Below, piece by piece: positions 1-64,000 of a stretch of DNA of 64,000 nucleotides (the first letter of the stretch is position 1; every line of letters begins with the position of its first letter). The notes under the pieces are model-generated. The model did no database searches and was not told where the DNA came from. It worked only from the letters and a program-made list of their open reading frames with translations. This stretch comes from Methanobrevibacter ruminantium M1 (GTDB lineage: Archaea > Methanobacteriota > Methanobacteria > Methanobacteriales > Methanobacteriaceae). The position numbers and the translations under genes are program-made. The stretch is from positions 1,511,501 through 1,575,500 of the forward strand of contig NC_013790.1 of the NCBI RefSeq assembly GCF_000024185.1. The letters run 5' to 3'.

Positions 1-245
1 TTATTCTTCCATTTAATTAATTTTTTATATCTTTTTAAAAATCCATTAAATAATTTAAAAGTTTATACTATAATACTATTTATTAATCAATATTAATATA
101 CTTTTTTAGAATTTTTTTTATCAAAATCAATATTTTTAGTGAAAATTAGAATAAAAGAACATCTTCTTAGTGAAGATTAGAATAAAAGAACTTATTTTTA
201 GTGAAGATTAGATTAAAACAAACAATAGGAATAATTGATTTGACT
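1..245. other. AT-rich intergenic region with short tandem repeats
   Basis: I see no gene here. Positions 132-215 hold three imperfect copies of a unit of about 31 bp with the core TTAGTGAAGATTAGA followed by ATAAAAGAA. They lie just beyond the 3' end of the leftward asparagine synthase gene. No terminator hairpin stands out. Confidence 0.6.
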
Positions 246-2057
246 CTAATGTTTTAAGGATTCTACAAACTCTTCAATGTTAAAGCTTCTCAAAACTTTC
301 TTTTTTAGAATCTTATTTATGCCAGAGCCGTATTGAGCAGCCTTCTTAGGTCTGTCTGCAATATATTCAGCCACTCCAATGTCCTTAGCCAAGTCCCTTA
401 ATATATGCTTTCTAAGAAGGTCATCACCATCTTTTATCTTGAATTTCCCTGGAATATCCAATGCAAGGCTAATTACATCCTTATCTAAAAACGGAACCCT
501 TAGTTCTACCCCATTGGCCATTGCAACTGCATCATCCCTTTCAAGATTGACGTGATATATGTTTGCAATGTCATGATATATCTCTTCATCCAAGTCAAAA
601 TATGCATCAAATAGAGTGTGATTATCAAAATGTTTCAGATATCTGTTATATCCACCAAAGAGCTCATCTGCACCCTGTCCAGATAGAGCTACCTTTATAT
701 TATCTTCATGGATTGCCTTAGTTGCAAGGTATATGGTCATTCCAACGCCAAGCTTCATGATGTTTGGGTCTTCTATGGCAGTCAGCACATCTGGAACGCT
801 CTTTCTGATTGTATCTTCATCTATAATTATTGTCTTTAAGTCTAAATCTAAATCTTTGGCAACCCTTTTGCTGAATTCGATATCCTGTGAGTTTTCAAGT
901 CCTACTGCATATAGCCTTATGTTTAATGGCTTAACATTTTCTGAAAAGTCATTTGATGATTTGCTATTTTCTAGTGAATTATTTGATGGATTGCTAGTTT
1001 CCCCCAAACCATTTAAAAACACGTTATCCAAATCTGAAGATTTATTATTAACTGAATCAATTTGCTTTTGCCTTTTTTCTGCAATGCTCTTTAGAATGAC
1101 CGCTAAAATAGTACTGTCAACTCCTCCAGAGAATATAAGGCCTATATCTACTATGTTTTCAACACGCTTTTCAACTGCCTCATATATATCATCAGCCAAG
1201 AGCTCTTTATAAACATCATAGGTATCTTTAGTGTCCAAATAGGATTTATAGTCATCAAATGAAGATTTAAGCAATTTAAAGTCAGTATTTATGATTTCAT
1301 TTATCAAATCATCATCTAAATCAATTTCTTCAAAGTTGTATAGAATGGATCCTGGCTTTAAATCCTTTATGTCACTATCTTCAAATCCAGCCTTCCAAAG
1401 TGCTTTCCTTTCAGATGCAAATCCTTTCAGATTATCAGTTACAGCATAAAATAAAGGCTTTACTCCAATGGAATCTCTTGATATGGCCAAATCATCATTA
1501 TCCTTATCATATATTGCAAACGCATAGTCTCCATCCAATTGACCTACGACTTCTTTTACAGATTCTAAAAGAGGATTTTCCTGATTGCCTGAATTTGTCT
1601 CTTTATAATAATATTGAATCAAATTAGCCAATAGTTGACTGTCACTTTTGGACTTTACATAATTTTCATTGTTTTCCTTTAGAAAGCTTTCAAGCTTATT
1701 GAAATTATATATCTCTCCATTGAATATGAATACAAGATTATCCAATATGATCGGCTGTCTGTTTTCATTGATATTGTCTGTTATTTCTCTTTTTTCATTG
1801 ATTAGATTAAATATGGACAATAGATTATGTCCAAGGCCTATTGTAGAACATTGATTGGAATCATTATCTTCCATAGATGATTCATTGAAAGATTTTCTAT
1901 TATCTAAAATGAAATTATTTTCATAGAGTGATTCAGATGAACCCTTATTGTATAAATAATATCCGCTTGAATCCATTCCCCTATGTTTAGTAGATTCCAT
2001 CATAGAAAATAGTAATTCTTTATTAAAATTTCCTACCAGACCTATACAGCCGCACAT
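246..2057 (-). CDS. asnB: Asparagine synthase (glutamine-hydrolysing)
   Basis: Converts aspartate, ATP and glutamine to asparagine in the cytosol. The protein opens MCGCIGLVGN, so Cys2 is the expected nucleophile of a class II glutamine amidotransferase domain (about residues 1-220, with FNGEIYN at 112-118). The synthetase domain has the PP-loop SGGVDST at 310-316 and a later SGQGADELFGGY motif. Two Ser/Asn/Asp-rich low-complexity insertions interrupt it, at about residues 38-72 and 328-377; the second lies just after the PP-loop and is unusual for the family. The start is supported by GGTGA 5 nt upstream. The gene stands alone on the minus strand. Family assignment is secure; the exact product could also be a related AsnB-type amidotransferase. 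Confidence 0.92.
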   Translation of the reverse strand: MCGCIGLVGNFNKELLFSMMESTKHRGMDSSGYYLYNKGSSESLYENNFILDNRKSFNESSMEDNDSNQCSTIGLGHNLLSIFNLINEKREITDNINENRQPIILDNLVFIFNGEIYNFNKLESFLKENNENYVKSKSDSQLLANLIQYYYKETNSGNQENPLLESVKEVVGQLDGDYAFAIYDKDNDDLAISRDSIGVKPLFYAVTDNLKGFASERKALWKAGFEDSDIKDLKPGSILYNFEEIDLDDDLINEIINTDFKLLKSSFDDYKSYLDTKDTYDVYKELLADDIYEAVEKRVENIVDIGLIFSGGVDSTILAVILKSIAEKRQKQIDSVNNKSSDLDNVFLNGLGETSNPSNNSLENSKSSNDFSENVKPLNIRLYAVGLENSQDIEFSKRVAKDLDLDLKTIIIDEDTIRKSVPDVLTAIEDPNIMKLGVGMTIYLATKAIHEDNIKVALSGQGADELFGGYNRYLKHFDNHTLFDAYFDLDEEIYHDIANIYHVNLERDDAVAMANGVELRVPFLDKDVISLALDIPGKFKIKDGDDLLRKHILRDLAKDIGVAEYIADRPKKAAQYGSGINKILKKKVLRSFNIEEFVESLKH

Positions 2058-2334
2058 AAATTCACCAATTATTTATTTTATTTTTATTATTTTGATTTAA
2101 TTACTAATTTAATTTATTATCTTTTATTAAGTTCTATTTTAATTACACCTACTTTTAATTAAAATTATGATAATTTTTGTTCAATAGGAATCAATATTAA
2201 AGATTTAATATTGAAATTTTTATCCCTAATAGATTTCATTTATTATTTTTATTTTAATTCTTTTTATAATTAATCAATATTCAAACTTAATTATCCTATT
2301 TTTATAAAAACATTAGTTAAATACCACCATTTTA

Positions 2335-2450
2335 TCAAAAGGTATATAAATAAAGAGGATTAAATATTTAGGTATACATAAATATTTTTTAGGTATACGA
2401 AAATATTTCTGTAATATTAAAATTATTTTTAAATTTTATAGGTGTACAAA
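2335..2450 (+). promoter_or_regulatory. Promoter with three AGGTRTAC repeats before the TM2-like gene
   Basis: A TATA-like box GGTATATAAATAAAG lies at 2341-2355. AGGTATACATAAATATTT (2370), AGGTATACGAAAATATTT (2391) and AGGTGTACAAAA (2440) repeat downstream of it, the last abutting the ATG. Two copies are 21 bp apart, about two helical turns, which would suit an operator or an mRNA 5'-leader element. The rest of 2058-2451 is AT-rich and holds the divergent promoter of the asparagine synthase gene. Confidence 0.4.
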
Positions 2451-2451
2451 A

Positions 2452-2718
2452 ATGGCAAAGAAAAATATATACCTTGCAATGATTCTTTCTTTTTTCATTC
2501 CAGGTTTAGGTTTAGCGTATGACGGTGTAGTTAAAAAGTTCCTAGGATATTTTATTCTGGGATTGATTTTTATTGGACTATGGTTTTACTTCGGTATGCC
2601 TCTAGATGCTGAGATAAGCAATACAGGTTTCTGTTGTTACTTGGCATATATTATCGTTTGGATCTTTGGTTTATATGATACTTTAAGAACCACAATCGAT
2701 ATAAATAGGGGAGAATAA
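2452..2718 (+). CDS. Small TM2-domain-like membrane protein
   Basis: An 88-residue protein with a short basic N-terminus (MAKKN), then a hydrophobic stretch with the PGLGLAYDG motif typical of TM2-domain proteins, then two more hydrophobic segments (about residues 29-50 and 62-76). It probably sits in the cell membrane with two to three helices. The TM2 fold is known from small prokaryotic membrane proteins of mostly unknown role. It is a single-gene unit with its own TATA box and nothing else on the plus strand nearby. The function is unknown; the family call rests on the Pro-Gly-Leu-Gly turn and helix pattern. Confidence 0.7.
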   Translation: MAKKNIYLAMILSFFIPGLGLAYDGVVKKFLGYFILGLIFIGLWFYFGMPLDAEISNTGFCCYLAYIIVWIFGLYDTLRTTIDINRGE

Positions 2719-3160
2719 GCATATTCCTTTTTATTTAATTTTTTAACTCACTATATCATTCAGATTTTAATTTTAACTTTTTTTTATTTTTTTTATTCTT
2801 TTTTAAGCTATTTTTAAATACTTTTTATTATTTTTTTAAGTTCTTCTAGAATATTTTTTATTTTTCTTTTTTAGCTCTTCTTGAATATTTTTATCAAACA
2901 ATCAAGATTTACTTTTTATTCAATCCTCAAATTATCATTTATTCTTATTTTCAAAACTATGCTAATATTATAGCATCATAATTATGAGTAATCTTGAATC
3001 AGTTAAGTTATTGGATTGATTAAAGTGTATGATTAAGTGAATTTATAAGAATTAATAAAAAAATAAAGATGGATGTATAATAAAAAATAAAATAAATTAA
3101 AAAAATAAAGTCAAATTAAAATTGAATGGTTTTAAAAAAGAAAGAAAGGAAACAGAATAA
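2719..3160. other. Intergenic region between convergent genes
   Basis: Very AT-rich, with several T runs at 2745-2870 that could end transcription of the small membrane protein gene. I see no ORF with a ribosome binding site, no RNA gene and no clear repeat. Confidence 0.5.
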
Positions 3161-4297
3161 TTATTGGGTATTGTTTCCGATTTCAATTTTATCAATGACC
3201 TTTTGACCTTCCTGAGCCATTTCATTAAATGCAATAATGGTCTCTTGCATTTTTGGAAGAGCTTGCTGTTTGTAATTGCTTACATCTTCAATTGCAGCTA
3301 ATGCCTCATTGAATGAAGTCTTCAATACTTCAGGAGAGATCATGGTTTCAGAAGCTGTCTTTTGGATTTGACTTCCTTGCTCCCTTAAGATCTTTGAAGT
3401 GGATTCGATAACGTCTTCAGTGGTTTCATTTAGGACCTTGATCTTATCCATTGCAATCTTTTGATTGTACAATGCGCTTGCAACCATTACACCGGTTCTA
3501 AGAGCGGTTACAGTTACGTTTTTAGCACGGGAGATACCGCGGATAAGCTCCTTGTTGTTTCTTCTGACTACATTCAAGGAAACGATACCTTGCTGGTTAA
3601 CAACAATCATCTGTTGCATGTCCATTATTCTTTGTCTGAGAGGGAATAAAACCTCTTCCCTTACAAAGTCAATCTTGTATTGGTCAACCCCTTGGATTTC
3701 AGCGTTTCTGATTTGAACCTCAATGGATTCGTCCATTTCCTTTGCAAGCTCAATGTCGGTCATGAGCTTTTTGGTCAATTCCCTAAGATAAGTTTCCTCG
3801 GATAAGAGGGTTGTATTGTCATTCTGCAAGACCTTGCTACTGTTATCTAGGGATTCGATGATGTTTCCAATAACGACTTCAGCCTTTTCGTATCTGTCAA
3901 AGTATTTTCTCACCGGATGGAAAAGGTTTCCGAGGAATCCTGTTCTGGTGAAGTCCACTTTGCTTGGGTCTAAAGCCTTGACCTGACGGTTTAAGTCAGC
4001 TAACTTGTCACCTACATTGTCAGCTTCTGATCCTCCTTTGGACATCTCTTTAAAGCGTGTGCTTAAAAGACTGTTTTTAGCAGAGGAACGGTTAATGGCA
4101 TTTATACCAAAGTCGTCTAAAGGCTTGATGATTCCTTCCCTTTGGGCTGCATCATCAAAGTCTGCTTCAAAGATAGCGATAGCGTTTTGCTCAGCTTGCT
4201 TCTTGATTTTGTCATTAGGAATTGTTTTTTCCTCTTCTTGGAAACTTTTTTCAACTTCTTCTTTAATTTCTTCTACATCAAGACTAAATTCAGCCAT
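3161..4297 (-). CDS. TelA-family (toxic anion resistance) protein
   Basis: A 378-residue, mostly alpha-helical protein. The block from about residue 120 (FTRTGFLGNLFHPVRKYFDR) followed by long heptad-rich helices matches the TelA family, named for tellurite resistance but often of unclear function. An acidic, Lys/Glu-rich N-terminal stretch precedes it. There is no signal peptide or membrane segment, so it is probably cytosolic. AAGGTGATGAT directly before the ATG is a strong ribosome binding site. Two coiled-coil genes lie upstream on the same strand (4412-4864 and 4943-5452). TelA proteins are often encoded beside partner proteins such as XpaC, so those two may be functional partners; that is inference. 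Confidence 0.85.
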   Translation of the reverse strand: MAEFSLDVEEIKEEVEKSFQEEEKTIPNDKIKKQAEQNAIAIFEADFDDAAQREGIIKPLDDFGINAINRSSAKNSLLSTRFKEMSKGGSEADNVGDKLADLNRQVKALDPSKVDFTRTGFLGNLFHPVRKYFDRYEKAEVVIGNIIESLDNSSKVLQNDNTTLLSEETYLRELTKKLMTDIELAKEMDESIEVQIRNAEIQGVDQYKIDFVREEVLFPLRQRIMDMQQMIVVNQQGIVSLNVVRRNNKELIRGISRAKNVTVTALRTGVMVASALYNQKIAMDKIKVLNETTEDVIESTSKILREQGSQIQKTASETMISPEVLKTSFNEALAAIEDVSNYKQQALPKMQETIIAFNEMAQEGQKVIDKIEIGNNTQ

Positions 4298-4411
4298 ATC
4301 ATCACCTTTTACATAGCATAATTATTAAATGAAAGTTATTTTAAAAATTTAAGTGTTTTGTTATTTTTTCTATTGAATTTCTAAATATTATTTATTTAAA
4401 TTATTTTTTTA

Positions 4412-4864
4412 TTATTTGTAGTATTTAACAGAATCTATAAGAGAATCCATGCTTTCTAGAACAGATATGTTTCTTTGATTTTCATTTGAATCCGAAAGGG
4501 ATAAATTAAGAACCAAATCATCATATAAGGAATCTGTCTTATCAATTATTGATATCAATGATTTAAACTTCTTCTGCAGTAGCTGATCTATCACCACATT
4601 GTTCTTATATGAGAGCTGTATTATTGATAGGATTGACTTATATTCCTCATTGAACATCTTTTCCAGATGGAAAACAATATTCAAGAGCCTGTCATAGTTA
4701 TAATTTGTATATTGATAGTTTTCTTCAATCAAATTGCTTAGTTTTGCCTTTTTTGAGAAGAATTGCTGATTCAAATCAAACAAGGCTTCCTTATATAAGT
4801 CAAGACTTTGAAAGTCTCCCTCAAAGTTCATGTCCTTTATCTTCTTTTTTATCTCTTCAGTCAT
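4412..4864 (-). CDS. Coiled-coil protein paralogous to the neighbouring zinc-ribbon protein
   Basis: A 150-residue helical protein without a recognised domain. Its last ~95 residues align collinearly with those of the upstream gene (4943-5452): both read Y-x-R-(F/L), then helices with SIL(S/D)II, then an S/N/E-rich stretch and the ending DSVK-x-Y. It lacks the zinc ribbon of that neighbour. The two genes look like a duplication. It lies 114 nt upstream of the TelA-family gene on the same strand, so co-transcription is plausible. The ribosome binding site (GGTAAA) is weak. Confidence 0.6.
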   Translation of the reverse strand: MTEEIKKKIKDMNFEGDFQSLDLYKEALFDLNQQFFSKKAKLSNLIEENYQYTNYNYDRLLNIVFHLEKMFNEEYKSILSIIQLSYKNNVVIDQLLQKKFKSLISIIDKTDSLYDDLVLNLSLSDSNENQRNISVLESMDSLIDSVKYYK

Positions 4865-4905
4865 TTTACCAAGTTAAAAAATCTTCAATAAAGAAAAAAC
4901 TGTTT

Positions 4906-4972
4906 TAAAAGTCATAATCCTTTACAGAATCAATATAAAGCTCTAAAAGTCATAATCCTTTACAGAATCAAT
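4906..4972. repeat. Direct repeat copying the 3' end of the upstream CDS
   Basis: The segment TAAAAGTCATAATCC plus TTTACAGAATCAAT occurs at 4906-4934 and again at 4944-4972, identical over 29 bp with a 38-bp offset. The right copy holds the last codons and stop of the zinc-ribbon gene; the left copy lies in the intergenic space. Confidence 0.85.
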
Positions 4973-5452
4973 CAGATTTTTCATATCATCCAAAACGATT
5001 TTAACTTCATTTTCAGATTCTTCCTTATCCCCCATATTTATAATCAATTCATTGATCAGGTCATTCATCTGATCTATGATTTTCTTTAGAAGGTCTATCT
5101 TTTTCTTGATTTCAGTTTCTATCTTTGGACTAAGTTCGGTTACCAGATTGATAATGTCAAGTATTGATTCAGCTTCCCTGAAGAACAATACCCTGCAATT
5201 ATCAATTTCCCCTATAAATCTATGATAAGTCAATTGTGGCGGTGCGAAACGTTTTTCTACAAGACTCAGCACTTCCTTTTCCTTCTTTTCATATTCATCC
5301 CTTAGCTCTAATACCTGCTCTTTGTATTTGCTTAAGGGAAGGGAAACGGACTGATCGTCCACATAGCCGATCTTGACCCCGCAATTGGGACAGAAAACAT
5401 CATCGCTATGTAATTTATAGCCACAATAAATACAATGATTATATCGTTTCAT
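4943..5452 (-). CDS. Zinc-ribbon coiled-coil protein
   Basis: A 169-residue protein starting with a zinc ribbon: C7-x2-C10 and C21-x2-C24 (CIYCG and CPNCG), followed by about 130 residues of charged helices. The C-terminal region is homologous to the next gene downstream (see 4412-4864). It may be a partner of the TelA-family protein encoded further on in the same direction. GTGGAT precedes the ATG. The function is unknown. Its 3' end is duplicated in the adjoining intergenic DNA. Confidence 0.65.
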   Translation of the reverse strand: MKRYNHCIYCGYKLHSDDVFCPNCGVKIGYVDDQSVSLPLSKYKEQVLELRDEYEKKEKEVLSLVEKRFAPPQLTYHRFIGEIDNCRVLFFREAESILDIINLVTELSPKIETEIKKKIDLLKKIIDQMNDLINELIINMGDKEESENEVKIVLDDMKNLIDSVKDYDF

Positions 5453-5960
5453 AAATATCCACTACTAATATTATATTCTTGATTAGATTTATAGCTTATT
5501 ACAATCTTTAACTTATAAAATTAGCGATTCAATTACTAATTTCAACCCCCTTAAAACATTGTATACATATAGTATTTATATTGTTATATATAAAGTTTTT
5601 GTTTTTTTAATGTCCTTAAACTTTTGGACAATTAAAAATTTATAAAAAATTGCTTATTTTTATAGAATTTTTAAAAAAATTCATATTTATTTAATGTGAT
5701 TAAAGTTTAAGAACAAGTTAAAATAGAATATTGCCAAATGTTTTTTTTATCATACAATGTTTGATTCAATAGTCTAATATTATAAAAAGGATGATTGATT
5801 CAACTGTCAAATAATTAAGATTATTAATGCCTAATTCAATTGTCCAAATAATTATGATTATTAATCAAAAGGAATATAATAATATTAGTTATACAAAATT
5901 AAATAAAACATTTTAGTATAATTAATTTACAATGATATAAAAATGATTAGGAGATAGAAT
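5453..5960. promoter_or_regulatory. Divergent intergenic region with repeated elements before the sulfhydrylase gene
   Basis: 508 bp between divergent genes. GATTCAAYTGTCMAAATAA-type units followed by GATTATTAAT occur at 5797-5828 and 5833-5865, with a shorter relative (TGATTCAATAGTCTAATA) at 5762. They lie 95-200 bp upstream of the sulfhydrylase ATG and could bind a regulator of Met/Cys metabolism. Leftward TATA-like sequence (ATATATAAC) occurs near 5585-5600. No ORF is supported. Confidence 0.4.
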
Positions 5961-7247
5961 ATGACTAAAAAGTATGGAGATAGAACCTTAGAAGTGCATG
6001 CAGGTCAGGAAGAGGCAGATCCTTTTACCGGCGCAAGGGCTGCGCCTATCTATCAGACAAGCTCATATGTATTTGAAAGCGCTGAATATGCAGCAAACAT
6101 ATTTGCCCTTAAGGAGCCTGGAAACATCTATACAAGACTTAACAACCCTACCAATGAAGTCTTTGAAAAGAGGGTTGCAGCAATCGAAGGAGGCGTGGGA
6201 GCACTATCCCAAGCAAGCGGAATGGCAGCAATCACCCTTGCAATACTAAACATCGCTCAATGCGGAGATGAGATAGTTTCCGGAAACAACCTTTACGGAG
6301 GAACATTCAACCTATTTAAAAATACCTTAAGCAAGTTTGGAATAAAGGTAAACTTTGTAGATTCCCAAGACACCAAGGCCTTTGAGGATGCGATTAATGA
6401 GAATACAAAGGCACTTTACTGCGAATCAATCGGAAACCCTAAGCTGGATGTTCCGGACTTTGAAGTTCTAGCGGACATTGCACACAGGCATGGAATTCCT
6501 TTGATGGTGGACAATACCTCTGCAATAGGCATGGTAAAGCCAATAGAGCATGGAGCAGACATTGTAGTCCATTCAGCTACAAAGATCATTGGAGGACACG
6601 GAACTTCCCTTGGAGGAACAATTGTTGGATTCAGGGTAACTTTCGACTGGGACCAAACGGCAAGTTCCCCAGAGTTTACAGAGCCTGATGACAGCTATCA
6701 TGGATTGATTTATACTGAAGCATTCGGCAATGCAGCATACATTACAAAGGCACGTGTTCAGATGATGAGAGACCTTGGTACATGCATAAGCCCATTTAAC
6801 TCATTTCTACTTCTTCAAGGACTTGAAACCATGTCCCTTAGGGTTAAGCAACATACAGAGAATGCCCTTGAAGTTGCAAAGTTCTTAGACAATCATGAGC
6901 TTGTATCATGGGTCAACTATCCTGGCCTTGAAGACAATCCAAACCATGAGATTGCTAAAAAGTATTTAGGAGACAAATTCGGCTGCGTTCTTGGATTTGG
7001 AATAAAAGGAGGAATAGAGGAAGGCAAGAAGTTTATTGAAAGCGTTGAACTATTATCCCACCTTGCTAACATATGTGATGCTAAGACATTGGTTGTGCAT
7101 CCTGCTTCCACAACACATTCCACATTAAGCCCTGAAGAGCAAATAGCAAATGGAGTGACTCCAGACTTTATTAGGATGTCTGTGGGAATTGAGAATGTGG
7201 AAGATATCATTGCTGATATTGATCAGGCGTTAAAAAAAAGCGGTTGA
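5961..7247 (+). CDS. metY: O-acetylhomoserine sulfhydrylase (PLP enzyme)
   Basis: A PLP-dependent Cys/Met metabolism enzyme of 428 residues, the usual length for O-acetyl-L-homoserine aminocarboxypropyltransferase. It would make homocysteine from O-acetylhomoserine and sulfide in the cytosol. Visible motifs are YTRLNNPT (57-64), the aspartate of MVDNTSA (about 184) and [14 protein letters not shown], where Lys208 is the expected PLP lysine. The HGTSLGG stretch and the insertion near 225-250 fit the MetY branch better than cystathionine gamma-synthase. AGGAGAT at 5949-5955 is a good ribosome binding site. The gene is single, with a hairpin terminator behind it and repeated elements in front. 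Confidence 0.92.
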
Positions 7248-7295
7248 ATAGTTTTAAGACTATTTAAGAACTAGTGATTTTTAAAAATAAATAAT

Positions 7296-7335
7296 AGAGG
7301 ATAAAACCTCTTTAAAAAATAATTTTCTTTTTTTT
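7296..7335 (+). terminator. Hairpin plus T-rich tract after the sulfhydrylase gene
   Basis: AGAGG (7296) and CCTCT (7307) can pair around a short A-rich loop, followed within 15 nt by TTTTCTTTTTTTT. It starts about 50 nt after the stop codon. Confidence 0.5.
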
Positions 7336-7430
7336 ATATAAATAATGACTTTAAAAAGTAATTTTCTTTTTTTAATTAGAAAAATAATGACTTAAAAATT
7401 AGTTTTCTCTTTTTTATAATAATGATAAAG
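7312..7430. repeat. Three imperfect ~40-bp tandem repeats
   Basis: Three units (about 7312-7350, 7351-7391 and 7392-7430), each with TTAAAAAxTAATTTTCTTTT followed by AATAATGA(CT). They fill the space between the convergent genes and end at the stop codon of the 215-residue protein gene. Each unit has a T-rich tract, so the array could act as repeated terminators. Confidence 0.7.
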
Positions 7431-7434
7431 TCAT

Positions 7435-8082
7435 CTAATATAATTGTGGCCCAGTATACTCATTTTCCTCTGTATATACTCTAATTAAGGTATCTACAGT
7501 ATCAGCATACATCAACCTATATCCAATGGCCCCTCCAAACTTGCTTTCTAGATTATTTAAAGACTTGTTGGCAGCATCGCTTCCATTATTGATTACATAC
7601 CACATTCCATGTGGGGTATAGATGAAAAGCTCTCCATAGCCATCTTCTGCTCCGTTTTTAAAGCTGTCTGCAGGGTCATAGATCTTTGTTGAATGGATTG
7701 CAAGTCTGGACAGGTCTTGTTTTGGCTGTGTTCCGCTTTTAAATAGCATATTCAACCAATTATAGCATTGGTCCTTAAACTGAACCTTTTTTATAGGGTC
7801 AGACATTTTCTCTTCAATATTTGCCCTTCTTTTTGCAAGAGTGTTTGTTATTCCAAGTATCTCTTCAACCTTGGCAACATCTTCCTCCAGGCACCTGTAT
7901 CCTTCAGGCCTTCCTGTTACCTTGATATTGCCTTCTACAAAGTCCATTCTTTTCCATTTTCTCATATAGGGCTTTACCTTTTCCCAGTCTTCATCAGGTA
8001 TCTTCTTATTCAATCCATAAAGGTAGCCATATTCACAGGCATCATAGCACTTTGTTTCCAGTTTCAATTCATTATCTGTCAT
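7435..8082 (-). CDS. Hypothetical protein, 215 residues
   Basis: I do not recognise this family. The protein is soluble-looking with no signal peptide or helix of membrane length. Its C-terminal part (from about residue 150, GYGELFIYTPHGMWYVIN then GGAIGYRLMYADTVDTLIRVYTE) looks like an alternating strand fold. The N-terminal half is charged and helical. Scattered Cys at positions 12 and 16 (CYDAC) could bind a metal. AGGAGAT before the ATG is a strong ribosome binding site. The same-strand gene upstream ends 75 nt away, so the two might be co-transcribed. Confidence 0.6.
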   Translation of the reverse strand: MTDNELKLETKCYDACEYGYLYGLNKKIPDEDWEKVKPYMRKWKRMDFVEGNIKVTGRPEGYRCLEEDVAKVEEILGITNTLAKRRANIEEKMSDPIKKVQFKDQCYNWLNMLFKSGTQPKQDLSRLAIHSTKIYDPADSFKNGAEDGYGELFIYTPHGMWYVINNGSDAANKSLNNLESKFGGAIGYRLMYADTVDTLIRVYTEENEYTGPQLY

Positions 8083-8157
8083 TTTATCTCCTGCAAGTAT
8101 GTTTATAAATTAAAAAATAATTTTAATTTTAAGAATTATTTATCTATATTAATCCAT

Positions 8158-10392
8158 TTAATCAATATTAATGTTAATGCTTAGCTTTTCACCGCAATTG
8201 GTACAGTATTTAGCATCTTTTCTAATCTTAGCACCACAATAAGGACATTCTATCTTGTTTTTATCAACTATGCCCCTAATTAAGCCTTCTACGTGAAGCT
8301 TGCCCTCATAGAAAGCGATTCTTTTTCGAACTCTAATCAAGTCATAATTGATTAGAAGGTGATCGATCTGCTCTTCCTTAGTGGCATGGAGAGGCAATTT
8401 AAAGTATGTGGCTATCTCAAAGAAGACATCATCATCGGCTAATGATCTTTTTATCTCTCTAATGTCATCTAGAACCATCTCCAATCTGGATTCTATATAG
8501 CCATAGGAATAGTTGTTTATGATATAGTCTATCTTTTCAAAGCGATTGAATGAATTAGGAACAGTTGAAAACTCTTTCAAGAATATGTTGAATGTGGCAT
8601 CATCCAAGGCATCTAAACGAACATAGTGGTCCTTTTTAAATGAGATAAGCTTGATTCTATCTTCTATTTCGTAGTAGTTGTAGTTAGATACGATATGGTC
8701 TATGATAGATACCTTATTGTTTTCTACAATTGCTAGCTTTTTAGTTAGAATCTTGAATACGTCCCCATCCAATTCATTTAGCATCTTTGTAAATTCTTCT
8801 TTAGATACTTCAGGACGTGAACTATCTTTTTCAGGTGCTTGTGAAGCTTGTGTTTCTTCTAAGTCTTCAGAAGAATTTGAATCTTTATCTGATTCATCTA
8901 AATTTTCAGTAGAATCTGAATCTTCATCATCTGAAATTTTTACTTCAACTTCATCTGATTTTCCATCATCTGCTCCTTCAATATTTACTTTTACAGTAGA
9001 ATCATCATTAGAACTAATATTATCACTCTCTTTATTATCAGAATCATCTATATCATTAATATCACTATCAGCAGGATTATTAAGATTAGAATTTGATATG
9101 GAATCATTCATGCCCTCTACAAGATTGCCATCGCTGTCCACAATCACATTAGGGAATGAATTAAGCCCTTCTATTATGTCTTCCTCAGACTTGTTCTTAT
9201 AGATATAATAGGCAATCTCTTCCTTTGGAGACAATTCCAATGGATTTATGTCAAAGTAATTGATACCAAAGAGATTGTTTCTTTTTACTTTAGGCTCTTC
9301 CTCTTTTTCTTCCTCTTCATCATCTATATAAAAGCTGATTATATGGTTCTTTGGGTTAACGTCATAGTCCTTGAAGATATTATTGTCAAAATCAGAGACC
9401 TTTATCCAGTTTTCTATCATTTCCTCTGGAGCATTGAGATAATTTGCAAGGAACAGCAGCTTAATGTCTTCCAGGTTTCTAAGCTCATCATAGGTCTTAA
9501 AGCTTTCCCTTGCCTTGTCCATTTCAATATAAATGATATAGTCTGAATAGTTGATCATAAGGTTATATATTATGTCAAGGCGGTCTAAAAAGAAGCTGTA
9601 TGCATTCATGTTCTTTATAAGGATTCTAAATAAGACCTCATCCAATGAGTCCAGGCTGTTGAAGAGGTCTATCTTTGCAAAAAATTCACTGGCCTTTTGG
9701 TGTAGCTCAGTTGGAGAGTAGTTTGAAATAAGATAATATGCCTTATCCTTACGGCTCTCTTTATTTTCCAAAGCCTTGAGGTTATTATAGTCTAGAGAGG
9801 AATAGTTAAAGCATATGAATGAAAATACGTCATCATCAAATCCAAGCATATCATTATAGAAGACCATCTTCTTATCTGCTATCTCAATTGCAGTTTTCAT
9901 TTGGCTTATTGAATAGTTATCAAAAATGCAGTTAATGAGGGTTTCCCTTTCCCCAATCTCATCAGATAGGTTGAAGTGGCAAACAATCAGATTGAAGTAC
10001 TCATCATCCAATTCCTCCAGTTCAGCTATGATTTCCCTTTTCAATTCAGCTTCATATATGGCGTATTCTATCTTATCCTTGGAGTAATTTGTGATTATAT
10101 AGCTAATCTGCTCCTCCTTGTCGTCCTCTGGAACGTCAAGGCCCATTGCAACTAGACCAAAGATATCATCTTCAAGAGAGTCTAAAGTTTCTGTTGCCTC
10201 TATTTCAAATGTATTGTATTCGTCTATCAGGTCATCTATTGTGTCCTGGCTGTAGTTGGATGTGATGAATTCTATCTGTTCCTTTTTTGATAGATCGGAT
10301 GGAACTTCAGAGAGATTATCTAAAATAAAATTAAAAATATGTGGCTCTAGGTCATTCAAGAGCTCGTTGAATTCTAAATTATCATCTTCCAT
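8158..10392 (-). CDS. Large acidic repeat protein with C-terminal zinc ribbon
   Basis: A 744-residue, strongly acidic protein made of about eight diverged modules of 60-80 residues. Each has a core like (D/E)-x-VF-x(n)-K-E-x-I-x-YII-x-NYS followed by a helix. Between modules lies a Ser/Asp/Glu/Asn-rich disordered linker (about residues 405-545). The C-terminus is a zinc ribbon: CPYCG and CTNCG near 715-735, ending SININID. No enzyme motif is visible. The repeating helical modules suggest a scaffold or a binding protein, perhaps for nucleic acid; that is inference. AAGGGG precedes the ATG. A related style (zinc ribbon plus helices) occurs at 4943-5452 and 24626-25996. Confidence 0.7.
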   Translation of the reverse strand: MEDDNLEFNELLNDLEPHIFNFILDNLSEVPSDLSKKEQIEFITSNYSQDTIDDLIDEYNTFEIEATETLDSLEDDIFGLVAMGLDVPEDDKEEQISYIITNYSKDKIEYAIYEAELKREIIAELEELDDEYFNLIVCHFNLSDEIGERETLINCIFDNYSISQMKTAIEIADKKMVFYNDMLGFDDDVFSFICFNYSSLDYNNLKALENKESRKDKAYYLISNYSPTELHQKASEFFAKIDLFNSLDSLDEVLFRILIKNMNAYSFFLDRLDIIYNLMINYSDYIIYIEMDKARESFKTYDELRNLEDIKLLFLANYLNAPEEMIENWIKVSDFDNNIFKDYDVNPKNHIISFYIDDEEEEKEEEPKVKRNNLFGINYFDINPLELSPKEEIAYYIYKNKSEEDIIEGLNSFPNVIVDSDGNLVEGMNDSISNSNLNNPADSDINDIDDSDNKESDNISSNDDSTVKVNIEGADDGKSDEVEVKISDDEDSDSTENLDESDKDSNSSEDLEETQASQAPEKDSSRPEVSKEEFTKMLNELDGDVFKILTKKLAIVENNKVSIIDHIVSNYNYYEIEDRIKLISFKKDHYVRLDALDDATFNIFLKEFSTVPNSFNRFEKIDYIINNYSYGYIESRLEMVLDDIREIKRSLADDDVFFEIATYFKLPLHATKEEQIDHLLINYDLIRVRKRIAFYEGKLHVEGLIRGIVDKNKIECPYCGAKIRKDAKYCTNCGEKLSININID

Positions 10393-10558
10393 ATTTTCCC
10401 CTTTATATAATTTTTAATAATTTTTCAATATAAGATTTTTTTTCTAATTAGTTGTTACTTTTTTAGTTCTTATATTTATATTTATATTAAAAACTAATAA
10501 ATTTTGGTAATTTTAAAAACCAGGTTAAGGGTTAAATATTTATTCTATTAATCTTCAA

Positions 10559-11305
10559 TCAATTTTTTAAAAGTTCATCCAATTCATCGCTATCTATCAT
10601 TTCTATATAATAATTGAAATCACCATAGGACTTTCTTAATTTAACAAAGTCTGGAAAGAGTTTATATTTATAAATACTATAGTTTTCATCATTATTTCCG
10701 TCTTTTAGATAAATATTTCCACAGATTGAAGTTAAATCCCAATATTCATGATCCCAATTATATTTTAAATAAATTTTTGCCTTTGGAAAATGATTTTTTA
10801 TAAGATTAACGCTTTCTATGATTAAATCAATGAATTCTTCTTTATAATCAATGAATTCAAATATTGAAGAAGGATTAATTAGTTCCATATCTTCAATTGA
10901 CCCTATTTTCTCTCTTAGCCTTCTTCTTTCAAAGAAGCATTCCTCATTAAAGAAATATTCCCTATCGCATTTTCCTTTGCATCTTGGAATTTTAGATAGA
11001 TCAATGCCATTTTCCAGCTTAATAGTATCTTCTGTAAATGAGCCTAGAACCCCAACATCCATTGAAGCATTGAATTTATTTATTACTCTAAGATCAGAAT
11101 TTTCCTCTATCCATTTTGTAAATTCATTCCCTTCCAATTCGATGTTCCAGCAAATAAAACATGGTTCAAAATCATGACATGCCTGAAAACGTTTATTTTT
11201 GGTTTCAATCTCCTCACAGACATATTTATAAGCATTTATTATGATACTTTCAAATTCCTCTTGAGTATAGGGTTTTGAAGAATAATAAACGTCTTTTAAG
11301 TCCAC
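10559..11305 (-). CDS. Hypothetical protein, tandem paralogue 1
   Basis: A 248-residue protein of a family I do not recognise; the next gene (11440-12264) is its paralogue. Shared blocks are Y(T/S)-x2-EFESIII, YVCEEI, KWIEENSDLR, a Cys motif (PRCKGKC then ECFFERRRL), LINPSSIFEFI and HFPKAKIYL. The conserved C-x3-C plus a later C before an E-R pair suggests a metal site in the middle. The predicted start is GTG; a GGGGTGAT sequence like that of the paralogue lies 50 nt further up but leads to an out-of-frame stop, so the 5' end may carry an indel relative to the paralogue. Confidence 0.6.
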   Translation of the reverse strand: MDLKDVYYSSKPYTQEEFESIIINAYKYVCEEIETKNKRFQACHDFEPCFICWNIELEGNEFTKWIEENSDLRVINKFNASMDVGVLGSFTEDTIKLENGIDLSKIPRCKGKCDREYFFNEECFFERRRLREKIGSIEDMELINPSSIFEFIDYKEEFIDLIIESVNLIKNHFPKAKIYLKYNWDHEYWDLTSICGNIYLKDGNNDENYSIYKYKLFPDFVKLRKSYGDFNYYIEMIDSDELDELLKN

Positions 11306-11375
11306 ATCATAAGTTCCGCCCTTTAAGATATAAAAATAGATATTATCACCCCTCTAATTCTTTAAGTTTCTATTT

Positions 11376-11483
11376 AAAATTAACTATTCGCTCTCTAAAT
11401 TCTTTTACATTAATCTTTTATAATTAACTTTGAAATTAACTATTCGCTTTCTAAATTCTTTTCAATCAAACTTTTATAATATT
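11376..11483. repeat. Direct repeat copying the 3' end of paralogue 2
   Basis: AATTAACTATTCGCTYTCTA plus AATTCTTTT and similar sequence occur at 11376-11425 and again at 11432-11483, a 56-bp offset with few differences. The right copy covers the stop codon and last codons of the gene at 11440; the left copy is intergenic. Confidence 0.75.
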
Positions 11484-12264
11484 CATCACTTTTTGTTAAT
11501 TTAAGGATAAGGTCATGTATATCGTAATAATCAATCAAGGCCCAGTTTTCCTCTGTAAATTCCTCATTCTGGACTAAAAAAGAATAGTCATAGTCTCCAT
11601 CGGCATCATATATTACAGCTGAAAGAATGTCATAGGTTTCGCATTCAGGGTCTGGACTAAACTGCAAAATAACTACAGCCATTGGAAAATGCTTTCTAAT
11701 CAAATCCATAGTGCTTTCAATATAGTCAATGAAATTGTCCTTCTTAAGTACAAACCTGTAGATTTCATTTGGATTTACCAATATCAAACCTTCAATGGAG
11801 TTTAATCTTTCCTTGACCTTTTCTCTTTCCCAGTAGCAATGCTTTCTTCTCCAGATCTTTTCATAGTCCTCATTGTTTGGGCATTCCAACTTGCAATCAG
11901 GCATCTTTGCATAATCTATATTATCAAGAAGTTTATATGTATCATATTTCGGACTGAAGGGGTTTCCTATATCCATTGATATTTCAGTGCTTCTTAGAAT
12001 TCTTAAATCAGAGTTTTCCTCAATCCATTTATTTAAATACCCATTGACTCCTTTGGCAAAGCAAATCCTTTCAAAATTCAAATCAAAGCCACAGCGAGTA
12101 AAGTTGGAAAGATTAGGAATAATCTCTTCACAGACATATCTGAATGCACCGATAATTATGCTTTCGAATTCATCCCTTGTATATTTGCTTTCGCTATAAT
12201 ATATGGCTCTTTTTTGGAGAGTCTTTATATCCACCTTCCAAACTGTAGAAATAGATGTTATCAA
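11440..12264 (-). CDS. Hypothetical protein, tandem paralogue 2
   Basis: A 274-residue paralogue of the gene at 10559-11305. It has the same order of blocks: EFESIIIGAFRYVCEEI, KWIEENSDLR, the Cys motif PDCKLEC with a later HCYWERE, LVNPNEIYRF and KHFPMAVVIL. The called start is TTG with GGGG just before it; a GTG eleven codons in (VDIKTL) lines up with the GTG start of paralogue 1, so the true start is uncertain. It begins 12 nt after the stop of the third family member, suggesting one operon. The role is unknown; no enzyme motif is visible. Confidence 0.6.
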   Translation of the reverse strand: MITSISTVWKVDIKTLQKRAIYYSESKYTRDEFESIIIGAFRYVCEEIIPNLSNFTRCGFDLNFERICFAKGVNGYLNKWIEENSDLRILRSTEISMDIGNPFSPKYDTYKLLDNIDYAKMPDCKLECPNNEDYEKIWRRKHCYWEREKVKERLNSIEGLILVNPNEIYRFVLKKDNFIDYIESTMDLIRKHFPMAVVILQFSPDPECETYDILSAVIYDADGDYDYSFLVQNEEFTEENWALIDYYDIHDLILKLTKSDEYYKSLIEKNLESE

Positions 12265-12276
12265 CCCCTTTTCTAA

Positions 12277-12723
12277 TCATCTTACTATCTTTAAAAACCC
12301 ATCAAATTTATCATTTAGCCTATTTCTAAAAGGCTCATCAACAGACACCATATCTAAAAAATAATCCATTTTCCCATATTGCTTTTTTAATTCTCTAAAT
12401 TCAAGGGATAAATCTTCAAATAAATCCATATTACAATCATAGGAATTTGTACCATCATAAATATTGGCAAAGATTGAATTCAATCCCTCATATTCAGGGT
12501 CTTGATTAAATTCCAAATATATGGTTGAATCTGGAAAATATTTTTTTATTAATGTGAAACTAATGTTAATTAATTCTATTAAACTATTATTTTCACCTAT
12601 AAAATCATAGATTTCATTTGGATTTATCAAAAGAAAATTCTCATTGATCTTACAGTGAAAATTCAAGTCTTCGACTTTGCTTTTTGCAAAATGTCCTTTT
12701 AAAAAATTCTTTAATTTATACAT
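12277..12723 (-). CDS. Hypothetical protein, short paralogue 3 (C-terminal half only)
   Basis: A 148-residue protein matching only the C-terminal half of paralogues 1 and 2: LINPNEIYDFI, a helix, KKYFPDSTIYLEFNQDPEYE, a short strand region and a Y-(F/Y)-L-(D/E)-M ending. It lacks the Cys motif and the EFESIII block. It may be a truncated duplicate or a single-domain member. It is first of the three after the HEPN-like gene, with 16 nt to that gene's stop, so all four could be one transcript. Confidence 0.55.
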   Translation of the reverse strand: MYKLKNFLKGHFAKSKVEDLNFHCKINENFLLINPNEIYDFIGENNSLIELINISFTLIKKYFPDSTIYLEFNQDPEYEGLNSIFANIYDGTNSYDCNMDLFEDLSLEFRELKKQYGKMDYFLDMVSVDEPFRNRLNDKFDGFLKIVR

Positions 12724-12739
12724 AATATTGGCCCACCTA

Positions 12740-13099
12740 TTATTTCAATTTGTCAAGCAAAGTAATAATGTCCTTATATCTTTTTTTGATGTCATTTAAA
12801 TCAGCAAAACGGAATTCCTTATCATAATCCGCATTATTACGTCTTCTTCTTAAATTTCTCAATTTAGTGCCCAAATCTTTCTCAATATCCTTTTTTGACT
12901 TTTCAAAAAATGTTATTACAGATTCATGAGATACAAATGTTCCCTCAGGCACTTTGGCCATATCATAATAGATGTCTCTTGCTATTAAAAAACAAGTATA
13001 ATAATAACGACCAACTGCTGTCCTTTGATACTCTTCCCTATTGGAATAGTTTCTTAAATGTTCAGCCACATCTATAAATCTTTCCCAATCAAAGCTCAT
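12740..13099 (-). CDS. HEPN-like small protein
   Basis: A helical protein of about 119 residues with GRYYYTCFLIARD in the middle and LRNLRRRRNNADYD near the end, the pattern of HEPN-type proteins whose last helix carries an R-x-x-ADYD-like motif. The catalytic RNase motif R-x4-6-H is absent, so it may be a binding or antitoxin-partner version. I chose the internal ATG at 13099 because GGAG lies 8 nt before it; an in-frame ATG 14 codons upstream lacks such a site. It heads a leftward gene set with the three paralogues. The function is inferred only from the fold pattern. Confidence 0.6.
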   Translation of the reverse strand: MSFDWERFIDVAEHLRNYSNREEYQRTAVGRYYYTCFLIARDIYYDMAKVPEGTFVSHESVITFFEKSKKDIEKDLGTKLRNLRRRRNNADYDKEFRFADLNDIKKRYKDIITLLDKLK

Positions 13100-13212
13100 A
13101 ATTATCACTCCATATGAATGAACTTTAATCAAAGATTGCATTTATTATTTTATTTCAACCCTATATAAATATCTTTGCCTTATTTTTAAAAATAAGAACA
13201 ATTCATAGGCTG

Positions 13213-13308
13213 ATTTACTATACAACATATATAGTAAACTTTTTTGGTTATATATGGTAAACTATACATTAAAATCAAGAGATTTTTTATACATAGTAAA
13301 CCATACAT
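13213..13308. promoter_or_regulatory. Four TATAGTAAAC-type elements upstream of the HEPN-like gene
   Basis: TATAGTAAAC (13231), TATGGTAAAC (13252) and ATAGTAAACC (13292) repeat in direct orientation, and TTTACTATA at 13214 is the inverted form. They lie 115-210 bp upstream of the chosen HEPN-like start. Spacing is irregular (about 20 and 40 bp). Some copies may double as TATA boxes. Confidence 0.35.
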
Positions 13309-13373
13309 AAAAACCAAAATTTTTTACACCGATGAAAGGTGAAAAAATCCAATCTGTGATTAAAATTTCCAAA

Positions 13374-13805
13374 TCAGTCTTTATGAGGTCCTATTTCCCC
13401 CTGCGTATATCTCTTAAATTCCAGAGGATCGCTCACTTCAACAAGATTTATCATAAAGGGAAGCTTTGAGCCATCATTGATCCTATCGGAAATCAGAGAG
13501 CGTATATGGGACTTGGACATCTCATGGCCATCATCCTTCTTCACAATGACTGTCACCAAAAAGCAGCAGCTTTCAAGATCGCTTTTTAGGGTAAGATTGA
13601 AGAAGTAGAATACCACATCATCATAGTGCTCAAGGACAAGATCCTTCAACTCTAAAAGCTTATCCACAAACCAGTCCTCTTCAAAGAGCATCATTAGCCC
13701 AGCAAAGCCTTCTTCAAAGAAGTAGTACTTTTCTACAATTTGATCCATCTCAGGACCTGTTCTTTTTGAGTGCCTACCAACCACCATTCTAGTTTTGTTA
13801 TTCAT
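13374..13805 (-). CDS. Hypothetical protein, 143 residues
   Basis: Not recognised. The protein has a basic N-terminus (VVGRHSKRTG), a Phe-rich acidic stretch (YYFFEEGFAGLMMLFEEDWF) and a strand-rich middle (VVFYFFNLTLK, CCFLVTVIVKK), with no membrane helix of clear length. AGGTGAT sits ideally before the ATG, so it is likely expressed. Its upstream region holds eight 19-bp repeats, suggesting special control. A weak hairpin (TTTTTACACC with GGTGAAAAAA at 13321-13346) lies 30-50 nt after its stop and may end transcription. Confidence 0.6.
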   Translation of the reverse strand: MNNKTRMVVGRHSKRTGPEMDQIVEKYYFFEEGFAGLMMLFEEDWFVDKLLELKDLVLEHYDDVVFYFFNLTLKSDLESCCFLVTVIVKKDDGHEMSKSHIRSLISDRINDGSKLPFMINLVEVSDPLEFKRYTQGEIGPHKD

Positions 13806-13866
13806 GTTATCACCTACTTAAATGTCTTGTTTTTCTTTATATTTAAGTTTAATCTTAGTATGATAA

Positions 13867-14020
13867 GTAAAAATTGATGTGAGAGTGTAAAATTGCTTTT
13901 AGAGTAAAACAAAATTGATTTCATTTCGTAAAATTGATGTCATCTCGTAAAATTTACTTCAAAGTGTAAAATTGATGTCAAAGTGTTAAATTGATTTCAT
14001 TTCGTAAAATTGTCGTGACC
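13867..14020. repeat. Eight ~19-bp tandem repeats (GTAAAATTGATGTCA-type)
   Basis: About eight head-to-tail units of GTAAAATTGATxTCAxxTC/AAGT with a 19-bp period, some diverged (GTAAAATTTACTTCAAAGT, GTTAAATTGATTTCATTTC). They lie 60-215 bp upstream of the ATG of the 143-residue protein gene. The layout is like iterons or a multi-site operator. Confidence 0.75.
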
Positions 14021-14569
14021 GTGGAATATCTATGGAGAGCTGACTAGAGCTTAAGATTTAATCTATGGATTGTTTTTATTAAAAAATAGTTGATGGTTGT
14101 TTATATATAGTTTTTAGTTATTATTAAAATTCCTTATATTAAAAATAAATTTTTAGATGATTAAAATAAGTTAAAATAACTGAATTTAGATTAAATTAAG
14201 AGAATTCAGTTTAATTATGAAGATTAAAAAATTGAAATTTTATAAAAAAGTAAAAATTGCTTTTTTATGATAAGTTAAAAATTGTAGAATTTCTTGAAAA
14301 AATAATTGAAATTAATGTAAAAATAGAATTTTTATTATAAAATTTTTAAAATGATGTAATCAAAATTGACTCTTGTTTACACCCTTGATTTTTGATATAT
14401 TTTAAATTGATTTTTGATTGATTAAAATTAAGGTTCTATGTGTTGATATTAAAATAATTAATCAAACATTTAATTTTCCCATTTGTATTATAAAAATATT
14501 AAATTTTGATTAATGTATGGTAGATAATAGAAAATAAATTATATAAAATAGATGAAAATTGACATCTAT
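14021..14569. other. AT-rich gene-free region
   Basis: About 550 bp with no supported ORF, RNA gene or hairpin. GATTTTTGAT-like and AAAATTGA-like words recur, perhaps remnants of the neighbouring repeats. Confidence 0.5.
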
Positions 14570-14971
14570 TTATTTTTCTAAAAAAGACTCTATGAAAGAC
14601 TTCATATAAGTCATTTCAATCGGATGGTATTCCTCTTTCATAGTCTCCCTATTGAAGACCACATCACATATCTCAAAGGATATTGTTATTTCCTCATCCT
14701 CATCCATAAGCTTGCCATCCTTCCAGGAAGCCCATGTTGAAAGCTCTACAAAGTAGTTGAGCTGAGGAACAAGCATCTCATCCTCACCTTCAAACTCATG
14801 CTGGCTGGTAAGCTTGCTGAACTCTCCAACTGTAGTCTTTAGAACGGACTTTGCATATATTGGATCAAGTTGGGTTAGGTTGTTTTCGTTTAGCCATAAG
14901 ACAAATTGGTAGCTTATATCATCCAATTCCAATATTTCTCCATTTTCCTTTTTAGCTATTGCCACTTGCAT
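14570..14971 (-). CDS. Hypothetical protein, 133 residues
   Basis: Not recognised. An acidic protein with a strand-like N-terminus (VAIAKKENGEILEL), a helical middle and a C-terminal helix (MTYMKSFIESFLEK). It has no Cys pair, signal or membrane segment. AAGTGATAAT precedes the ATG, the form seen before other genes here. It lies 94 nt downstream of the PIF1-like helicase gene on the same strand and might share its transcript. Confidence 0.55.
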   Translation of the reverse strand: MQVAIAKKENGEILELDDISYQFVLWLNENNLTQLDPIYAKSVLKTTVGEFSKLTSQHEFEGEDEMLVPQLNYFVELSTWASWKDGKLMDEDEEITISFEICDVVFNRETMKEEYHPIEMTYMKSFIESFLEK

Positions 14972-15065
14972 ATTATCACTTTTTATAAAATTAAATAATA
15001 GTTATTCTTTAAATTTAATCATTGCATTTAATAATTAAACATCCCATTTAAACTTAAATAATTAA

Positions 15066-16901
15066 TTAATGAATCTTATCCACTACTATAGGGTTGGGAT
15101 CATCATGTACCCTTTTATAGACATCATAAAGATTGAACAGTACTGAAGTACAGATAGATTCATCTATTTTATCATCAGACATAGTCTTAACTTTTTCAAT
15201 AAACTCCATATCCTCTTGTGGAATGAGGAATTGGTTAGAAATAATTTGAGCTATCTTTTTTATCTCAAGTAAAATCATATCATATTCATCTACCTGATAT
15301 AGGGCATAGGCATAATCAACCAGCCTATGGATTGTCCTATTCACCTCATTTTCAGCTTGGCTTTCTGTCTCATGCAAAAAGTCCTCAAACAAATCATTTA
15401 AAGGAGTCTTTTTAGAGATTAATACTTCTTGAGAGCCAATTGAAGAGCCATCCTCTGGAACATCAAATTCTCTATTCCTTAATGAATCCAAGAATTGAAT
15501 TATCCTTTCATCTATAATAATATCACTAAAAGCGATAGGCTTTGTCAGATACAAGCCCTCCAATTTCTTCACACGACTTAAGGCAACATATAACTGTCCT
15601 GAAGCAAAAATATTGCTTTTCAAGTCCAAAACCATTTCAGGAAAGCTTTGGCCCTGTGACTTATGTATGGTGAATGCATAGCCTAGCTTTAATGGGTATT
15701 GTTTAACACGCTGAATATAAGGTGTCTTACGTCTTAAGCTATGGGATGTAGGATCATATTCCATTTCATACTTATAATCCACAGCGCTGAAAGCGTCAAG
15801 AGTTACAGAGACTACCTGATTATTCTTTTCCAATTTCACTTTAATGATTTCTGTTATGCTATCATCATAATCCCTGATTATCTCCCTATCCACTATAGTG
15901 CCGAAATCTCCATTTTTACCTCCGCCCATAACAGATCCGGTTAACATGACACGAGCCCCTATCTTATATCTTAAGAAGGCTTCGAATCTGGAAGGAACTT
16001 CAATTGGATAATATTTTTGCATGTCTATTTTCATAGGGTCTTCGCTGTAATAAAATTCCAAATAATCCTTTGAATCCAGCTCCTTAATTCTGAAATGAGC
16101 TCTTGAAGAGAATTCCTCTCCGGAAATCTTATCCAACTGCCTTCTGTTGATTCTGTTTGCTTCAGCATTGGAAGGAGTTATTGCAGTGATATTCTCTGGA
16201 ATCTCATCGGGAGAAACGACACGGGTGTTGATCTTTTCTAAAATAGGAAGGACCCTTTCAAACTTAGGCACTTCACGTAACATATCTAACATATTTACCC
16301 AATCGGAGTCATCCTTATGTCGCACTGACTCGTTCAGCTCATAGAACTTGATTTGGGAAAGATTATTACGAATTACATGGCTGTCAAAGAAGTACAGCCC
16401 GCCATATTCATTTTTCAGATATTCATAGGTTTCCTCGGATTCTACAATCGGAGGCAGTTGGAACATGTCTCCAACAAGTATCATCTTTATTCCACCAAAG
16501 GGACTGTCGTTCTTAAGAGCAGTTGATAGAATCTTATGTATCATCTCCATAAGGTCGGATCTGACCATGGAAACTTCATCAATTACTATTATCTTTGTAA
16601 AGGCTATGTTTCTGAGGAAATAGTCATTTCGAACCCCATCATAAGCCTTAGGGTTCTGATAGCCTTCTTCAATTTTATCAAACTCATGAAAAAAGAAGGA
16701 ATGTATTGTTCTTGCATTGCGCCCATATAACTGCTTTGCAAGATTTGTAGGGCACAATATCTCATCTATCTCCAATAGATTGATGAGCTCATTGATGAGG
16801 TGGGTCTTTCCGCTTCCCGCCTTTCCTTGTATGAATGTGATTGGTGCAAGCTCTCTGCACATATCATCTGCAATTCTTTGCTGTTCTGCTGTTAGTGTCA
16901 T
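15066..16901 (-). CDS. PIF1/RecD-like DNA helicase
   Basis: A superfamily 1B helicase of 611 residues, expected to unwind DNA 5' to 3' using ATP. Visible motifs are Walker A GKAGSGKT (26-33), THSFFFHEF-like motif Ia (about 66), Walker B VIDEVSM (about 109), GDMFQLPPI (about 143) and the C-terminal TIHKSQGQS and YVALSRVKKLEGL (about 410-445), typical of PIF1 and RecD2. A helical tail of about 150 residues follows. It starts 109 nt after the OLD-family nuclease gene on the same strand. That pairing recalls OLD-plus-helicase defence pairs, though in Gabija the helicase is UvrD-like. A housekeeping role cannot be excluded. Confidence 0.85.
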   Translation of the reverse strand: MTLTAEQQRIADDMCRELAPITFIQGKAGSGKTHLINELINLLEIDEILCPTNLAKQLYGRNARTIHSFFFHEFDKIEEGYQNPKAYDGVRNDYFLRNIAFTKIIVIDEVSMVRSDLMEMIHKILSTALKNDSPFGGIKMILVGDMFQLPPIVESEETYEYLKNEYGGLYFFDSHVIRNNLSQIKFYELNESVRHKDDSDWVNMLDMLREVPKFERVLPILEKINTRVVSPDEIPENITAITPSNAEANRINRRQLDKISGEEFSSRAHFRIKELDSKDYLEFYYSEDPMKIDMQKYYPIEVPSRFEAFLRYKIGARVMLTGSVMGGGKNGDFGTIVDREIIRDYDDSITEIIKVKLEKNNQVVSVTLDAFSAVDYKYEMEYDPTSHSLRRKTPYIQRVKQYPLKLGYAFTIHKSQGQSFPEMVLDLKSNIFASGQLYVALSRVKKLEGLYLTKPIAFSDIIIDERIIQFLDSLRNREFDVPEDGSSIGSQEVLISKKTPLNDLFEDFLHETESQAENEVNRTIHRLVDYAYALYQVDEYDMILLEIKKIAQIISNQFLIPQEDMEFIEKVKTMSDDKIDESICTSVLFNLYDVYKRVHDDPNPIVVDKIH

Positions 16902-17010
16902 AATAAATCGTTTATTTTTTATATTAAAAATAATTTTTTATTGTTTAAATAATAAGGCCTATTATGAATAATTATTTATTGTTTTAATGATTAAGCTAAA
17001 CAATTTTATG

Positions 17011-18711
17011 TTAATCGCTAATCAATTCAAACAATTTAATTATCTTCTCATCTATGTCCTCTTTCTCTGCAAACATAGCCAGATACTGTGCAAACAATGG
17101 CTTTTTAAAGTTTTTATATGTCCTCCTATTAAAGGCCTCTCCTAAAACCTTTGAAAACTTATCTGAATGTCTTGCATTTTGAATGTCCCTCATGCTTGCC
17201 TCAACAGCATATCCAAGGGTATCTGACATGTACTGGCTTAGGGCCTGCCTTAATATATCATCGCTGAAGGTGTCTTCAAACTCCACATCTCCTATTTCAA
17301 AAATATTGTCCCTATGTATCAGGTCACCTTCAACCATCTTCTCTATCCTTTCCTCGGTAAGCTCATCTGCATCATTGTCCATGAGGACAAATATGTCTGT
17401 CTTTGAAAAGGACTTCTTGATTACACGTATGAAATTAGGTATGTCCCTTATGCCATCTGCCTTGACTATCTTTATGAAATTCTGGCTTATAGGATAGCCA
17501 TAGATCTTTTCATACATTATAGGTATAAAGTTCTGTTCGCTTTCCCCTTCAACAATAAGCAATTTGTTTGTAAAGAAGAGATCTATATTGTTTATTCCCA
17601 AATTGCTCAATGCGACTTGACTTTCTTCGCTGCTGTTAAGGGTAGATACCTTAGAGCCTGTCTCCTTGTCAATGCTCATGAGATGTATCTCGTTAAGGTT
17701 TACTTGGTTTATGAGGAATGGGGAGTGTGTGGTTATTATTATCTGCTTATTCTCTTTTGTAAGGTCCTTCAATAGTTTGAGAATGTCCAATTGGGCCTTT
17801 ATGTGAAGGTGTGTTTCTATTTCATCAAATACATATACAAGGTCCTTTTTGTCCTTCTTATGCTTGAAGATGGCCATGGTTGTACGGCGGTTGGTTCCGT
17901 CTCCCATCTTCTCTATCATTATCCTCTGCCCTGAGCTGTTGAGGATTTCGACATCAACGTCCAGGCTAAGCTTGGCGCTTGGATTGACTATAGGGTTTAT
18001 CTCCTTGAAATCGGGCATGAATTCCTTAAGTTGGGCATTGAGCTCCTCTGCATCCTGATTGGAAAGCTGTTCGTTTTTGAACTCTTCTATATAGTCATCT
18101 ATATGCTGGTTGAGGGTCTTATCCCCAATATGTATGTTCCATATCTCCTCCTTCAGCTCCTTGAAGAAAGTGTTTTCAAAGAATGAGTCTATGTTTTCAA
18201 ATTCGCGGCTTCCCAAGAAGCTTATTGGATAGCTAAAGCTTTTAACCTTGGTGTATTCATCAGATTCCATTGATTCAAGTATCTTTGACTTGAGGTTTTC
18301 CATAATACTGTTGGAGCGATAGCTGATGTCGAAGATGGAGCAGTACTCCTTAAGCATCTTTCTTGCCTCGGCTTCCTTCAGTTCATCCATCCCGTTTAGG
18401 CGGGTCTTCATTTCATTTATTTTATCTTCGGTGGGCTTGAGATAGAATGTGTTTACCACAGTGTCCTCCACTATCCTTGATTCAAGGCAGTAATGGAAGT
18501 TTGACTCATCAAGAGCTATTGTTATTGGACAGCCCACTTCGTTATAGTCATTTATATCTATCTTCTTCAGCCCAAATAGTATTTTTAGAGAGTCTATTAA
18601 GGATGTCTTGCCTGCATCGTTCTCTCCTATTATTACATTTAGGCCTGGATTGAAGTTCATTTCAAAGTCCTTGAGTGATCTGAAATTTTTAATTTTAATG
18701 TTTATTAGCAT
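17011..18711 (-). CDS. OLD-family ATP-dependent endonuclease
   Basis: A 566-residue protein with an N-terminal ABC-type ATPase (MLINIKIKNFRSL, Walker A GENDAGKT at 29-36, signature-like region near 270 and VFDEIETHLH as Walker B) and a C-terminal TOPRIM domain (LLIVEGESEQ near 387, LMDNDAD near 443). This is the OLD nuclease layout, used in phage defence (P2 Old, GajA). It would cut DNA under ATP control in the cytosol. GGGG lies before the ATG. The neighbours are a PIF1-like helicase downstream and an XRE/ImmA operon upstream. The family is secure; the target and trigger are unknown. Confidence 0.88.
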   Translation of the reverse strand: MLINIKIKNFRSLKDFEMNFNPGLNVIIGENDAGKTSLIDSLKILFGLKKIDINDYNEVGCPITIALDESNFHYCLESRIVEDTVVNTFYLKPTEDKINEMKTRLNGMDELKEAEARKMLKEYCSIFDISYRSNSIMENLKSKILESMESDEYTKVKSFSYPISFLGSREFENIDSFFENTFFKELKEEIWNIHIGDKTLNQHIDDYIEEFKNEQLSNQDAEELNAQLKEFMPDFKEINPIVNPSAKLSLDVDVEILNSSGQRIMIEKMGDGTNRRTTMAIFKHKKDKKDLVYVFDEIETHLHIKAQLDILKLLKDLTKENKQIIITTHSPFLINQVNLNEIHLMSIDKETGSKVSTLNSSEESQVALSNLGINNIDLFFTNKLLIVEGESEQNFIPIMYEKIYGYPISQNFIKIVKADGIRDIPNFIRVIKKSFSKTDIFVLMDNDADELTEERIEKMVEGDLIHRDNIFEIGDVEFEDTFSDDILRQALSQYMSDTLGYAVEASMRDIQNARHSDKFSKVLGEAFNRRTYKNFKKPLFAQYLAMFAEKEDIDEKIIKLFELISD

Positions 18712-18934
18712 ATTTTAGCCCCATTATTCTAATTAAAAAATTTAAACTTTCAATTTAAAAATAAATAAATTATTATTTTTTGACAATTTGAGTAAAATTA
18801 TAATTTTCCCTTTTGATAAATAAATCTAATCATTTTATATTTCTAATATTTCTAGATTAAAATTTTTATCTTCCAATTAAATCCAGACCATTTATTATTA
18901 TTTTTTAAATGTCAATGGTATTTTTAGTTAATAT

Positions 18935-19024
18935 TCAAATAGCATCCATTCTAATCCTGTCCAAGTTAACAAAGTTGAACATTATAAAAAAAACCACTAA
19001 TCCAAGTGTTATTGAAGTAATCAT
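18935..19024 (-). CDS. 29-residue hydrophobic micro-ORF coupled to the ImmA-like gene
   Basis: Its ATG overlaps the stop of the upstream gene in the ATGA arrangement typical of translational coupling. It encodes MITSITLGLVVFFIMFNF followed by a short charged tail (VNLDRIRMDAI), i.e. one likely membrane helix. It was found by reading past the stop of the ImmA-like gene. It could be a small membrane toxin or effector of that operon, or simply chance read-through; no homologue is known to me. Confidence 0.4.
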   Translation of the reverse strand: MITSITLGLVVFFIMFNFVNLDRIRMDAI

Positions 19025-19746
19025 AGAATGATTTCTTCATTTAAATTATATACAATGTCTTCACGAAAAGCATCCAATAATAATTCCTCCTTTTTTCCTA
19101 GCGAAATTAATTCATTTTCAAATGCTTTTTCTGTTAATTGGATGTAATTTCCAATGGTTAAATAGTCCTTATTTAAATATGGAGCGTATAAGCTTGAATC
19201 ATAACCTCTAATGGATGCATTACGATTAATATCTTCCTTAAATGCCCTATACTGTTCATAGGTTATTTCATTCAAGAAGTGTCTTAGTCTCCAGAGCAAT
19301 GCTTGATGTGATATCTGGAAGTATTGCTCAGCATCAATTATTGAATCCAAATCCCATTTTTGAATATTATTATTTAATTTATAGGTTTCTAAAGCTCCAT
19401 GAGGCATTAAAAGACATGATGCAAAAAGATCTGCCTTTTGCTCTGTTTCATCATCACTGTCTATTCCACATATATTGAAATTGTTTTCATCATATTTCAA
19501 GTGATACAATGCATGTGCTATTGTAAAGGCCTGTCTTCCTTTACTGTGTCTTGAGTTTACAAATATTATGTTTTCCTTATCCAATCTTAGACAGGCTCCG
19601 CTTATGTCATTATCCATTACTTTAAATACTATTGTCAAGTTCTTTATTTTATTTATGGCAAGTGAGAATATGTCAATGGATTCATTTACATCTATTTTCC
19701 ATTGTCTTCTGCAAGCACAAGCCAATTCATTCATTTCCAAATACAT
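19021..19746 (-). CDS. ImmA/IrrE-like protein with altered zinc motif
   Basis: A 241-residue protein with the ImmA/IrrE (COG2856) pattern: RQAFTIAHALYHL at 71-83, then TEQKADLFASCLLMP at 101-115. In active members the motif is HExxH; here it reads H78-A-L-Y-H82, so the catalytic Glu is replaced by Ala while both His and the downstream Glu (102) remain. It may bind metal without cutting. In the known pair, ImmA cleaves an XRE repressor; here an XRE gene lies 2 nt upstream. The two are almost certainly co-translated. It resembles regulators of mobile elements and stress- or phage-responsive toxin-antitoxin modules. Confidence 0.8.
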   Translation of the reverse strand: MYLEMNELACACRRQWKIDVNESIDIFSLAINKIKNLTIVFKVMDNDISGACLRLDKENIIFVNSRHSKGRQAFTIAHALYHLKYDENNFNICGIDSDDETEQKADLFASCLLMPHGALETYKLNNNIQKWDLDSIIDAEQYFQISHQALLWRLRHFLNEITYEQYRAFKEDINRNASIRGYDSSLYAPYLNKDYLTIGNYIQLTEKAFENELISLGKKEELLLDAFREDIVYNLNEEIIL

Positions 19747-19748
19747 GA

Positions 19749-20081
19749 TTACTCCTGTTTGTCTGTAATTCTTGATAGGAATTCCAAATTATTGATTATC
19801 CTGTTCATCTCTGCAATATCGTCCAATGATAGATTTTTATTGTTTGATCTGAATGCCATATTAGTTTTGGAATACTCTCCAATACCTAATATTATATATT
19901 CTGGAGAGCATCTATAAAGATTAGATAGTTTGATTATAGAATCACTCCTTAATATTCTTTTATTACTTTCTAATTTAGCTATTTGTCCTTGTTTAAATCC
20001 AAGATATTCTGCTATTTGGTTTTGAGTGAAATCATGTTCTAATCTTATTCTTTTTAATCTATCACCTACTGTTTCTACCAT
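19749..20081 (-). CDS. XRE-family helix-turn-helix regulator
   Basis: A Cro/C1-type DNA-binding protein: RLKRIRLEHDFTQNQIAEYL then KQGQIAKLESNKR then LSNLYRCSPEYIILG, the full five-helix HTH_3 pattern, followed by about 45 residues that may dimerise or contact the ImmA-like partner. I prefer the ATG at 20081 because GGGG lies 9 nt before it; an in-frame ATG five codons earlier (20096) has no such site. An 11-bp perfect inverted repeat flanks its TATA box, so it probably represses its own promoter. It is the first gene of the XRE, ImmA-like, micro-ORF set. Confidence 0.85.
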   Translation of the reverse strand: MVETVGDRLKRIRLEHDFTQNQIAEYLGFKQGQIAKLESNKRILRSDSIIKLSNLYRCSPEYIILGIGEYSKTNMAFRSNNKNLSLDDIAEMNRIINNLEFLSRITDKQE

Positions 20082-20114
20082 ATTTTTAAACCCCATAAGT
20101 CAGTTAATAATATA

Positions 20115-20157
20115 TTGGAATATTTTATTATATAAATCTAACTAAAAAATATTCCAA
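20115..20157 (-). promoter_or_regulatory. Promoter and likely XRE operator
   Basis: TTGGAATATTT (20115-20125) and AAATATTCCAA (20147-20157) form a perfect 11-bp inverted repeat around an AT-rich core with TATATAAAT (TATA-like) between. It starts 34 bp upstream of the chosen XRE start. Binding there would block TBP, giving autorepression. Confidence 0.6.
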
Positions 20158-21460
20158 ATACTAATATTCAAATAACACTAATCTGATATAATCTAAACAC
20201 AATATCAATTAGATTTTTTTTAATTAAAAAATATTTATAACACTTTTTAACAAAAAAAATAAGTTAATTTTCTAAAATTTATTATCTAAAAAATATAAAT
20301 TAATAATTAAATATTTTATTATTTCAAAAAGAAGCATAGTAATTAAAAAGAGGATGGAGAATAAAAATGATTATTCAAGAAATTTTCTATGATTGTGAAA
20401 AATTTTTAACAATTGTTCATAATGGCATGGATAATGATATTAAAAAACGAGTTATCCAAAAATCAATAGATGTTTCAAGACATGAAATCCTATTAAAAGA
20501 GCGTTATATTGAAAAATATCAATTGGAAAATGATAATTATGAATTTTTTATTAAAGGATTTCTAGATTGTGAAAATGAGAAAAACCCTTATACGAACTAT
20601 TCAACATATTTTAAGCAATATGTTTATCCTAATAAAAATGATGAAATTGATAATTTATCATTTAAAGATTTTAAAAAAGTATATGATTTTATTTATGAAT
20701 ATACAAATTTTAAATTTACAAAATTAAATATTAATAACATTTTCCTATTTTTTCCTACGGATATTTTAGTGAAAAGCATTAAATCTGAAACAACATCTTA
20801 CTTAATTATCAAAAGTTCTGAGAATATTAGTAACATTTCAGTAAAATTCAAACTAAATGATATTATAAAAGAATCAATTAATTTAACTGAGATTCCTAAT
20901 GATAATAAAATCAAATCAAGGGAAAATTGGAATAATTATGAAATAGAAATATTTGATAAAGATAAAATTATCTATAAATCCCATACTTATGTAATTATGT
21001 CCATAAATTTTAATATGGGAATAACTACAAAGATAAAAAAGATTAAATTAAATAAATTTGATAAAATGGTAAATTCTTCAAACTTAAAAACCGAAAAATT
21101 CACAATTTCAGAGGAAAATGGATTAATTAATATTTCTAATTATTTACTTGAAGAATCTAAAAATAGAAATGAACTTAATGATGTGACAAAAACAGAATGT
21201 ATTTTTTTAAGAAAGAATGAACGGGAAAAAGCTTATGAAATCTTAGAAAAATTAGTGAAAAACGATGGAGAATTATTTATTTTTGATCCCTATTTTTTAA
21301 AACAAAGCGAAGGAAAAGATGTGTTAAAAGATTTGCTGAATACTATTTTAACTCATAATGATTTAGTTAATATTATCTTTTCAAAAGATATTGGAGAATC
21401 TTTTGAGAACTTTAAAAATAGTTTAACTGTTGATGAAAAACTTTTTTTTAAGAATATAGG

Positions 21461-23248
21461 AGGGTCCGCCAAAAAGCTATTTTTTTAAAAAAGTTTAAAA
21501 TTTTCAATTTTTTAAGTTATTTATTTTAGTTATTTTTTTAAAATTCGATGTTTTTTCTATTGTTTTCTTTTAATTTTGGTGCTTGCACCTTGAAAAAATT
21601 TTTTACTTGTTAATTATTCTTTAAATATGAAATAAAGCAATAATATTATAGTAAACTTTATATACTACTTTAAACATAAATAATATCAACAAAGGGTTAA
21701 TATTTTGGTGTTATTTATGGTTAAAAGAATTCCTGATGAAGAACAAATAAAATTAGGCATTAGAACTTTAGATTTTAACATTCCAGAGGATCATATTTCT
21801 CGTTTTGTTGTGGATTTCATTGACGAATATTATCCTCTTTTAGGAATCAAAGAAAATAAAAAGAAGAAAGGGCGTGACAGTTTTCCTGTGAAAGAGATGT
21901 TAAAATTGCTTATTTATGCTAAAATCGAGCATATTGATAGTATGAGATTCTTAGCAGACATGGTAAAATATCATGACGTATATAAATTCGTTGGAAATGG
22001 AATTTGTCCTTCAGAACGATCATTACAACGATACAGAGAAAAATACGGCAAATATTACAATGAATTGTTAAAAGCAACCTTAAAAAAAGCTTCAGATGTG
22101 GATTACACTGATTTCAACGAAGTTTCCATTGACGGAACCATCAAAAAAGCATACAATTCAAAAAATAAAGTGATCACAGAAAAAGAAACTGAAATATTAA
22201 CCCGTTACTTCGAAGGAGGCCGTGTAAGTCAGGAAGAGCTAGATAAACTCCATAAACCGGCCCGAGAGATTCTTGAAAATAAAAAAATCAGCAACCAAGA
22301 AAAATTATACCTCTTGGATGACATTAAAACACAATTCACACTGTCTGGTCAAAAATCAGTGCCAGTAACCGACATAGAAGCACGTTGGATGAAAAGCAAG
22401 AAAGGAAACTCACAAATAAGCTATAATATCCAATCTGCAGTCGATTACGATACAAAAATGATTTGTGCAATAAACGTCGTACAAGCCCCTACAGACCATT
22501 ACCAATTGCCAAAAATCGTAGATAAGGCAATAAACAACACAAACGTAATACCAAGATTCGTATTGGCAGATACAATCTATCTGAATGAAGAAAGCTTATC
22601 ATATCTTGCAGATAATCAAATAAATGGAGTTATACCAGATAGAAAGCAATCCAAGGAAAAAATCGGAAGATTGAACAAGAACCCATATCACAAGGATCAC
22701 TTCAAATACTTCCCTGAAATTGATGCATTTGAATGTCCAGAAGGCCAAATAATGTATTTTTTCAACAAATACACTGAAAAAAATGATGATTTGGACAAGC
22801 CAGACAAAATTAAGCGTTTATATTCCAATTATGGTGCTTGTAAGGCTTGCAATTGCCGTGAAAACTGCCTTTCATCCACCCAAACCCACAGAACAATCAC
22901 CGAATATGGCGGAAGTTTAAAGAAAGCAATGTGGGAAAAAATGGAAACAGAGGAATATAAGGAAGAATATGCAAAAAGGTCATCTGTCGAAGGACCTTTT
23001 GGCATTTTAAAGGAACAATTCCATATAGAAAGCGAAGTAGTGATAGGAAAAACAAAGACAGAAGAAAGAATACTATTAGATGCCGTGGCTTATAATTTAA
23101 TACGATTATTTAACTTAGAACAAGAAATAAAAAATGATAAAGAAGATATAGTTGATTTCTGTGAGAAAATTTCTGTCCAAGAGAAATTAGAGGTCAGAGC
23201 AACCATATTTTAACTGGTGTTGTCAAAATTTTATTTTGGCGGACACCC
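21461..23248 (+). mobile_element. IS1182-like insertion sequence, 1788 bp
   Basis: Ends are AGGGTCCGCCAAAAA on the left and, read inward, GGGTGTCCGCCAAAAT on the right; GTCCGCCAAAA is shared exactly. The target duplication ATAGG flanks it at 21456-21460 and 23249-23253. One transposase gene fills it. The insertion reads cleanly, with no decay, so it appears recent. Confidence 0.88.
21717..23213 (+). CDS. IS1182-family transposase
   Basis: A DDE transposase of about 498 residues. The N-terminal DUF772-type region (FPVKEMLKLLIYAKIEHIDS, then CPSERSLQRYREKYG) precedes the catalytic core: SIDGTIKKAY (first Asp near 138), FVLADTIY (second Asp near 283) and SSVEGPFGILK (Glu near 424). A Cys cluster ACKACNCRENC lies near 380. 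The length and layout fit the IS1182 family. I take the ATG at 21717, which has GGTG 8 nt upstream, over one four codons earlier. It appears intact and could still be active. A TATA-like CTTTATATACTAC lies at 21657-21669. Confidence 0.88.
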   Translation: MVKRIPDEEQIKLGIRTLDFNIPEDHISRFVVDFIDEYYPLLGIKENKKKKGRDSFPVKEMLKLLIYAKIEHIDSMRFLADMVKYHDVYKFVGNGICPSERSLQRYREKYGKYYNELLKATLKKASDVDYTDFNEVSIDGTIKKAYNSKNKVITEKETEILTRYFEGGRVSQEELDKLHKPAREILENKKISNQEKLYLLDDIKTQFTLSGQKSVPVTDIEARWMKSKKGNSQISYNIQSAVDYDTKMICAINVVQAPTDHYQLPKIVDKAINNTNVIPRFVLADTIYLNEESLSYLADNQINGVIPDRKQSKEKIGRLNKNPYHKDHFKYFPEIDAFECPEGQIMYFFNKYTEKNDDLDKPDKIKRLYSNYGACKACNCRENCLSSTQTHRTITEYGGSLKKAMWEKMETEEYKEEYAKRSSVEGPFGILKEQFHIESEVVIGKTKTEERILLDAVAYNLIRLFNLEQEIKNDKEDIVDFCEKISVQEKLEVRATIF

Positions 23249-23480
23249 ATAGGTATAGAAAAAATTAAATTCATAAATTCACAAGAAAGGTTCCATGATC
23301 GATTCATATTCCTACAAAATCAAGAAAAATTAATTGGATATCAGATAGGAACCTCATTAAATTCATTTGGAGAAAATTATTCTAACTTAATAAAATTAAG
23401 TGAAAAATGTTCTAAAGAGATTTTTAATATCCTGAAAAAGGATTTAATTTCCGAAGAAGTTTATAGGATGGATTATTAAT

Positions 23481-24623
23481 ATGAATTTTTATGATTTAAA
23501 CAAAATTAGAATAAAAATTGCTGAAGATGAAATTGATATTAAAGAAAATGATTTTTTATACGAACTGTATGATTTAGATAATTTTGATTCTTTATTTGAT
23601 GAATTGGATATATTAATTAATAAAATTGAATATCATCAATTTGAATTTACATTAATTTGGTATGTTGGATTTTTCAATATAATTAAGTATGAAGATATTG
23701 GGAATTTACCAAATATTAGTAAATTAAAGTCATATAATTATTTAAAAGGAGGGTTAATAAAATATTTTAGAGGGCATTTTCATTTAACTAATTATACAAT
23801 GGAAATAAAACCTTATAGAAACTATTATTCATTTATAGAACATTATGTTTTAAGACCATTTCAATATAGGGCAATAACTAAATTGTTAAATTGGATTTAT
23901 ATTTATGATAAGAAATTCTTTTTTGAATTACACTATTTTGATAAAAGTAATTTTCATTTCTTAAGATTATTTAAACTGCATGAAATCAAAAATTTTGAAT
24001 TAGAAGAGAAATATATTGATTTTAACTGTGAAGACGAATTAAAAAATTACATACTTTTTAATTACATTATTACGGAATATATTCATAGTGTAGATAAAAA
24101 TTTGCCTAAGGATATAAAAACAAAAATTGAATCCGATTTTAAATTAATTGAAAAAATAGAAGTTAATATACTTATAAAAATTATATTAGACTATATTAGA
24201 TTCGATGAAACAAAAAAAATACCTTGTTATTTTTTAGAAACTATAGAAGAAAATGAAGAAACTTTCTTTACAATATTTGAATCGTTAGAAATTTATAATA
24301 TTAATGAATTAAATTCACTAGTTAACCCATTGAAAGAAATTCATATTAATCAGGACAGATTATTTCAACAAATGATAACAAAATTAGAAAAGTTATTAAC
24401 AGAAGAAATCATTACTATTGATAATTATGAATGGGAACATTTTTTAAATATTATTCCTGAAAAATATGTTCTAATGATAAATGGTCTTCTTCGAAAAACA
24501 ATTGGGGATTTAACTTTTATTTCAGAACTCGATAGAGAAATAAGAAGTAAAAGATATTTCTCAGAAAAAAATAAAGAAAAAAAATTAAAAGAATTAATAG
24601 ACATTGCAAAAAATATAAATTAA
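23481..24623 (+). CDS. Hypothetical protein downstream of the disrupted PLD-like gene
   Basis: A 380-residue protein rich in Ile, Lys, Asn, Phe and Tyr, mostly helical, with no motif I recognise. It starts 1 nt after the stop of the interrupted gene, so it was probably co-translated with it and the IS may now silence it by polarity. Its neighbours are all defence-type genes, so a two-gene defence unit is a reasonable guess. Its 3' end nearly touches the convergent HEPN protein gene (2 nt apart). Confidence 0.6.
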   Translation: MNFYDLNKIRIKIAEDEIDIKENDFLYELYDLDNFDSLFDELDILINKIEYHQFEFTLIWYVGFFNIIKYEDIGNLPNISKLKSYNYLKGGLIKYFRGHFHLTNYTMEIKPYRNYYSFIEHYVLRPFQYRAITKLLNWIYIYDKKFFFELHYFDKSNFHFLRLFKLHEIKNFELEEKYIDFNCEDELKNYILFNYIITEYIHSVDKNLPKDIKTKIESDFKLIEKIEVNILIKIILDYIRFDETKKIPCYFLETIEENEETFFTIFESLEIYNINELNSLVNPLKEIHINQDRLFQQMITKLEKLLTEEIITIDNYEWEHFLNIIPEKYVLMINGLLRKTIGDLTFISELDREIRSKRYFSEKNKEKKLKELIDIAKNIN

Positions 24624-24625
24624 AG

Positions 24626-25996
24626 TTATTCATTCAAAATACTTAATAATTCAACTCTTCTGTTAAGATCAGTTTTATTAAAATTGTCTAAAATAAATTT
24701 ATATTCTTCATTATTATTCAATTCACCACTCCAATTCAATAAAAATAAAATTAAATAATCTACAACTAATTTAATTATATTCCTATCATTAATTGTTATT
24801 TCATCTTTAATTTCATGAACAAGCCTATTCCTTTTAATTCTTAAAAAAGGTATTCTATCTTGGATATAATTTGCAAAACCAAAATATTTTAAAATTTTTT
24901 TCATATATCTAACCATAGACTCATCATTCATTTGCCCAAAAGTTGCTTTTAAAATCTTTTCAGCAAGTGTCCAAAATTTAATAAATGAATTTTCCAAATC
25001 GGATTTAGTTGAAGCAATATAATACAATCGTAAATATTCTTCTATATTATGTAATACTACTTCATTTTTTACATCATTTTTAATTGATTCATATAAATTT
25101 GTTTTAAACGGAATATTGGTGAATTTAATCAAATCACTTTTGTCTAGTTTAATTTCTGTCCTTAAGATATCTAAAGATTCATGTATATCTAAAAAATTAT
25201 TATTCTTATCTAACTCAATCATTGCCGAAGCATTTAAATCTGAGATTTGATGATTTAATGTGAATCTATTAACATGCCATTTTTCATTTAATCTACCAAA
25301 TCGATGAATAAAAGTTAAATATCCAAATAATAAATACAATTGATTTAATGCTTTTTCTTCTTTATTTGATATATGATTCTCAGCTGAATTATACTCTAAA
25401 ATTAAATATTTTGATTTGAATTTAGTTTTAAAATTTTCTGGAAATTCCGGAGGGAACTTAAAATCATCATAAGAAAAAACTTTAAAATCAAAATATTCTA
25501 AAATTTCTAAAAGAGTGTTTTCAATATATTCTCTATTATTAATATTTGTATAAAATAAATATTTTCTAGTATTATTATTATTTTTATTTTTTAAGTCTGA
25601 AAAAATCCGGTTTATTTCAAAAAGAAATTCATTTGATATAATTCCATTAGGATATTTGCTAACTCGATTAATAAACTCTAAAGAATGATAAACAAAATAT
25701 TTTTCATTTAAATCATATTTCTTTAATACTTTCAAAAAATTTGTAGTTTCAACTAAATAAGAATAAATTGTATCATAAATTATTTGAATTTGAGTTTTTG
25801 CACTTAAATTACCATAATTATCTTCTTCTATCAGATTAGAAGCTTCTTTAATAGCTTTTTCTAGTAATCTAATTTTTTCATATTTTTTTGGATCAAATTG
25901 AATTTCTAAATTATTTAATTTCAGGTAAGAATTACAATTATCACAATATTTTGCTTTATTTCTAATTTTATTTCCACAATAACTACATGTTTGCAT
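24626..25996 (-). CDS. Zinc-ribbon protein with C-terminal HEPN-type RxxxxH motif
   Basis: A 456-residue protein. It begins with a zinc ribbon (C4-x2-C7, C18-x2-C21), has a large middle region I cannot place, and ends in a helical domain with FIKFWTLAEKILKATFG and RIKRNRLVHE. R389-N-x3-H394 matches the HEPN RNase motif, and the W-x-x-(A/L)-E helix before it is like the ApeA-type HEPN of anti-phage proteins. It could be an RNA-cutting abortive-infection factor. It is divergent from the MmeI-like gene with a 326-bp shared upstream region. Direct evidence is motif-level only. Confidence 0.65.
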   Translation of the reverse strand: MQTCSYCGNKIRNKAKYCDNCNSYLKLNNLEIQFDPKKYEKIRLLEKAIKEASNLIEEDNYGNLSAKTQIQIIYDTIYSYLVETTNFLKVLKKYDLNEKYFVYHSLEFINRVSKYPNGIISNEFLFEINRIFSDLKNKNNNNTRKYLFYTNINNREYIENTLLEILEYFDFKVFSYDDFKFPPEFPENFKTKFKSKYLILEYNSAENHISNKEEKALNQLYLLFGYLTFIHRFGRLNEKWHVNRFTLNHQISDLNASAMIELDKNNNFLDIHESLDILRTEIKLDKSDLIKFTNIPFKTNLYESIKNDVKNEVVLHNIEEYLRLYYIASTKSDLENSFIKFWTLAEKILKATFGQMNDESMVRYMKKILKYFGFANYIQDRIPFLRIKRNRLVHEIKDEITINDRNIIKLVVDYLILFLLNWSGELNNNEEYKFILDNFNKTDLNRRVELLSILNE

Positions 25997-26322
25997 ATAT
26001 ATAAATATGTTTTTAAAATATTTATTTTTAATTTTAATTAGCAGATAATTTAAAAAAATAATATCAAAAAATAAAAAAATGAATTCTTAAAATTTTCAAA
26101 AAAGGAATGAATCATAAAAAAGCACAAACAAGAAATCCGAGAAAAACTTTATAAAAAATAGCAAAAAAGTTTTTTCTACAATCTTTTATTAAATAAAATT
26201 AATCTATTGAGTACTTTTTCTATCTTCTCCAATCAATAAATGAAAATTAGAATATTTAAGTATACTACCATTTTTTATAGTTTTAAAATAAATATATAAT
26301 TGAATAAAAAGGGGTTTTTCAT
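25997..26322. promoter_or_regulatory. Divergent promoter region with long inverted repeat
   Basis: AGAAAAACTTT (26140-26150) and AAAGTTTTTTCT (26166-26177) can form a stem of about 11 bp with a 15-nt loop. AAATATATAATT near 26288 is a TATA-like box for the rightward gene, and GGGG lies 9 nt before its ATG. No ORF is supported. Confidence 0.45.
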
Positions 26323-29034
26323 ATGGTACTAAGTCAAAGTGAAATGAGAAGAAGGGCTGAAAAATTTATTGAAACTTATAAGGAAGTGTCTGATGAAAGA
26401 AGTTATTCTCAAATGTTCTGGAGAGACTTCTTTGATATTTTTGGAATAAGCTTAAATGATGTCGCTGTTTTTGAACAAGCTGTAAAAAAATTTGATGGAA
26501 CACAAGGTTTTATTGATTGCTTTTGGAAAGGAAAACTTGTAATTGAACATAAATCAGAGGGAAAAAATTTAAACAGCGCATTTCAACAGGCATTAGGTTA
26601 TCTGGATACATTATCTTCATTGGAAAAACCTCGATATATAATTGTTTCTGATTTTAAAAGAATTCGTTTAATCGACTTGTTTGAAGACAAAAAGACAGAA
26701 ATATCATTGTTTGATTTGAAAGACAACATTCAGATGTTCAACTTTATTTATTTAGATGGTGTGAAACATCATGAAAAACAAGAAGAACTGAATATTGAAG
26801 CTGCTGAACTAATGGGCAAATTGCATGACTCTCTCAAGGAGTCAGGATACGTTGGTCATGAACTGGAACTCCTTTTAATTAGATTGCTTTTCTGCGTTTA
26901 TGCAGAGGATACTGGGATTTTTAACACTTATCAATTCTTTGATTATATTGGTGATGAAGAAGATCCAATTAGTGTTGGACCGAAAATTCAACAATTATTC
27001 AGAATCTTAAATCAGCCCGAATCTCAAAGACAGACTAATTTGCCGGAGGAGTTGGCTAATTTTCCATATGTGAACGGTAAACTCTTTGAAGAACCTATTG
27101 TCCCTCCATACTTTGATTATGAAATGTACAATCAATTAAAGGAAATCTGTAAATTCGATTGGAGCACTATATCTCCAGCTATTTTTGGCTCTATATTCCA
27201 GTCAATAATGAATGAAGATGAGAGACGACAATTAGGAGCTCATTATACAAGTGAATCAAACATTTTGAAGGTAATAAATTCTTTATTTATGAATGATTTA
27301 TGGGAGGAGTTTAGAAAAGCTAAAAAGAATTCTAAAAAATTAGAACAGTTAAGAGATAAGATGGGAAAATTAAAATTCTTTGACCCTGCCTGTGGTTGTG
27401 GGAACTTTTTAATTATAGCTTACAGAGAATTAAGATTATTGGAATATGAAATCTTAAATATTTTACATAATATAAAAAGTGAACGAGATACTCAAGTCCT
27501 ATTCGATTCCAAGGAGTTAAGTAACATTAAAATTGAAAATTTTTATGGAATTGAAATTGAAGAGTTTCCTTCCTTGATTGCTAAAGTTGCTATGTGGTTC
27601 ATTGAGCACCAGATGGATTTAAAATATGAACAATTAAACATACATAAAAGCAATTTACCATTAATATCTTCCGCCAATATTATTCAAGGAAATGCTTTAA
27701 AAATAGATTGGACACAATTTTTACAGCCTACTAATGAAGTATTTGTTTTAGGAAATCCTCCTTTTGTTGGTTCAAGAGAACAAACTAAAGAACAGAAAAA
27801 GGAAATGAAAGAAGTATTTAAAGGTGTTAAAAGGAATGGTTTGCTTGATTATGTTTCTGCATGGTATCTTAAAGCAGCACAATACATCCAAAATACAAAT
27901 ATAAAAGTTTGCTTTGTTTCTACTAATAGTATTTGCCAAGGAGATCAAGTAGGAATATTGTGGGAAGTTTTGATGAAAAAATATGATATCCATATTAATT
28001 TTGCTCACCAATACTTTAAATGGAGTAATGAAGCTCGAAATGCTGCCAAAGTATATGTTGTAATTATTGGTTTTTCTACTGTTGACATATCTCCAAAACA
28101 TATTTATACTTATGAAACACTTGATTCTAAACCAGATTTAGAAATAGCTACTCAAATTAATCAATATTTAATTGATTCAGAAATAGTTTTTATTAAATCT
28201 AGGAATAACCCTATTTCAAATGTTTCAAATATTATGAAAAAAGGGAGTAAAGCGTATGATTATGGGAATTTGACTCTAAGTTTAGAAGAGAAAAATGAGT
28301 TATTAGATGAATTTCCAGAAATGGAAAAATGGATAAAAACATTTTTAAATGCTCGTGATTTTTTAAAAAGCACTGAAAGATATTGCTTATGGTTTGCTGA
28401 TATAACCCCTTGTGAACTTCAACAATTGCCTGCACCAATTAAGTTAAGAATAAATAATGTTAAAGAAAAAAGGGAAAATAGTAGTGATTCAGGTATAAAT
28501 AATATTGTTAATGTTCCATGGTTATTTGAAAATAATCAGCCTAAAAATGATTTTTTAGCCATTCCTGTTGTTAGTGGTGAAAAAAGAGATTACATTCCTA
28601 TGAAATTTTTATCTAAAGAAATCATTGTAACAAATGCAATATATACTTTTGAGTCTGCCACTTTATTGGATTTTGCATTTTTAACTTCTAAAATGCACAT
28701 GGCTTGGATGAAGTATGTTTGTGGACGGCTAAAAGGAGATTATAGATATTCTAAGAAAATAGTTTATAATAATTTCCCTTTCCCTAATGAATTATCTGAA
28801 AAGGATAAAAATAATATCATTAAAAAAGCTCAAAAGATTTTAGATATTCGTGATGAATATAAAAACGAATCTTTAGAAGTTTTATATGGAGAATATATGC
28901 CTAACTCATTACAAAAAGCACATATCGAATTAGATAAAGCTATTGATAAAGCGTATAGTTCTAAAAAATTTAAAGATGATAATGATAGGATGAAATTCCT
29001 ATTCAATCTTTATCTTGAATACACTTCAGATTAA
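26323..29034 (+). CDS. MmeI-like type IIL restriction-modification enzyme
   Basis: A 903-residue single-chain enzyme, close to the length of MmeI (919). The N-terminal nuclease has D65-x9-E75-H-K77, the exact D-x9-ExK spacing of MmeI. A helical linker follows, then an N6-adenine methyltransferase domain with motif I DPACGCGNFL (near 354) and motif IV GNPPFVG (near 480), then a target-recognition region (about 600-830) and a helical tail. It would methylate one strand of its asymmetric site and cut at a distance. All key motifs are intact. The sequence specificity cannot be read from the protein here. Confidence 0.88.
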   Translation: MVLSQSEMRRRAEKFIETYKEVSDERSYSQMFWRDFFDIFGISLNDVAVFEQAVKKFDGTQGFIDCFWKGKLVIEHKSEGKNLNSAFQQALGYLDTLSSLEKPRYIIVSDFKRIRLIDLFEDKKTEISLFDLKDNIQMFNFIYLDGVKHHEKQEELNIEAAELMGKLHDSLKESGYVGHELELLLIRLLFCVYAEDTGIFNTYQFFDYIGDEEDPISVGPKIQQLFRILNQPESQRQTNLPEELANFPYVNGKLFEEPIVPPYFDYEMYNQLKEICKFDWSTISPAIFGSIFQSIMNEDERRQLGAHYTSESNILKVINSLFMNDLWEEFRKAKKNSKKLEQLRDKMGKLKFFDPACGCGNFLIIAYRELRLLEYEILNILHNIKSERDTQVLFDSKELSNIKIENFYGIEIEEFPSLIAKVAMWFIEHQMDLKYEQLNIHKSNLPLISSANIIQGNALKIDWTQFLQPTNEVFVLGNPPFVGSREQTKEQKKEMKEVFKGVKRNGLLDYVSAWYLKAAQYIQNTNIKVCFVSTNSICQGDQVGILWEVLMKKYDIHINFAHQYFKWSNEARNAAKVYVVIIGFSTVDISPKHIYTYETLDSKPDLEIATQINQYLIDSEIVFIKSRNNPISNVSNIMKKGSKAYDYGNLTLSLEEKNELLDEFPEMEKWIKTFLNARDFLKSTERYCLWFADITPCELQQLPAPIKLRINNVKEKRENSSDSGINNIVNVPWLFENNQPKNDFLAIPVVSGEKRDYIPMKFLSKEIIVTNAIYTFESATLLDFAFLTSKMHMAWMKYVCGRLKGDYRYSKKIVYNNFPFPNELSEKDKNNIIKKAQKILDIRDEYKNESLEVLYGEYMPNSLQKAHIELDKAIDKAYSSKKFKDDNDRMKFLFNLYLEYTSD

Positions 29035-29120
29035 AATTTTTATTTTAACTAAAATGTGAAAAAATATGATTAGAATATTTTTATTTCCTAATCCTTTTTT
29101 CTCATTAATTAATAAAATTA

Positions 29121-30038
29121 TTACCTTGGACCTAAGAATTTATCTCCATTCATATGAATCATATGATCAGGAAAACTAGCTACCCATATCTCAGTTTCCC
29201 AAGCAATCTCTTCAGAGAACTTTTTAAAATCCTTCATATCTAAAAAAGCAGTCACAAAAATTTTCCCTGATTCAACTTCTTCAGTCATCTTTTCAATCTC
29301 ATTCACTCTCTTTTGACTCATAGGACCTACACTTGTTACAGCTTCAACAAAGTAAATCCAATCATTCTCTTCTGAATACAATACGACATCAGGCATTTTA
29401 TCATGCAAACTGATCTCAAACCCTAATTCCTGCAATTTTTCAGTGTTCTTTATCAAATCTTTTTTAGTTGTATCCCCAACATACAGACATTCTGAATTAG
29501 GAGCAAATCTTGGAGCAAACTCTTTAATGATTAATATTTGAAGTATATTGTGTTTTCCTGGTGAAAAGGTCAAATCTTGTCCATTAATCTTTACAGGCAT
29601 TTTCCTCATCTCTTTCTTGGAGGAATAAATTTCAATTAGGGTTTCATGATTTTCCTTAAATGAACTTAAAGCAGAACCCCAGTTAGAAGTATTATAACTA
29701 ATAACAACTTCCAATAATTCATCAGTTATCCTATATTTGTATCTTGGAGAGTTAGTAGGCACACCATTGTCTTCAATAAAAGCTGCATCTCTAAAAGGGT
29801 GCATTGCTGTCTTTCTAATAGTTTCTCTACTGTTTTCTGCATATACCACACCATAATTATTCTTTATGAATTGGATGACATCATGAATTCTGATCCATTC
29901 ATTAGTTGAATCTTCCCACTTTGTATCTTCTGAAACAGACAGCAAAGATAAAAATGTATATACGCATATATCTGATTGTTGTTTATCAGGCACTTCCAAA
30001 TTTTTTAAAATTGATTTAGCTTCATAAAATTTACTCAT
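29121..30038 (-). CDS. PstI/BsuBI-family type II restriction endonuclease
   Basis: A 305-residue endonuclease. The N-terminal half carries a winged-helix-like region (DVIQFIKNNYGVVYAENSRE, then RKTAMHPFRDA). The C-terminal half has the BsuBI/PstI block: PDVVLYSEENDWIYFVEAV, GPMSQKRVNEIEKM, KIFVTAFLDM, then ETEIWVASFPDHMIHMNG. That family cuts CTGCAG. It overlaps the methyltransferase gene by 4 nt, so the two are translationally coupled with the methylase made first. The specificity is inferred from the family only. Confidence 0.88.
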   Translation of the reverse strand: MSKFYEAKSILKNLEVPDKQQSDICVYTFLSLLSVSEDTKWEDSTNEWIRIHDVIQFIKNNYGVVYAENSRETIRKTAMHPFRDAAFIEDNGVPTNSPRYKYRITDELLEVVISYNTSNWGSALSSFKENHETLIEIYSSKKEMRKMPVKINGQDLTFSPGKHNILQILIIKEFAPRFAPNSECLYVGDTTKKDLIKNTEKLQELGFEISLHDKMPDVVLYSEENDWIYFVEAVTSVGPMSQKRVNEIEKMTEEVESGKIFVTAFLDMKDFKKFSEEIAWETEIWVASFPDHMIHMNGDKFLGPR

Positions 30039-31507
30039 AAAATACTCTCCAATATTTCATCACAAGATTCTACAGAATAATCATTTTTATTAATTAAAAT
30101 TCTTCCTAAATTTTCTAAACTAGTTCTAGAAGGAATATTCAATGAATTGATTTCATTAGCATTGACTTGTGTGCTTCCATTTAAAATCCTATAATATTTA
30201 TCATACATTGTTGAATTGAAAATAACAAATAAGCCATAAATCTGCTCTTTTGACAAATCATCATCATTAGTGGACTCAATGAAATTAATTTTATTTTCAG
30301 TTGATATATAATCATAGTTTGGAAAATCTTCTTTAAGATAAATTGCTGGTTGCAATCTTCTTTTTTCTTCCTTTGAAGTAAACCGTTTAAGAAACAGATA
30401 ATCTTTGTTTTCTTGAATTAAACCCTTTTTTGCCATATTAACATATTGTTTTTTATCATGTTCGACAGGAAAAGTAATGAAATTTTTGTTAAAATGGAAA
30501 GGATAAATTAAAGGAACATTATCTTTATTTGGTTTTTCTTCCAAATAGCTCTTATTTCTAAAATCTACAGTTAGTCCAGTACGTAATTTGATTTCTTCTG
30601 TTAAAAAAGAACTATCAAATTTATGAACATCATTTAAAACTTTTACCTCCCCCTTATTGGTAGGCAGATAAACAAAATGATTTTCATCATTGGAAATTGC
30701 TAAATCATAAGGGACTTCAAATTCATCAATATCACTAAAATCATTATTGGATGATGAAGAAATCTTTATAGATTCCAAAGGCTTTTTAGATTTTATTACA
30801 TGAATAATTATTGTTTCCTGCAATACATTCTGCTTATTGAAAACATTATCTCTACTGACAAAAAGATGGACTTGATTAATTTTTCCAGCACTTAAGAGAT
30901 ATTCTCTAAATTTTTTAAAGTATGCTCCTGAAGTCCAACTTCTAGGAACAATGAATACCATTTCTGAATCTTTTGATAAGTGATGTAAAGACATTGCCAT
31001 GAATAGGAAATAGATATTGGGCGCTCCATAACATATTGATTCCATCAATTGAGCTTCTGGTGCTTTTCTTGATATTTTAAAATAAGGTGGATTGGCAATA
31101 ACAAAATCATACTCTTTTTTGCAAAACTCTTGAGATTCAATGCTGAATGAATTGTTAAGTATATAATTTTCTTCAATGATTTCATATTTTAAATTTATTG
31201 ATGTGTTTTCTGAGATGAATTTTAAATTATTCTGAAGTAAAGGCAAGATGCGAGAATCATTTTCATATAAAGTTAAATTTATTGAATCAACATCAGTATT
31301 TTCTAATTGTGAGATAATGGCAGCAGAGAGTATGCCAGATCCTGCTCCAGGATCTAAAATATCTAAATGTTTTTTAGTAGGAACATATAATTGGGCCATA
31401 AACTTTGCTACATCAACATCTGTAAAGAATTGGCCTATTTTTTTCCTTTCTTCTTTAGAAATTGAATTAAGAAATGAATTAGTTTCGTTTGATACATAAT
31501 TTAACAC
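30035..31507 (-). CDS. Adenine-specific DNA methyltransferase of the PstI/BsuBI type
   Basis: A 490-residue gamma-type N6-adenine methyltransferase: RKKIGQFFTDVDVAKFMA near the N-terminus, SAM-binding motif I LDPGAGSGIL (about 47-56) and catalytic NPPY (VIANPPYFKIS, about 140). A C-terminal target-recognition region ends in a helical tail. It protects the host from the endonuclease encoded immediately downstream. The start codon is GTG, with GGTGAT five nt before it. Motifs and length are as expected. Confidence 0.88.
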   Translation of the reverse strand: MLNYVSNETNSFLNSISKEERKKIGQFFTDVDVAKFMAQLYVPTKKHLDILDPGAGSGILSAAIISQLENTDVDSINLTLYENDSRILPLLQNNLKFISENTSINLKYEIIEENYILNNSFSIESQEFCKKEYDFVIANPPYFKISRKAPEAQLMESICYGAPNIYFLFMAMSLHHLSKDSEMVFIVPRSWTSGAYFKKFREYLLSAGKINQVHLFVSRDNVFNKQNVLQETIIIHVIKSKKPLESIKISSSSNNDFSDIDEFEVPYDLAISNDENHFVYLPTNKGEVKVLNDVHKFDSSFLTEEIKLRTGLTVDFRNKSYLEEKPNKDNVPLIYPFHFNKNFITFPVEHDKKQYVNMAKKGLIQENKDYLFLKRFTSKEEKRRLQPAIYLKEDFPNYDYISTENKINFIESTNDDDLSKEQIYGLFVIFNSTMYDKYYRILNGSTQVNANEINSLNIPSRTSLENLGRILINKNDYSVESCDEILESIL

Positions 31508-31647
31508 AGAAAATCACCATCATTTTAATATATTAATTTCATTATTTTTAATTATATTCTTAATTTTAAACTTTTATTTCTTTATAATGAAAAATATTTT
31601 ATTTCGTATTTAAAGTTAATGCAGAAAAAAAGATTAAGTATAAATTC

Positions 31648-33975
31648 TTATCTTTCTAAAAAATTTTCTATAGTTACTTTAGTAACTAAAATCATCTCTT
31701 TTGTTTCTTCATCAATAACTAAAGATTGCGCTAATTCTAAAAAATTCAAAGATTCATTATAATCCTCTAACCCCATAAATCCTAATGCTTTAGATAAGTA
31801 AATTTCTGCCGATGGATAACCGATTTCCAAATATTTTTCACAACAGCCTATACATTTTTCACATTCCCCAAAAAGTAAATGCAATCTTGATTTTTCATAC
31901 AAAAGTTCTTTATTATATTTATCTATAAACAAGCCTTCTTCAAATGTTTGCATGGCCAATTCATACTCTTCATTTTCATGACAAAAACAGCCTTTTAAAT
32001 AATAAATTCTAATATTATATGGATTTAAACTCAAACCTTCATTAAAATATTCTAAAATTAAATCAAAATCTTCATAATCCTTTAAAAATAATGCTTTATC
32101 ACAATATGCCTCAGATTTCAATTCATCATCTGCAGAAGAATAAATAATTTCATCTAAAATTGAAGTTGAATACTTCACATCAGAATCTTTAAAAATATTA
32201 AATTTTTGAAATAAAGCAAAAAATTTATTATTATCCTCACTAGTTTCTATAATTTCATCTAAAATTTCTAAAGATTCCTCTTGAAAACCATACTTAAAAA
32301 ATTGTTTAGATAAATCAAGTTTATATGTAATATTATCTCCAAATAAATCTAAAGCTTTTCCAAAATATTCTTTTGCTTGATCCAAATTATCTAAAATTAA
32401 ATAAGAAATTGTTATATTATAATAAGCATACATAGACTCATCATTGATTTTCAGAATTTCAAAAAATTTTGTTAATGCATAAGGTTCCCTATTTAATCGT
32501 CTTAAACTCTCTCCCCATAAAGAATATAAATCCTCATTGATATTTTGATATTTTGCTTTATAAAAACAATTCTCAGAATCTTCATAATTGCCTAAAAAAC
32601 TATAAGCTTCACCCATATTAATCAAAGCCATGAAAAAATTAGGATTAATATCTAAAGCTAATTGATATTTTTCTAATGCTTTTTCATATAATTCTAATTC
32701 TTTATAAATATTTCCTAAATTAACATATGATTCTAAATAATTCTCATTAATTTCAATAGCATTTTCATAATTTTCAATTGCTTTATTTAAATAACCTTTT
32801 GATTGGTATGCATGTCCAAAATTAAAATATAATCTATCTAAACTAACAAAATTTTTATTATTTTCATCAAATATCTTTTTAGCTAGATTTAAATGATTTA
32901 AAGCTTCATCATAGTACCCATATTTTATCAAATTTATTGCATAATTTATCCTAATATCAGAGGAATTAGGATTAAGTTCTATAGCTTTATCATAATTTGA
33001 AATAAAATTTTCAATATCGCCAACATTTGCAAGAGAATTTCCTTTAAAATAATAGTAATTAGAATCTTTTTCAAAATCTTTTTCTTTTGGAACATATGGT
33101 TCTTCATCAAAAGTTTCTTTAAATATTGAAATTAATTCTCTTTTTAAATCTTTAAAAGAATCATATCTATCTTTTGGATTTTTTGATAAACACTTCAGAA
33201 CTACATCATATAATATATGATCAAAATAAGGGATTTCAGCTTTTTTATGCAATTCTTCCCATTCATTATCAAAATTGTTTTCTGCTTCAAAAGGCAAATT
33301 ACCCTTATTTATCATCTGATAAAGAACTATTCCAAAACTATAGATATCTGTTGAAATATTATTTATCCCCTCAAAAGATTCTGGAGCCATATAAGCATTA
33401 GTTCCACAAAGTTTTCCATTTGAAATATAATAATTTCCTACATTCTTATTTTTAAAAATTTTAGATTCATTAATAAAACTTGTTAAGCCAAAATCAGTAA
33501 TCTTAATCTCATTATCCCAAACTAAAATATTTTGGGGCTTTATATCCCCATGATATTTAATACCCTGTTCCTCCATATATTCCATAGCATAACAAAATTG
33601 GATAGCCCAATCTAAAATTTTATAATCTGACAGACCTTCAAAAAAGTAATCATCTAATGATTGTTTACCCATAAAACTAAAAATAGGTTCCATTATAATA
33701 AATAATCTACCATCAATAATATCTAATCCCAATGCTTCAACAATATTTGGATGTTTCAGTTCTGTCCAAATTAAAGACTCTTTCTTAAAATCTCCTATAG
33801 TTTCTTCATCATTAAGATATTTATCTTGTAATGTTTTCAGTGCTAAAGCTTTTTTCAAATCATCATCATATACAATAAAGACAGTGCCAAATCCTGATTT
33901 TCCTTCTCCACCGTATTTATCAATGACAATGAATTCATTACCTAAAACTGTCCCTATATCAATCCTATCTATCAC
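31648..33975 (-). CDS. Ser/Thr protein kinase with TPR repeats
   Basis: A 775-residue protein. The N-terminal Hanks-type kinase (about 1-285) has the Gly loop GEGKSGFGTV, ALKTL with the ATP-binding Lys, HGDIKPQN in place of HRDxKxxN, DFGLTSF, an APE-like YMAPESF and DIYSFGIVLY. From about residue 300 to the end lie some twelve tetratricopeptide repeats (such as YYFKGNSLANVGD, NFGHAYQSKGYLNKAIENYE). No membrane helix is seen, so it is cytosolic. The start is GTG, 13 nt after the stop of the McrC-like gene, so it appears to be part of the McrBC operon. A kinase in that position is not typical. Activity is inferred from intact Lys, Asp and DFG. Confidence 0.88.
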   Translation of the reverse strand: MIDRIDIGTVLGNEFIVIDKYGGEGKSGFGTVFIVYDDDLKKALALKTLQDKYLNDEETIGDFKKESLIWTELKHPNIVEALGLDIIDGRLFIIMEPIFSFMGKQSLDDYFFEGLSDYKILDWAIQFCYAMEYMEEQGIKYHGDIKPQNILVWDNEIKITDFGLTSFINESKIFKNKNVGNYYISNGKLCGTNAYMAPESFEGINNISTDIYSFGIVLYQMINKGNLPFEAENNFDNEWEELHKKAEIPYFDHILYDVVLKCLSKNPKDRYDSFKDLKRELISIFKETFDEEPYVPKEKDFEKDSNYYYFKGNSLANVGDIENFISNYDKAIELNPNSSDIRINYAINLIKYGYYDEALNHLNLAKKIFDENNKNFVSLDRLYFNFGHAYQSKGYLNKAIENYENAIEINENYLESYVNLGNIYKELELYEKALEKYQLALDINPNFFMALINMGEAYSFLGNYEDSENCFYKAKYQNINEDLYSLWGESLRRLNREPYALTKFFEILKINDESMYAYYNITISYLILDNLDQAKEYFGKALDLFGDNITYKLDLSKQFFKYGFQEESLEILDEIIETSEDNNKFFALFQKFNIFKDSDVKYSTSILDEIIYSSADDELKSEAYCDKALFLKDYEDFDLILEYFNEGLSLNPYNIRIYYLKGCFCHENEEYELAMQTFEEGLFIDKYNKELLYEKSRLHLLFGECEKCIGCCEKYLEIGYPSAEIYLSKALGFMGLEDYNESLNFLELAQSLVIDEETKEMILVTKVTIENFLER

Positions 33976-33988
33976 ATAATCACATATC

Positions 33989-35377
33989 TTATAAATTTAT
34001 CAATTTTTCCAAACTATCTAAAAACTCGTTCCTATTAAGAACAATAAGGCTATCCTTAAATGGATCATAATTATCCTTTATTCTTATTCCACCCCAAGTA
34101 ACAAGAACAATAGGGCAGTTTTCAGTAAAAGTAGCCTCCTCATTATACAAAATCCTCTCAAAGTCTTTATAATATCCCATGACCTTATAAACGCTATCCC
34201 TTACATAATTAGCGCTACTACTGTTTTTAACTTCAACTATCCTGTAAGTGATTTTGCCCTCTTTTTCAAACTCTAAAATAATATCCGGAGCCCTATATGC
34301 CCATTGAATATTATAATTTCTTAAAATCTCTGCATACTCTGAAACCTCTTGAAGAGGCTTTGGAAGGTATTGATAGTGAACTGTCACTTTGGTTCCGTCT
34401 TCAAGCACATCAAAGGTAGAATAATCATTTCCACTATGCAATAATCTTAATTCAGGACTAGGAAGTGCTCTAACCAATGAATAGAATATATAAATCTCAT
34501 ACAGTTTATTTGGATTGGTAGCTTTAATCAATCTATGCTCTACCAATTCCTTCAATAATTCAATATCTTCATTAATGAATAGGTCTTCATAAAGGATATA
34601 TGCTCTTGCTACCCTATGATAAAGAACATTCCTGTTTTTAAATGCTTTTCTAATATGCTTTGCCTTAATTATCCTAACATCTGAAATGTCATCAAAATAG
34701 ACCTTTTTCAATGTTTTCTTTGCCATCTTGTAATTGTTTCCAACAATCTCATACCAATCTCTTTCATCAGACAAGCTTTCTATATCAAAAGGATTCTCTT
34801 CATCGTTTCTTATAAAATCCACAAAATCGAGATAATTGTTCTTCAAGCTGATTATCTTCCTTAATACAAACTTCAATAGCTGATTTTCTTCAAGATCATA
34901 GAACTTGGATGGAGGAGAGCAAACAAAAAGGCTAGGGTCATTGAATCCTTTGGCATACCTTGTCTTTAAAGTTGCATTCCAATCTATTCTTCCTCTAACA
35001 ATTCCATTAAATTCCTCTTTTTCCTTTTGAGTAGAATGGGAAAGATTTCTAAGAAGGTATGGTAAAATCTGAATTAAGTCTCGGACTTCATCGCTCAGTA
35101 AGAAATGCACTGTCTTCAAGGTTCTTAAGTCATCATCATCCATTTCGAATAAATCTTGGACTTTTATAGTGAAATCAGTGCTGATTTCACCTGAAAATAA
35201 ATAGTAATGAATGAATTCCTTGATTTCATTATAAATCAAATCAATATTGTATTCTGTGACTTTATAATGGTCATTGACATCCTTTGATTTGATTTCCCTA
35301 TCGTTTGAAGTTCCAAGAGCTTTGTATTTATAAACAGAACTTTCTTTTTCACTAACTTGATACATATGAGTACTCAA
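33989..35377 (-). CDS. mcrC: McrC-like nuclease subunit (DUF2357-type)
   Basis: A 462-residue protein with a central helical region like DUF2357/McrC (GRIDWNATLKTRYAKGF, LRKIISLKNNYLDF) and a C-terminal PD-(D/E)xK nuclease: APDIILEFEKEGKITYRIVEVKNS (D near 364, E-V-K near 385) then YKVMGYYKDF. It would be the DNA-cutting partner of the AAA+ protein encoded upstream, in a type IV restriction system aimed at modified DNA. The called start is TTG; an ATG four codons later (35365) is also possible and neither has a strong ribosome binding site. It lies 123 nt downstream of the mcrB-like gene. Confidence 0.8.
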   Translation of the reverse strand: MSTHMYQVSEKESSVYKYKALGTSNDREIKSKDVNDHYKVTEYNIDLIYNEIKEFIHYYLFSGEISTDFTIKVQDLFEMDDDDLRTLKTVHFLLSDEVRDLIQILPYLLRNLSHSTQKEKEEFNGIVRGRIDWNATLKTRYAKGFNDPSLFVCSPPSKFYDLEENQLLKFVLRKIISLKNNYLDFVDFIRNDEENPFDIESLSDERDWYEIVGNNYKMAKKTLKKVYFDDISDVRIIKAKHIRKAFKNRNVLYHRVARAYILYEDLFINEDIELLKELVEHRLIKATNPNKLYEIYIFYSLVRALPSPELRLLHSGNDYSTFDVLEDGTKVTVHYQYLPKPLQEVSEYAEILRNYNIQWAYRAPDIILEFEKEGKITYRIVEVKNSSSANYVRDSVYKVMGYYKDFERILYNEEATFTENCPIVLVTWGGIRIKDNYDPFKDSLIVLNRNEFLDSLEKLINL

Positions 35378-35500
35378 CCGTTTTATAAAATTTCATATAA
35401 AATTTATTTAATTAAAGATAGCTAAAGAATAATCAATGAAATTTAATAAACCATTGAAATTCTTATAGCTAAAACTAATTAAAACTATATCCATTTTAAC

Positions 35501-38359
35501 CTAAAATTTAGGAATCAATTCCTTCAATTCCTCATCCAAATATTGGGACAGACCAATGTCTCCCATAAGTTTTCTGATTTGTTCAACCTTATTTCTATTA
35601 AGTCCTTCGAATTGAGGAACTATATAAGAACTGATGGCTTCTGCAAGAATTAAATCTGTGCTGTCGTCGCTTATTTCATCCCTGAATTTGATGTATTCAG
35701 TCATGTCCTTGAATATAGCAGGGCCTAATTTTCTGAATTTTATTACGTCATAAACCCTTAGGAGATTGTTAGTATATTCTTCAGAGAGATCATTGGACCA
35801 CATTTTAATGAGTCGTTTATATTGGGTCTCCTCTGGCAAGTCCACTTCAATAAACATGAATCTTCTCATGAATGCATAAGAAAGGTCAAAAAGACTGTCC
35901 TTATCATCCACATTCATTGTTCCAATTATTCTCCAGTTGTTTCCGATGTAATATGTGGATTTCTCTTTATCATGCTTGGAATAGTTTTCATCCCATAGCT
36001 TGATTTTGATTGGCTTGCCGTTTTCCTTGTATGGCAACTCCACATCCTGCTTTGAAAGAACGGTAAACAATTGACCGAATGCCTTGTCTATGTCGGCCCT
36101 GTTGATTTCGTCAATTATCAGCCATTTGTTTTCTGCAATTGCATCCAGAAATTTGCCGGGATAGAAAAAGAGTTCTCCCTTTTCATTAGGCATCAGCCCT
36201 CCAATCGTATCAAAAGTGGACCAATCGGAAGTTGCCGTAGTCAAAATGTAACCGTCAATGAAGTTATTGTCGCTTGCTGCAGTTGCAAACTTGATTGCAA
36301 GTTCTGTTTTACCAGTTCCTGGAGTTCCGTCAAGTATTATGTTTTTGCCGGCATTAAGTGATGCGCACAATTGATTTACTGTAGTTTCAGCAATGGCAAA
36401 TGATTGAAGCTTGGATTCCAATAATGGAGGATTGATGTTTAAAAGTTCATATTTTGTCTCTTCAATATAGACTTCAGTGATTTCCTCAATCTCCTCGTCA
36501 TCCAAATCCATCTCATCAAACTCGCTTTCATCTATGCCCTCTAAAATCTCATCGGTATCCACATAGAATTCTATTGGAATTTTTTCAGCTTTATTTGTAG
36601 CAAAGTAGATTGGTGGAGTGGAGCATAGATAATGACAAATGGCATCAAATGCCCTAAATTCAAATACATCATATTTATCATAATAATAAGCGTTCCTTAA
36701 ATTATGTATGAACTCTTTATACTTTGCATTGTTGCTTATATAGCGATCCAATTCATTTGACAAGAGGATTTCATCCCCTAGAATTAGAGACAGGAGTTTA
36801 ACAGTATCAATGGTTTTTTGATTGATTACATAATAATAATCGTCCAGATAATAAAGAATTGAACTGAATCTGCCTGATTTGAATCCCTTGCTATATCCGC
36901 TGTCATTGAATTCCTTGATTATTCTCTTTTGATCTGCTTCATCCCTATTTCCTATCAATCCTTTCAATGTTTCAAATAATAAAATGGCAGTTTTGCTTAA
37001 GTCTTCATCGCTTATCTTTAATTTTCCCTTAATGGAGGCCTTGATATTCTTACTTCCGTCTCCATGAACCTTCATCTTGCGATTGACAAGTCTATCCCAT
37101 ACATCATCAACAATATCCTCATCATTTTCGTATTTTAACAATAAATCATTCCAAACATCATTTATCTCTTTGGATTCTGTTTTATAGCCTTCCATATGAT
37201 GATAATCTTCTCTTTCAAACAAAAGCTTATATGATTCATCATATATCTTCTTCAAAATTCTCTCTTTAAGGACTTCATCGTTTCTTGCCAAAACGCACAA
37301 AAGCTGATTCCATTTATCCCCTTGCCATTCAACCAAGGTATGTCTTGCAAAGAAGTTTTTAGAAATTTCCAAATCGTCAGGGGTGTAAATCCATTTAACA
37401 GGGTAAATATTGTCCAATCCGAATTTGTTCCTGTTTTTATTCTTTGTCAAAGGAATGAAATCGCCAGTGACTACTCCAATGCCTGCTAATTTGCTCTTTC
37501 CCTTATTCGCTACGATAATATCTCCCTTTTCAACCCAATTGACGAATTTCCAAAGCATAGCCTTTGAAGGGTCTTTGACACCATCCTTATCTAAATATCT
37601 GTCCAAGGACCATTTGTTTTTAAATGTGGAATAATCAATTTCTCCATGATAAAAGCCTACGCCAATATATGATTCCTGCTTGAACTCTTCCCAAGCTTCA
37701 TCATAAATATCTGAGCCTCCTGGAGAAATTCTCCAGACTTTGCTTCCGGAATTCTTTGGACGCACATCCTTTCTGGAAGGCTCTTCACCTGCTCTTAATT
37801 CATTGTAATGGGGAATTAAAGATTCGTATATTTTTATCATTTTCTCCAAATCATTGCAAAACTCTTCCAGATCCAATTCTTCCTTTTTATAGAATTTTCG
37901 AATGATTGATTCCCCAACATTGGCTTCATGCTTAAAACCATCAGGTATTTTCAATTCATTTTCTGTAATCATATAATTCAGGTATTCGGATCTCTTCACC
38001 AATTTCTTTTCAGCATCGTCGACACCCTGGCCAAGGGACAATGTAAAACCGGAACCGTCTCCCTCAAACAAGTAAATCAAGTAAAAACCAAATTTGAAAG
38101 TATTGGTAACATCCTTATGGTAAAATCCAGCCCATGGTTTTTTAGACCAATCCATCATTCCAGGAGAGATTTTTGAATGGTATTTCTCCTTATTGGAAAC
38201 CATATCAAGAATAAACTTGTTGAAATCATCGGCTATATCATTTCTCATCTTAGCTGCAAATTCATTGTTTTTATATGGCTTTTTAGACTCGATTGGATAA
38301 ATATCTAAGATTTCCTTAAAATCATCTAATATATAAGCATATTTTTCTATATTGGGCAT
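35501..38359 (-). CDS. mcrB: McrB-like AAA+ protein with MrcB-N and EVE-like domains
   Basis: A 952-residue restriction ATPase. Residues about 1-190 resemble the MrcB/DUF3578 N-terminal domain (MMDWSKKPWAGFYH, LIYLFEGDGSGFTLSLGQG). About 205-370 looks like an EVE-type reader (VWRISPGGS, IGVGFYHGEIDY, GDIIVANKGKSKLAGIGVV), which could bind modified bases. A helical part follows, then the AAA+ motor: Walker A DGTPGTGKTELA (near 680), Walker B WLIIDEINRAD (near 748) and MNVDDKDSLFDLSYAFMRRF near 820, a variant of the McrB MNTADR motif. AAGGGG precedes the ATG. With the downstream nuclease it forms a type IV McrBC-like system. Confidence 0.85.
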   Translation of the reverse strand: MPNIEKYAYILDDFKEILDIYPIESKKPYKNNEFAAKMRNDIADDFNKFILDMVSNKEKYHSKISPGMMDWSKKPWAGFYHKDVTNTFKFGFYLIYLFEGDGSGFTLSLGQGVDDAEKKLVKRSEYLNYMITENELKIPDGFKHEANVGESIIRKFYKKEELDLEEFCNDLEKMIKIYESLIPHYNELRAGEEPSRKDVRPKNSGSKVWRISPGGSDIYDEAWEEFKQESYIGVGFYHGEIDYSTFKNKWSLDRYLDKDGVKDPSKAMLWKFVNWVEKGDIIVANKGKSKLAGIGVVTGDFIPLTKNKNRNKFGLDNIYPVKWIYTPDDLEISKNFFARHTLVEWQGDKWNQLLCVLARNDEVLKERILKKIYDESYKLLFEREDYHHMEGYKTESKEINDVWNDLLLKYENDEDIVDDVWDRLVNRKMKVHGDGSKNIKASIKGKLKISDEDLSKTAILLFETLKGLIGNRDEADQKRIIKEFNDSGYSKGFKSGRFSSILYYLDDYYYVINQKTIDTVKLLSLILGDEILLSNELDRYISNNAKYKEFIHNLRNAYYYDKYDVFEFRAFDAICHYLCSTPPIYFATNKAEKIPIEFYVDTDEILEGIDESEFDEMDLDDEEIEEITEVYIEETKYELLNINPPLLESKLQSFAIAETTVNQLCASLNAGKNIILDGTPGTGKTELAIKFATAASDNNFIDGYILTTATSDWSTFDTIGGLMPNEKGELFFYPGKFLDAIAENKWLIIDEINRADIDKAFGQLFTVLSKQDVELPYKENGKPIKIKLWDENYSKHDKEKSTYYIGNNWRIIGTMNVDDKDSLFDLSYAFMRRFMFIEVDLPEETQYKRLIKMWSNDLSEEYTNNLLRVYDVIKFRKLGPAIFKDMTEYIKFRDEISDDSTDLILAEAISSYIVPQFEGLNRNKVEQIRKLMGDIGLSQYLDEELKELIPKF

Positions 38360-38510
38360 AAAAACCCCTTATCATATTTTTTTATTAAATATTTCATTAT
38401 GGTGTCTAATAATAAATATATTAACAAAAGATAATATATTTTTTGAAAAATATTAATATTCAAAAAACAAAAAATATTATATAAAAATATTATGCCACAG
38501 GATTGATTTC

Positions 38511-38651
38511 ATGGAAGATGAACTTTTAAAAAAATACTTTAATGAACTTAGAAAGGAAGCAAACAATGAAGACTTTATAAACGAATTGGAAGGGTCTATA
38601 GAAACCATTTCAAGGGAAGAAATTGTGGAACTGATTAAAAAACATTATTAG
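38511..38651 (+). CDS. 46-residue small protein before the SMC-like ATPase
   Basis: A short acidic helical protein (MEDELLKKYFNELRKEANNE, ending EIVELIKKHY) too short for routine ORF calling. Its stop lies 9 nt before the ATG of the ATPase gene and the ATPase ribosome binding site AGGTG overlaps its end, so the two are likely co-translated. A TATA-like stretch (ATTATATAAAAATAT) lies about 25-40 nt upstream. Small helical partners are common for SMC-like defence ATPases; the role here is unknown. Confidence 0.5.
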   Translation: MEDELLKKYFNELRKEANNEDFINELEGSIETISREEIVELIKKHY

Positions 38652-38660
38652 GTGCTAGAT

Positions 38661-39014
38661 ATGGGTCAAAAATTCAACATCAAAGAGTTAGAGATTAGAT
38701 CATTCAGAGGAATCAAGGATTTGAAATATGATTTTGAAGGAAAGTCCTTAGTGCTATGTGGCCCTAACGGATGTGGAAAAAGTTCAATTACACAGGCATT
38801 CGAATACCTCTTCACAGGCCAAGTCGCTTCCCTAAAGGGAATTCAGGGAGTAAAGCATGACGAATCACTTATCCATAAAGGGGATTCAAAGGAAGACCTA
38901 TTGGTTAAAGCCAAGATAGGAGGCCAATACATTGAAAGATCATTCAATGAAGAATTCAATCCAGGGCGATTGAAGGATATCTATGAAGACTCAAGAATGG
39001 CTCTTTTTTATTGA
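38661..39014 (+). CDS. SMC/RecF-like ATPase, N-terminal fragment (frameshifted)
   Basis: Encodes the head start of an SMC-like ATPase: FNIKELEIRSFRGIKDL, then Walker A CGPNGCGKSS, then FEYLFTG. The frame ends at 39014 just after a T6 run (39004-39009). One extra T there would continue ALFLLNRKKLLSFIE into the next ORF, so the two are one gene split by a single-base loss or a sequence error. I use the ATG at 38661 (AGGTG upstream) rather than the GTG three codons before it. Confidence 0.75.
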   Translation: MGQKFNIKELEIRSFRGIKDLKYDFEGKSLVLCGPNGCGKSSITQAFEYLFTGQVASLKGIQGVKHDESLIHKGDSKEDLLVKAKIGGQYIERSFNEEFNPGRLKDIYEDSRMALFY

Positions 39015-40900
39015 ATAGGAAAAAGCTTTTATCTTTCATTGAATCAAAGCCTAGAGAAAGATACAATCAAATCACAGGACTCATCTCCTATGAAAAATAT
39101 GATGAAATAGAGACAAAGCTTCGACAGGCATCCAAAGACATTAATGATGAAATAAAAATTCTAAACAAAAGGAATGATGAAAAAATCAGTGAACTGACCC
39201 AATTTTATAGCTGCGAATCTGATGACCTATATGAAAAGATTAATGCTTCTCTAAAAAAGAATAATTTAAAGCAAATTGATGAAAATACTAATTTAACCCA
39301 ATACATTGATGAAAACAAGCTTAGCAAACCACATAAACTATTAAACAAAAACATTGAAGAACTAAATCATGATTATTTAAGACTATTGGATAATTATGAA
39401 AATATCACCTTGACAGAACTGAAAACAACCAATTCATTAGTTTCATTGCTTGAAAAATCCAGGGAATACCTTTTATTGGAAAATCCAGATAAATGTCCCA
39501 TTTGTCAAAAATACATTGACAGCGAAGAAATCATAAATGATTTAAGTCCAAAAATCGATAAAATCAATGAAAACTTGAAGTTGTTTAAAGATTGGAAAAA
39601 TGACTGCAACATTATAATAAAGCAATTATCAGATTTAGATTATGAAATAAAGGATTTCAATGGTGAAAATCACAATTCATTGGACTATGATTTGAACGAT
39701 TTGATAGAATCATTAAATGACTTGTCAAATTTCGATAAAGGACTATCTGAAATGGACAGGGAAATATTGGGCTCTCTAAATAAAGATATCATTTCCATAA
39801 AAGGTAAAATGCAAGCAAATACAGATGAGATAAACAGGAATTTAGACCATCTACAAATTCTTAAGAATATTAGGGAAAATGAAAAATATTTGGAAAAGAT
39901 TCAAAAGCAATATGATGTTTCCAAAAAATCTCATGAATTGTTTAAAAAGATCAAAGAAGAAGAGCTTGCCAATATCTTAAAGCAAATAGAAGAATATACC
40001 ATTGAATTCTACAATTATATACACTACGATGAAGACATAAACAGCCCTAAAATGAAAATCAAAGGTTCCAATAGCTTGACTTTGGCCCTATTCTTTGAAG
40101 ATGACGAGTCAGAGCCAAGGTCATTTTCAAGCGAAGGGCATATTGATACCTTAGGATTATGTCTCTTTTTGGCATTTGTAAAGGAATTCAATAAATATGA
40201 TTTCATCATTTTAGACGATATCATCTCTACCGTTGACTTGGAACATAAGGAACAGGTAATTAACCTTCTGTTTGAATACTTTGGAAACTATAAATTCATT
40301 ATAACCACCCATAACAAGCTATGGTTTGAGCAATTGGCAAGGCTTGCCGATTACTATCAACAAGGCAGATTCCAATTTGTTGAAATTACTGACTGGGACA
40401 GGGAAATAGGACCGTCACTGTCACGTAAAAAAGATGAAAAAGAAAGGATTGAACAGTACATAAATGACAATGACACCTTTGCAGCAGGCAATGCAATCAG
40501 ACGCCAGCTGGAATATGAATTGGATAAAATCTGCAAGGTAAATGAAATACCTCTGCCTCTTAAAAAGCATTATACTGTAGGGGACTACTACACTCCAACA
40601 AAGAAATTTGCTAAGGAAATGTTTAAGGACACTGATGTTGAAGAATATTACAAAAATGTATTCAAAGAACTGGATTTGTCTTTATACAAAGCAAATCTCA
40701 CATCCCATAACAATGAAATGAACTATGACTTGAACATCAATGAAATTAAAAAATTAAGGGATGCCGTTTATGGTTTGGAAACAGCATTCAAGTGCAAGAA
40801 TCATTCTGGAAACTATGTATTGAAGTTTGATATGGACAAATGTCTAGGACTTTGCAGCCATAAACGGTGCATAGACTTCTTTACATTTAATAGAATTTGA
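39011..40900 (+). CDS. SMC/Rad50-like ATPase, main fragment (frameshifted)
   Basis: Continues the preceding fragment; together they would make about 745 residues. It has a long coiled coil broken by a Rad50-type zinc hook KCPICQK (near residue 160), then the second half of the ATPase head: SFSSEGHIDTLGLCLFLAF (signature), FIILDDIISTVDLEHK (Walker B and D-loop) and FIITTHNK (H-loop). A C-terminal region with six Cys/His (CKNH, CLGLCSHKRC) follows. Such proteins occur in several defence systems and in DNA repair. The stop lies at a junction with a decayed transposase, so the natural C-terminus might be lost. It may be a pseudogene. Confidence 0.75.
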   Translation: MNRKKLLSFIESKPRERYNQITGLISYEKYDEIETKLRQASKDINDEIKILNKRNDEKISELTQFYSCESDDLYEKINASLKKNNLKQIDENTNLTQYIDENKLSKPHKLLNKNIEELNHDYLRLLDNYENITLTELKTTNSLVSLLEKSREYLLLENPDKCPICQKYIDSEEIINDLSPKIDKINENLKLFKDWKNDCNIIIKQLSDLDYEIKDFNGENHNSLDYDLNDLIESLNDLSNFDKGLSEMDREILGSLNKDIISIKGKMQANTDEINRNLDHLQILKNIRENEKYLEKIQKQYDVSKKSHELFKKIKEEELANILKQIEEYTIEFYNYIHYDEDINSPKMKIKGSNSLTLALFFEDDESEPRSFSSEGHIDTLGLCLFLAFVKEFNKYDFIILDDIISTVDLEHKEQVINLLFEYFGNYKFIITTHNKLWFEQLARLADYYQQGRFQFVEITDWDREIGPSLSRKKDEKERIEQYINDNDTFAAGNAIRRQLEYELDKICKVNEIPLPLKKHYTVGDYYTPTKKFAKEMFKDTDVEEYYKNVFKELDLSLYKANLTSHNNEMNYDLNINEIKKLRDAVYGLETAFKCKNHSGNYVLKFDMDKCLGLCSHKRCIDFFTFNRI

Positions 40901-41400
40901 TTGCTTTAGATGGTACTGGACATACAAGTGACTATGTTGATAAATATCGCTCAAATAAGAACCAAAAAGAAAAAGGATACAGTAAATCATATTGCTATCG
41001 ATGTGTACAATGAATGATCCTTCATTATGGAGTCTCTAGATGTCCAAAACATGATTGCAATTTGCTTTTGCAGCCGTAAGGCAAATGAAAAAATATAAAC
41101 CGCATTACTATTTATAGTGCTTATGACTTTGAAGAACTAAGGAAACGCATAAACAAAATAGTTTAGCTTTAGACCAAATACCACTTAAAACAAGAGCATG
41201 GCCATTATCGTTCGAACAGTGCAACAGTCTTCAGACCTAAAGTCTATGGCAGAAGAATGAATGTGGAAAGTGTTATTCTGTAGTTAAGAGAAAATTTTCT
41301 GGTGTAAACTTTTCATGAAGTGATCGATTGCGTAATGAAAAAACCAAGCTAAAAGATGTGTTATAAAATATTTACAGACACATACAAATCTTTTAGAAAG
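40894..41400 (+). pseudogene. Decayed DDE transposase remnant
   Basis: Reading through stops and shifts gives LDGTGHTSDYVDKY, then MILHYG and RCPKHD, AYDFEELRKRINK, HGHYRSNS, FRPKVYGRRMNVESVI, VKRKFSGVNFS and LRNEKTKLKDVL. This is the catalytic part of a DDE transposase of a kind I associate with Methanobrevibacter. The N-terminal part is missing: homology begins where the SMC-like ORF ends. At least three stops and two frameshifts show it is dead. It runs up to the trailer end of CRISPR array 1. Confidence 0.75.
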
Positions 41401-41462
41401 GGTTTCTACAAAGGCTGAAGAATCATTGCAATTTTATTTATAAGAAAACTGAAGGGATAAAC

Positions 41463-42294
41463 ATAGCAATCATTGTTTTGTTAGAATAATCAATGCAATA
41501 AAATTAAACAAAGGAAACAGATTCCAAAGAAGGTGTTGTAATCCTTATTTTAGTAGATTAGCTTTTGCAATTTTTTTCCAAATCTTATAAGCAGGAGGCC
41601 AGAAAGATCGCAACCCTTATTTTAGTAGATTAGCTTTTGCAATACATATAGATAAATCCTTATGGATAGAGAGGGTAGGTCGCAATCCTTATTTTAGTAG
41701 ATTAGCTTTTGCAATAAACTACTACACAGGTGTTAAAATCGGAGAAATTTGTCGCAATCCTTGTTTTAGTAGATTAGCTTTTGCAATACTATAAAGAGTT
41801 AAAGGCCAAAGCCTTTAAAGATGTCGCAATCCTTGTTTTAGTAGATTAGCTTTTGCAATTCAATAGGAATGAAATAACAAATGACGCGCAGAAGGTCGCA
41901 ATCCTTGTTTTAGTAGATTAGCTTTTGCAATATAAGGGTATGTTAAAAACCCTAAAAAACTATAAACGTCGCAATCCTTGTTTTAGTAGATTAGCTTTTG
42001 CAATTATGAAATATAAAGAGTTCTCAGATAAATGGGAGAAGTCGCAATCCTTGTTTTAGTAGATTAGCTTTTGCAATAGAACGGAGGAATTTCTTATGAC
42101 TAATGAAAAATCTGTCGCAATCCTTGTTTTAGTAGATTAGCTTTTGCAATACATTGCTAGACACATAGGAATGGTGGAATATGATGTCGCAATCCTTGTT
42201 TTAGTAGATTAGCTTTTGCAATCGACTACGAAGCAACTATTAGCAGAATGACCAAATGTCGCAATCCTTGTTTTAGTAGATTAGCTTTTGCAAT
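41463..42294 (-). CRISPR. CRISPR array 1, 12 repeats (11 spacers)
   Basis: 37-bp repeats that on the plus strand start GTCGCAATCCTTGTTTTAGT and end GCTTTTGCAAT, with spacers of 35-36 bp and a strict 72-73 bp period. Eleven clear repeats lie at 41535-42294; the repeat at 41463-41499 is degenerate but keeps the 37-bp length and 72-bp phase. Repeats at 41535, 41607 and 41679 carry CTTATT instead of CTTGTT, which marks the old trailer end on the left. The leader is on the right beside cas1, so transcription runs leftward and the crRNA tag would end in ATTGCGAC. It belongs to the type III-A locus. Confidence 0.97.
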
Positions 42295-42611
42295 AGTCCA
42301 AAAATTTCCTCTAAACATATCAAAAACATATGGATATTGCTTCTTTTTATAGGGTTTTTGTGCAAATCTAAAAACTTAACCCTTATTTATATATATTTGC
42401 ACAATTAAAATAAAAAGTTTTCTATTAATATTACCTAATATTAATCATTGAATAAATTATATTAATGTTTAAAATCAAAATATCAAAAAAATAAAGGTTA
42501 AGATATAATTAATTAAAAAAATAAGGAAAAAAAGAGAAATAAAAAAATATGGAAAAAATAGTGAAAAAATAAAAATTCATTAAAAATTGATAGGTTTGCA
42601 CAAAATGGCTT
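42295..42611 (-). promoter_or_regulatory. Leader of CRISPR array 1
   Basis: About 315 bp of AT-rich DNA right of the leader-end repeat, nearly matched by the region right of array 2. Conserved blocks, on the plus strand, are AGTCCAAAAAT next to the repeat, GCTTCTTTTTATAG, TGTGCAAATCTAAAAACTTA, TTATTTATATATATTTGCAC (TATA-like when read leftward, about 95 nt from the repeat) and ATAGGTTTGCACAAAATGG at the far end. It lies between the array and the cas1 stop. Confidence 0.85.
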
Positions 42612-42621
42612 TCTGGATTAT

Positions 42622-43626
42622 TCACCATCTAAGAGAAAACCCTTCATATGGTACGCCATTTGTTAAATAATCAGCCATAAGCTTGCCTTGATATAAAATA
42701 ATATCTGAATAACTAATATTCTTACTATGAAACATTATCTTGCTATTTAATTTATCCAATATTTTTGCAATCAAAAGTCGTCTAGCCCTCTCATGAATCT
42801 TAATATAATTGCCATCTTCTTCAAAGTCATCTGGTGTAATCTGATTCCTATTAACTATTGAGAGCACTGTCTTATCAACTATCTGCTGTCTAAATTCTTC
42901 AATAAGATCATAAACCAAACTAGCCCTTCCATAGCGCTCTGAATGTAGAAAACCACAATATGGATCAAGGCCTGCCAAATATATTGACTTCCAAATCTCA
43001 CTTTCTATTACTGCATAACCATAATTTAACAATGAATTAACCGGATCTTTAGCACCTCTGCCACTTCTGCCAAAAAATTCCCATTTCTCATCAAGAACAC
43101 TAGCAAAAGCTGACCAATATTCATGTGACGCTTGCCCTTCAATTCCCAGTATATTATTTCTAATATTATCTGAATTGATATTAGATAATTTTTCTATTTT
43201 ACCAATATGTTCTGAAACCTTTTCTCTTTGTTCAATAATATAATCTTTCTCTTCCCTGCTTTTTGCAAGGGTTCCAAGCACTGCCTTTTGATTTTCAATC
43301 TTTGCTCTTACAAAAGCCTTAGCCAAATAGCCGCTTCTTGAGTCTGTAAGTGCAAAGTACTGTTCCTTTTTGACAATTGCGTTTTTCCTATCTGGAGCTG
43401 AGAGTCTGTAATCCACATGGCCTTTCCAATTGATTGATACGCAGTCCACATCATTTTCAGCAAGCAGGGTCAATGCATCAAAGGTAATTGATCCCTTGCC
43501 AGTTAATAGTATTTGGCTTATATCCTTTGCCAAATAATAGTTTATCTCTTTTCCGTTTTCCTTAATCACAATTTGATTGTCCCTTTTAGCAACTGATTTG
43601 CCAAATCCGTCTACAACTAATTTCAT
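42622..43626 (-). CDS. cas1: CRISPR integrase Cas1
   Basis: A 334-residue Cas1, the metal-dependent integrase that with Cas2 inserts new spacers next to the leader. The strand-rich N-terminal domain ([18 protein letters not shown]) precedes the helical catalytic domain, with Glu163 ([11 protein letters not shown]), His228 ([10 protein letters not shown]) and Glu243 (DLIEEFR) as expected active-site residues. All are present. AAGGAG lies before the ATG. It is the last gene of the adaptation set: cas2, a Cys-rich micro-ORF, then cas1, next to the leader of array 1. Confidence 0.97.
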
Positions 43627-43769
43627 TTTAAAAACTCCTTGATAACTATTCTTTATTAAAGTCTTAAACTCTTTAATTTTCTTATTTTCATTTATTATTA
43701 AAATTAAATGCCCATTTTTTCTTTTTAAATCTTTAACTCTTTAATTATAGTTTTTAAGCTAATTAAAAC

Positions 43770-43927
43770 TCACAAATCATATAAATCATCATCAAAGTAG
43801 GGATCGCAGTCATCCCCATCACAAGTTTCATAGTTTCTGCACTGACTGCAATAGGATATTTCATCATCTCCAGAAATTATATATCTCTCTATCATACCAC
43901 CACATCCAAATAATGCACAAAATACAT
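43770..43927 (-). CDS. Cys-rich micro-ORF between cas2 and cas1 (apparent frameshift)
   Basis: An open frame from 43895 encodes MIERYIISGDDEISYCSQC followed by RNYETCDGDDCDPYF and an acidic tail (41 residues). The same frame continues upstream as FCALFGCGG but has no start; an ATG at 43927, 3 nt after the cas2 stop, would enter it if the T4 run at 43919-43922 had one more T, giving MYFCALFGCGG. The Cys pattern C-x4-C, then C-x2-C-x5-C, is like a metal site; the latter resembles the C-terminal iron-sulfur cysteines of Cas4, though the nuclease is absent. Its position suggests a link to spacer acquisition. Confidence 0.45.
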
Positions 43928-43930
43928 TGG

Positions 43931-44209
43931 CTATAAGAACTCATAAAGGGATTTCTTAGGCAAGTCCAGATTGCCCTCAATCAATATGGAATCAACACAG
44001 GATTCACATGTTGGGATAAGGATTATACTATCCCTCTCTGAAGACATGAAAAAATCAAACTCGCTTGCAAGATTCAATCTCTCATCAATAGATAAAAACC
44101 CACAGAATATGGATTTCTGAATTCTATGCAAGCCATAATGCTTTAATTTTTTAACCAAGCTTGTACGTGTTGGAGTATCAACTATATCATACATTACAAA
44201 AACTAACAT
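43931..44209 (-). CDS. cas2: CRISPR adaptation protein Cas2
   Basis: A 92-residue Cas2, the dimeric bridge of the Cas1-Cas2 integrase. It has the ferredoxin-like pattern MLVFVMYDIVDTPTR (conserved Asp8), HYGLHRIQKSIFCGFL and SIILIPTCESC. A CxxC pair near the end is uncommon. GGGAGG precedes the ATG. It starts the leftward adaptation set after a 1.1-kb gap from cas6, so it likely has its own promoter (TATA-like TTTTTATAGTTT near 44300, read leftward). Confidence 0.95.
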   Translation of the reverse strand: MLVFVMYDIVDTPTRTSLVKKLKHYGLHRIQKSIFCGFLSIDERLNLASEFDFFMSSERDSIILIPTCESCVDSILIEGNLDLPKKSLYEFL

Positions 44210-44842
44210 ATTTTCCTCCCAATAATAAAGAAAATTTATTAATTTTCATAGAAAACAGAGCTAAAATCAAACATGACTGATAATTAAAACCATTAAACTA
44301 TAAAAAGAGTTTCCAAATATTAATATTCAATGATCAAATAAAATAGCCAAAACAGACTAGATATTTTTCTAATTGGATAATTAATATTTTAGAAAAATGC
44401 TAAATCTACCAATATTTATTTAGTGTTGTATGTGCATACAATAAATGTAGTTGGTTAAATATAAAGTTTTACATTATTTTTTCAAAAATCAAATCTTTTT
44501 AAATTACAAATTTTGGCTTTTATATAATTTAATCACCAATATTTGATACTTTTTTAATTTATTTAAAAAATCAATTGTTTTTTTAGGAGATGGGAATGAA
44601 AAATCTTGTTTTTTTTAAGGAAATATGGACATATAATTTTTATCCTATTGTGCAATAGTGAAAAACTTCCAGGAATTTTTTAATTTCATTAAATTTTATA
44701 ATTTTTTTAAATGGACATATGGTTTTTATGGATTTATTATTTCTATTTCAAGTTGAATTTTATTTAATTGATTAATTTAGTCTTAAAATTTTAAATGGAT
44801 ATTTGTTAATTTTTATTTTAAATCCTCAGGTTTTTATTTAAG
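44210..44842. other. AT-rich region upstream of cas2
   Basis: No ORF is supported. The words ATGGACATATAATTTTTAT (44625), ATGGACATATGGTTTTTAT (44711) and ATGGATATTTGTTAATTTTT (44795) recur with an 84-86 bp period, so this could be repeat-derived. It contains the cas2 promoter at its left edge and leads on the right into a CRISPR leader-like segment. Confidence 0.4.
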
Positions 44843-45120
44843 TTGTGCAAATATTATAAATGTGAATATATTTCACATACTTGCACATAATTCGCAGATA
44901 CAAGTGTAATATTTCTCAATTTTTGCATATTATATGTGGATTTTAGGGGTTATTTCATTGAGTTTTCCAATAAAACAAGGATTGCGACACTTTGTCCAGT
45001 TCTGCAATAAAAGTTTTAAGTTCATTGCATTGAGTTTTCCAATAAAACAAGGACTCATTTAACCTATTTTATAATACATCAGAACAGTTTGCATTGAATA
45101 TTCTAAAAACAAGGATTTAA
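44843..45120 (+). CRISPR. Decayed CRISPR mini-array with leader, opposite orientation
   Basis: On the plus strand TTGTGCAAATATTATAAAT (44843) matches the leader promoter block of arrays 1 and 2 (TTGTGCAAATATATATAAAT). About 100 bp on, matching the spacing in the intact leaders, come three degenerate repeats sharing TAAAACAAGGATTGCGAC or parts of it: ending at 44988, about 45054 and about 45118. AAAACAAGG cores at 44972, 45044 and 45106 are 72 and 62 bp apart, near the 72-bp array period. The order leader then repeats runs rightward, opposite to both intact arrays. It appears to be a fossil array. Confidence 0.7.
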
Positions 45121-45177
45121 CTATTTTCCATAATAAAATATCAAAAATATTCTTTTAGAAAAATAGTTATTGAAACA

Positions 45178-45310
45178 AGCTAAAAATATAATCTAAAAAA
45201 AAGAATGCATTAAATGCAAAAAAAATAGAATAAAATAAATAAAAAGCTAAAAATATGATCTAAAAAAAAGAATGCATTAAATGCAAAAAAATAGAATAAA
45301 TTAAATAAAA
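45178..45310. repeat. Tandem ~66-bp duplication after cas6
   Basis: AGCTAAAAATATRATCTAAA and the following ~47 bp (AAAAGAATGCATTAAATGCA and so on) occur at 45178-45244 and 45245-45310 with only a few differences. They lie between the fossil array and the cas6 stop. Each copy has the palindrome TGCATTAAATGCA. Confidence 0.85.
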
Positions 45311-45320
45311 AAAGTAAAAA

Positions 45321-45995
45321 TTAGTCTTCTTCTTGGTCTGTGACCTTAATTACCGTACCAAATCCTTGGCTTACACCTTTACCAAATCCAAAGAAGTCAG
45401 GAATATTGAAGTTAACCTTAAACTCTCCTGTGAAAGCATTCATCTGAACATTTTTATATTCGGCTATCTCATCATCCAAAAGAGAGCTGACATGCAGCCT
45501 TTTGTTAACTATTATACCTAATCCCTTTGACATGGAAAGAATATTTCCAACCATAATATTATTCAAAAAGCTCTTTTTTTCTTTCCAATCCTTAATATTC
45601 TTAAAGGATTGATAATTTTTAGTATTCAATGCCAGCCAAGGGCTTAAGAACTTATATTGATGATATTTCCTAGTGGCCCTAACATCATACTCCTTATAAT
45701 ATAAGTAATGATCCTCCACCCTATAATAGCTGTCTCCCATCTTAAGCGCTTTAATTTTAGAGGATATGTCAACCAATATGTCTGCACCCTCTTCAATCCC
45801 TAGAATAGATGGCTGCCCATCTATGATTTGATACTGAACAAGAGGATAAGAGTATAGGAATTTATTATTTCCATAATGATTATGGAGAATAGGATACTTG
45901 TCAAATTCCCTTCCTATATATCCCCTGAACTTTGAAGGATTCTGCTTGACTTTCTTATTAGTCTTTAAAACTAAATGACATGTATTTATTTTCAT
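45321..45995 (-). CDS. cas6: CRISPR RNA endonuclease Cas6
   Basis: A Cas6-type RAMP protein of about 224 residues that would cut pre-crRNA within the repeats. The C-terminal glycine-rich loop FGFGKGVSQGFGTV is diagnostic of the family. The N-terminal part starts MKINTCHLVLKTN. I moved the start to 45995: AGGTG lies just before this ATG, while the longer frame adds 30 atypical residues with no ribosome binding site. The active-site His cannot be assigned with confidence. It follows the CARF gene by 124 nt in the same direction. Confidence 0.88.
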   Translation of the reverse strand: MKINTCHLVLKTNKKVKQNPSKFRGYIGREFDKYPILHNHYGNNKFLYSYPLVQYQIIDGQPSILGIEEGADILVDISSKIKALKMGDSYYRVEDHYLYYKEYDVRATRKYHQYKFLSPWLALNTKNYQSFKNIKDWKEKKSFLNNIMVGNILSMSKGLGIIVNKRLHVSSLLDDEIAEYKNVQMNAFTGEFKVNFNIPDFFGFGKGVSQGFGTVIKVTDQEED

Positions 45996-46119
45996 AGTGC
46001 ACCTAAATAAAAGTGATTTTATCAAACGTTTTTTTAAAATTTTAAATCTTATTAATGAAACATAATAAATTCGTTTAACCCACATATAATAAGTGGGCTA
46101 AACTAAAAATAGGAATATG

Positions 46120-47487
46120 TTAAAACTTTGGAAACTTAGCCAAATCCATATCCTCATCTAAAAATGAGAAATAGTCCTTAGCATAATCAAGTGTCTTATC
46201 ATATAACTCTTCTGCCTTTTTCTTATTCATCGGCTTTAGGCCATGAGCTAGAATAGAGCCATTTCTTTCCTTTAATTTGGAATTCAACTTATCGAACTTA
46301 GGGCTTTGCTTAATGCCAAACAAGTCTAAAAGCTCATAGCTCTTATCATTTGCAATGCCAAAATAACCTTTGTTCTTTTCCTTAAGGCTGGAGTTATAAT
46401 CAATGAAATCTAATATTTCATCATAGTTGTCCCTTGCATGTGCTTTGGATTTTGTGCTTGAGATATTTACCTTAAACTCCTTTTGAGTCTGCAATTGGTC
46501 ATCGTCAATCAGGCCCTTTTGGGTAAGCTGAACCTGTGCAATCAGCTCATTGATCCTATACAATCTGGCAACAGCATCATCATACTTGCCCTCTTCGATT
46601 CTTCGGTAGGCATTATTGAATAAATCTGAAAGGTAATAGGAAATTCTGAACTTTAAATGGCCCTTTATGGAAGGGTCTTCGCTATCATATGAAACTCCCC
46701 TAATTTTGAAACTCAAAAATTCATAATTTCTCTTCATTTGGATAAAGAAGTCTATATTTTCAAATTCATTTAATATGAATTCATCCTTTTCAATATCATT
46801 TATTATAAAGCCCAGATATTTAAATAAATCTGTGTTTTTTGAAACCTTATCTTCAAATAGGTCCCATTTTTGATAAAGTATGACAATCCTTTCATAGATT
46901 TCAGATATCCTTCTTTGCTCAGTTCCCTTAATGAATCTGGATTTGGCGCTTTGGAAATTTTCCAAGGCCGCTTCAAACTGATATGTGTTAAAGAAGTTCT
47001 TTCCTCTCTTAAATTCGGTTATTGCATATTTCTTATATGGATTTATCTGCATCTTTGTAATTTCAGAGCCATCCTTAACTACGCCGACACCATTTTTGGT
47101 TCTGCTCTGGCTGTCCTTTTGGCCCACATAGCTGAATTTGAAATTAGAATAATTCCCTTCGATTACTGCAAGGACAAGACCTGAAACCATAGGCTTTGTT
47201 CCTCCAGTGAAATCCACACGAACCTCAAAGCCATCATCTGCAAATTTGGATAAGACCTTCTTTGAAGTGGAAAATGAATCATCCAAGCTTTCAGCATCAG
47301 GTATCTCGTATATTTCCACATTTTCCTCATTGAAAGCAGTCTCTTCAAGAATGCCATCGCATTCCTTAAGTGTCTGAGGAGAACATAAGAAGACTACTTT
47401 ATCTGGCTTGAATTCTTTAATGGAATAAATGAGAGGTTCTGGAGAACCTCCTAAACTTAAAATTAAAATTTGCTCTTTTTTAGACAT
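46120..47487 (-). CDS. CARF-HEPN effector of the TIGR02710/Csm6-like type
   Basis: A 455-residue protein. The N-terminal Rossmann-like CARF domain (ILILSLGGSPEPLIYSIKEF, then the hallmark DFTGGTKPMVSGL at 92-104 and FSYVG) should sense cyclic oligoadenylate made by Cas10. After a helical region, the C-terminus carries R408-N-x5-H415 (RNGSILAHG), an R-x4-6-H HEPN RNase motif. When activated it would cut RNA non-specifically. AAGTGAT precedes the ATG. It lies in the csm operon between csm5 and cas6, where Csm6 often is. The TIGR02710 assignment rests on the TGGTK and RNxSxxAHG motifs. Confidence 0.88.
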   Translation of the reverse strand: MSKKEQILILSLGGSPEPLIYSIKEFKPDKVVFLCSPQTLKECDGILEETAFNEENVEIYEIPDAESLDDSFSTSKKVLSKFADDGFEVRVDFTGGTKPMVSGLVLAVIEGNYSNFKFSYVGQKDSQSRTKNGVGVVKDGSEITKMQINPYKKYAITEFKRGKNFFNTYQFEAALENFQSAKSRFIKGTEQRRISEIYERIVILYQKWDLFEDKVSKNTDLFKYLGFIINDIEKDEFILNEFENIDFFIQMKRNYEFLSFKIRGVSYDSEDPSIKGHLKFRISYYLSDLFNNAYRRIEEGKYDDAVARLYRINELIAQVQLTQKGLIDDDQLQTQKEFKVNISSTKSKAHARDNYDEILDFIDYNSSLKEKNKGYFGIANDKSYELLDLFGIKQSPKFDKLNSKLKERNGSILAHGLKPMNKKKAEELYDKTLDYAKDYFSFLDEDMDLAKFPKF

Positions 47488-47495
47488 AAAATCAC

Positions 47496-47625
47496 TTAAA
47501 ATAAAAAAAATGGATTAAATTTTACTTAACTTAACCCATCCTAAAGGTTCAAAGCTATTTTTAAAATAAAAAAAATGGATTAAATTTTACTTAACTTAAC
47601 CCATCCTAAAGGTTCAAAGCTATTT
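47496..47625. repeat. Perfect 65-bp tandem duplication over the csm5 3' end
   Basis: 47496-47560 and 47561-47625 appear identical, each running from TTAAAATAAAAAAAATGG to GGTTCAAAGCTATTT. The right copy contains the last 15 codons and stop of csm5; the left copy lies between csm5 and the CARF gene. Confidence 0.92.
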
Positions 47626-48782
47626 ACTATCAATTTTCTTGTTTTAGGGAAATCATAATGATTTTTATGACCTAAACGATTGAATTTTCTAAAAGTGGTG
47701 AATTCCGTTGGAGACCTGGAATTTTTAACTTCCAATAATTGACTGACACCTAAAGCTCCACTGCCTTGACCTAATCTCAACAATGGAGACTCTTCAGTAT
47801 TTTTATCCTTCAAATCATCGAAATATTTATATAACTTTCCAGAGTCAACATCGGAATACACATAATCAAAGTTAACTGTATCTTCAATAAAACGTATTTC
47901 CTCATCCAATATATCATTAGAAAATTCATAAATATGCTTAAATATTGATTCAACAGATAAATCGAAGTTATTTAACATTCTAGGATTATGCACCTTAGAA
48001 TTGAAAGTATTGCGATATTCAAATTCAAAAACATTGCCCCTATCAATTGTTTCAAAGAATGAAAAAGTGTTCCTTTTTGTCCCAATTGATTCGACCCCAT
48101 AAAGGCTTGGCTCTTCGATTGTATTAAAAGTGTCTGAAAATTGAACATATGTCATAATATTCTTAATATCCCTATTATTCTTATTATTAATCTCTCTAGC
48201 TACATCACGATTAGATTTGCTAGATAAATTTAATCTAGAATATAATAAGGCATTTCTAACTGCACCTTTAATTGAAGAACCTGAGATATATGGCTCATTA
48301 TTTGTTTTTAAATTCTCCTTAATTAGACCAATATCGGCAGTGCTTTCCCCTTTTCTTGTAACTGAAACCTTTTTGCCATTTTTCTCTTTAATGGATTCTG
48401 GAGCATACTGCAGAGAAACTTTATAAGATGAGCAACTTGATAAAATTTTCTTAAATAAATCTTTATCATAAGGCCTAATTGTATCATACAAGAATTTTTG
48501 CATCCCCTTAATTGCAATCCTCTCATTTTTATTAAATTGACTATTATCTTTTTTGGTTTTAATATTTTTAAAGGATTTTGTATCTGAAAGAACCTTTAGA
48601 AATTCCTTAAAGAGTTTTTCATCCCTTTGATACAGTTCTTTAGCCACCAAATCTAAATTTAATCTGACTAATTTCTTCTTGCCGCTAAATTTAGCAAAAG
48701 CAAATTCAGAACGGGAATACTCGTTTCCAGTGTTTCCAATATAAACTGGAGAAATTGTTTCCAATTGCAATCTAACCATCAT
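47580..48782 (-). CDS. csm5: Type III-A complex subunit Csm5
   Basis: A 400-residue RAMP protein capping the 3' crRNA end of the Csm complex. The N-terminus reads LQLETISPVYIGNTGNEY, the Csm5 hallmark, and PYISGSSIKGAVRNALLY follows near residue 165. A late Gly-rich stretch LRLGQGSGALGV fits the family. The start overlaps the csm4 stop (ATGATG), so translation is coupled. The stop lies inside one copy of a 65-bp tandem duplication. Confidence 0.93.
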   Translation of the reverse strand: MMVRLQLETISPVYIGNTGNEYSRSEFAFAKFSGKKKLVRLNLDLVAKELYQRDEKLFKEFLKVLSDTKSFKNIKTKKDNSQFNKNERIAIKGMQKFLYDTIRPYDKDLFKKILSSCSSYKVSLQYAPESIKEKNGKKVSVTRKGESTADIGLIKENLKTNNEPYISGSSIKGAVRNALLYSRLNLSSKSNRDVAREINNKNNRDIKNIMTYVQFSDTFNTIEEPSLYGVESIGTKRNTFSFFETIDRGNVFEFEYRNTFNSKVHNPRMLNNFDLSVESIFKHIYEFSNDILDEEIRFIEDTVNFDYVYSDVDSGKLYKYFDDLKDKNTEESPLLRLGQGSGALGVSQLLEVKNSRSPTEFTTFRKFNRLGHKNHYDFPKTRKLIVNSFEPLGWVKLSKI

Positions 48783-49756
48783 AATTCCTCCACGTTATAT
48801 GGTATATTAAAGGAATATCCATATTCAATTGACCTATCAGAAGTTTCAACCAAACAACCGCAATTAACATCATATTTGACAGTGTAATCCGGGAAAACAG
48901 AACCTTCCTTAAAGAACCTTGTTTTCTTTCTCAAACCAAATGAATCCCGAGATCTCTTATCTCCAATTTCATAAAGAGCATCATCATCAGATAATTCCTC
49001 AATAAAAGAAATATCCTTCTCATCTGGAATGAAACGAGACAATGATAGGAAATATTGGCTTTTATTTAAATTATCAAACTTATCAAAATCATCTATTTCA
49101 AAATCAAATTGTCCTTTTCCAGAGGAAATGTCATGGCCAAAACCCTTATCTCTTAAAAATCTCAAAAGGGAAATGAAAATTTCTTCAAATGAAGAGTCCT
49201 TAAAGTCCACTAAGAAAAACAAGCCTTTATTTTCTCTGAACCTATAATCCTCTGAATAAAAGATATTTATGGAATTATTCTTTACCCTATCTATAACATT
49301 GTGGGGAGAGATTTCCTTTGAAAATAAACTTCCATCGATAATTTCTGAATTTTCTTTTTTTACTAAGAAAGATTCATTAAATTCATTCACAAGGAATAAA
49401 TCATCTTTAAAATTATCAAAGATCCCATCATTTGAAATATTGCCTGAAACCAATTCCAAGAAAATATCCTCTTCAATAAATTTAATTTTTTTGAATTTTT
49501 TAGATAATTTCATGTCTTTAGATTGGAATTTTGTAATTGGCTTTGGATAGAATCTAAAATAATTGTTTTCATTTTTAATGAATGGAAAAGCTGATGAAAT
49601 TAAAAATGGAATGTCATTTTTATTCTTAAAGCTTTCTATAAATGAATCAAGTTTTTCTGGAAATAATTCTGCCATCCCATAGGTTAATGCTCCGAAAATG
49701 CTATCTGAAGATAAAAAAGGAAAAGTTGATTTAGGTTTTAAATAAACTATTTTCAT
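48779..49756 (-). CDS. csm4: Type III-A complex subunit Csm4
   Basis: A RAMP protein of about 325 residues binding the 5' crRNA tag next to Cas10. It has MKIVYLKPKSTFPF, SSDSIFGALTYGMAEL, a basic PKPITKFQ block, DVRV-like strands and the Gly-rich GHDISSGKGQFDFE. I chose the ATG at 49756 (GTGAT just before) over one six codons earlier. It overlaps csm5 at its 3' end and lies 108 nt after csm3. Confidence 0.92.
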   Translation of the reverse strand: MKIVYLKPKSTFPFLSSDSIFGALTYGMAELFPEKLDSFIESFKNKNDIPFLISSAFPFIKNENNYFRFYPKPITKFQSKDMKLSKKFKKIKFIEEDIFLELVSGNISNDGIFDNFKDDLFLVNEFNESFLVKKENSEIIDGSLFSKEISPHNVIDRVKNNSINIFYSEDYRFRENKGLFFLVDFKDSSFEEIFISLLRFLRDKGFGHDISSGKGQFDFEIDDFDKFDNLNKSQYFLSLSRFIPDEKDISFIEELSDDDALYEIGDKRSRDSFGLRKKTRFFKEGSVFPDYTVKYDVNCGCLVETSDRSIEYGYSFNIPYNVEEL

Positions 49757-49864
49757 TTTATCACAAACATACATTACTTAAATAAAAAATTTTAATTATA
49801 ATTACAAATTATATTTCAAATAAAAATCTAACTATAATTCACTTTTTAATTTTCATCTACAAAT

Positions 49865-50632
49865 TTATAATTCGATTTTTAAATTTTCATCTTCTAAATT
49901 AGACAAAACGCCAAGTTCAATTACCTTTTCTTCAGCATTATCAGTATAGAAAGACCTGTTTCTAATCAAATAGGATAAATCCTCAAAATGGATTTTACCA
50001 TATCCTCTAGAACCATTTCCACCTAAATAATTATTTTCAAGCAATTTCAATGCAGTGAAAATTTCCTTAAAGTTTTCCTTATCATCATCATGATATATTC
50101 CAAATACAATTTCAAAATCAAATTTTGAATCCTTTGGAATTCTTTCAGTAGGTCTAGGGTGCATTGCAGTTGATTTTACTCTATCAATAACATTTTCTGT
50201 CTTTAATTCTGCTCCTCTGGATACGCCTTCTGAACTTTCCCAAAATTCCTTTGTTTCATCATCTGGAAATGCATCCCTAACGATTATTCTAGTAGGGCCT
50301 ACATAAGTTCCATCCTCATCATTGGTAAAACCAAATATCTTGCAAACAGAACATTTTCCACAGTTGCAAGGAGCATATTCCCTATTTCTTCCTTTTGGAT
50401 TGTCAAGAATATATCTTACAGAATCCTTATTGAACAATTCCATTTGGTGTCTGAGCTTACCTTTTAAAGAAGAACCTGGGATATATGGCAAATTGGATTT
50501 CTTATCCCTCATGACCATATTGTCTATTCCGCCAATTTCTAAAGTTTCATTGGATTCGCCAATATGCAAACCAGTATCACAAACGATTTTTCCTTTAATT
50601 ATAACATTTCCTTGAAATTCTAAATTTTCCAT
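49865..50632 (-). CDS. csm3: Type III-A backbone RNase Csm3
   Basis: A RAMP protein of about 255 residues forming the filament that holds crRNA and cuts target RNA. The pattern GLHIGES, EIGGIDNMVMRD, LPYIPGSSLKGKLRHQME is classic; Asp37 in GGID is the expected slicer residue and is present. CNCGKCSVCKIFG is the usual Cys insertion, and GNGSRGYGKIHF the Gly-rich end. I set the start at 50632, where GGGG lies 9 nt upstream and csm2 has ended; the longer frame overlaps csm2 by 41 nt without a ribosome binding site. Confidence 0.95.
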   Translation of the reverse strand: MENLEFQGNVIIKGKIVCDTGLHIGESNETLEIGGIDNMVMRDKKSNLPYIPGSSLKGKLRHQMELFNKDSVRYILDNPKGRNREYAPCNCGKCSVCKIFGFTNDEDGTYVGPTRIIVRDAFPDDETKEFWESSEGVSRGAELKTENVIDRVKSTAMHPRPTERIPKDSKFDFEIVFGIYHDDDKENFKEIFTALKLLENNYLGGNGSRGYGKIHFEDLSYLIRNRSFYTDNAEEKVIELGVLSNLEDENLKIEL

Positions 50633-50645
50633 AAAAAACATCCCC

Positions 50646-51077
50646 TTATAAAGATCCTGGATTGTTAACTTTAAAGAATGCAACAATAGCTTCTAAAAAT
50701 TGCACAAATCTTAAGAAATCATCTAAAGTATCTTCTTTATTTCCAGAACCAACTTTTTCCATAGTAATTTTCATTAAATTAAAAAATCTTTCACTAATGA
50801 CTTTTCTTCCTTTAGCATAAGCTAATTTAGGCATCAGCAAGTAGAAATCCACTTTTGCCTTGTCATCCCAAACTCTTTTATCTTTTACATACATTTCGAT
50901 TTCCTTAACTGCAGCAAAAAACTTTCTTAATTGGGAAGTCTTAATGTCATCATTTCGTAATTGTTTAGTAATCTTATCTGCATCACCATCAAATTTGACA
51001 AACTCTTCAATTTCATAATATTTTAAGCTTTTCAAACCTTTAATTTTGTTTTCAACATCTTTCAAATCATTTGGCAT
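50646..51077 (-). CDS. csm2: Type III-A small subunit Csm2
   Basis: A 143-residue helical protein in the expected slot between cas10 and csm3. The ending FFNLMKITMEKVG, then FVQFLEAIVAFFK fits Csm2, and TSQLRKFFAAVKEIEMYVK is the conserved middle helix. It forms the minor filament of the complex. AGGTGAAAAG before the ATG is a strong ribosome binding site, 4 nt after the cas10 stop. Confidence 0.92.
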   Translation of the reverse strand: MPNDLKDVENKIKGLKSLKYYEIEEFVKFDGDADKITKQLRNDDIKTSQLRKFFAAVKEIEMYVKDKRVWDDKAKVDFYLLMPKLAYAKGRKVISERFFNLMKITMEKVGSGNKEDTLDDFLRFVQFLEAIVAFFKVNNPGSL

Positions 51078-51081
51078 CTTT

Positions 51082-53739
51082 TCACCTCATTCTTAAACTA
51101 ACCCATGAAACAGGTATTTTAATCCAAGGCATATATTTAATACCTTCTTTTAAAACAACATCATATTCTTTACTATTTTGATTCATACCTCTTAACCTAT
51201 AAGCAAATTTAGGAACAAATCTATTGTTATTGCATTTCGCAAAATTCTCCTTTTCCCATTTTTCTTCATTGAAAAATATTCCTGAATGCTCTTCAAAATT
51301 ATCTTTCCATAAATATAACATGGAATAAACTATGCTTTTTGATAGTTTATTTTGAGAATTATATTCCTCTAATTTTAGGCCAAATTCATGTAATTGATTG
51401 AAATCTTTAAATTTAGAGCCTTTAGCATCCCAAGGAACAACTTCATTAAATACTGTAAGCTTATCTTTACCGCAGGATTTTGAAGCCTCAAGATAATTTT
51501 CAGCCATAATCACAGCTTTGCCTATAGGGAATTTTGAAGAGACAATGTTAATTCCACCGGATAAATTAATGGAATCATTATTGCAAGTCCATTGCTTGAA
51601 TCTTGTTCTTAATTCTTGTGAAAATTCAATGATATCATCATATGGACCTAACACTAATAAATCATCCCCTCCAGAGTAATTTATATGAATAGTTGGAATA
51701 CTATACTCCTTTATGGATTCCTTGATTTCGTCGTCAAGTTCCATTCCATACTTTTCTTTATAAACAATGATGGATTCATCTTCATTTTTAGAGCCATCAT
51801 CATTTTGAAGTTTCAATTCTACCTCTTTAAAGTTTAATTCAAAGAAAGAAGGGTCATTTTTGAAATATTCCTTGATTCCATCATCATAAACACAGAATTC
51901 TGATGCAATCTTATTAATAAACCCTGAGAAGAATAGATCCAATTGAGAGCTTAGTGTGGAAATTCTGGAAATGCTGCTTATAGACTCATCTGAATCTTTA
52001 AAGGCATGATTAAATCCTTCGCCAAATATCATTCCCAAATCATCTACATCCATCTTTAGAACACCTAATTTATTTGCCCCTTTACTGATTTGGGCTAAAT
52101 GTTCAAAGTATAATGGATTTCTGTTATGATATTTTGGAATAGTATTTCCTAAGAAACTAAAACTAAATGAGATTTTATCTAATTCCTCTAAACTAAATTT
52201 ATTTTCAATTTCCAAGAAATCAGTGTCATTTAACTTTATTATTTCAAATCTATCGACAAATTCATCATATTCAGAAAGAATATCTTTTATTTCTTTAAAA
52301 GTCTTGTCAACAGACTTCTTACTGGTATTGCTAGTAAAAATATAAGCTATGTTTAAAGGCTTTTCATAGAAAGAGACTTTTTTAAATTTATTTTTATCAT
52401 AAATATTTTTAAACTCTTCATTAAAGAAACACTTAATCATATAACTTGCATTAGTTACTTTTGAACCCAGTTTTATATGTTCTTCACAGTCATCACAAAA
52501 CTTATCCTCCTCATCTTTTGGTTTGAAGAGATTTCCGCAAACGGCACAAGTAGATTTTCCATCCAAATCTTCTTCAAAATCAAATAAATCATCCAGATTG
52601 TCAATAAATTTATGCTTTTTATCCTGTGCAATCTTATATGATAAAATGGATGTAATATCACTGAAGTTTTCAAGTCCATTTCCACTGCATTCTTCACTTG
52701 CAATAGCCAAATATAATTCTGCATTAAACTTTTCTATGAAAAAGGCATTTATTTCCTTTTGTATTTCATTTAAAGATTTTTTAGCCTTTTCAGTATTTGG
52801 AGCAAGAATTGTGAATCTTCCTCCGCCACAGAATAAAATATTTGCTTGAGTCAGGTCTAAATCTTGAACTATCTTATTTGCAATCGCATCTGTCAATAAA
52901 GTCAGATACAATGATCTTCCCCTTAAACGTTTACTCATTGCACTTTGAGCCTTTTGAGGTGAAGAAATTTTAAAGATAAAATTCTGAATCCCTGAAATAT
53001 CTCCGCTGATAACTGAATAAACTTCTTGAGTTGATGAAGTGTGTTTCAACTCTGTTTCTTCATTAAACAGATATCTGCACACTGCAATGGCTGCAGTTGT
53101 CTTTGAATGGTCATACAAAGATATGTCAGGTTTAGACCCCCATGTTGCAGAGGGCATACAAGAAGTGTATTTTTTTAACAAAGCCAAAATAGTATTAAAA
53201 TCATCCGTATTTTCTAAATGCTTCACTTCACTTTCAAATTTCTCCCATAAAGCAGAATAACACTTTTTCAATGAATTATGACCCTTTTTAGCATTATCGA
53301 TGGAAGTTGGAATAGAATTTTTCCACTTTCTATTCAAATCAAATTCTTCCAATGGAACATATAACTCATCGCATTTCTTATTTTTTTCAGGCTTAATTAA
53401 AATATCTGAAAAGATAGAAAGCAATGGAGTTTTAAATGGATCATTTTTAATAGAATCTATGCGCTCACCAGAAGAATGATGGTCTGCTTTTTGAATAATT
53501 AAACCTATTTCTTCATTTATACCAGATTTAGGATTATGATGATATAATGCTAAATTAGTAATATCTGAATTCCAATAATGCTTAATAAAGCTAGCAGACC
53601 ATTTAGAATGTGCACCATGATAACCAAAATCATCTTTATCAAGATTTTTGTATTCAGATGAAAAATTATTTTCCGCACGGTAAGAAAATTTTCCAATATC
53701 ATGAAGTAAGGAAGCAAATTCTAAATTTTTTCTATCCAT
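51082..53739 (-). CDS. cas10: Type III-A signature protein Cas10/Csm1
   Basis: An 885-residue Cas10. The N-terminal HD nuclease has LLHDIGKF (His13, Asp14) and GAHSKWSA. A zinc finger follows (CAVCG then FCDDC, about 398-420), then two palm domains; the second carries YSGGDDLLVLG near residue 690, the GGDD cyclase site that makes cyclic oligoadenylate from ATP. Both active sites look intact. The first palm domain has KLGVLKMDVDDLG. GGAG precedes the ATG. It heads the operon cas10-csm2-csm3-csm4-csm5-CARF-cas6, read leftward. Together with the CARF-HEPN gene this implies a working signalling branch. Confidence 0.97.
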   Translation of the reverse strand: MDRKNLEFASLLHDIGKFSYRAENNFSSEYKNLDKDDFGYHGAHSKWSASFIKHYWNSDITNLALYHHNPKSGINEEIGLIIQKADHHSSGERIDSIKNDPFKTPLLSIFSDILIKPEKNKKCDELYVPLEEFDLNRKWKNSIPTSIDNAKKGHNSLKKCYSALWEKFESEVKHLENTDDFNTILALLKKYTSCMPSATWGSKPDISLYDHSKTTAAIAVCRYLFNEETELKHTSSTQEVYSVISGDISGIQNFIFKISSPQKAQSAMSKRLRGRSLYLTLLTDAIANKIVQDLDLTQANILFCGGGRFTILAPNTEKAKKSLNEIQKEINAFFIEKFNAELYLAIASEECSGNGLENFSDITSILSYKIAQDKKHKFIDNLDDLFDFEEDLDGKSTCAVCGNLFKPKDEEDKFCDDCEEHIKLGSKVTNASYMIKCFFNEEFKNIYDKNKFKKVSFYEKPLNIAYIFTSNTSKKSVDKTFKEIKDILSEYDEFVDRFEIIKLNDTDFLEIENKFSLEELDKISFSFSFLGNTIPKYHNRNPLYFEHLAQISKGANKLGVLKMDVDDLGMIFGEGFNHAFKDSDESISSISRISTLSSQLDLFFSGFINKIASEFCVYDDGIKEYFKNDPSFFELNFKEVELKLQNDDGSKNEDESIIVYKEKYGMELDDEIKESIKEYSIPTIHINYSGGDDLLVLGPYDDIIEFSQELRTRFKQWTCNNDSINLSGGINIVSSKFPIGKAVIMAENYLEASKSCGKDKLTVFNEVVPWDAKGSKFKDFNQLHEFGLKLEEYNSQNKLSKSIVYSMLYLWKDNFEEHSGIFFNEEKWEKENFAKCNNNRFVPKFAYRLRGMNQNSKEYDVVLKEGIKYMPWIKIPVSWVSLRMR

Positions 53740-54038
53740 AATTTTTCTCCAATAATAGATAAATTCAACAACAAGTTACAAAATAAGATTTAATTTTTAA
53801 TTTAATTGACAAATAACCTATAATCACTTAAATTTAATTAAATTAAATAAAATAAGTTAAAAAAGTATTAAACGCAAAAAGAGTAAATTATTTAATTAAA
53901 CCTTATTATTTTATATAAAAAATATCCATAACCCCAAATATCACCCAAAATTTATATATAAACTTATTATATTTTTACTACATAATAAATATTTATATAT
54001 TTTTATTAAAAATTTTTAAACAATTATTCCTCCTATTT
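53740..54038 (-). promoter_or_regulatory. Promoter region of the cas10 operon
   Basis: About 300 bp without an ORF. Read leftward, TATA-like TTTTTTATATAAAATAAT lies near 53905-53925 and AGTTTATATATAAATTT near 53945-53965. The right edge is T-rich in the direction of the helicase transcript and may hold its terminator. Confidence 0.5.
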
Positions 54039-57000
54039 TTATTTCTTTTTATGAAGTGTAAAAATGTCCTCATTGCTTGAAATAATATAATTTAATTCCT
54101 TATCTAAATTTTTCAAACAGTAATATTCATCCAAATCATGATTTAAATAATTTAAAGCATAATCTGCTTTTAGATTGTATCCTTTTTTGCAAACAATATT
54201 TTCAATCTGCCTAATTGCATTCTCATCCCCAATTAGTTGTTTAGTGGAATATAAACGTTGCTTAAACCATTTGTCGCTGCTTTTTGTTCTATGGATCTTA
54301 TTGCTTTTATTAAAATATTCCATAATAACCAGCAACTCATGTTTATAATTATTAGTGCGCCTATAAATACTAGCCAATCTTTGATAATATCTGAAACTCT
54401 TTTCTTTGTACTTATAAATTGCCATAGCATATAAGTCAAAAGCTTCCTGATTGAGCTTTTCTTCATATAATCCATCGGCAATATTGGTATAATAGGACCT
54501 TTTATGATTATAGAATTCCTCTTCATCTGATAGGATTTTTAGTCTGTTCTTATCTTTTTTCAATCTATCAGCATTAGGAATAGAATTATTAGATAAATCA
54601 GAATCTTTTAATAGATTTACATAATTTTTAATTAAATCTTTTAGTTCATTATGCTTTATTCTAGCTCTTTTAGGCAATTTCCTATTCTTATATTTGAAAT
54701 ATAAGAATTGATATTTATTGGCATAAACGCTTGATTTGAAGAAATCTCTTATAATATCAGCTTCTTTATCATATTTTTTAGTCTTATGATAGACTTTCAT
54801 TAATTGCTTATATGGATAGTAATCTTCTTTAAAATAGGAATTGTGTATTAATTTTTTATAATAATCTTCAGATTCATCATATAGTTCTTTTTTAAGCAAT
54901 TTCAATCCTTTTTTCTTTAGGATATATTTTCTTAAAATGTTCTCTTCAAGAGACAAATCATCATCATATTCAAAAAGATCAATGTCCTTGGAATAATCAT
55001 TTTTAAGGAAATTCTTATATTTTTTAGGAATGGACTTTAAATCCAAATATTTTGAATAAGAACTAATAAATGGTTCTTTTGAAGATTTAGAGGATTCCTT
55101 AGATTTATAAGATTTCTTTTTGGATTTAGATGAATCTTTTTTAGAACTAGGAGATTTCATTTCTGATTTAAATGAATCTTTTTTAGATTTGAAATCCGCA
55201 CCAAGATGTTTATCATCAGATGAATTATTTAAATTTTTAATTTGATTAGCAGATACAGACAAATCATTATCCTTATCAGATACAGAAACACCCTCTTTAG
55301 CAGATATAGGAATACCTTCATTAGCAGATACAGAAACACCCTCTCTTGCAGATATAGGAATACCTTCATTAGCAGATACAGAAACACCCTCTTTAGCAGA
55401 GATTGAAGCTAAATCATCTGCACTAATATCAACATCAAACTTAGTTTCATCATCTGAATCAAAATCAATATCTTTCCAATATCTGTCTTTTAAATCAATT
55501 ATTTCATAATCTGGCAAGTTCTGATAGAACTTATTTCTAAAAGATAAAGTGTCCTCATTATTAAAGTCAAAAACAGAAACGTCATCATTATTTGCCTTAA
55601 CGCATATCTTTGAGAAACTGCATTTTAAGCAGCCCTCTCCAAAATTACATTCGAATACTTCTTTTTTAATATTCAATGAAACATTATCAAGCTCTTCTAA
55701 AAGAATATCAAGGGACTTCTGATTTATATCAACAGATATCATCTTTCTTGCTTTTATTGCATATATCCGAAGCTCATCGATTTCAAAACTATCCTTTAAT
55801 GCAATCATATAGGTATAGACCTGCTTAATATAATTTTGAACATAATGCCTTGATATGCGTTCAGTGTTCTTATAATCCAAAATGCCCATCTTTCCATCTT
55901 TGGTCTTATAGATTAGGTCAATAATGCCTGACAATCCATAATATTCCTTTTTAATGCTAAATGAAAGCTCTGTGTTTAATATATTGAAATCCTTTCCAAA
56001 GGTATTGTAATAATAAAGAACATCATTTTTTATAATATCATATTCCTTCTTTGACAATCTTAAGTTTTCAAAGCGGAAGGAGTCTTGAAACCTTTCAAAG
56101 ATAGCCAAGACCTCATCATCTCCAATATATCTGTTTCCGTTGGACCTGATTCTATTGTTGATCGTTTCAAGCAAATTATGTACAAACAAGCCTCTTAGCT
56201 TATTGAATTCCATTGTGGATTCGCTGAAATTAATGTCATGCATCAGTTTATACTTGAAAGGACAGGCAACATAATTCTCAAGGGAATAAAAGCTTAAATT
56301 AAGGAAATCCTCCTTTTTAACTTGAGGCTTTTCACAAACCGTCTTTGGAAGCTGGCTAAAGTCATCTTCCAAAAACTTGCAGCTTGAGAGATTCCTATTG
56401 ATCAAGTCATGAATCTTAATATGCCCTTTAGGAATGTCCTTGATTATTTCTATCTTTTCAATTTGAGAAAGATTGTCATTCAATTCTGCTTTTAACCCTT
56501 CTAATTCAGGAGTTTCCTTGATTAGATTAGATAGAACTAAAATATCCTGAGCCCTTGTCATAGCCACATAGACTATTCTATCCTCTTCCTCTAGATAGTC
56601 TTGAATTTCCTCTTCCTTGGAATCGTAATTCTTATATTCCAAACAGGAGTTTGGAGTGTAAAACCTATCATATTCATCCTTATATTGGCTTGGGAACTTC
56701 TTATGATTCAATGACAGTAAAATGACTACAGGAAATTCCAATCCTTTAGACTTATGGACTGTCATAAGCTGAACCCCTTCGGATTCATCATTATCTGTGC
56801 TGTAGCCAGCTATGTTATATCTTAAGAAATAGTATGCTCCCTTCAAATTCTTATTGTCTACAATCAACTCATAATTATGGAAAGTGTTGCTTAGGATTGC
56901 CAGATTTTTAAGCTCATCCCTATTAATAGGGTCATTAATGAAATCTTCAGTCAAATAATTGCAGACATCTGTCAGCAATTTCATATAGATATCCAAAATA

Positions 57001-58736
57001 GTGTCTTCGGAGTCCATATACTCTTCACTGTTGAAGTAAGCTTTCAAGTCATTCAATCTTCTAAAGAACTCCAAATCCTGCTTATTTTTTACCCCGTATC
57101 TAATCAGATTCTCATTGCTTAGGATAGGCCTTTCAATGTTTTTAAATAATTCAATTAAAACCTTCTCATCCCTTTCAAAGACTCTTTTAAAGACATATTT
57201 ATGAGACTTCTTGCCTGTAACTTTTAAATAAGCTCTTTTTTCTTCCTTTAAGACATTCTCTTCAAATTCTTCTTGTATACTATTTAAGATATTTTTAGTT
57301 TCATCAGATAGGTTAAATAAAACCTGATTGAAGCTTTCTCCAGTATATGCCTTAAGATTTAGCCATTCCAATTCCCACAGGTCAAATTTATGGTTATGGG
57401 GATTTGTATCCTCTATAAGATGGTGAATCAATGTGATCACTGACCTTATTTCAGGCCGGTCAAAGAGATCTGGAACCCCCCTGACATGATAAGGGATGTT
57501 GTTATCAATAAATAATTGGATTAGGTCTTGGGCAGTGTTGCTAAACCTTATGGAACGGGATAAGATAGCAATCTCATTATAATTTTCAATCTTCCCGCTG
57601 TCATGGAGATATCGAATCATTTCAAAAATGGCCTTTGCTTCGCTTTCGCTGTTTTCATTTACAAGAAAATAAGTGTTTCTATCCAAATCCCGTGCGCCAA
57701 GAGCCTTGTCCTGCTTTGCTCCCTCAGCCCTTTGAGACTTGATGAAATCCTCGCTTATGTCAATGATTTGATTTGCTGAACGGTAGTTTACATTTAAGTT
57801 CACCTTGTAGACCCTATCGTCATAATTATTGTATAGATATTCAAAATAATTCTTATTGGCTCCCCGGAATCCATATATGCTTTGGTCTATATCTCCCACA
57901 ACAGTAAAGGAATCTGCATTTTTCATTAGAATTTCAAATATCTTCATTTGGACAGGATCTGTATCCTGAAACTCGTCAACCAAAACATTCTTGTAGATGG
58001 TGTTTGGATTGGTTTTCAAATAGTTTAAGGTTTTGATTTGCATCTGATCAAAATCGCTGAATCCCTTTTCATCCAAAAGCTCCAGATATTTAGGATATGA
58101 CTTTGCTATTTGCAGATACAATGCATTTGTACGGGATTTCTTATAGGCATCATTAGCCATTACCTCATCAAAAGGATATCTTCCATCATTCTCCTTCATA
58201 TATTCATTTACAAAATCTATATATTCAGGGTCAATTTTAGTATTCCTTTCTATATAGTCAACCAATTTTTTACTATCTACCTTAAAGGTGGCGTATTCGC
58301 CATATTTATCTATTAGGTTAAATATTTCATTCTGGCGGATGTGACACTCATTAACAAAGCCTAAGTCTTTCTTATATTTGTTTAAAAACATTTTCTGTTT
58401 TTCGTTAACGCTATCTCCCAAGACACGAGTATTGTATTCCCCAATCTCTGAGAGAATCACTCTGCAAAAAGCATGTATGGTTGATATTTGCATCATGCTT
58501 ACTACAGATTCATCAATATCCTTATATAAACGTTCTTTAAGCTCTTCTGCAGCTTTGCGTGTGAATGTAATAACTAAAAGGCTTGAAGGCTCTACCTTCT
58601 CTTCATTTATGAGAAACTTGATTCTTTCTATTAAAACACGTGTTTTCCCAGCGCCTGGACCTGCTTCTATGACCAAGTACTTGTCTCCATTGTAATAGGC
58701 AGCCCTTTTTTGGTTTTTATTTAAATCAATTGACAT
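54039..58736 (-). CDS. UvrD-type helicase fused to iron-sulfur RecB-family nuclease, with repeat tail
   Basis: A very large protein (about 1565 residues). The superfamily 1A helicase (about 1-740) has Walker A AGPGAGKT, LVDEFQDTDPVQ, VGDIDQSIYGFRG, LMTVHKSKGLEFPVV and YVAMTRAQD. A RecB/AddB-like nuclease follows: GILDYKNTER and QVYTYMI near 952-975, with four Cys (ACPFKY near 824; GEGCLKCSFSKIC near 1037) as in AddB and Cas4 iron-sulfur nucleases. Then come five 8-residue repeats (SAKEGVSV/SANEGIPI), a Ser/Lys linker and a Lys/Tyr-rich tail with TPR-like helices. It probably resects DNA ends. The ATG at 58736 follows GAGGGG; the longer frame starts at TTG. Confidence 0.88.
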   Translation of the reverse strand: MSIDLNKNQKRAAYYNGDKYLVIEAGPGAGKTRVLIERIKFLINEEKVEPSSLLVITFTRKAAEELKERLYKDIDESVVSMMQISTIHAFCRVILSEIGEYNTRVLGDSVNEKQKMFLNKYKKDLGFVNECHIRQNEIFNLIDKYGEYATFKVDSKKLVDYIERNTKIDPEYIDFVNEYMKENDGRYPFDEVMANDAYKKSRTNALYLQIAKSYPKYLELLDEKGFSDFDQMQIKTLNYLKTNPNTIYKNVLVDEFQDTDPVQMKIFEILMKNADSFTVVGDIDQSIYGFRGANKNYFEYLYNNYDDRVYKVNLNVNYRSANQIIDISEDFIKSQRAEGAKQDKALGARDLDRNTYFLVNENSESEAKAIFEMIRYLHDSGKIENYNEIAILSRSIRFSNTAQDLIQLFIDNNIPYHVRGVPDLFDRPEIRSVITLIHHLIEDTNPHNHKFDLWELEWLNLKAYTGESFNQVLFNLSDETKNILNSIQEEFEENVLKEEKRAYLKVTGKKSHKYVFKRVFERDEKVLIELFKNIERPILSNENLIRYGVKNKQDLEFFRRLNDLKAYFNSEEYMDSEDTILDIYMKLLTDVCNYLTEDFINDPINRDELKNLAILSNTFHNYELIVDNKNLKGAYYFLRYNIAGYSTDNDESEGVQLMTVHKSKGLEFPVVILLSLNHKKFPSQYKDEYDRFYTPNSCLEYKNYDSKEEEIQDYLEEEDRIVYVAMTRAQDILVLSNLIKETPELEGLKAELNDNLSQIEKIEIIKDIPKGHIKIHDLINRNLSSCKFLEDDFSQLPKTVCEKPQVKKEDFLNLSFYSLENYVACPFKYKLMHDINFSESTMEFNKLRGLFVHNLLETINNRIRSNGNRYIGDDEVLAIFERFQDSFRFENLRLSKKEYDIIKNDVLYYYNTFGKDFNILNTELSFSIKKEYYGLSGIIDLIYKTKDGKMGILDYKNTERISRHYVQNYIKQVYTYMIALKDSFEIDELRIYAIKARKMISVDINQKSLDILLEELDNVSLNIKKEVFECNFGEGCLKCSFSKICVKANNDDVSVFDFNNEDTLSFRNKFYQNLPDYEIIDLKDRYWKDIDFDSDDETKFDVDISADDLASISAKEGVSVSANEGIPISAREGVSVSANEGIPISAKEGVSVSDKDNDLSVSANQIKNLNNSSDDKHLGADFKSKKDSFKSEMKSPSSKKDSSKSKKKSYKSKESSKSSKEPFISSYSKYLDLKSIPKKYKNFLKNDYSKDIDLFEYDDDLSLEENILRKYILKKKGLKLLKKELYDESEDYYKKLIHNSYFKEDYYPYKQLMKVYHKTKKYDKEADIIRDFFKSSVYANKYQFLYFKYKNRKLPKRARIKHNELKDLIKNYVNLLKDSDLSNNSIPNADRLKKDKNRLKILSDEEEFYNHKRSYYTNIADGLYEEKLNQEAFDLYAMAIYKYKEKSFRYYQRLASIYRRTNNYKHELLVIMEYFNKSNKIHRTKSSDKWFKQRLYSTKQLIGDENAIRQIENIVCKKGYNLKADYALNYLNHDLDEYYCLKNLDKELNYIISSNEDIFTLHKKK
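55285..55408. repeat. 24-bp coding tandem repeats (48-bp higher-order unit)
   Basis: Within the helicase-nuclease gene, five units alternate SAKEGVSV, SANEGIPI, SAREGVSV, SANEGIPI, SAKEGVSV. At DNA level the 48-bp dimers are nearly identical, which points to recent copy-number change. Confidence 0.85.
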
Positions 58737-58910
58737 ATTTCCCCTCAAAGAAAAAGAATAAAATCATAAAAATCAAAGTTATTTTATATTTATGTGCATT
58801 TTATATAATAAAATATATGCATTTAATGTTTAGTAAGTATGATTTTGATATTATTTTAATAAGTTGGAACAAAAGAAATTTCGATTTTTCTTTTTAAGTT
58901 AAAACAATTA

Positions 58911-58994
58911 TTAAATGTTCAAAATAGCCAATAAACAAAAAACGAAAATCATAATGATGTATGTGGCAAATGAGATAAATATATGCTTATTCAT
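58911..58994 (-). CDS. 27-residue membrane micro-ORF
   Basis: AAAGGAG lies 8 nt before an ATG opening a frame of 27 codons: MNKHIFISFATYIIMIFVFC then LLAILNI. A basic N-terminus plus about 22 hydrophobic residues indicates one membrane helix. It lies 46 nt after the TPR-cold-shock gene, beyond a 9-bp hairpin, on the same strand. The ribosome binding site is among the best in the window, which argues for real translation. The function is unknown. Confidence 0.5.
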   Translation of the reverse strand: MNKHIFISFATYIIMIFVFCLLAILNI

Positions 58995-59016
58995 TTATAA
59001 AACTCCTTTTATGATG

Positions 59017-59040
59017 ATAGGTTTAATGAAATAAACCTAT
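59017..59040 (-). terminator. Hairpin between the TPR-cold-shock gene and the micro-ORF
   Basis: ATAGGTTTA and TAAACCTAT form a perfect 9-bp stem with a 6-nt loop directly after the stop codon. No T run follows at once, so it could be an mRNA stability or translational element as well as a terminator. Confidence 0.5.
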
Positions 59041-60237
59041 CTAAATTAATTCAACATTAACTGCCCTAGTGGACTCCTTATTTTTAGAATAATCAATGCT
59101 ATCCCCAAGATAATATGAAACCCTCATATTATTCCAAATATAATCATGATCATCCTTAAAGTCCTTGAATAGGAAGAATTGGTTTTTTCCTCCATCATCT
59201 GGCTTAATAAAACCAAATCCCCTTTCTTGTTTTATGGCACTTATGGTTCCTGTAAACTGCTTTTTATTTCTGTATAAACATTCTCTCCAGAAAGGTTTAA
59301 GCTCATTAGCTATCTTATTATAATTGGTATTTTCCAAATCAAAGCCTAAATCTCTGATTTTCTCTTCCAAATAATCTGGAATGAAATTGCCATAGGATTT
59401 TTTGATAGCGTAGCTGAGATAATAATGTTTATTGGATTCCTCAGTAAGACCCAATTGGCTTAAGATATATCCGAGTTCTGTGTAATAATTTACACAGGAT
59501 TTGATATCCTTTTTTAAAATAATATAATGGACCCCACTGACTAATGCATTATCATAATCATCTAATTTTAGATAGTTATCTGCTAAAAGTTTATAGAAAT
59601 AGTTTTCACTCCTTTTAAGCAATAATTCATTGATATATTCAATTGAAAGTTCATAATCTCCAGTCAGATTATATATTTTAGCTATGCTCCATTTAATCCA
59701 ATACTTAGCTTCACTGGCAGTGTCTGGAAGGTCATTGATTAATCTAATGGAATATTGCAAAGCAGCATCATATTTTCCTATGCCAATCAATGCCTTAACC
59801 ATATTTGAAAGATATTTCTCATGATGGGAGAATCTATAATAGCCATTGGAATTATGTCTTGAAACATCAGATAGGAAAGACTCATCTAATCTTATCAGGT
59901 ATTTAATTGCATCCAAATAGTATTCTTCCTTGATTAGAACAGTGCTAAGATTTAAAATAAAATCAGCATATGGATCTTCAAAATTTCTATTGGAGCAATC
60001 CTCTTGATTAAAGTTTTCTACTACAAAATCAGCATAGTGCCTTAAATCACCTATAGATTGGCAGTTATCAATATGGGATTCTTGTATTGCACGGATAAAA
60101 TAAATTTCATCCAAATCATTAAAGAGCTCTCTATTTGTATTGAAAACTTTTAAAAAATTAGTTTCTGCTTCTTTCATATTCTTTTTCATATAAAGTCTGC
60201 GTGCATGTATTAGTTCATTTGAAGTGGTTTCATTCAT
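59041..60237 (-). CDS. TPR protein with C-terminal cold-shock domain
   Basis: A 398-residue protein. About residues 1-290 are helical TPR-type repeats (LHARRLYMKKNMKEAETNFL, AKIYNLTGDYELSIEYINEL, LADNYLKLDDYDNALV). The C-terminal ~70 residues are a cold-shock-type OB fold: TGTISAIKQERGFGFIKPDD with RNP1-like GFGFI, then NQFFLFKDF as RNP2. It should bind single-stranded RNA or DNA and use the TPR part for partners. It sits between the helicase-nuclease and CRISPR array 2. The ribosome binding site is weak. A link to crRNA or viral RNA handling is only a guess. Confidence 0.8.
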   Translation of the reverse strand: MNETTSNELIHARRLYMKKNMKEAETNFLKVFNTNRELFNDLDEIYFIRAIQESHIDNCQSIGDLRHYADFVVENFNQEDCSNRNFEDPYADFILNLSTVLIKEEYYLDAIKYLIRLDESFLSDVSRHNSNGYYRFSHHEKYLSNMVKALIGIGKYDAALQYSIRLINDLPDTASEAKYWIKWSIAKIYNLTGDYELSIEYINELLLKRSENYFYKLLADNYLKLDDYDNALVSGVHYIILKKDIKSCVNYYTELGYILSQLGLTEESNKHYYLSYAIKKSYGNFIPDYLEEKIRDLGFDLENTNYNKIANELKPFWRECLYRNKKQFTGTISAIKQERGFGFIKPDDGGKNQFFLFKDFKDDHDYIWNNMRVSYYLGDSIDYSKNKESTRAVNVELI

Positions 60238-60391
60238 GGTATCTTATAATTTAATCTAGTTCAACTGCGATTATACAAAAAATAGAATTGAACAAAATAT
60301 TTAATGTATGGTACAAGTCTTTTGTGATGTATCTTTTGGTGTTCAATTACATAGTATAAGTTTATAATAATATTTAAAGGTTTGGTTTTTT

Positions 60392-63177
60392 GTTGCTATC
60401 CTTGTTTTAATAGATTACTTTTTGCAATTTGTATACCATGACAGTAAAATTGTAACTTTTGCATCACAATCCTTGTTTTAAAAGATTACTTTTTGCTATT
60501 CAGTAACAATTTTTCTCGAAAAACAAGAAGGCAATCACAATCCTTGTTTTAGTAGATTACTTTTTGCAATAAAAAGACACTTAAAAATTATGGAACAAAA
60601 AAAGGAGTCACAATCCTTGTTTTAAAAGATTACTTTTTGCAATTCTGATTCCCTTAACAAACTCACAATAAGGGAAAAAGTCACAATCCTTGTTTTAGTA
60701 GATTACTTTTTGCAATATTAACAAGGAAACAGAAATGGAGATTAAGACACTGTCACAATCATTGTTTTAGTAGATTACTTTTTGCAATATTTCATTTTTG
60801 GACTGATGTTGTTCTTGAAGAAAGTCACAATCCTTGTTTTAGTAGATTACTTTTTGCAATGTAGGTATATTTCTTATAGAATAAATAAAATTTATGTCAC
60901 AATCCTTGTTTTAGTAGATTACTTTTTGCAATACAATAACAGAGACAACAGTACTGAAGAAACAGTAAGTCACAATCCTTGTTTTAGTAGATTACTTTTT
61001 GCAATATGAAATCATTGAAACACTTGTTGAAATTCATGCAGTCACAATCCTTGTTTTAGTAGATTACTTTTTGCAATTATGGTAGTTGAGAAAGTTACAA
61101 AAGTTAGGGCTAAGTCACAATCCTTGTTTTAGTAGATTACTTTTTGCAATCCTTATTGAATGATACCAAAGACAAAGTGGACGAATGTCACAATCCTTGT
61201 TTTAGTAGATTACTTTTTGCAATAGAGTTAAAAGAGAGTTTAGCTATAGCAAGAGTTTGTCACAATCCTTGTTTTAGTAGATTACTTTTTGCAATAAGAG
61301 CTAATAAACAAACTAAAGAATATATGCTTAAGCTGTCACAATCCTTGTTTTAGTAGATTACTTTTTGCAATATAAGATTAGTTTTGATATTATTAGATTT
61401 TTTTCTGTCACAATCCTTGTTTTAGTAGATTACTTTTTGCAATTCGGTTCTTCCGTCTCTCGTGTGTCCGTCGCGGGTGCGTCACAATCCTTGTTTTAGT
61501 AGATTACTTTTTGCAATCCTAATACCTATTGTAAATCTTTTCAATTTAAAAGAGTCACAATCCTTGTTTTAGTAGATTACTTTTTGCAATGACAAACTTT
61601 ATACCTTAAGAAAGGTTCAAGGTGTGTCACAATCCTTGTTTTAGTAGATTACTTTTTGCAATCAATCATTCAGTATACGATAAAGAGTGTAACGACTGTC
61701 ACAATCCTTGTTTTAGTAGATTACTTTTTGCAATAGATAATAGATAAATTGAGGTGTTAAATATGTTATGTCACAATCCTTGTTTTAGTAGATTACTTTT
61801 TGCAATATATCATTATAGACAAATATAGACAAAAAGAAATTGTCACAATCCTTGTTTTAGTAGATTACTTTTTGCAATATATCATTATAGACAAATATGA
61901 CAAAAAGAAATTGTCACAATCCTTGTTTTAGTAGATTACTTTTTGCAATGGCAAAATTGAACGATTTAAGCCAATACGACACTTGTCACAATCCTTGTTT
62001 TAGTAGATTACTTTTTGCAATAATTAATGAAAATTATATAGGTGATTATTTATGTGTCACAATCCTTGTTTTAGTAGATTACTTTTTGCAATATGAATTT
62101 GACTTAAGAAGCCAACTCTTAAGAAGAGTCACAATCCTTGTTTTAGTAGATTACTTTTTGCAATATCAAAATGTAATGATGCCATACCATTATCATTTAG
62201 TCACAATCCTTGTTTTAGTAGATTACTTTTTGCAATATTATTGTGACACAAAAAAGAAATTTCCTTGACAAAGTCACAATCCTTGTTTTAGTAGATTACT
62301 TTTTGCAATCAAAAATACATTTTACAAAGATATGCTTAAAGTCTTGTCACAATCCTTGTTTTAGTAGATTACTTTTTGCAATCCCATATGGAAGTCGCGA
62401 GGGAATCAAAGAAGAGGTCACAATCCTTGTTTTAGTAGATTACTTTTTGCAATAAAGTTCAAGGGGTAACAAGACAAGCATACTTCGGTCACAATCCTTG
62501 TTTTAGTAGATTACTTTTTGCAATATCAAAAAACTTTTATATTTTTTATTGGTGATAAAATGTCACAATCCTTGTTTTAGTAGATTACTTTTTGCAATAT
62601 ATACAAGTTATAAAAACTTGAGAGTTATAAAAAGCGTCACAATCCTTGTTTTAGTAGATTACTTTTTGCAATAGAGTATGGTTGTCACTTTAGGGAGGAT
62701 TTCTAAGTCACAATCCTTGTTTTAGTAGATTACTTTTTGCAATACCTTAGAACTCTTAAAACAAGTAAAACATCGAGCGTCACAATCCTTGTTTTAGTAG
62801 ATTACTTTTTGCAATGAAATACAGATTAAGCAATCAGGCATATAGACAAGTCACAATCCTTGTTTTAGTAGATTACTTTTTGCAATAAAGACACTTTAGA
62901 TGTAATTGTTCGCTATAATGAAGTCACAATCCTTGTTTTAGTAGATTACTTTTTGCAATATTATATTAAAACTCAAATAACTATAGATAGATTTGTCACA
63001 ATCCTTGTTTTAGTAGATTACTTTTTGCAATTTAATGGACTTATAGTTAGTTATGACTTAAAAGCACGTCACAATCCTTGTTTTAGTAGATTACTTTTTG
63101 CAATATGACATGAGTTGTGATTTAAACGGCATCGTAAGCGAGTCACAATCTTGTTTTAGTAGATTACTTTTTGCAAT
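60392..63177 (-). CRISPR. CRISPR array 2, 39 repeats (38 spacers)
   Basis: 37-bp repeats, on the plus strand starting GTCACAATCCTTGTTTTAGT and ending ACTTTTTGCAAT, with spacers of 34-37 bp. They differ from array 1 at three or four positions near both ends. Trailer repeats on the left are degenerate (60392, 60463, 60534; TTTTAAAAG variants at 60463 and 60607). The leader-end repeat 63142-63177 is 36 bp, lacking one C of AATCC. Two spacers (61807-61841, 61879-61912) are nearly identical and one (61444-61480) is strikingly GC-rich. The leader is on the right, so transcription runs leftward. Confidence 0.97.
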
Positions 63178-63491
63178 AGTCCAAAAATTTTCTCAAAATG
63201 TATGAAAAAATAATGGAAATTGCTTCTTTTTATAGTGTTTTTGTGCAAATCTAAAAACTTAACCCTTATTTATATATATTTGCACAATTTAAATAAAAAG
63301 TTTTCTATCAATATTAACAAATAATAATCATTGAATCAATTATATCAATGTTTAAAATTAAATATTTTAAAAAATACTAAACAATATGTAATTAATTAAA
63401 AAAATAAGGAAAAAATGAGAAATAAAAAAATATTAAAAAATTAGCGGAAAATTGGAAATTTGTTAAAATCCTATAGGTTTGCACAAAATGG
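63178..63491 (-). promoter_or_regulatory. Leader of CRISPR array 2
   Basis: It aligns along its whole ~315 bp with the array 1 leader, with blocks AGTCCAAAAAT, GCTTCTTTTTATAG, TGTGCAAATCTAAAAACTTA, TTATTTATATATATTTGCAC and ATAGGTTTGCACAAAATGG in the same order. The block beside the repeat differs most (63190-63220). It probably serves as both promoter and integration signal. Confidence 0.85.
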
Positions 63492-63880
63492 ATTTTTTTG
63501 AATTTTCTTTATACCGGCTAAAACAGATGTATTAATATAATTTACTAAATTATTATTTTTTAAGACTTATTTTATAAAAAATGATATATTAAAACTATTT
63601 CTTTTATAATAAACCTTTTATAATTATTTATTTTATTTCATAAATTTTTCTTCTAAAAAAACAAACCTTTATATACTCCCAAGCCAATAAACTGTTTAAA
63701 AATATATTCTATTTTTTAAATTTATATAAAAACAAATATTTTAAAATAAAATTTATGTTTAAAATTAAACTTTTAAAAGTAAAAATAAAAGTTTAAAAAC
63801 TAAAATTAAACTTTAAAAACAAAAATAAGAGTTTAATAACCAAAATTAAACTCAAACCAAAAAAATAAAGGTGATTAATA
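63492..63880. other. AT-rich region upstream of the last gene
   Basis: No ORF is seen. CCTTTATATACTCC near 63666-63679 is a plausible TATA box for the rightward gene. From 63757 to 63860 the motif AAAATTAAACTTTAAAA/AAAATAAAAGTTTAAAAAC repeats about five times with a period near 20 bp, so the transcript leader is repetitive. Confidence 0.5.
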
Positions 63881-64000
63881 TGTCTAGTCAACTTGAGGAA
63901 TTAAAAAAAGAATTCCAAATAGCCGAATACAATCTCGACTTTGATAGACTCCACACCCTATGTGACAAGATACTTGAACATGATCCTAATCTAATCGAAT
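63881..64000 (+). CDS. Start of a helical (TPR-like) protein, cut by the window end
   Basis: After GGTGAT, an ATG opens a frame beginning MSSQLEELKKEF, then QIAEYNLDFDRLHTLCDKIL and EHDPNL, running to the window edge. The pattern of a helix pair with a D-P turn is TPR-like. Only about 40 residues are visible, and the exact start could be off by one base. Confidence 0.5.

Follow-up and report, generated by a model that had tools for sequence, protein, structure and literature searches.

In the type III-A CRISPR locus of Methanobrevibacter ruminantium M1, the gap between cas6 and cas2 contains a short element that is probably the remnant of a third type III-A array, formerly located in this gap, which has been inverted and contracted, is dead with respect to spacer acquisition, and may still yield one crRNA. 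In our opinion this element is most likely an ordinary evolutionary leftover. The M1 genome comprises one contig of 2,937,203 bp, and all coordinates given below without further specification refer to the window, i.e. the whole 64-kb stretch of that contig that was analysed. The locus can be assigned to type III-A, as Csm1, Csm2 and Csm3 score above the cut-offs, and it reads leftward in the order cas10/csm1, csm2, csm3, csm4, csm5, a gene for a Csm6-like CARF-HEPN protein, cas6, the gap of 1,111 bp, cas2, cas1 and array 1. All cas genes and both intact arrays of the locus are carried by the minus strand, and the element lies inside the gap on the plus strand, exactly as the original prediction had it with respect to both the placement in a 1.1-kb gap and the opposite orientation. 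The analysis of the M. ruminantium genome counted two CRISPR regions (PMC2812497), and the element is not among them. The coordinates of all features are collected in Table 1.

Table 1. Parts of the element and neighbouring features of the type III-A locus (window coordinates)
Feature	Position	Strand	Remarks
Distal leader site TTGTGCAA	44648-44655	+	195 bp ahead of the copy in the promoter; corresponding distance in arrays 1 and 2, 199 bp
Promoter block TTGTGCAAATATTATAAAT, TATA-like	44843-44861	+	mid-range score among 18 family leaders; match with 0 mismatches unique in the genome
Leader site TTGCACA in inverted form, close to where transcription is expected to start	44881-44888	+	weak compared with the family
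Leader-repeat junction GGATTTTAGGGGTT, weakened	44938-44951	+	family form roughly AAATTTTTGGGCT; rank 17 of 19
Repeat R1, ATTTCATTGAGTTTTCCAATAAAACAAGGATTGCGAC, 37 nt	44952-44988	+	3' half and 8-nt handle ATTGCGAC intact; invariant G4 changed to T
Sole remaining spacer, 35 nt	44989-45023	+	no target found
Repeat R2	45024-45060	+	first 29-30 nt retained; handle and cleavage end at the 3' side missing
R3, weak, older degenerate terminal repeat-like sequence	about 45089-45120	+	
cas1	42622-43626	-	
cas2	43931-44209	-	
cas6 (Cas6b-type)	45321-46085	-	listed ORF begins upstream; start in relatives at about residue 30
Array 1 (type III-A)	41461-42294	-	leader on the right side; old-type terminal repeat at 41461-41497
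Array 2 (type III-A)	60392-63177	-	leader on the right side

The predicted presence of a leader promoter about 100 bp before the repeats was confirmed by a promoter block 109 bp ahead of R1, a distance identical to that found in the array of a relative, genome G001 (see below), while the motif of arrays 1 and 2 stands 110 bp ahead of their first repeat. Alignment of the last 140 bases before R1 with other leaders gave scores of 115 for G001, 85 for array 2 and 81 for array 1, compared to 76.5 for the best of 500 shuffles against the three nearest leaders, so that the match to the array and G001 leaders exceeds all the shuffles. Among the ten copies of TTGTGCAA in the window, eight sit in the three leaders. 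Together, the leader alignment, the promoter-repeat distance and the distal TTGTGCAA site indicate that the whole leader has been retained, beyond a mere promoter. The blocks of this leader were also scored against 18 other leaders of the family, which yields ranks out of 19: the promoter block is typical (rank 11), while the inverted site, the mid-leader and the junction occupy ranks 17-18, the latter two at the bottom of the family range; the junctions of two arrays of another species rank below that of the element. The type III-A leaders of the family share a three-site layout, with a distal TTGTGCAA copy about 195-199 bp upstream, a copy in the promoter, and the inverted TTGCACA near the expected start (42358-42603, 44648-44888 and 63241-63486 in the window), which looks like the operator of some leader-binding regulator.

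The repeats of the element, identified by cores AAAACAAGG at 44972, 45044 and 45106, follow each other with the predicted spacing of 72 and 62 bp. Over the first 30 positions R2 is identical to R1 at 29, an agreement that points to copying between them in the course of normal acquisition with this type of repeat; on the other hand, a difference at just one of 30 positions means that the decay is not very deep, and this counts against the interpretation as a remnant. A survey of 18 family repeats revealed little or no variation at positions 1-6, 15-16 and 18 and at most of positions 20-37, in contrast to positions 7-14, 17 and 19, which vary. R1 differs from the repeat of array 1 chiefly in the variable part, and the change of G4 to T is its only loss at an invariant position; R2 has kept G4, and six of its seven last bases are without precedent in the family. 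From the sequence comparisons we take the true lesions of the element to be the G4T change in R1, the loss of the 3' end of R2 and the weakening of the leader-repeat junction. The repeats, originally described as degenerate, do carry lesions in R1 and R2 and include the weak R3, but they are less degenerate than claimed, since their divergent middle varies naturally in the family; likewise, the claimed divergence from both intact arrays is real, but mostly confined to that naturally variable middle. The AAAACAAGG core is present in each of the three repeats; as to the motifs said to be shared by all of them, ATTGCGAC is found only in R1 and an exact TAAAACAAGG is absent from R3.

The repeat type of the element appears to be old in M1, as the repeat at the end of array 1 (ATTGCATTGATTATTCTAACAAAACAATGATTGCTAT) is closer to R2 (28 of 37 positions) than to the consensus of its own array (26 of 37). 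Apart from M1, none of the 139 genomes of the family contains the element's repeat with up to 3 mismatches; a search of Rfam gave no match, and RNA folding of the repeats was uninformative. In its leader architecture, repeat length, 5' ATTxCA, 3' TAAAACAAGGATTGCGAC and 35-nt spacer the element resembles arrays 1 and 2, from which it differs in having one spacer, in being inverted with respect to the cas genes, in the variable middle of the repeat, and in the decay of the junction and the last repeat. It combines a correctly spaced leader, related to the leaders that active arrays possess, with two repeats of the family type (R1 and R2, 72 bp apart, the latter without its 3' end) that flank a spacer of the usual length.

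It is hardly conceivable that AT-rich sequence has merely assembled by chance into something resembling a leader and repeats. The region is indeed very AT-rich; however, shuffling of the window gave an expectation of zero for the 17-nt repeat end AAAACAAGGATTGCGAC with as many as 2 mismatches allowed, and the 18-nt 3' half of the repeat occurs genome-wide in arrays 1 and 2 and once in the element, which is the only exact copy outside the intact arrays. Given these zero expected repeat matches, a leader match that surpasses every shuffle, the conserved spacing and the counterpart in G001, we rejected an origin by chance.

Cas6 of this kind was detected in 20 of the 139 family genomes searched, and a search for related loci with Cas6 as the query found nothing. 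In most relatives with a complete locus, cas6, cas2 and cas1 are almost contiguous and the array follows cas1. Array sequence within the cas6-cas2 gap was found in a single relative, G001, the nearest one with this locus (contigs C41 and C44). On one contig, a leader just after cas6 is followed by the first repeat of the array, with which the contig ends; the other has tail repeats of an array just upstream of cas2 and cas1. Since this array is split over two contigs, its continuity is presumed, which counts against the interpretation of the M1 element as the remnant of an array with a counterpart at the same position of the locus. The G001 array resembles the element in locus position, in possessing the closest leader, in the 109-bp promoter-repeat distance and in the presence of TTCCAATAAAA in the repeat, but differs from it by following the direction of the cas genes, by its intact junction and by its repeat ATTGCAGGATTTATTCCAATAAAATAAGGATTGCGAC. 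Leader and first repeat taken together, the element and G001 score 169, compared to 123-138.5 for the other pairs that include the element, and each is the other's best match in the set of five (next best 151). When the flanks of M1 and G001 were aligned in search of an inversion, the cas2 and cas6 sides were not significant (at the level of shuffles) and the part upstream of the leader scored barely above shuffles; these flanks are too AT-rich to prove an inversion, which therefore rests on position and leader similarity. The remnants of the last spacer in M1 and G001 (CATTTAA-CCTATTT in both) display a similarity reached by 34 of 5000 shuffles, which is only suggestive. In another relative (L066, 3277-4270; G070:C18), cas6 contains several stop codons, two copies of a degenerate repeat stand in tandem behind it, and cas2 and cas1 are absent; we regard this as another dying III-A locus.

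The original prediction of a dead third array with its own leader is thus well supported by leader homology, normal spacer length, the G001 counterpart, and the decay of the junction and the terminal repeat. We propose that the common ancestor possessed an array in the cas6-cas2 gap, which has been kept in G001, and that in the M1 lineage it would have been inverted and contracted to one spacer by recombination between repeats. Spacer uptake would have ceased as the leader-repeat junction decayed, and arrays 1 and 2 would have taken over. As the promoter and the R1 handle are retained, a single crRNA may persist at a low level, comprising the handle AUUGCGAC and the 35-nt spacer, with the 3' end trimmed as usual in type III; instead of a regulator, it would be the immune record of a past encounter with a virus that has not been sampled. 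As a relic, the element would be a small record of array gain, inversion, contraction and replacement within one locus, and it illustrates that, among the parts of an archaeal leader, the promoter persists beyond the loss of acquisition and the junction is the first to go.

We consider it rather unlikely that the element is still a functional mini-array, an immune memory of one spacer whose transcript would be processed and employed by Csm in defence against a virus, and which might still acquire spacers. The promoter and the R1 handle are intact and the spacer has 35 nt, but its junction and the end of R2 are damaged, and the search for a protospacer, which covered IMG/VR, phages, plasmids and, allowing 3 mismatches, the rest of the M1 genome, gave no true match. 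Genome contigs yielded five 20-mer matches, all in unrelated bacteria and with 23-29 of 35 positions identical; we attributed them to chance. Two of the newest spacers of arrays 1 and 2 likewise have no match in IMG/VR, so the missing target is uninformative about function. The reverse complement of the spacer is an open coding frame (ELKTFIAELDKV), so that an mRNA with this frame would be complementary to the crRNA. When KTFIAELDK was searched for as a degenerate pattern, it matched one viral contig, in an HK97-gp10-like gene, which would fit a normal antiviral spacer antisense to viral mRNA; we treat it as a lead only, as it consists of one short stretch of peptide and the virus seems to be unrelated. 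A relaxed form of the pattern matches many unrelated genes in the family.

It was also suggested that the element could be a kept crRNA-like guide directed to cas DNA or RNA, for which we found no support. Two kinds of mini-CRISPRs with host targets are known: CreA, which requires a partial match to a toxin promoter (PMC9458426), and CreR, which requires a match to a cas promoter and has been reported for types I and V-A (PMC12737573). Like CreA of the CreTA modules (types I-B and I-F), the element comprises two diverged repeats around one spacer-like stretch beside cas genes, but it differs in that no adjacent toxin was found, no nearby promoter is partially matched, the effector is of type III and the leader is that of a conventional array. 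The ORFs in the gap are unremarkable, reaching up to 42 aa, although the reading of ORFs is blind to RNA toxins, and the window outside the element contains no seed match of at least 9 nt from spacer position 1 or 2, hence none to the promoter of a neighbouring toxin. Like CreR, the element is a mini-CRISPR that has a promoter of its own and is situated in a cas locus; unlike CreR, it displays no complementarity to cas promoters beyond chance, the longest word common to the spacer and the cas region being 10 nt (reached by 140 of 200 shuffles), and it belongs to a type III-A rather than a type I or V-A locus. As the target features of CreA and CreR were looked for and not found, we classified the element as a relic array.

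It is quite improbable that the element acts as a type III analogue of CreR, in which a promoter-driven RNA would be processed by Cas6, loaded into Csm and paired with a cas transcript, best of all the cas1 mRNA, to tune the adaptation genes. Such a role would agree with the position inside the cas locus and with the promoter having stayed intact while the acquisition part decayed. Base pairing with cas transcripts, a check proposed along with the guide hypothesis, is best for the cas1 mRNA (about 43055-43088, -26.8 kcal/mol, with 22 Watson-Crick and 4 G-U pairs), a value equalled or beaten by nine of 300 dinucleotide shuffles; however, the duplex is interrupted by loops, and among 48 ordinary spacers there are 2 whose pairing with cas mRNAs is as good or better. 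A regulatory role is further disfavored by the seed and shared-word results given above, by the missing invariant base at the 5' end of R1, by the different repeat of the G001 array at the same place, and by the reports of CreR being confined to types I and V-A (PMC12737573). Slightly less probable still is a more specific variant, in which a contracted array would have kept its promoter and guide after acquisition had ended, and its RNA would now serve the Csm complex of type III-A as a guide to the mRNA of cas1 or of another host gene, as the first type III counterpart of CreR. If the element's RNA acted on a host mRNA, RNA-guided control of cas genes would extend to type III, but nothing here points there.

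We give very little credence to a simple antisense unit, whose plus-strand transcript would run convergently into cas6 and act as an antisense RNA regardless of the CRISPR features. The promoter does face the 3' end of cas6, 460 bp away, and a scan tuned to bacterial terminators detected no terminator-like hairpin on the plus strand of the gap; however, archaeal terminators are U-runs, to which such a scan is not suited.

Several other features were observed in the course of this analysis. Between R3 and cas6 there are two 67-bp tandem copies (45174-45307, 81% alike), each of which includes, on the cas strand, a small hairpin GCATTAAATGC and a subsequent T-run; they are possibly duplicated terminators of the cas operon. 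Elsewhere in the M1 genome we found a complete type I-B-like cas set (cas7, cas5, cas3, cas4, cas1, cas2) followed by repeats reading ISIPKWSDFN, a type unrelated to the arrays in the window (L090, 2635-9124; G000:C1:1026634-1033123), and an isolated second cas1, broken by a frame change or stop, with a chaperonin gene and a large adhesin-like gene nearby (L089, 8839-9844; G000:C1:2136838-2137843). In the window, the last codons of csm5 are part of a perfect 65-bp tandem duplication at its 3' end (47496-47625), and an AAA/RecF-like ATPase gene beside restriction-type genes is apparently frame-split into two overlapping ORFs of 120 and 629 aa (38652-40900). Finally, 24-bp tandem repeats within a UvrD-like helicase gene (55270-55413) encode a repeated serine-rich linker.
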